A stretch of DNA of 31,193 nucleotides, taken from assembly GCF_000003605.2 (NCBI RefSeq), contig NW_003118439.1, positions 14,591-45,783 on the forward strand, written 5' to 3'. The stretch is from Saccoglossus kowalevskii (taxonomy: Eukaryota; Hemichordata; Enteropneusta; Harrimaniidae). Positions 1-31,193 of this stretch are shown here, piece by piece. Within the stretch, counting starts at the first letter, position 1. Every line of letters begins with the position of its first letter. The position numbers and the translations under genes are program-made. Below the pieces are notes generated by a model. That model worked only from the letters and a program-made list of their open reading frames with translations, made no database searches and was not told the origin of the DNA.

Positions 1-498
1 GGTTGTATCTACATCTGTGACATACCGAATGGTATCAGTGTTTGGATTCGGATCACCAAAATTCATATCCTTAACGGTTAAATCTGAAATGAGAGATTAG
101 ATAATCAGTAACCAAGGCAACTATAACACTATGTTTTATATTCTAAACTTTTTTATATCGATGATGGTTCCTGGTGTTTTCGTGGAATATTCTAACACCA
201 TTTTTTAAAAGTATGTTATAGGTATTTCTGCCACAATATGAATCTGGTAGACATTTTGTACATGACAAAATATAATTTGCGTAGGAGGTATTAATCAAAT
301 CAGCTGACCCACATTTATGTTGAGGAATATGACTATATTGTTGACATGACAACGTTTAGAATTTCTTTATTCACTCGACCATACATTCACACCGGGATCC
401 ACATAGACGACTTACCACAATGTTGTGCTGTAGTAACATATATCAACACAACCAACACAAGATAACCATTAAATACAAACTTCACTTTCATTCTTCAA
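1..498 (-). CDS. Secreted modular protein, 5' part (two exons, runs off the left edge)
   Basis: Exon 1 is 416-498, with ATG at 491-489. It encodes 25 residues that form a classic signal peptide: MKVKF, then a hydrophobic core around YLVLVVLIYVTTA, ending QHC. The exon closes with G|GTAAGT in phase 1. A pyrimidine-rich 3' splice site lies just before the exon at 499-501, so a non-coding 5' exon probably lies further upstream. Exon 2 begins at 83 after TTTCAG and continues past base 1. The joined codon is GAT (D), followed by LTVKDMNFGDPNPNTDT. The opening D-L-x-[VI], the P-x-P after it and the VDT motif match the start of module 1 in the gene at 6453-8296. Signal-exon length (76 coding nt) and phase are also identical, so the two are tandem paralogues. 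The function is unknown. The open frame in the intron (143-352) is not part of the gene. Confidence 0.72.
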
Positions 499-3400
499 CT
501 GCAACAAAATCAAAAGAGTTTTATTCTATTGATATATTGAGTTAACGTACCATGTTAACGAGTTAAGCTCTCGTACCAAAGGATCAAATGTTGGTGTTGA
601 GAGGGTCGTTATTTCTACTGGAGTGGTGCCTCCCACCAGACAGGGTGTATTTCCTCCTATTTTCTGACTTTACCCTCGCCTAACCTTCTTACGTTTCATT
701 GAACCAATTGCACGTCCCGTCATGGTAACAGTCGTTCAATGTTGATATTTATATTTTTTCTATTTCTGAGCTATTACCATTAAACAATTATGTACAACAA
801 TATTTGACCCGTACTTTCCAACGCTGCGTGGGACTTAAAAGGGTAGTGAATGATCGTAATAAGCAAATGGTGATCCAAAGAGGGTGAGCTATAAATGCAA
901 TGAATGTCCATTCACCATGGTAGTATGGTAGTAGCTTGAAACACTCGGACCGCCGTCCTCCGCCAAACAGCTACCCCCCCCTCCCCACCATATATTCTGA
1001 CTTACACCTACAATTAAAGTCCCAAAACTACATTGTTGATTTACTTGACCATGAAAACGTTCACGTTGCATTTGGAATTATATTTTTATCACTATTTCTT
1101 CAATAGGTATTCATAGCAAATTATATTTTTCTAATAACGATTTTTCTATAGAAATATTGAAGATACATCTAATCCGTTGACCAAAGATTCAGGAGAGTTT
1201 TTGCTAAAATAAGCATCAAAATTTCTTAGCGTTCTTATACACACAGATTTCAAAAATGAGCTTGTCTTGCAATGATAAAGAATCGTTCAAAACAGTTCTG
1301 GACCGAGACAATGATTCGAATCACCACCAAAATGTAATAGATACTTCCTTGGGCGAAGACAGAGTAATCCGTATATAACTTTTTCCGTAATGTTGTTGTA
1401 ACAACCCAATGCGTGACATTGGCACGCAATGTATGAAGTAATATTTGTACATTTGATGTTCCTAGATCCCGTCCATTGTCAATATCTGTGTATCAGGCAA
1501 TCGTCATTGCGACGGAGAAAATATCTATTGAATCTATGCAGCGACAATGAGGAAAGGATACTTACATATATGTATTCACCGTAAAGTTTAGTCTGAACAC
1601 TATCATTCACTGTTACAATTGGAATACTTAACCTTCAGTCTGCGCCATAACAATACTTTTACATGAAAGAAATGAGCATTCCCTTGAGATTCTGAGTGGG
1701 CCGTTGTGTGGTATGCACGTAATGCCTGGTAACAACTAAGATACATTGTATTAGTTCGCGTACGTAATAATATATAGATTAGTCGTACAGTGCCTGAACA
1801 CCTCAAAATCGTATTGTACACAACCGTGGTTGCTCGAGTAAACATGTTTGGACACTACCGCTTGAACTCAAGACAGAATGTTGGATGAAAAATGTGAATA
1901 TATCGTAAACATTGTCGTTATTGAGTTTATTTAAATTTTGTGGAAAAGTGCTGAATGGTCTAAAAAAGGAAAAACATGAATTTCTGTGACTGCCATTTGT
2001 TGCCAGGGATGAAGGATATAGGATATAGTGAGTTTTGGAGATCTGCCAATGATTGAGTCAAACAACCGGTCTTGGTTGCTGTGCTTGTTTATCCATTTTT
2101 AAGAGCAGATAGGAGAAACGTCTGTAAAGTTAATTGATTGCCGCGCATAGCATAGCTCCAATAGACAAATTGCGGAAAATGTCACGTGGTATTTTTGTTC
2201 AAGTACGTCTTTCGTTCGAAGCCATTTTTGCAATAATCGCTAAAATTGTTCCCAAATATCTATCTATAGCACCAGAATAAGTTTGCATTAATTTAACGAA
2301 TCTGTTTGTATAAACGAGACGGTGACGGTGCACCAGAAACCCGCAAATAGTCTATTACTATAGGAGGACTATTTCTGCTCCTACATAATTGAGAAATTAT
2401 GCGGTCAGTATACATTTAACAACTATTGTTTGTTTATTTATTGACTTACTAGTAGTTGTTGTATAAAAAATACGCATATATGTTATATAGGGAAGAAGTG
2501 TGCTAACTCTATATTGCATTTTGCAAAGGATTGTGGGATAGAAAATTAAACTATAGAGGGCGTTTAGGGAGAACTAATATACTAGTATTTTCCATCCACC
2601 CCTGGGCTAACATCAACTGTAAACCACTCCTGTTTTCAAGCAACGCGTTAGTTTTTTTTTAATTGTGTGGCTATGTTGTTGGATTTTCCATTAATTTCAC
2701 TTGGAAGATTGTTTTGAAGATTTTGAAGAGTTTGAATCATAATGAAACCTATACATGTAGTATAACTATTAATGTTCCAGTATAACTATTAATGACAGAG
2801 CCTATCATATTATAGTGTACGTCGATCACGGATAATAGTTTCAATGCAGCTCAGGGAAACTGTAAATAAACAGTATGACATTTACCTGATGTAGAGAGAC
2901 GCTGCCTTGGGATTTGCGACCAACGTTACCGAGAATTGGGAATTAGAAGTTCTTGTTTTTCAGCCTGACTTCACGTAATCTGTCACTGACCGTATGTTGT
3001 AACAAACGATAAATCATGAAATTGATTTATGGACATCGTGTCACATTTTTGACCCTGTAATCACCAAAAGCCAACATACTCGAATATAACCGTGCTTATC
3101 GTATAATAATCAGTAATAAAGTGATTTTACGAGATACTCAATACCCACAAGTAGATAGATATGTATCCGTAGTAACAACTATCATTGTACCTGATGTGAT
3201 GGTCGGTGTGGGTTGCTGCGCCCTTTTAGTTTGCATTCGAATGGACCACTTTCCCGGGAGTAGCGAGAATCGGGTTCAGAGAAACGTCATGGCGGAAAAC
3301 ACAAACATGTCATTATGCTGATACACGATAGAAGGGTAGATTTATTTTATTGACGTCGACTGGTACATCCAGAACCACAATGTCACGCGTGCAAGTTTAC

Positions 3401-4205
3401 GTTACACCCCAAAACGGTATGTGCGCGCATCACCTTAGACTTCCTGAAAAGTGGTCTGTGAACCCGTAGGCATACGTCCTAGTGGATCCGAGAGCGCAAT
3501 AACACTTGTCGATATGTGGCGATATCTTTTGGGTGAGTATATTCTGGATTCACCTATGCAACTAAATCATTGGGGCTCCGTGCGTTGCTTCCACGCTTTT
3601 GGGCACAGACGTGAAATGGAACGTGAATACACGACTGTGTTGCAATAACGCTGGCTGGAGTGAATACGTAATGACACGGAATCATTAGAGAAACATTTCG
3701 AATTTGGGGCAATTGGATTATTATGTAAATTTAGCGCTATAACTATTTTCTATTTCCTAAGTGATGGATTACAAGTTCAAATTTTATATACCTTTGAGCA
3801 AACGAAACCTCGCGAAAGTGTTAGCGAGTTGATACTAGTATTTTCAGAAACAAAAACCTTTGTCCACCGACAGTTATCAATGGATGCTCAGACACACATC
3901 TAATACAACATTTGTTGGCTGAGGATCTCGAGAAACAGTTTCGTTTTTAGTGGAGAATACAGTAGAGAACACCTAGGCGATGCGTCGTGTTGGGCGGTGG
4001 TTCCTGGTTCACGATGGTCACCGCGCAAAGGACGCCGGGAACTCCGAACGTGAAGTTCAGAAACAAACGCATTGCGTCACACGCGTGATGCGTATCCATG
4101 TTCCATTCCAAACGCAGAACACTTTCATACAGCCATACTTTGTAAGTGTGAAAGCAACGTTTGTCACAGTCTCCGCATTTACTTTGTCATTCAGAAAACG
4201 CAATC
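492..4205. other. Intergenic, no gene recognised
   Basis: The stretch is CpG-rich and has only short open frames without splice-supported continuity or family motifs. A 16-nt phrase (agtataactattaatg) occurs twice in tandem near 2758-2794. At about 2885-2990 the minus strand shows a pyrimidine-poor exon-like segment followed by CAG|GTAAAT. It could be a non-coding 5' exon of the gene at 1-498, but nothing else supports that. Plus-strand open frames at 3121-3321 and 3451-3648 begin with GTG and show no recognisable features. Confidence 0.5.
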
Positions 4206-4664
4206 ATGTTTTCGTGCTGTATACGCGTACCAAATTCAGTAGGCGTGATGCCAGACTACGATGAGGGCGGTATGTCTGCAGGACCAACACCGGGACCAGC
4301 AGTCAGATCGGCGAAGGCATTTTGTGCAAGACCGGAAAAGAAAGAAACAAATTGGAGAAGAGCGTTGAGGTCACTGTTTCGTCGTTTGATAGGACGTGAG
4401 ACGAAAGTCAAAGAGATTCACCTGAACAGCGGACATTGTGAGAACAAGTCAGAGGAAAATGCCCATCAAGGGATCGACGATGAATTACTATTCCGTCCAG
4501 ACAATCCGCCTCCTGTCGCTCATACACCAACTCCATTGCCGTACACACCGCCACCAACGCCTGAAAATAGCTTGCCGCCTCTCAATGTCGACAGAATACC
4601 AGCCTGGTATAATTCAGAACCACTTCCTAACTTTTTAGCATATGAAAATGCATTTTTGAGTTGA
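4206..4664 (+). CDS. Proline-rich, basic, single-exon hypothetical protein (152 aa)
   Basis: The first ATG of the frame is at 4206, with A at -3; the frame is open further upstream, but without an ATG. The product starts MFSCC, a possible palmitoylated N-terminus. Next come a short acidic/glycine stretch (DYDEGG), a strongly basic segment at about residues 50-70 (NWRRALRSLFRRLIGRETKVK), and a proline-rich region at about 105-130 with repeated PTP and PPP motifs that resemble SH3/WW ligands. The C-terminus ends LAYENAFLS. There is no signal peptide or membrane segment. An AATAAA lies 195 nt after the stop. I do not recognise a family. Evidence for a real gene is the length of the frame, its structured composition and the downstream poly(A) signal. 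Against it are its isolation, the lack of splice sites and the overlap of another frame (3980-4264). A membrane-tethered adaptor-like role would be speculation. Confidence 0.45.
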   Translation: MFSCCIRVPNSVGVMPDYDEGGMSAGPTPGPAVRSAKAFCARPEKKETNWRRALRSLFRRLIGRETKVKEIHLNSGHCENKSEENAHQGIDDELLFRPDNPPPVAHTPTPLPYTPPPTPENSLPPLNVDRIPAWYNSEPLPNFLAYENAFLS

Positions 4665-4858
4665 AGCCTGGATTATCGCGTACAGGTCTGCTAGTGTAGA
4701 GACGATCGGTGGGGTTTGGTGCGTTCATTATACATGTAGCCAGCTGTATGCGGTACACGTCCATCAGGTAAATAACATTTCTACGTGTTGTCAATTATAC
4801 CATCAGTTAACCCATAACATTGTAGTGTGTAGTTTCACTAAAATTATAGCCGGTTACA

Positions 4859-4864
4859 AATAAA
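4859..4864 (+). promoter_or_regulatory. AATAAA poly(A) signal candidate
   Basis: This is the first canonical hexamer downstream of the plus-strand ORF at 4206-4664. It is followed by a T-rich stretch. It is consistent with, but does not prove, transcription of that ORF. Confidence 0.4.
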
Positions 4865-5602
4865 TTTTATTTTGCATTTCAGTGTCGGCTCCACGTACGT
4901 ATATGGGCGCGTATTGGCGCTGTTCAGCTGTCATTGCCTGGTGAAGATGAAATAATGAAAACTGAACATGTGTGACGTAACACTTACTAAGGTAACTAAA
5001 TATTTATATGAACTTAGACTAAGAGTACTGATTATATATAATGCAATATCTTTTAAAAGCTGCGTTTTAAACCTCTCACACTTTTTGGTGAGCGTTGTAA
5101 ATTGTATTATCAGTCTGGTGCATACGTCCCTGGAATTACCACACAGTGCATTCTTTCCTTGCCAAACCGTAGCCGAATTGTTAATTTGTTTTTCTTACGT
5201 TACAGGTCAGGATTTCACGGAAAACTTGAAATTGCCGCCAACTGGAGTGTAGTATTTCAATATAACCATAACGCCTTATCATACAATTTCTGTAAAATAT
5301 CACAATTCGAGTATACGCTGTATTTTTTAAACTACTAGTATTTTATTCTTATTAAAAATAATCTTTATGAATATTGATTTTGATATGGTAACTTATTAGA
5401 GATAAACTTGCTTGTGTAATTTTCTGTTTGATCCATGTACAATAACTAGGGTACTGACTATACTAGTATGTCAGAAATCAACGTGGTTTCGAGAAAGAGA
5501 AAATAAAATAGAAAAAATCAAATCAAATCCTTCTATTGGCTGCTGTATTAGCTTGATTAAATACAGAAAACTAATGCGCATGCGTTCTGGTTTCACGTAT
5601 AC

Positions 5603-5645
5603 GGTCAAGCATGGAAGGTACCGTTAGTACCTTCCATGGGTCAAG
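5603..5645. repeat. Perfect 12-bp-arm hairpin flanked by 7-bp direct repeats
   Basis: Arms are catggaaggtac (5610-5621) and gtaccttccatg (5627-5638) with a 5-nt loop (cgtta). The sequence ggtcaag occurs directly on both sides, at 5603-5609 and 5639-5645. The layout looks like a tiny palindrome inserted with target-site duplication, or the footprint left by excision of a larger element. Confidence 0.7.
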
Positions 5646-5821
5646 TAATTAAAATCTCGAATACTGCTGTGCTTGTAGCCAAACCAATATTTCTTTATTT
5701 TATAATAAATGTTGAGAAGATGCAATATCAGACAACATTATATATTCTTAACTATTAACATTGTCCCTTTTATCTGACGTGGTTTCCTTCAATCCAAAAC
5801 AAAATAGAAATTCTTCAAATT

Positions 5822-6007
5822 GGGGATGCCCGGTGGCCGAGGGGAAGACGTGTAGTGGCGTGAAGCTAGGCGATTAGGTGCCGTACGCGAGCGCCGGTTC
5901 GAGTCACGCACGCAGTACGTATTTACTATAATTAGACATAGTCTTTACCTTGCCGTTTATTCGGTGTTATTTGCTTACTTTACTTCCTATGTCGACAGCA
6001 ACTATGA
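5822..6007 (+). mobile_element. tRNA-derived SINE, copy 1
   Basis: The head carries RNA polymerase III internal promoter boxes. The A box is TGGCCGAGGGG at 5834-5844, as in tRNA-Ser/Leu type sequences. The B box is GGTTCGAGTCA at 5896-5906. A tRNA-unrelated tail runs to 6007. All 186 bases are identical to copy 2, which indicates recent duplication or two recent insertions. No clear target-site duplication or poly(A) tail is visible. Confidence 0.75.
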
Positions 6008-6190
6008 GTTTAAAAATTATTTCTCAGTACTTATTCACTGTTAAAATGCTGTACCATTACTTTCACCATCCTACTACAGCCAGATCTGAAGGCCTTTGCC
6101 GCATTCTGGCCATGCTGTGTGGCGCGTATCGCGTGGACGGGTTTCACGTTCTCTGCACGTAATAAGCTCGGTTATTAAGCATCCTTTTTT
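6008..6190. other. 183-bp spacer between the SINE copies
   Basis: It carries no gene. Open frames cross it on both strands but lie mostly in repeat sequence. If the SINE pair arose by tandem duplication, the unit would be 369 bp (SINE plus this spacer). The sequence after copy 2 does not resume the spacer sequence, so the second unit would be partial. Confidence 0.5.
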
Positions 6191-6376
6191 GGGGATGCCC
6201 GGTGGCCGAGGGGAAGACGTGTAGTGGCGTGAAGCTAGGCGATTAGGTGCCGTACGCGAGCGCCGGTTCGAGTCACGCACGCAGTACGTATTTACTATAA
6301 TTAGACATAGTCTTTACCTTGCCGTTTATTCGGTGTTATTTGCTTACTTTACTTCCTATGTCGACAGCAACTATGA
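6191..6376 (+). mobile_element. tRNA-derived SINE, copy 2
   Basis: It is identical to copy 1 over 186 bases at an offset of 369. The A box is at 6203-6213 and the B box at 6265-6275. Its tail lies 77 nt past the stop codon of the minus-strand gene at 6453-8296. Read on the minus strand it supplies AATAAA at 6330-6325, a possible poly(A) signal for that gene. Confidence 0.75.
6325..6330 (-). promoter_or_regulatory. AATAAA poly(A) signal candidate inside the SINE
   Basis: On the minus strand this is the first canonical hexamer downstream of the stop at 6453, about 125 nt away. The same hexamer recurs in SINE copy 1 at 5956-5961. Confidence 0.35.
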
Positions 6377-6452
6377 ACTCGGTATGAGTGGCGATTTAAA
6401 TGTATTTCAAAAAAATAATTAAATAAGAAAACAGAATGAAGTAAGCATTTCG

Positions 6453-8296
6453 TTATGTCAGGTACGTGGCTATAATAAACACTGTTAAAACACGTGTAGT
6501 GATTGGAGCAGAAAGTGTGGTAGCAGCGTGGTTGGCCGCTTTCATCGTTTCATCCGGACACTCTATATAACCTATACCGTCACCGAACGAGTGACAAATC
6601 ACGTTATTGGTGTCGTCTTCGTTAAGTGTCGCATCGGGACCTAAAAATGAAATACACGTCAAAAATGTAACTTGAATGAAATTGTGATAAATAAACATTG
6701 ACAAAAAGACCCAAAGACAGAGTTATTCTTAATATGTAATTCTACTAACACTGACCTGTTAAGAACTTGACACAGAAATACTTGTATTTATAGCATTCGT
6801 ACGAAGGTATGTATAGCGTAGCTTTTAGTTCAAGGGTCACTTCAGCCCATTCGCCAATAACAGCGTTGACGTCACCGTTCAAATATATTAATGAACCGCT
6901 GAGATCGTACACGGTTGTGGCATCCTCGTCCGTGGCACTGGAAACAAAAACTTTTAGTTCATTGGCCTCGTTCGCAGAAACTATTTTTCCACCACCTGCA
7001 TTTCTCAGGATGAGTTGCATTGTCACATCTGTACGGCTTGCGTAGGTAAAGTTTGAGACATCGGAGAAGATATGCAGAAATGACGGGATTATATCTGAAA
7101 TAGTAATGACAAAATTAATTTAAGAACTTGAAGATGCAAGACCCGATGGAGGACACACACGCCCCTACGTTAAATTATGATACAATCCGAGTCGTAACTG
7201 TTTGTCTGAATCTAACGACTTTATGATAATTAATCAGAGTGCATAATTCCACAACTATATAAGCGTCGGTGGTTTTCCATTTAATGTACATTTATTATTA
7301 TATTTTCAGATCATATACAATTAAATCTCACCTGGCGGGCAGTTTGTCAAACCGGCAGCGTTACCACCTGGTCCGTTGGCAAATCGCAGACACGCCATAT
7401 TATTAGTGACGTCATCGTCGGTGTACACACCTTGGTCTTCTACTAACATCAGACACAAATGGCTGTGAGTGGAGCATTTTTCACCTGGATATCGCAGTAA
7501 ATAATTGCTGGATATAAAGAAGTGGTTACTCGACGAATCGGTGAGAGTACTGTCCAGGGACGCCGCCAAATTATCTATACTTGAGCTGATGTTGAAAGTC
7601 GTGACCTTTATAGGGTCAATCATATTGCCGTTTGCGCTGATGGCGCTGATGTACATTTTCACGTCATAGTTATTGTCTGCCCCGGATGTTGGGAGGTCGT
7701 CCGGTCCGTTATTTCTAACGTAGAATGTCGCCAAACGTACGACTGTGTCGACATTTTGAAGGAAGTCTGTACTTGTGTCATCTGGGTAAGGATTGGACAT
7801 CGAAAACTCGTAGATTTCTAGATCTGTATCAAACAACAAGTAAAAACAATTAGAACTAGAAATGAGCACATCGCGTTGTGTGCTGGTAACGCCACATGTA
7901 ACATTATTTTTTTTTAAATAGACCGCCTTACTTTTATAAAATGTTTTTGAGACTGCAAGTGATCCTGGATCAGGATTGTACAAATATTGGACGTTTAACA
8001 AAATATTGCGAATACAGAAAACTGTTGGTTTCTGAATTATCATGAAGTTCGCGCGACATCCTAGTTCGCGAGTTACAATTACAGTGAGGTTTGTCTTTTA
8101 CTGACGCATGCGTGGGTGTTGTAGTATGTATCATTTATATATTATAAACTGTTTCCTTCCCGTAATATAATTATATGTAAACGAAATTATTTTTTCTGCA
8201 TGAGAGGAGACTTACCACATTGTAATGTCGATGATTTCAATACTAGCATCGACAGAAAAACGAAACGTATTTGTACACACACTTCTACCATAGTAC
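6453..8296 (-). CDS. Secreted two-module protein with C-terminal hydrophobic tail (probable GPI anchor), complete
   Basis: There are four exons: 8216-8296 (ATG at 8291), 7332-7823, 6756-7094 and 6453-6640 (stop TAA). All three introns are phase 1, and the coding length is 1095 nt (364 aa). Residues 1-25 are a signal peptide with core FVFLSMLVL. Two modules follow. Module 1 starts DLEIYEFSM and module 2 starts DIIPSFLHIF. Each ends with the same cysteine frame, C-x6-C-x20-C-x(11-16)-C-P, with an acidic D-D-x-x-NN or DDTNN motif before the third cysteine. The start (DLxI), a mid N-N/N-x-G segment and the acidic-NN end recall the CARDB class of Ig-like folds, but this is a motif impression only. 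NFT and NIS are possible N-glycosylation sites. The tail TTRVLTVFIIATYLT ends the protein with no cytoplasmic part, as in GPI-anchored proteins. It is a paralogue of the gene at 1-498. The role is unknown. Confidence 0.82.
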
Positions 8297-9000
8297 CTGA
8301 AATTATACCAAGACGTTAGATGATACAATACTACGCACACCAATCAAGTATGGTGGAAATGAATTGGAAACTTACCTCAAAGCTACGCAAACTTGAATGT
8401 ACGAGTATACTAGTATACGTCTTAGTTTGTACTTGCTCTTATAATGAACTTGACAAGACGGGACAAATATTTTCAATTCGGTCATATTATCATGACACTG
8501 GAAAACCACGTTTATTGGTTGTAAACAGTTGATTGTACTGTGCCGATATAATGTGCTTTGTTCGTTGTGTGGCTGTTAAAAAGGAAATTTAATTAAACTT
8601 GAAAGTCTAGATTATGGTGTTGCAACCATAGCCATAGAAACGAAATTCACACCATGCACGGTATTTAGCACATCGTTGTCAGCTTTGGTGTGGTTCAGTG
8701 TTATTTGATTCACGAATCAGTTCAGTACATCGACACGTTCTATGTACTTGTACCGACACGTTGTCCAGGCTGGTATTTTGGGTAGAACTTATGAAAATAT
8801 TTCACCTTTAAACAGTTTGTTAACATCTGTTCACCGTGACTGTAAAGGTGAACAACTGACCTATGTTGGTACCTTACAAAGCATACATATTGGCTTCTCC
8901 GATCTTATTTTTTTGTCTCAGAAAGTTACAGTTTTCAAGAAGAAACAGTCAGACAAGCCGGTAGGCTGATTGTCGATCCGCGAGGGAACGCAAAAAATAA
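8297..9000. other. Upstream intergenic region, no gene recognised
   Basis: A 3' splice site (TTTCAG at 8297 and above, minus strand) means the first non-coding exon and the promoter of the secreted-protein gene should lie here or further right; I could not place them. A small hairpin (tgttcacc...ggtgaaca) lies near 8828-8853. Open frames at 8320-8532 and 8742-8969 show no features. Confidence 0.4.
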
Positions 9001-9670
9001 TTTTGTTGGCATTGCCATGGCAACGGTAGAACATCATTTTTTTTTGTCAATTTTTCCGACTAACTTTAGTGCAGTTGTGATCAGCCTATCAACAGTGAAC
9101 AGGATTGGTTCGCGAAAAACAAATCAAGGAAAAGGTTATACGTATACGTACAGATATGCATACAAGCCGACAGCCCGAAAGGTTCTCTGCTAGGCCTGAC
9201 AATACTTACATTGGATCAACTCCAGAAAAAGTTTGTTAGACGCGAAAAGCATAGTATCGACCCAGTGGAAGCACTGGTATCGACTCAAACACAAAATAGT
9301 AACTTTAGACACACTCAATCAGAGCAATATGAGATATGTCCGAAAATTATTCTCAAAGATTTATTTCGCGGGGCCGCAAATTCAGACTTAGGGTGTTGCC
9401 ATGGCAACGTTAGAACATAATTTCCTTCCAAAATGCGGGTTGGACCTGCCTGTCAAGTTTGAACAAAATCGGCCACCTAAAAAAGTTGAAATGCCGTTTC
9501 TGACGAAAAAGTTGACCAAGGGTTGGCGAAGAACAAAAATAACAAGAAACAAGAAACATTTGACGCGAAGGTGGAAACAAAGTTTTTTGGCTGTTACCAT
9601 GGTAGTGGTGAGCAAATTTTTTTTTCAGATTTTCATCTAAATAGTATACACATGCGACTTTCCTGTCAAG
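9001..9670. repeat. Decayed interspersed repeat with palindromic GTTGCCATGGCAAC cores
   Basis: The core palindrome occurs three times: ATTGCCATGGCAAC (9011-9024), GTTGCCATGGCAAC (9395-9408) and the diverged GTTACCATGGTAGT (9593-9606). The last two are followed by related text: cctgtcaagtttgaacaaa at 9449 and cctgtcaagctttaaataa at 9662. This indicates a degenerate tandem pair about 200 bp apart. A short cagacagacaagcagacag stretch follows. The open frames across this stretch are repeat, not genes. Confidence 0.55.
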
Positions 9671-9791
9671 CTTTAAATAATCGGCCCAGTCAAAGAAAAA
9701 TCACAGAAGACTTAACACGTGCGTGCGGGCAGACAGACAAGCAGACAGAAGTAATCTGACAAGTCAGATAAACTTATACATTAATGTTACT

Positions 9792-9795
9792 AAAA
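9792..9795 (-). terminator. Pol III T-run terminator of tRNA-Lys
   Basis: TTTT on the minus strand, 10 nt past the 3' end of the tRNA. Confidence 0.7.
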
Positions 9796-9804
9796 TAACG
9801 TCAC

Positions 9805-9876
9805 GCCCAACGTGGGGCTCGAACCCACGACCCTGGGATTAAGAGTCCCATGCTCTACCGACTGAGCTAGCCGGGC
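9805..9876 (-). tRNA. tRNA-Lys(CTT)
   Basis: A 72-nt cloverleaf. The acceptor stem pairs GCCCGGC with GTTGGGC (two G-T pairs). The D arm is GCTC/GAGC. The anticodon stem is TGGGA/TCCCA with loop CTCTTAA, anticodon CTT, which reads AAG (Lys). The variable loop is GGGTC. The T arm is GTGGG/CCCAC with loop TTCGAGC. The A box (TAGCTCAGTCGG) and B box (GGTTCGAGCC) are intact, there is no intron and CCA is not encoded, as expected for a nuclear eukaryotic tRNA. A T-run terminator follows. It appears functional. Confidence 0.97.
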
Positions 9877-11638
9877 TGTTAGCAATCGTATATTGTATTC
9901 CCGTATTGTATTGTATTTAAAAAGGTAATTAGGTCTTTCTATTTGTATTACTCCATACATGAATCGAGATAGCATTTATTACGTGAGATCACTCGTGATA
10001 TAATGTGGAATGTAATATTATATCTCACGTGATGTGTAAGTATTTCCTTTAATACGTGTTTAAAACGCAGTGATTACGCGGAGTCTTTTGTCTTTGCTTT
10101 ATGGGCGGTGTAATTGCTGTTGGATTTTCGTTCAAATCAATATACATGTAATAAAATTGGTTTCTCATTATAAGCAAGCTGTGGTCGGCGATAGTTACTG
10201 CGCCCTCACCGAGGGACTAATCCGCCCGCTATTTCAGGACAGATTGGTAATCCGTGTTTTCACATGGACGTTTATTCCATGTTGACCAAAACATGCAATT
10301 TCCGTCGATTTGTGTTAAACTTTACCAATAAATCATCAAAATGTCTAATTTGCCGAAAATAGGACAATGCATAGGGATTTGTTTTACTCGTGTGTATGGG
10401 TCGTTTCTAGTAAGGCCCGGATTGGGCCTAGTCGGTGACGAAGACGTATTGTTAATTCTCATATCGGAGATCCAATAAACCAGTCAAAACTACAAACACA
10501 TCGTTAGACAAACATCCATATCACGGATACGAAAGCTTGATAAGTCCTATCAAGCATAATTTTCCATTACATTTTCTAAGTGAATTACAATAAATTGCTG
10601 AACAATAATTCTTTATTTTTATTATTTTGAAATGATTTATTAAATAATTTTTTTCATATATTTACAATAGATTGAAAAATACAAAATAGATAAGAATTCG
10701 ATGAATGTGTAAGTGATAGTGATGAAAAAGTAATAATGTTTTAGTCCGTCTTCTGTGATATGCGGTTACTGTATGTACAACGCAATAAAAATCAACGGTA
10801 ATGAACGCATTGTCCACTAAGCTAAATTGAACGGGACTGCGTTTTAGTACACTCTTTTTTGGCAAATGTGTCAGTATCTCACTGTCTTAAGTAGATTTAA
10901 GAGAGTAAAATATTAGAAAACAATCCTTGGACGAAATACTTTCTAAAATAGTTGTACTATTAATGATATCACCGCACGGTGAGGAGCTTCATAAGTAGGA
11001 TTGTGTATATTTTGATTAAAGCAGAGACAAACAGGAAGCTGCCCATTTTACAACTTTTTAATTGGGCATCAAGTGCGCAGTGAATATTCATAATATGGAG
11101 TGATGTCATAATGACGTGAGAATGATTTTAATGTTGACGTTTTGTGGTCGGCAAAATAATATTCTTTATATATCATGTTTTGTCGCTAATGTGAATTCTA
11201 CTTGGTGAGCAAATATGCACAAACTTGTGAATATACGTGTAGTGCTTGCCCCTCGGTTAGAAGGGTGTACTCAAAACTCATAAGACCGGTAATCCGAATG
11301 CGGTACACCCAACCTCGGTCTAGAACAAACTGTCTATTGTCAGTTTTCAACAGTCTCAGTATACTAAACGGAGTCCTATTTAGACATTCTCCAAGGAAAG
11401 GCCAATTGTATGATGTATTACATACTGACTAGTGAGTTCTATCGCTATATGAGGGCGCTCTTGGACGGAAATTTGAATTCGAGCCTAGCAACCAGCAGAA
11501 GGTTGCTTATGTAACGGTACTTAATGACTGAGAGTGGTCTGGGAAGAGTTGTGATGAACGAGTATCGTGGTCCTCGGATTCAGAGCTCATCTATACGTGC
11601 AGCTAATCATAATGTATTTTTAATTGTTGAGGCAGTGC
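9877..11638. other. Intergenic, no gene recognised
   Basis: The stretch holds only short unsupported open frames. An imperfect inverted repeat lies at 9981-10030, just upstream of the tRNA: acgtgagat and ataat on the left, attatatctcacgt on the right, with a 10-nt interruption in the left arm. A short ggcccggattgggcc inverted repeat occurs near 10415. Confidence 0.45.
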
Positions 11639-11644
11639 TTTAAT
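11639..11644 (-). promoter_or_regulatory. ATTAAA poly(A) signal candidate
   Basis: On the minus strand this common variant hexamer lies about 35 nt beyond the stop codon of the calmodulin-like gene. It would give a very short 3' UTR. Confidence 0.4.
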
Positions 11645-11677
11645 TAGCGGACGCTGGTAGAAGCTGAATTCAGTCAC

Positions 11678-14600
11678 TCAGGTAATGACGGCACTTCCGA
11701 CTGCCTCGCTGACGTTGGCATATGACGTAATCAGTTTCACAAACTCTGTAATAAAACATATAAGCAAAAGTGCGTTAAAATATGCTAGTTTTAAATTTTG
11801 CAGAGAATGTTATGTTTTTTTTTAAATTTTATGAAAATAGAAATGTGGGGCTTTTTAAAACTCGTCGTCACGCGGATCTAGAGGGGGCAGGGGAGGCCAC
11901 CCCCCCCCAACGATCATTCATATCATCGGGATTACGCATAGCTTCTCTGCGATTCACGCTTCGTAAATTTTAAGCGAAGCTTGGAACCCCCCCCCCCCAA
12001 TACATTTTGCTGGATCCGCCCCTGCTTCAAACTCAGCTAAAATGAAATCGACCATGACACTGTGTTGCTACTTTAATGTCTTTTCTCATGTGGATATTCT
12101 ATGGATGTTTTGTGTCGCCTTCATGCAATGGTGTGGCTCTTCAAGAATGCAAAAAGAACTTTATTTTTATTTATGTGTTTATGATAATTATCATCTTTGA
12201 CCAGAATGCAAACATCTTTTTTTTATTTTACATTGATGTTCGTTATATCAATTCTGACACAAATACCAAATTATACAATGTGTACAATGAACCGAACAGT
12301 TTTTGTGAAAACTCGTTCAAACGGGGTATTTTAGAAAGAAAGAATATTATAAAAATCGGGGTGAGGGCGCTCTTACCTTCGTAGTTAACTTTTCCTTCTG
12401 AATCAGCGTTTGCGTCTGCAACCATTTCATCCATCTCTTCCTCTGACAATCGTTCTCCCATAGTGGTCATTAGATGTTTCAATTCATCCACCGATATAAA
12501 TCCCGTATTTTCAGTGTCGAAAATTTTAAATGCGTCGTTCAGATCTTTGTCAGTCGTAGTCTCATTAAATTTTCCCGCCATCATCATGAGGAACTCTGGG
12601 AATTCTATACTTCCGCTTCCTGTGATAAAAAAATACACAAATTCCGGATCTGAAAAAGTTGATTTATTTTCAGTATCATGATTTATTTTATAATTTCCTA
12701 TCTAGTTAGGATATTTCCCATCGCAGGCACCCTAACCGGAACGACCACCTGTTGATTCATTGAATGTGTCACGGTACATGTAATAACCTTATGTAATAAA
12801 AAACAACATTTAGTAAAATGCAATTAGCAACATTTATAACTAGCATCTATAAAATAGATCTTGCCATGCGTCACATTCTGACTGAATAGAACCCCAGACT
12901 AGCTACTAGTTTGAGATAGAACCCCCCCCCCCCAAAAAAAAAACGAGGGTCACGATTAGCTTACCATCAACGTCTACTTCTTCTATCATCTCTTCTACTT
13001 CCTTGTCAGTTGGATTCTGACCCAGTGACCTCAACACGGTTCCCAATTCTTTGGCGTTTATCGTACCATCGCCGTCAATATCAAACAGTGAGAACGCCTC
13101 CTTCAATTCTGAATACCAAAAACAACAAAGTCATTATTTGTTGAGTTGGATTACAAGTAGTCTCGAATTTATGCAAATTATTGTTCGACATTTGCCTTAT
13201 ATGGATTTGCTCGAGCTAAACACGATATGTACTTGAACTGCACTCGGTATGTTCTGTACTCGGCCACTCATATATGCATGCTATTTCGTTCATAATGTTA
13301 CCAAAATGGTTAAGCACATGCTACTTCCTTTTCATGTTCCTGTTGTACCCTAGACATTGGTACATTGCATGAGATTTGAATGAAATTTACTACAATTTAC
13401 ATTTCGTTATGGAAACTGACTAAAGAGGGCCGATGTTAACGATCATCTTGTTTTTTTTTTTAAAAAATAGTTCACGCATGATTAATGTGATCTGTGTCTG
13501 ATGTATCGCCAATCGTCAATTTTAGCTTGGATTAATATTTTTAATTTACATTTGTGTGTACGTGAGACCATAAACGTAACGGTAGGTGCCGAGTTCCAAT
13601 GACTCGGGCCGTCCACTGCCATATTAGACTCCGTTTACATGTACTTCCGTCAGAAGGAACGTATTACATCTGTACGTTTCATGATGAATTACTGACAGTA
13701 CTGTTATACCTTGCAGCCTGACACCCTCGTCTCAGGGCGATAGTTTGTCATTCAGTGTGTAAAACAAGCGCCTTCTGTTGTTGAATTAACTAATACAAGT
13801 CACTTTAGCGTCAGTATCATCGGGAGCGTCGTCACCTGCGCACGCGCGGGAATTGAGTCCCAAGCGACGATAACAACACGCGCTAAAACGCAAAGGTTCA
13901 TGGGTAAACAATGTAAACAATGACACGCTATGGCCATCTGACGCATGCGCAGTTGACGACTCTCACGTTTTAACGTAGACGTATGTCGTGCCAATTTTCA
14001 GGGATGTAAATATAAAGATAATGAGAATGAATATTATTACTTTAAGCCTCCCATTTCAAGAAGTTGATGTAGATCACCATCATATCACGCGTGACTTTGT
14101 GAGTGGACGTCAACTGGAAGTCAAACAAAGCGGAAAACAAAAACCATGGTGACTATTAATCATAATACCGTTGTGAATCGTGCGTCACTGTTCGCAACAA
14201 ATCTTCCGTCAAGAAACATTTTTTTTTTTATAAAAAAAAAAAAGAGAGAACATAACTACGTGTCGTGCGTAAGTAATTGCATCTGCTTCGGAAGCTTTTA
14301 TTCCGCCTTCTGTCATTATGGACGCACTTTAGTTTTCATTAGTGTGTGTATTATACTTGTAGACGGACGTTTATAATGCTGGATACAGAAATAGTAGCCA
14401 CGTTGACGTCACTCGTTTAGAAACACTGTACTATTGGTTGTTTACGTTGGTTTGCAAAATCACGGTCGTCAAATTTCTTTTAATTTTTTAATTGTACTTT
14501 TCGGACGTATGATATAATACTAGTATTGTGTACAGTATAGCAGAGTTGTGAATAATAATGTTATATGAATACGAAAGTAACCCGAACCACGTTTGCTGTT

Positions 14601-16572
14601 TATGTGGTGAATGAAAAGTCAATTCATGCAATTCATCATGGTTGTTGCAGTTCATGTTTGTCTTTCGCTCACCAAAGCAAGGCGTAAATGTTTTTGCGGG
14701 GCTGTTAAGTGCGTGGGTTCGTTAAAAACAATAAATTATACCCTACGGTACAATATGAATCGTGTCTATGCTGTTTGCCTACGCACACTGAATAGCACAG
14801 TATACATGTATATGTATCACGTGATCAAATAATAATAATATATACGTTGTTTTCAGAAAGTAACGATTGTTATTTCTTAATACAGTGTACTCAAAATTAC
14901 TATGGTCACATAGTGTCTAGTGTTTATTCAGTCGAGCGCTGTATCGAATGTGCGGTATTATGTGAGGCGAGAACATTTCGCCGATTGTTCTCCTCAAAAC
15001 GTGCATTGATACTATCAAAATAACAACCAAGTCTACACAGTACGAGGTTGATGCCCGCTTTTGGGCAAAATTATTTCATTATTGTCGGTATGTTGAACAT
15101 ATCATTATTAATTGAATACATACGATATCTTGAAAATACCCGTGCATAATTAAAATATGTAATGATATTTTCCTGCATTCTATAGTGAGAAGCGTTTTAA
15201 CAAAATGGCGTCGCAGTAAAAGTGCATGAGCAAATGCCGATCAATTTTACGGGTTTCCCTACTGAACGACAGTGACGTCACACTCGACAACCGTAATAAT
15301 TTGTACAATCGATTTAGTCTCTAGACCAAATCTAATGAGCTCCCTGATCACAAAAAATACAGTATAATTTCCGGACAAGTCGGAGCCCAGCTAGTATTTT
15401 TCTTACATCGAGCGTGTAAACAGATCGTAATCGTGCATTTTGCACCAACTTGCAACCCTGAGAGCGGAGTTCAACATTTCTATTGATAGCATGTCGATAA
15501 CCCCCTGCCAACGGGGAGACCTATTCTTCGAGCGAACAATACTTCTTAAGACACTTGTAATGTTACTGAGGCCGTCATCGTGACAGTGTCGTGTCGTCAA
15601 TCATCCCCATTCAAAGAAACGTACATGCGTGAACCCAGATTATAAAATTACCCGGTAACAATTCATCTGAATGACTACCCCTTCAATAGGTCGAATTGTT
15701 GATCTAAATATTTCGGTGTTGTTTACTACACGTTTCAAGATTAGACTTCTGTTCCAGTTATTTTGGCAGGATACATGAATGACTCGCGTCGTGGTGAACA
15801 TGCTAACACTGGCACAGTGTGTATTCAAATTGCCTGCTAGCTTCCAAGCCAGATACATTTATTATATCGTCACCATTTGTCGACATAAACGACAAAGCCG
15901 TTCAGTTTGCTATACACACGGATGACATCAATGACTAGAATAAAACACTAGAATCTCCGAGACAATTGTGATATCCAGATAATGACACGAACGCCATTAT
16001 GACGTTATCTTCGGGGGTTGAAAAATAACTGAGTGCATATCTCACCTGATAACTGTTCTTCCGTTAAATCATCAATCTGTTTAAGAGATAACAGTTGACA
16101 TGAAAGAAAAAGCGTATGTCTCAGTATATAAATGAAGTAGTCGGTTTTCTCGACGATTTGATCTCGGCGTGGGTGATGACAATGGCGATAAGTTCAGGTT
16201 ATTTAGTGCCATTATGTGCGTGCGTATAATAGGGGGTACACACATTGGGGAACGAACGACAACACAACTATTGTGAAAAAAGGCGATAGAAAACGAACAC
16301 GTCACGTAGCAACGAATTTTATATATAATTTTATAGCATACACTTAGTAGCGGGTTTCGTTTGACAGATGTTTTGTATTGCCGATGACAAAAGTCGAATG
16401 ATTCGATTCAATGTTCAGGTGAAACACGATAAAACTCGATGTTTATGCGAGTACGTAGTTACGGGCGATCGACACGTTAGAATTTCTCGTCGCCACTATT
16501 CAATGGATTCGTCAGTATTTCGCACCAATATACGCGTCGCAACTGAAAGTACCTACTTACCGTTGTCGACAT
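11678..16572 (-). CDS. Calmodulin-like EF-hand protein, complete (five exons)
   Basis: Exons are 16561-16572 (MSTT), 16046-16076, 12965-13108, 12377-12619 and 11678-11745 (stop TGA). They total 498 nt, or 165 aa. Introns fall after codon 4 (phase 0), in LS|E, DVDG|S and VNYE|E (all phase 1), the classic calmodulin positions. The final exon was identified by TTTTATTACAG and the sequence EFVKLITS, matching the calmodulin end. EF loop 1 ([12 protein letters not shown]) and loop 2 ([12 protein letters not shown]) are canonical calcium binders. Loop 3 ([12 protein letters not shown]) has E and T at positions 3 and 5. Loop 4 ([12 protein letters not shown]) begins with N instead of D. The N lobe should therefore bind calcium and the C lobe only weakly. 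A 13-residue tail ([14 protein letters not shown] region) extends past the usual end. It is probably a cytosolic calcium sensor. It is divergent enough to be a calmodulin-like paralogue, not calmodulin itself. Confidence 0.92.
11865..12027. mobile_element. Small transposon remnant (MITE-like) with G/C runs
   Basis: It is bounded by cgcggatctagagggggcag on the left and ctggatccgcccctgc on the right, which form an imperfect inverted pair (GCGGATC/GGATCCGC). Inside are two C runs (at about 11901-11909 and 11987-11998). It sits in intron 4 of the calmodulin-like gene. No transposase remains. Confidence 0.45.
13109..16045. other. Large intron 2 of the calmodulin-like gene
   Basis: It holds no convincing gene. 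It carries an NRF1-like site (TGCGCATGCGT on the minus strand, near 13940-13950) next to a possible THAP-domain relic on the plus strand (about 13983-14150), an A/T homopolymer pair at 14219-14243, and a hairpin ccgagt/actcgg near 13590. Open frames at 13800-13994, 14146-14376, 15403-15600 and 15640-15858 have no recognisable content. Confidence 0.45.
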
Positions 16573-16672
16573 AGCGGTGTTCGATTACAAACACAGACCG
16601 AGTGGGTGAGCACCTCCAGTTTCTCCGCTGCCGATCGCCACCGCCGCCTGCCACGTACTTAGGAGGCTTCCG

Positions 16673-16680
16673 TATTTATA
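16673..16680 (-). promoter_or_regulatory. TATA box of the calmodulin-like gene
   Basis: TATAAATA on the minus strand, about 100 nt upstream of the ATG at 16572. It predicts a start site near 16645-16650 and a 5' UTR of roughly 75 nt rich in CCGCC-type sequence. Confidence 0.6.
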
Positions 16681-16689
16681 ATACTCGAA

Positions 16690-19191
16690 GCCAGTTGTGA
16701 CTGTGCGCCCTTATATGGCGAACAAATATCCACGCCCAGTGTGTTGTCTGTTTTTAAAGCAAGAACAACCCACAGCCGAAGTGAAGATCTAACTACTCAT
16801 ACGAACCGGCCTTGCTATAGCAGTCTATTATGACAAACATACGCTACGTAGGTGAAAGTAACGCACTGAATACATAATTACTTGCTTCATTGTCACCGTA
16901 AGATTTAGCGTGACTGTTCTCGAAGGCCACGCTAATCTACATTTTCGTTTCGTTGGCGGTTGCTTATAAACATATTGCACAGAAATACAGGCCTACTTTT
17001 GAGCAAAAAACATTTTTTGGGGCAATTCTTACGAAATTGAGACACATGTCAATTAATTGTTTACACTATCGGTAGTATCGACAAGTTCAGGATCGTGTCA
17101 TGACAGGCTACGTTATGCCATACGACAAAGGCAGTATTTCATTGTGGACACACCGTCGCTAGAATGTGAGTATGTGTCTTACCACCTGTGACCAATTGTT
17201 CGGGGATATGATTCTTGAATCTACAATCTGGTATCCTCGTAGTACACAATGAGGGAAGGGGGCTTCATATTTACCTCACGCCCTGTTCTAATATTTTCAA
17301 CCTACTGACACCTTTATGAAATCTCAATGAAAATTGAAGTCAATGGGACTTACAAGATTGTGCCTGATTGGCTGCCCAAGCCTAGTACCTAAGAATCAGG
17401 CCAATCAGAGATCGCCTTGTATGTTGCGGACAGTAAACTTGGACGTATCAAATCCTGCCTTGTTTATATTTGCATATGTTAATTGAATTCTTGATTAAAT
17501 AAATATCCATGCTGAGAATTATTATTATAAAGCAAACCCCAAAAGCTATTTCAAGTTCTACAGTATTCGTATATACATGTATAAAAACTCGCCTGATTCG
17601 TTCATCTCAAATAATGTCAATTACATGATTGCTTGAGATCAATTTTACTGATAACGATAATGTGACTGTTATATGTATATATATATATAGCACAATCCAT
17701 CATTCATGAAAACGTCACTCGTGAATAACGTTCCAAAAACGATTGAAAAAATAATACTTAGTAGTTGTTTCCATTTTTAAAGATCATGTAACTGATAGGT
17801 TGGGGAGTAGAATTTTGATTTTAAAAGATGCAATATAGATGAGAAAATGTAATTATTAATATTATTGTTTGATATTGTATGTTGGTGAATACCTAGTTGC
17901 AAATGAAAGTATTTAGTTCTAGTTATCATATGAGGTCGGAACAGGTTGGGTCTAAAATATAATAATCATTGTATTGCACGTGCACTGGTCCCAGCGCGCG
18001 AGCACTGGTATATGTACGCAACGTAATACACTGGTACAAGTGTACAGCATATCCCCATTTTTCAAATCGCTAGAGCTGTATGAGATTTAAAATTACGTTC
18101 TGACTTAACTACACACCCTGGAGTACTGACCTGGATTTTTAGGGGGGGGGGCTCCGCAACCAGTTGAACATTCACAAATATCGACATTGAGGGCGCACTT
18201 TTGCTAGAAATTGCTTTTTTCCGCCAAAATGTTCTACATTTTGCTTCGATAGACGAAAGCATTAAAATTTGGGTCACAAAGATCGACTTGACCGAGAAAA
18301 TAGCGGTGCATATCCGTATACTTCAACAATGGAAGTACGCCCCCCTGGGACTACACATATATAACTAGCTATTTACGAATTTTGGTGTCGGGAGAAGCGG
18401 TAACTGGTATTACACAGCGCCATCTGGTGATTTATGAAACGGTAGTTCGACTAGAAACTAGAAATACATACCAATACCTGACAAAAACAAAAAAACAGTC
18501 CAAGCATTAAATACACTTGTATTCACTGACTTGGCATGTCGTTATACTTGATTGTCATAGTAAGTGAATTTGACGAGTTCTTCTCGGAGGTCACACATGT
18601 ACCATTGCCAAGTGAAGTATAAATACAATCATGAAGGTCAAGACGATATAACGGAGAGGCAGCAATCGATGCTAACTATAATTTCATTACTGTTGCCCGA
18701 CAGATTAACTGATGACAACACTCACGCGAGTCTACACAAAGACAGGTGCAGTCTAAGCTTGCACTCACATAAGTAGGTCAAATGTCATTCTAGGGACAAG
18801 TTGAACAATTTAGCTAAGGTAGTATTAAGATGTGTTTGTGCTTCAATCTCGTGTCTATTTCAGGCGGATTGTGTTCTCTCTTAAAATCACGATTCCACCC
18901 CTTCCATAAATATTGGTTCGTCCCTAACAGTATTTGTTCTGTGATTTCTACTATAATTCTAGATAATTTACATTTTCCAAATCGTTTCGGATTCACATTC
19001 ACCACTGTTTTATTTACAATGTATATAATTGCATCGATTTGACGATAGTTTGGTAATCACGAAGTCGTGTGGTACACATCACGTAACGGTCATAATTGTA
19101 ATGTTATGTTTATCACCACGCTCACCTGGGAAGAATGAATGGGCTCCTTAGCCGATGAGAATATAGTCTCACCCTGTGTGTGCTGCCTATA
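16690..19191. other. Intergenic, no gene recognised
   Basis: It contains a CCAAT-type inverted pair (gcctgattggc near 17362 and gccaatcag near 17400), a TA microsatellite near 17675-17689, three cactggt words at 17983-18034, a G run at 18144-18152 beside a diverged repeat, and one CTCF-like word at 18419-18430. The minus-strand open frame at 18062-18277 lies in that repeat-like sequence. Confidence 0.45.
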
Positions 19192-19241
19192 NNNNNNNNN
19201 NNNNNNNNNNNNNNNNNNNNNNNNNNNNNNNNNNNNNNNNN
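19192..19241. other. Assembly gap (50 N)
   Basis: Fifty consecutive undetermined bases. The size is probably nominal. Adjacency of the sequence on the two sides is therefore an assembly claim, not seen directly. Confidence 1.
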
Positions 19242-22200
19242 CCCAGTGCTAATGCCCTTCCGAAACAGCAAAAACGGAATTGTGTACCATTCAGTTTGAA
19301 GAATGTTTTTTTTTATTGATTTTCTGGTCGTAAATTTTGATTTTGTTCAAGTTTGATGAACGACAAAGAATAAATTTACTTAATGTAGACGTCATAAAAA
19401 CTTATAATTCTGATAGTCGTGCTTTATAACAGGCGATAACAAACTGTGATGTCTAGATTAGAGTGATGTAACCGTGCCGTGAGTGACGTTAGTACTTCCC
19501 AACTAAGACCACTGAGGGCAGTATACACAACATGGCAGGCAAGACTAACTGGGTACTAGTCAGCTTGTACATGTAAATCTAAAACTGATTTAAATTCAAC
19601 CAAATTTTTTTAGTAGACAACATAAATGCATGTTTTTTTAACTGTGATATGGAAAATAATAAAACATAATAAGAATGAGTAGAAATCAGACACACTTTTC
19701 TATCACTACAGTTCCTAGTTAGACAGCTTGCAGCCAAAAACAGTACAAAAATCTAAAACAAATCTTTCCAGTAAAATTAAGGGAAAGTCCAACAATATAA
19801 AAAAAAAATAAAAAAAATAAAAAATAATGCGTTGCTTGAAAATAGGAGAGGTAAACAGCTGATTTTAACATAGGATGCTATGGAAAAGATGCGAGCCTGC
19901 CACTCCCTGAAGCTCTCTACAGTTCAATTTTCAATCCTACAATTCTTTGCAAATCCAATATGGAGTTAAAACATAGTAACGAGTCTGGACAGTTTCCAAT
20001 GGCAATGAAATATCTTCTTTTTTAACATTGTGTATGCACTATTAAACACATACAGTATTATTCCTTCCACACGGAGATTTGAACAAATGAAATAAGACAC
20101 ACAGTCAAAAAGCATATTTATAATAATTTTTACTGCATTGCAATTGCTTCTTTTAAAATATAAAGTCATTATAGTGATAAGATTACATTTTATTCATCTA
20201 TTATACATGGCTAGTCAGCATGCAACATTGGTATTGTTTATTTTTCTACAATATTTATGAAAATGTAAACTACAGAATTGAACTTTGAGATGTAATCAGC
20301 GCCCTCTATAGACGATACAAAGTATTCACTTTATAAGGAGAGTATCAGAATAAATTTAACTTAATGCTACCTAGCTAAAATAAAACTATTTTCAACTATA
20401 ATACAGAATCTATAAATTAAGCAATAAATCTACATAATGTATATAAATACAGTCTATGTAATATTTCCATCCAATAGATTAATTTATAAATCTACAAACC
20501 AATTGACTATTCGACATATAAACATGTTCAGTGATTAATCTTCATCAGACTTCTAATATAGCAATATTAAATTAAATTTTATATATACATATACACTACA
20601 GTCATATACACTACTTATAAATATACTATATATCTATTAAAATTTGTTTAACTATGTATTCACACACAAGAGACAAGTTCACATTAGGATATATGTACCA
20701 CTACAGTAGTTCCTGCATTTTCAATAGGCAACTTATCAAGTTATTACTATTATTTATTCTTGAAGGTCATAGGTTGAGCTGAATTCTCTTATCACAATAT
20801 AAGTCAGCAGTGCATGGCAGTGCAATCACACTTACTGAGGTCGAGAAGGCATTCAATCTAGAACTCAAAGCCAAGCATTTTTCTAAGTACAATTTAGAAG
20901 GCAGTAGTTGTCGTGCCACACATGCGCGAGATATGGGTCTCATATAAACAAAAATGGCGGATTTGACTGTTACACACTCCAACTACGCTAGTACATATTG
21001 AGAGGTTACCAAGCTATAATTAGGTATTTTTTTTGGTGTTTGGAAGGTATTGAAGGAGTCATCAGCGGTAACTAGTGCAAAAGACGCCTAGGGAAAACTC
21101 ATATTTGTGATTTTATTAGAAAAGCACATCATGATTGGATTATGGAAAAATATATGTTTATCAACACAAAAGTCGCACATGCGTGGCGTGGCACGGCATG
21201 GCAACTACTGACCTTTAACTTAGAATATATACATACATTATATATAAAGCATGCACCCACCACCAGGACCAGTAAATTGTGTTATCATCTGGGCTTGTTC
21301 ATGCCTGGGTGAGAACATTTAAAAAATTACATGCTGATTTTAGTATTGTAGAGATTGGGTTAAAGACACTTTAGATACTAAGTGTAAAAGCGTATTTACA
21401 ATAAATGAGAAAAAGAATAAAATATGCAATTTACATCACTATTTAAAAAAAAATTACTTTACCGAAAAAAATACCTCTACAAGTTCACAAGTTCAAGGTT
21501 TTTGTACTGTCTCACCATTTACTACCAAAGTTTCTCAAATAAAAGCCTCTTAAAAAGACTATAAAATGTCTCAGTTAAAAAATAACAGCCTCTATCTTTG
21601 CATCATTAGCTGCATCAAGGTCAAAGTTCAATAAACAATAGAAACCCATTAAATTTGTCAAACTGGCGCATAGCTAAAGCGAAAAAGGAATAAGTTTCAA
21701 GATCAATAATGTTTTTAACAGAATAGACAATTGCTGCAATAATACAATTTGTCAGGGCTAAAAATATAATGCTGATCAGTCTCGTGCAGCGTTCACAGCT
21801 GTTGCAGTCAAATTATTTTTCATTTTCACTAAGAACCAATTTGTATTCCAGGGTGTCATTTTTTTGGGATACTCGTCAATGAAATTATTGAAATAGGAGG
21901 AAATAAACTAGATGTCTGTCACTATCATGTCAGTAAAAAGTTAACAATTAATATACTACTTTATTTTTATGAACAGTATGGAATGCGTTTCATGAATATG
22001 CAGTACTGTTTTTGCTCTATTAGAAGCATATCTCCAAATAAAATGCACAAAACTGTATTTATTGTATGCTATTGTTGCATACTCTATCATTTATGAAAGA
22101 GAATACCCCTCTAATAAAGAAAATAATCAAGGCATACAGAAATGTGTATTCTTAACACTGCAGTACAATGCATGAATCCAACAACATTCTACTTCACATG

Positions 22201-22852
22201 TAGGTAATTTTAACAACTCAGTTCCTTGAAGAATTCCAAACCTTTCCAGTATGTATTGTTACTGGGCAATCAAAACATATAATTAAGAGCTCAGAGCTCA
22301 TTCTGCAGTTACATCAAGTTTTCAACAAACTTTGAACAAAATCGATGAAGTCTAAAAAATATAGGCATGAACACAAGAAATAAAAGAAACTGACTACCAG
22401 TATCATCATGATAAATACAATTTACATGTAATTTTGCTCTTTTTGAACAAAATAAAACATAATTGTCCAAAGAAAAATTACCAATTGCACATACACACAA
22501 AAGAACCCATATTAATAAGGCTTAATAGAATTACAATGATAGATACAAATAAAACCAATATACACATAAACTTTTCATTTCTAAGTTTACAACATGTAGT
22601 ATATATCACAGCAAACTCTTTTTCCACAATTTATGTATATATACAATGTAATTATGCCTACCAGAGACATACTTCGTTCAGTAGATATAACATTCTAACA
22701 CTGATGCACGACACAAAAGCCAGCTTGTCCAAGCACCTGACACGTATCACAGGATTGCACCAGATAAAAAAAGTCCAGCTTGTCTATGTACAGGATATAT
22801 TTGATTAGCACAGAGAATGCAACCAAGCTTCGTAAGTTAGAAGAAAAAAATT
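19242..22852. other. AT-rich region downstream of the M28-like gene; probable long 3' UTR plus intergenic DNA
   Basis: The first about 320 bases are CpG-rich like the left half of the window. From about 19560 the sequence becomes AT-rich and CpG-poor, like the introns of the M28-like gene. On the minus strand, AATAAA occurs at 22063-22058 and 21965-21960, which would give a 3' UTR of about 0.8-0.9 kb if used. Further AT-rich sequence continues to 19560. No coding exon was found; open frames at 20767-20982, 22309-22500 and 22434-22808 have no features. Confidence 0.45.
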
Positions 22853-25800
22853 CTACCACCACCATGAGTTATCATCAGGAGTCAGCATATCAGATGCAGT
22901 GTCTATTGTGTATTGTATTAGCGGTATCAACCCAATAGCGGCCTCACAGTTATTCCAATGATGACGAGTTCCCTGACGTTCGGCAATTGCTGGAAAGGTG
23001 TCGTACTGTTTACTGCTATACAGAATGTGTCTGGAAATCAACAAAAAAATCAATAGTTATTTTCTTTAATGAGTTGCTACCAATTATAGTCCAATTACAT
23101 TGTTCTTATTAAAATACAATATCAAACAAAATTATTTAAACAAGTTCTCAGTTACTCATTCAAAATTATGCACATCACATTTTTAAAAAAACAAAAAAAA
23201 ACCATGAATAAATCGAATATCTGAGGACCAGAATGTAAACTTTTGTTTGACTAAAGTTGTTTGGACGTCACCAAGAATCAATAGACCAATTAATGGACAT
23301 ACACATGTATATACACAATCCTTGTATATATTCTTTACCTTGGTGTTCCCACAAGGCTAATTACCACATACCTGTAAGTGTCACTCCCATAATACCTTGT
23401 GTCTGGCACCAGAAAACTTCTCTCTAGGTGAGTCAGTAGGTCATTGACCATGCGTAGTTTCATCGTCTCGTCATAGATTTCTGAGTTTGAAGTCACATCA
23501 ATATTGAAGTTTTTGGTAATATTTTCAAGCCTTGCCACTGCATTATTCACTGTGTCTGAAAAAGAGGAATCAGAAAAGAGTTAAGGTCATGTAGTGTCAG
23601 TGACATTGATTCAATAGAATAAACATAGCCTGTGTATTTAAAATCAAGTTTTTAGAACATCAAAGTCAAAGTTTATCATCCTCCATAAGCCACATAAATG
23701 TTTTCATAATTTTTTCAAAAATTTTGATCGAGACTTGTAGGCAATGGGAAATCATGTTCATTTGAGTCCGAAATTAAAAAAAAAAATGGAAAAGTTTTAC
23801 AAAGAATATCTTTTTTTTTTTTTTAGATTTTTTTTTTCAACTTTATAGTGACCTCAATGAAATATGTACTATATTGCCTGTAAATAAATTAATTGAAAAC
23901 GTTATGTTTTTATGGCTTTCGTCATGGGCTATGATGAGATGAAATTTGGGTTAAAACATAAATATGTTACTGTAACCTTGGAGACCAAATTTTACTATTT
24001 TTGTGCAAATAAGTGTGAAGGGAGAGGCTAGAATTAATATAAACTGCCAAATGAGTCCCAAGTAACAAACAAAATGAATAAAGTATGTCATTAATTGATT
24101 GTACTATTGTGATGACATTTCCAGCTGTTAACGAGACCAGAATTAATTCACAAAACAGGTACAGAAATGTGTTTCAAAGACGTCCGCAATCACAGCTTAG
24201 TTATACACTAGTCATTTTTGTAGCCATGCCAGCGTATTCAAACATCAAACACTATGGTCTGTAACCCCAACCAAAGACGGCATTTACATTCTCCAATAAT
24301 TTAAACATGCAAATTGATTCGGCTTTGAGCATTTCCAACCAAGCCAATCAGACTTAAGATCATAACATCCAAATTACAATGGACCAGTACCATGATTATG
24401 TTTTGTTGACATTCCAGACAACTGATAATTCTTAGCTTGTGTGTCACTATTAATATGTTTGCAAGAACAATGAAGTAATTGATAGGCATGAATTACCCAG
24501 CATTTGTTCTATAATTATTTTCAAATTCGTCAAAATATCCCGGTAGGACACATACTGGTAAAGATTTATAAATCTAAAAATAAACACAGTATTTACAAAG
24601 AAAACAGCTGTATGTGATATATGGCTGGCTTTAATTCACTCTGACACATATGATATAATACACAGCAAAATCATATTTCTATGTAATATTCAGTTATAAA
24701 AACTTCATCTTTTATCACCAATAGACCCTGATCGAATTAATTTTTTTTTTCAAACTGTTTAATGCGATAATTAGTTTAAAAATGAGAGTTTCACATTTTC
24801 TGTAATTTTCACTGAATACAATATTAATTTTGGACCAAACAGATGAAATGTGATATTGCTTCTAGTTTTTGATCAATTAAATTGTATTTTTTTGCAACAT
24901 TTTAAGTGACAAGAGCAGACTATAAATAGAACTATTTTGTGGATGGTGCCTGAAGTTGACACTTTGGTACTCAAAAGGTTAATTACCATTTGAATTCCAT
25001 CAAACTTGGTCTAATTATATCTACTCTGCTATAATTTCTTTTTTAATTTTGTAGCAAATTAACACAATTTCTTCATTTTATATATAAGTCTTGTTCAACA
25101 TTTTTTGATAAAAAATAGTATACAAGACTGTCTGTAAAAAGCTGACAAATTAGTTGATTTATATATATTCAAAATATTTAGATGCAAAGAATCAAATATC
25201 AATTACTTTACACATTTTAATCAAAATTTGTTTATTTCAATTTAGTTGCAATCTTAGGAATTATTTTATTGATAGTAAATTTCAGTGGAATTTTTTTATT
25301 ATAAAAATGAATTTTGGCAGACCATGATAAAAAGAAATGTAATAGCTGATTGAAGTGAAAGTAGAAATTATAGTGATATTATACATGCGAGTATTTAAAT
25401 TTGATTTATACCATAAATTCACATCATGGGTGTACTCACAGCTTTTTTTTTGTGAATAACAAATTATCTATTGATAAATCATTCTTTTAATACAAAATCA
25501 TAATCCATTGTAATTACAAGTTCAAATATCCAATTTTCATTTGTCAACAAATGAAGTGGAAGTTTGGGGTTGGATTATTAACAAATAATCTGCCCATATT
25601 AGTCACATATGATCAAGGACTCGCACAACACACAACTGTCAGTACTTGCTGTTACCAAGTGAACCTTGATTATATGCGCATATATTGAAATAACAACTCC
25701 ATTTACTAACCTAGAGTGAAGTTTTTCTCTGCCAGTGTATCTCCACATTTATTGTCCAGTTTTGTTAGGTAGTCTTTAATTAACTGATTGGTATATGTGT

Positions 25801-28800
25801 AATCCCACTGTAGCATTGAGGCATCAGCCACAGATAATAAAAGCCGAGCAAATAGCTGTGATATGGCCTTATGGTATAAGAAATTAACATCATGGTATTT
25901 CGGGGCAGTATAGTACATATCAACCTGGAAATATGACAATACAGAGGGTAAATATTAATTAGCTTGACATGCAGTATAGTACATATCAACCTGGAAATAT
26001 GACAATACAGAGGGTGAATATTAATTAGGTTGACATGCAGTATAGTACATATCAACCTGGAAATATGACAATACAGAGGGTGAATATTAATTAGCTTGAC
26101 ATGCAGTATAGTACATATCAACCTGGAAATATGACCATACAGAGGGTGAATATTAATTAGTTTGACATGCAAAACAGCACCAGTACATTAGTTTCATAGT
26201 TTATTTATATGTAACAATGAAAAATGTATTATTATTGTATTTATTTGTGCCTAATATTTGTTCAGAAAACATTTTTTTATTGACTTTTTTTCAAAGCATT
26301 TTTCAATAAACAATTGAGAAGAATGCAATGTTTTTGGACAATTACATAAACAGACTATCATCACATGCTCTGAAAAGAATGCATAGACATCAATTTTAAT
26401 TAATATAACTCACAGCTTTACACTACGATCACCAGCAATAATGAAAAACATCTCTAATTATATCAAAATATACAAATCTTGTTATTTTTACCTGTGTGTT
26501 GTTGAATGGCACGTAGTTAATATTAATTGTTGCAATGCCTAGTTTGTGTGGAAATACTAGATAATCACTGGCAGTACCAAACGTTTGAATCGGGTTTTCA
26601 AACGACTTTGTTTTCACCATCCAGTTAGTGTGCATTGTGACACCTTCCTTGAAATTCACTGGATCAAGCAGCTGAAAAAAACAAACAAAAAACAATTAAT
26701 AAAAAGCTATAAACATATTGCTTGTTGATGCAGTTTTTCTCTTCATTTCTGTTTTCAGCAGGTGATGTGTGGAACCGTAATTTTTCTAGCCAAGTTTTGA
26801 TGTGAAATTTCATTAATTTTTTCTGTAATTTCTCTTTCTTAAATTTGAACAAAAATGAACATAATTTCCCTCTGGCTACAGAATTTTACCAAAACATATT
26901 AATATACATTTTTTGGTGAAAGATGACAAAAGTTGGCTCAAATGATTAATAAAAAAACAAACATAAAATTGAATAAATTTTCTTACATTACAGCAACAAT
27001 AACAATCATTCACTCTTCTTTTTTTTTGAATAAATTACGCATATAGTCAGAAATCCGACTACATTATAATAATCTGGGTACTGTATGTGGCACTGCAGCT
27101 CACCAGCCACCATGTCTATTCATTAAGAAAACACGGTTTTACAGACAGAGTCAAAAATTAAAACTCTGTCATCTTCTTCGTTCTGCAACATTGCATACAA
27201 GCCCAATATGGGTCCTATTGTTAAAGCCATTGTTTGTTTGCCACAAATTAAAAGTTGTGACAACTGTTGCAACAAACACGCAGTAAACACGCGAAAACTG
27301 TGCAGCGCTGTAAATTCAAAATATGATTGACTGTGAAATTAAAGTCATAGTCATATTATCATTGATTTTTATGTTCTGGAAATAATAATTATTATTCACC
27401 ATTTTTGCAGTAGATGTAATAAGTCTAGATGTAGCAGCAGTTGACTCTACATGCAATGTGTAGTCACCTTGTACAGCCATATCCAGATCAATGTATACAA
27501 CAGCTTTCTCCAATAACTTCAATCTGTGTTCCTGTAAAAAACAATGCTTGCATTATTATGCAAAAAATGTGTCTATCAATGCTGCCTTTGTCGTTGATGA
27601 TAAACACCTAATAATCCTAGTACTAACTATGGTACATTCACCCATTCTATAGATCCCAGTACCGGTACTACCTACCTCAGCCCATTCTATAGATCTCAGT
27701 ACTACCTACCTCAGCTCACTCTACAGATCTCAGTACTACCTACCTCGGCCCATTCTATATATCTCAGTACTACCTACCTCAGCCCATTCTACAGATCCCA
27801 GTACTACCTACCTCGGCCCATTCTATATATCTCAGTACTACCTACCTCGGCACATTCTATATATCTCAGTACTACCTACCTCAGCCCATTCTATATATCT
27901 CAGTACTACCTACCTCAGCCCATTCTACAGATCCCAGTACTACCTACCTCGGCCCATTCTATATATCTCAGTACTACCTACCTCAGCCCATTCTACAGAT
28001 CCCAGTAGTACCTACCTCAGCCCATTCTACAGATCCCAATACTACCTACCTCTGCCCATTCTATAGATCCAAGTACTCCATGCATTACACCCCATGAACA
28101 CATCTTGATAGTCCTCTTAGGATACCAATTCTCATCCTGGATGCTATGAAGATTCCTTGCTAGTTCCAGCATCATTGCCGTACCATTATAATTGTCCATG
28201 ACACCACGGTGACTACCCATCATAACAAACCGATCTGCGTTGTGATGAAGGTCAAGTATACTGTTTTAATTTATCATGTTACAAGTGTCAGTGTTCTTGG
28301 AAATACTGAAAGTCAAAGTCTCAGTTGTTGTTGTGCTATTTACTTTGATTTAACATACAGGTTTAATTTATAGGGAAAGTATGATAAAAATATTTGTTCA
28401 AAATGTGTGTTTTCTCAAAAACTTTTCATCTATTCTCCGTATAATTTCAAAAAACTATGAACTTTGAACTAAATATACATAATTGCTGATAATTTCAATG
28501 GTGACGTTTGTTTTTAAACTGAAATGAACAGTATTCAGATTGTCATAAATATTTCTACACCAAATAATTTTGATACTAAATGTACTGTATTTATTTGAAG
28601 CGCATCTCTAATAGAAGCTCACATAAACAAAAAATCTCATTTGTTGTACCAGGGTATATACTGAACCATTGAAATATTACTCGTTTTCGACCATACAAAC
28701 ACCTTGGTTATCTATGTAAGCACATGTGCTACTAATAGAGCAAATACAGTATCAACCTTGACACCACAAGTTCCCTCTTTTCATATCATATTTATAGTCT

Positions 28801-30371
28801 GCATAGTCTGAAGATTGGGATAAAAATAACTAAATTTTGAGTAAAAACATTGACTCAAATTTCTGTCTCTGAAATGTCTGCTGGGTCCAAAATTAGGGTT
28901 CATTTCCAGAAATATTGAAGACTATAAGAAAAGAACAGCAGGACAATTTGTGTGAGAAAGTCTGGGGGTGAAAAGGTTAAAATGTAAAATATTCTTTAAA
29001 CTTCCATGTACAAATGTGTATTAGACCAACCTCTAGTGCTATCAGCGTTTCCTTTCATTGTAGCTATAACATTGTATAATGTTTTTATCTTGGGTTTATT
29101 ATTCACTTCCATGCGTACAATCCAAGGCGCTTCCTCTGAAAATAGAAATGCAGGCCATAAGTCTACAGTAGCATTGAGTTTAACATTATAATGTCGTCTA
29201 AGTTTCACATCAAGAGATACAATGCCCAATAATGCCTAATAATTAGTTCTTAGCCATGTGCTAGGCATGCAAACTGCTTATTCAATCAGAAATAAGCAGT
29301 CCTTGACATGTAGAAACCACACATGCTTATTCATGAATTTCTACAAGGTAATATACAAGTACCAAGCCTTTCCGATTTTGCAGTACCGATATTTCTTCAA
29401 ATCAAACATTTCCTGCACAGTTATTGTGTGATACCGGGAGATACATACTTACAATGAACTTACAATGATCATAATGGAAGACTTGACGACTTACTCAGAC
29501 AGAAATATTATGTGACACTGAATTTAGCTGCAGATGATTGGACAAAGGTGTTTATACATACTGTGACTTTTCCTGCCTGCATGGTAGGTTAGGTTTAACC
29601 CTCCTTGCCAGTGATCTGGGGCAATCTTGCCACTCATATTAAGCATTAAATGGAAAGCATCATCCGCTGAGATTGGCTGGACCAGGAATGGAGGGTAAAT
29701 GACCCACAGCTTGATGTGTATCCATCTAAAGAAAAATTAAATATTCAAATATTAATATTTTATTGTATTCAATTATTGCAGTATGTCTATATATTGTATT
29801 ATATTTTTATGAGTTTATGTAAAGTATTGTATTATGAGGTTATGAAGATGTGTTGATGCAATCCCGTAATGCCTGAGTACATACTTTGCGGCAACCCTAT
29901 TTTAGCTTGTAGAGAAAATTTGATAAGAGACAAAAGCTCAAAATGCCAACAAAACAACTGTTTTGCATTATGCAATGACGAGATCATATTTTAGTTTTGC
30001 CCATTATTGATTTTAGTTAAATGTGAACAAAAAAAAGAATCTTTAAATGTGATAAGAAAATAAGAAAATGTTGAACATTTAAACGAATACTGATACAACT
30101 TTTATATAAATGACATTGAATTGCATTAAGATTATTATTAACATGTTAATTATTCACATTGCAAATTTCAACACCATTATGATACCAATTAGCCCCCATG
30201 CTTGCGAGAACACTGTAGAGAATAACGCTCACCTTTTGCTGGATATCCTGAGGTAAACGGATCCTCAATACCATGTGGAGAGGCATGCCAGTCACGACTT
30301 GATATCTTTCTGTCTTCGGGATCTAAATAAAACAACACTCCCTTCAGACCATACTTCTCCGCTAATCTCAC
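22853..30371 (-). CDS. M28B peptidase-like protein (NAALADase/GCPII/transferrin-receptor family), 3' nine exons, probable pseudoenzyme
   Basis: Exons (minus strand): 30214 or 30233 to 30371, 29562-29725, 29031-29135, 28050-28234, 27400-27531, 26492-26671, 25711-25924, 23372-23555 and 22853-23030 (stop TAG). The order follows glutamate carboxypeptidase II: protease-associated region (KGVLFYLDPEDR, DPFTSGYPAK), then PPFLVQPISADDAF, MEVNNK, the M28 core (GSHRG, RRTI-like KRTIKMCSWG, GSIEWAE) and the helical dimerisation domain (LRMVNDLLTHLERSF, YRHILYSS). About 500 residues are seen; the N-terminus lies beyond base 31193. Compared with GCPII, His377 (GSHRG), Asp387 (MDNYNG) and Asp453 (IDLDMA) have counterparts. 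The catalytic/zinc Glu424-Glu425 pair is replaced by MH (SWGVMHGVLGS), His553 is replaced by Tyr (MYYTAP), and the HxxxxD loop is shortened. Loss of proteolysis is likely, as in transferrin receptor or NAALADL2. It should be a type II membrane protein by family. Confidence 0.92.
23031..23371. other. Last intron of the M28-like gene
   Basis: GTATGT donor and TTTCCAG acceptor (minus strand). AT-rich, nothing else seen. Confidence 0.8.
23556..25710. other. Long AT-rich intron of the M28-like gene
   Basis: Donor G|GTTAGT at 25710 and acceptor TTTTTCAG at 23556-23558 (minus strand), joining phase 1 to phase 1 (GAC codon). It contains A/T homopolymers near 23778-23835. A protein-like stretch at 24497-24573 does not fit the reading phase of the flanking exons. 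No gene is otherwise seen. Confidence 0.7.
25905..26170. repeat. 66-bp tandem array (four copies) spanning a 3' splice site
   Basis: Read on the minus strand, the unit is 46 nt of intron end (ATGTCAAGCTAATTAATATT and on to CATATTTCCAG) plus the first 20 nt of the exon that starts at 25924 (GTTGATATGTACTATACTGC). The four junctions fall at 25924, 25990, 26056 and 26122, exactly 66 apart and nearly identical. The first is the true acceptor of the exon at 25711-25924. The other three lie in the intron and have the same polypyrimidine stretch and CAG. The long minus-strand open frame across the array is a by-product of the period being divisible by three. Confidence 0.95.
26171..26491. other. Intron of the M28-like gene, part upstream of the 66-bp array
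   Basis: Donor CAG|GTAAAA at 26491-26486 on the minus strand. AT-rich, nothing else seen. Confidence 0.7.
26672..27399. other. Intron of the M28-like gene
   Basis: Donor ATG|GTGAAT and acceptor TTTTTTCAG on the minus strand. No repeat or RNA gene recognised. Confidence 0.7.
27635..28076. repeat. 34-bp tandem array (12 copies plus one decayed) spanning a 5' splice site
   Basis: Read on the minus strand, the unit is the last 27 nt of the exon ending at 28050 (codons for VLGSIEWAE) followed by GTAGGTA, the first 7 nt of the intron. Copies repeat at exactly 34 nt from 28076 down to 27669: a landmark C falls at 28057, 28023, 27989 and so on to 27683. All 12 carry GAG|GTAGGT. A thirteenth copy near 27635-27668 has a 6-nt insertion and has lost the donor. 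Small variants (tata/taca, ccc/ctc) alternate among copies. G-S-T-E-W-A-E is conserved across the peptidase family, so the exon is the source and the array is derived. Confidence 0.97.
28235..29030. other. Intron of the M28-like gene
   Basis: Donor G|GTTGGT at 29030. The acceptor is taken as ACGCAG at 28238-28235, because it joins in phase as STR-D-RFVMMG and matches the family spacing. A nearer-to-consensus AAAACAG about 20 nt upstream would shift the frame. AT-rich, nothing else seen. Confidence 0.65.
29136..29561. other. Intron of the M28-like gene
   Basis: Donor GTATGT at 29561-29556 and acceptor TTTTCAG at 29138-29136 on the minus strand, phase 1. Nothing else seen. Confidence 0.7.
29726..30213. 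other. Intron of the M28-like gene with unresolved donor
   Basis: The acceptor TTTCTTTAG at 29727-29726 requires a phase-2 donor. GTGTTC at 30213 fits the frame but is weak. The stronger GTGAGC at 30232 is phase 1 and would need an unseen micro-exon. The family alignment allows either. Confidence 0.5.
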
Positions 30372-31193
30372 CTATGCAGTGTTGATTTGAGGGGTAAATG
30401 GATGAAGGAGATTATAAACTGGTTCTACATATGATTCAAATTAATCTGACACCAGAACAGATCAGGGTTATTCAGTTCTATTGCCTGATGTAATTTTCAG
30501 GATAATTTGGAAAGAATGATATTAAATCCTGTTTGGTTAAATTTTTAACTTTTGCTAGACAAACTTTTATTCTGACGCAAATTCAAATCTAGGATTGAGA
30601 ACACTGGGCGGGCTACCTGCATCATTTACTGCTACTTTCTATTATATTTATCTAAAAGATCCACCCACTGCAAAAGTTAACCCATGGGCGATGTTTCAGT
30701 ATCTAAGCGATCTTTTGGTGCAGCAAAAACAAACAAGCAGCCTGTTGACTGAGATAGCTTCGCTGTTAGCAATGCACATTTCAATTAAGAACTGAAGATA
30801 CCTATATGTATAATATCAAAGCAATTGGACTTGCAGTTTTTAACAATAAGTCGAAAATATCACTTTTTACCAAAAATGACAAAAACATTCATCAAAATTA
30901 GAGAATTGAAGATATCATCATGAAATGAACAAATCTAAGAAAGGTTGACATCAGCCGGTTTAACGAAATTTCACACACACAATAACAGTGTCACACGGAT
31001 TAAGCTTTGTGAAAAGCAAGCAATTCTGCAAATAAATAATGTTGTGACATCCAAGTTGCATCCCAAAAATTTATATTATGCCATTACATATAAGACAATT
31101 CGTACTACTGCCTTCAACGTCATTATTATCTGACCATGATCACATTCTTTGTAACTGAAATGTGTACATCACCATCAAGAACACAACATGATG
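30372..31193. other. Intron or upstream part of the M28-like gene
   Basis: The acceptor CATAG at 30373-30372 opens the first exon seen (phase 0). I found no further exon in the remaining 820 bases; the next one should encode the start of the protease-associated domain. The plus-strand open frame at 30595-30795 has no recognised relative. Confidence 0.55.

Follow-up and report, generated by a model that had tools for sequence, protein, structure and literature searches.

We found that an M28B gene (GCPII-like) of the hemichordate Saccoglossus kowalevskii carries two minisatellites built from splice junctions: the donor of exon 4 is present 12 times (5' boundary) and the acceptor of exon 7 four times (3' boundary) within the 31,193-nt stretch of DNA analysed here, hereafter referred to as the window. 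The units of both arrays span an exon-intron boundary, as do those of the lancelet arrays known as mirages, for which the founding paper is reportedly Canestro 2002. We consider it likely that the arrays are mirages as well and arose through duplication over a splice junction and subsequent minisatellite growth, with the outer sites being used and the other copies being near-neutral. The presence of a donor array and an acceptor array within one gene supports this explanation.

Two exon-edge arrays in one gene

The donor array (array 1) lies on the minus strand at 28076..27669 and comprises 12 full head-to-tail units of 34 bp (TRF: 27665-28077, period 34, 12.1 copies, 90% matches, score 644). 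Unit alignment confirmed the original prediction that each unit joins the last nine codons (27 nt) of exon 4 to GTAGGTA, that the period is 3n+1, and that the true donor is followed by 11 further copies of GAG/GTAGGT (the slash marks the exon end); this nonamer is identical in 12/12 units, and the longer GAG/GTAGGTA is likewise unchanged in all of them. The same exonic context had also been claimed for every copy, which holds approximately: each decoy deviates from the authentic unit at 3-6 of its 34 positions, while the decoys share subtypes (unit 5 equals unit 9, and units 4, 8 and 10 are alike). Exon 4 closes in phase 0 with VLGSIEWAE, its last nine codons; exon 5 begins at 27531, and the intron between them consists mostly of array.

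The gene holds another exon-edge array (array 2; 25905-26171, four units of 66 bp), overlooked in the original prediction, which repeats an acceptor. Each unit contains a CTAAT branch-like site (identified by eye) and a pyrimidine stretch, then TTTCCAG joined to 20 nt from the start of exon 7. Short matches, identified by eye, flank the units of both arrays (AGTA in array 1, TGC in array 2). These two are the only TRF arrays in the window with a score of at least 50. The coordinates are given in Table 1.

Table 1. Positions in the window of the M28B gene model and of its two arrays
Feature	Position	Strand	Remark
Gene model, nine window exons	22853..30371	-	made by eye; open frame to TAG
Exons 1-3	30371-30233, 29666-29562, 29135-29031	-	
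Exon 4	28050..28234	-	185 nt; last 27 nt = exonic part of array 1 unit
Exon 5	27400..27531	-	132 nt; carries frame on from authentic donor
Exon 6	26671-26492	-	
Exon 7	25711..25924	-	214 nt; starts at authentic acceptor
Exons 8-9	23555-23372, 23030-22853	-	
Host intron of array 1	27532..28049	-	518 nt, phase 0; 27635-28049 = array
Array 1, unit 1 (authentic exon end and donor)	28043..28076	-	last exonic base 28050, GT 28049-28048
Array 1, units 2-12 (11 decoy donors)	27669..28042	-	
Last exon-like bases, units 2-7	28016, 27982, 27948, 27914, 27880, 27846	-	
Last exon-like bases, units 8-12	27812, 27778, 27744, 27710, 27676	-	
Array 1, partial 13th unit	27635..27668	-	without donor; array end
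Array 2, four 66-bp acceptor units	25906..26169	-	TRF and unit alignment
Array 2, AG ends	decoys 26123, 26057, 25991; authentic 25925	-	

The nine exons give a frame of 1422 nt (473 codons) that ends in TAG, has no internal stop and keeps consistent phases, against 35 stops in one of the alternative frames and 44 in the other. This frame is open only with the outer splice sites at both arrays. Certainty is lowest for the acceptor of exon 2, which was chosen to keep the frame; further 5' exons would lie past the end of the contig, which is 45,783 nt long. The joined translation of exons 4 and 5 matched Peptidase_M28 (3.1e-9) and PDB chains of glutamate carboxypeptidase 2 (best 2.3e-19), while the whole model protein matched GCPII, GCPIII, NAALAD-like and transferrin receptor chains (best 1.6e-45) and contains Peptidase_M28 and TFR_dimer domains, both above cut-off.

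The protein lacks the E-E pair that we take to be the active-site pair (SWGVMHG vs SWDAEEFG in GCPIII; AEEYG in three of four paralogs and KEYG in the fourth), and its alignments contain no counterpart of the YPLYHS stretch, which presumably holds the last zinc ligand. Given these two losses, the residues of an active GCPII/M28B peptidase appear incomplete and the protein is probably a pseudoenzyme. A dispensable or dying gene, in which splice-damaging duplications persist under relaxed constraint, would be in keeping with these features and with an exon 2 acceptor that seems by eye to have shifted, with a loss of ~20 residues. We nevertheless regard this reading as unlikely in view of the 473-codon open frame with its consistent phases and of the two domains scoring above cut-off.

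Several other features were observed in the window. Two 188-nt direct repeats (5820-6007 and 6189-6376) are 100% identical and 369 apart; they include a tRNA-like stretch by eye and may represent a small retroelement or a pair of SINEs. Exons of a calmodulin-like EF-hand gene (one exon tested) lie at 12245-13130 on the minus strand.

Predicted effects of the decoy sites

As originally predicted, use of any decoy donor would truncate the product: 11/11 decoys lead to one shared TGA, codon 189 in the frame of 473 codons, located 133-473 nt ahead of the end of the next exon. A stop in such a position would be expected to provoke decay. All 11 decoys would give the premature stop required of a poison-exon/NMD switch. 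The decoy acceptors of array 2 would also break the frame (3/3, TAA at codon 294).

Predicted U1 pairing ranged from -11.8 to -12.0 kcal/mol across the 12 array donors and was weaker at each of the gene's seven remaining donors (-3.7 to -9.6 kcal/mol). Pairing is so similar within the array that the authentic site cannot be told from the decoys by donor sequence alone. The decoys are not weak donors, which counts against the mirage explanation. Local RNA accessibility was 0.030 at the authentic donor vs 0.0014-0.049 at the decoys, a value that ranks second of 12, and hiding of the decoys by RNA structure was rejected as unconvincing. The 10 donor columns of the unit contain 0/9 of its variable columns; the probability is 0.025 for that particular stretch and 0.32 for some invariant run of that length anywhere in the unit, so that the invariance is, post hoc, a weak hint of possible constraint on the donors.

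One possible role for such sites is a splicing rheostat or poison switch, in which some transcripts would use decoys, stop at codon 189 and be destroyed, in a share that depends on copy number. The single stop shared by all decoys and its distance from the end of the next exon would suit such a device, as would a set of donors that are alike, the strongest in the gene and invariant in their donor columns; in addition, the part of PMC5389562 available reports that the choice of a 5' site is influenced by multiple U1 occupancy. On the other hand, a stop is the default outcome of reading intron sequence, the array is absent from 4/4 paralogs, and lancelet mirages are reported without disturbed splicing, as far as excerpts of PMC3087553 and PMC3902484 go. 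We thus judge a rheostat quite unlikely. A wider version, in which exon-edge arrays recur among deuterostomes and array 1 is a copy-number-tuned brake on productive mRNA that varies between individuals, is very unlikely.

Judged from the sequence, the alternative already given in the original prediction, namely neutral copies with use of the outer donor, would fit best. The first step would have been a tandem duplication, with short matching sequences as its probable end points, that took in the exon end together with its donor; slippage or unequal exchange would then have raised the number of units. The spliceosome may keep to the outermost authentic site at each array, that is, the first of 12 donors and the last of four acceptors, because exon definition would favour the donor and acceptor that bound a real exon and pair across it. 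A rule by which the first transcribed site wins fits the donors. It fails for the acceptors, whose decoys precede the authentic site in transcription, whereas exon definition would account for both. Intronic copies would survive as long as splicing continues to select the authentic outer site; they would leave with the intron and be close to neutral.

Findings in vitro qualify this neutrality. In the available part of PMC5389562, duplicated 3' sites are described as splicing inefficiently and at the distal site only, and several 5' sites as affecting choice and not efficiency, unless they lie very close together and cause steric inhibition. By analogy, the inefficiency of duplicated 3' sites and the steric inhibition at 5' sites would speak against full neutrality of the copies. 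The distal position is, at the same time, the side on which the authentic acceptor of array 2 sits.

Origin of the arrays

A GCPII-stretch query of the assembly returned eight matches, one of which lay in the M28B gene; the remaining seven fell at four further loci, of which C4447 carries two and C2949 and C131 one each. In 4/4 of these paralogs, the exon ends W-V-E/GT at the same codon and in the same phase as the M28B donor, with a single donor, and no local copy of the donor edge was found in them (best 17-20 of 36 matches). For C2949 and C131 the intron was seen at both ends, and for the two C4447 loci at its donor side only. An upstream exon match on C4447 (49944-50102) reads through two stops. 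Since four paralogs share a single-copy donor at this codon, the intron predates the array, and sequence comparison identifies array 1 as a derived expansion in an old intron, new to the M28B gene. With the model protein as query, only its own gene was found in the assembly (9/9 matches). A Peptidase_M28 search of the assembly yielded seven places, none of them the M28B gene, and this search is thus not sensitive to the clade; its best place, C1762, did not look GCPII-like.

These comparisons also bear on the birth of introns through tandem duplication of an AGGT-containing segment, a route reportedly described in PMC4974935 and discussed in PMC3087553. Array 1 shares with this model the tandem duplication of a segment holding AG/GT. 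In the model, however, the intron is new and both of its boundaries come from the duplicated segment, whereas the acceptor of the array 1 intron (27532) lies outside any unit and the paralogs have the intron without the array (both ends in two, the donor side in two more). Intron birth from array 1 is almost certainly not the explanation, and we rejected it on the basis of the shared intron position.

Collapse or stutter in the assembly could in principle have produced the array or its copy number; two other arrays inspected in the assembly abut N runs, and, according to excerpts of PMC3087553, the draft genome of the lancelet contained an aberrant assembly of the BflGb6 mirage. Such an artefact is highly improbable here, as the units of array 1 differ from one another and form subtypes, and the sole N run of the window lies at 19192-19241.

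We then compared each of the 16 gene junctions in the window with 900 nt of adjacent intron, using 60 shuffles per junction. Only the exon 4 donor and the exon 7 acceptor had a local intron copy (scores of 34 and 40), while the other 14 of 16 scored 7-15, none above its own 60-shuffle maximum. The exon-edge copies at both arrays are not due to chance. Placed at random in this gene, a 34-bp unit would span a junction with a probability of 0.071 and a 66-bp unit with one of 0.14, which makes two of two arrays on junctions unusual (~1%) and not extreme.

The original prediction had further proposed a search of other genes for exon-edge repeats. We sampled 74 kinase exon edges (37 exon matches in 15 stretches), 49 p450 edges and eight other edges in the window; the edges are profile-match ends +-60 nt, so that misses are possible. 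No junction-spanning copy was found at the 123 kinase and p450 edges or at the eight window edges. A single kinase edge (L067, 30/36) exceeded the similarity threshold; inspection revealed a simple repeat beside the donor and it was counted as a miss. Compared with the sampled edges, the 2/16 junctions of the M28B gene gave a Fisher P of 0.011, or 0.10 without the exon 4 donor junction, and the gene is thus not supported as a hotspot of exon-edge arrays. Local copies were also present at 5 of 150 random positions in p450 loci, which indicates that exon-edge arrays need no special cause. In this small sample, arrays at junctions were no commoner than elsewhere, in line with a neutral origin.

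The array 1 unit was rejected as a dispersed repeat: a search of the 572-Mb assembly with a 20-nt core of the 34-bp unit gave 12 matches at the locus and two other places at 2 mismatches (6 matches for the reversed core), and the core is tandem only at the locus. We also scanned for a triple-AGGTAAGT pattern (gaps 46-76), with the reversed pattern as control; the scan was swamped by satellites and showed no excess of tandem donors (600+488 matches vs 1358+481 reversed). At L076 and L077, the two listed places that were inspected, tandem arrays carry AGGTAAGT about every 55 or 41 bp, abut N runs and have no recognisable exon. Other tandem sequences lie near p450 genes, including a 65-bp minisatellite (L045 3125-3570, L058; about 7 copies, 99%) that lies downstream of a p450 exon and an array unit beside two p450 genes (L031 3004-3288, L035 2623-3304), which the window at ~30770-30900 resembles by eye; the latter appears to be a dispersed repeat that also goes tandem.

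Relation to known mirages and to splice-site competition

In the original prediction, no described class of repeat was thought to be an exon-edge cassette, a view contradicted by the lancelet mirages. Excerpts of PMC3087553 and PMC3902484 describe these as minisatellite-like tandem copies of an exon-intron boundary, either 5' or 3', many of which keep AG/GT splice signals. The genes concerned are Adh3, the globins BflGb6 and BflGb9, troponin C and PGBD5, the last two being from PMC3902484, and the edges of the clusters are said to escape homogenisation (PMC3087553). The S. kowalevskii arrays are alike in consisting of tandem boundary units, at boundaries of both types, and in having an edge unit unlike the inner ones: the authentic unit of array 1 stands apart from decoys that share subtypes, as if spared homogenisation. 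They are unlike lancelet mirages in their hemichordate host, in the 12 donors at 34 bp and in the combination of donor and acceptor arrays in one gene. Mitochondrial sequence of the assembly agrees with this host. In contig C4830 (17,037 bp), COX1 was identified by Pfam and the remaining mitochondrial genes by eye. TGA encodes Trp, and the nine ATA codons in the aligned stretch of COX1 face Ile or Val (seven), Leu (one) and Met (one) in the best PDB chain. AAA falls, by eye, at positions typical of Lys; across the presumed gene frames AGG appears a single time, in a COX3 frame that is too long, and AGA a few times, twice at positions where Ser would be expected. COX1 is encoded on the strand opposite to that of COX2 and ND1. 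Excerpts of PMC3121625 give the same code (Ile, Lys, -, Ser) and the same COX1 inversion for S. kowalevskii, and Met for ATA in cephalochordates; excerpts of PMC2697986 are consistent with this. The pattern marks an enteropneust hemichordate, most likely Saccoglossus, and a lancelet (Asymmetron) was rejected as the source because of gene order and code. The reported range of mirages is the cephalochordates, and in the literature searched, not all of it aimed at mirages, none was recorded under that name outside lancelets. Given the hemichordate host of the arrays described here, mirages occur outside cephalochordates. Their extension from lancelets to hemichordates makes a search across deuterostomes worthwhile.

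In recent human paralogs, minisatellites with a mean unit of 30 bp touch intron boundaries and cryptic splice sites, according to the part of PMC2812944 available. These alter exons and introns and give new introns, whereas the M28B repeats sit in an old intron. For splicing in vitro, excerpts of PMC8283771 indicate that multiple U1 may bind early, the surplus being removed when U2 joins. The competition substrates of PMC5389562 and PMC8283771, as far as excerpted, resemble the M28B arrays in offering several equal sites to one partner; the arrays differ in being natural, in having as many as 12 sites, and in a reading frame that requires the outermost. With 12 donors of equal strength and four acceptors, and the frame kept by one of each, the M28B gene amounts to a natural competition experiment on splice-site choice.
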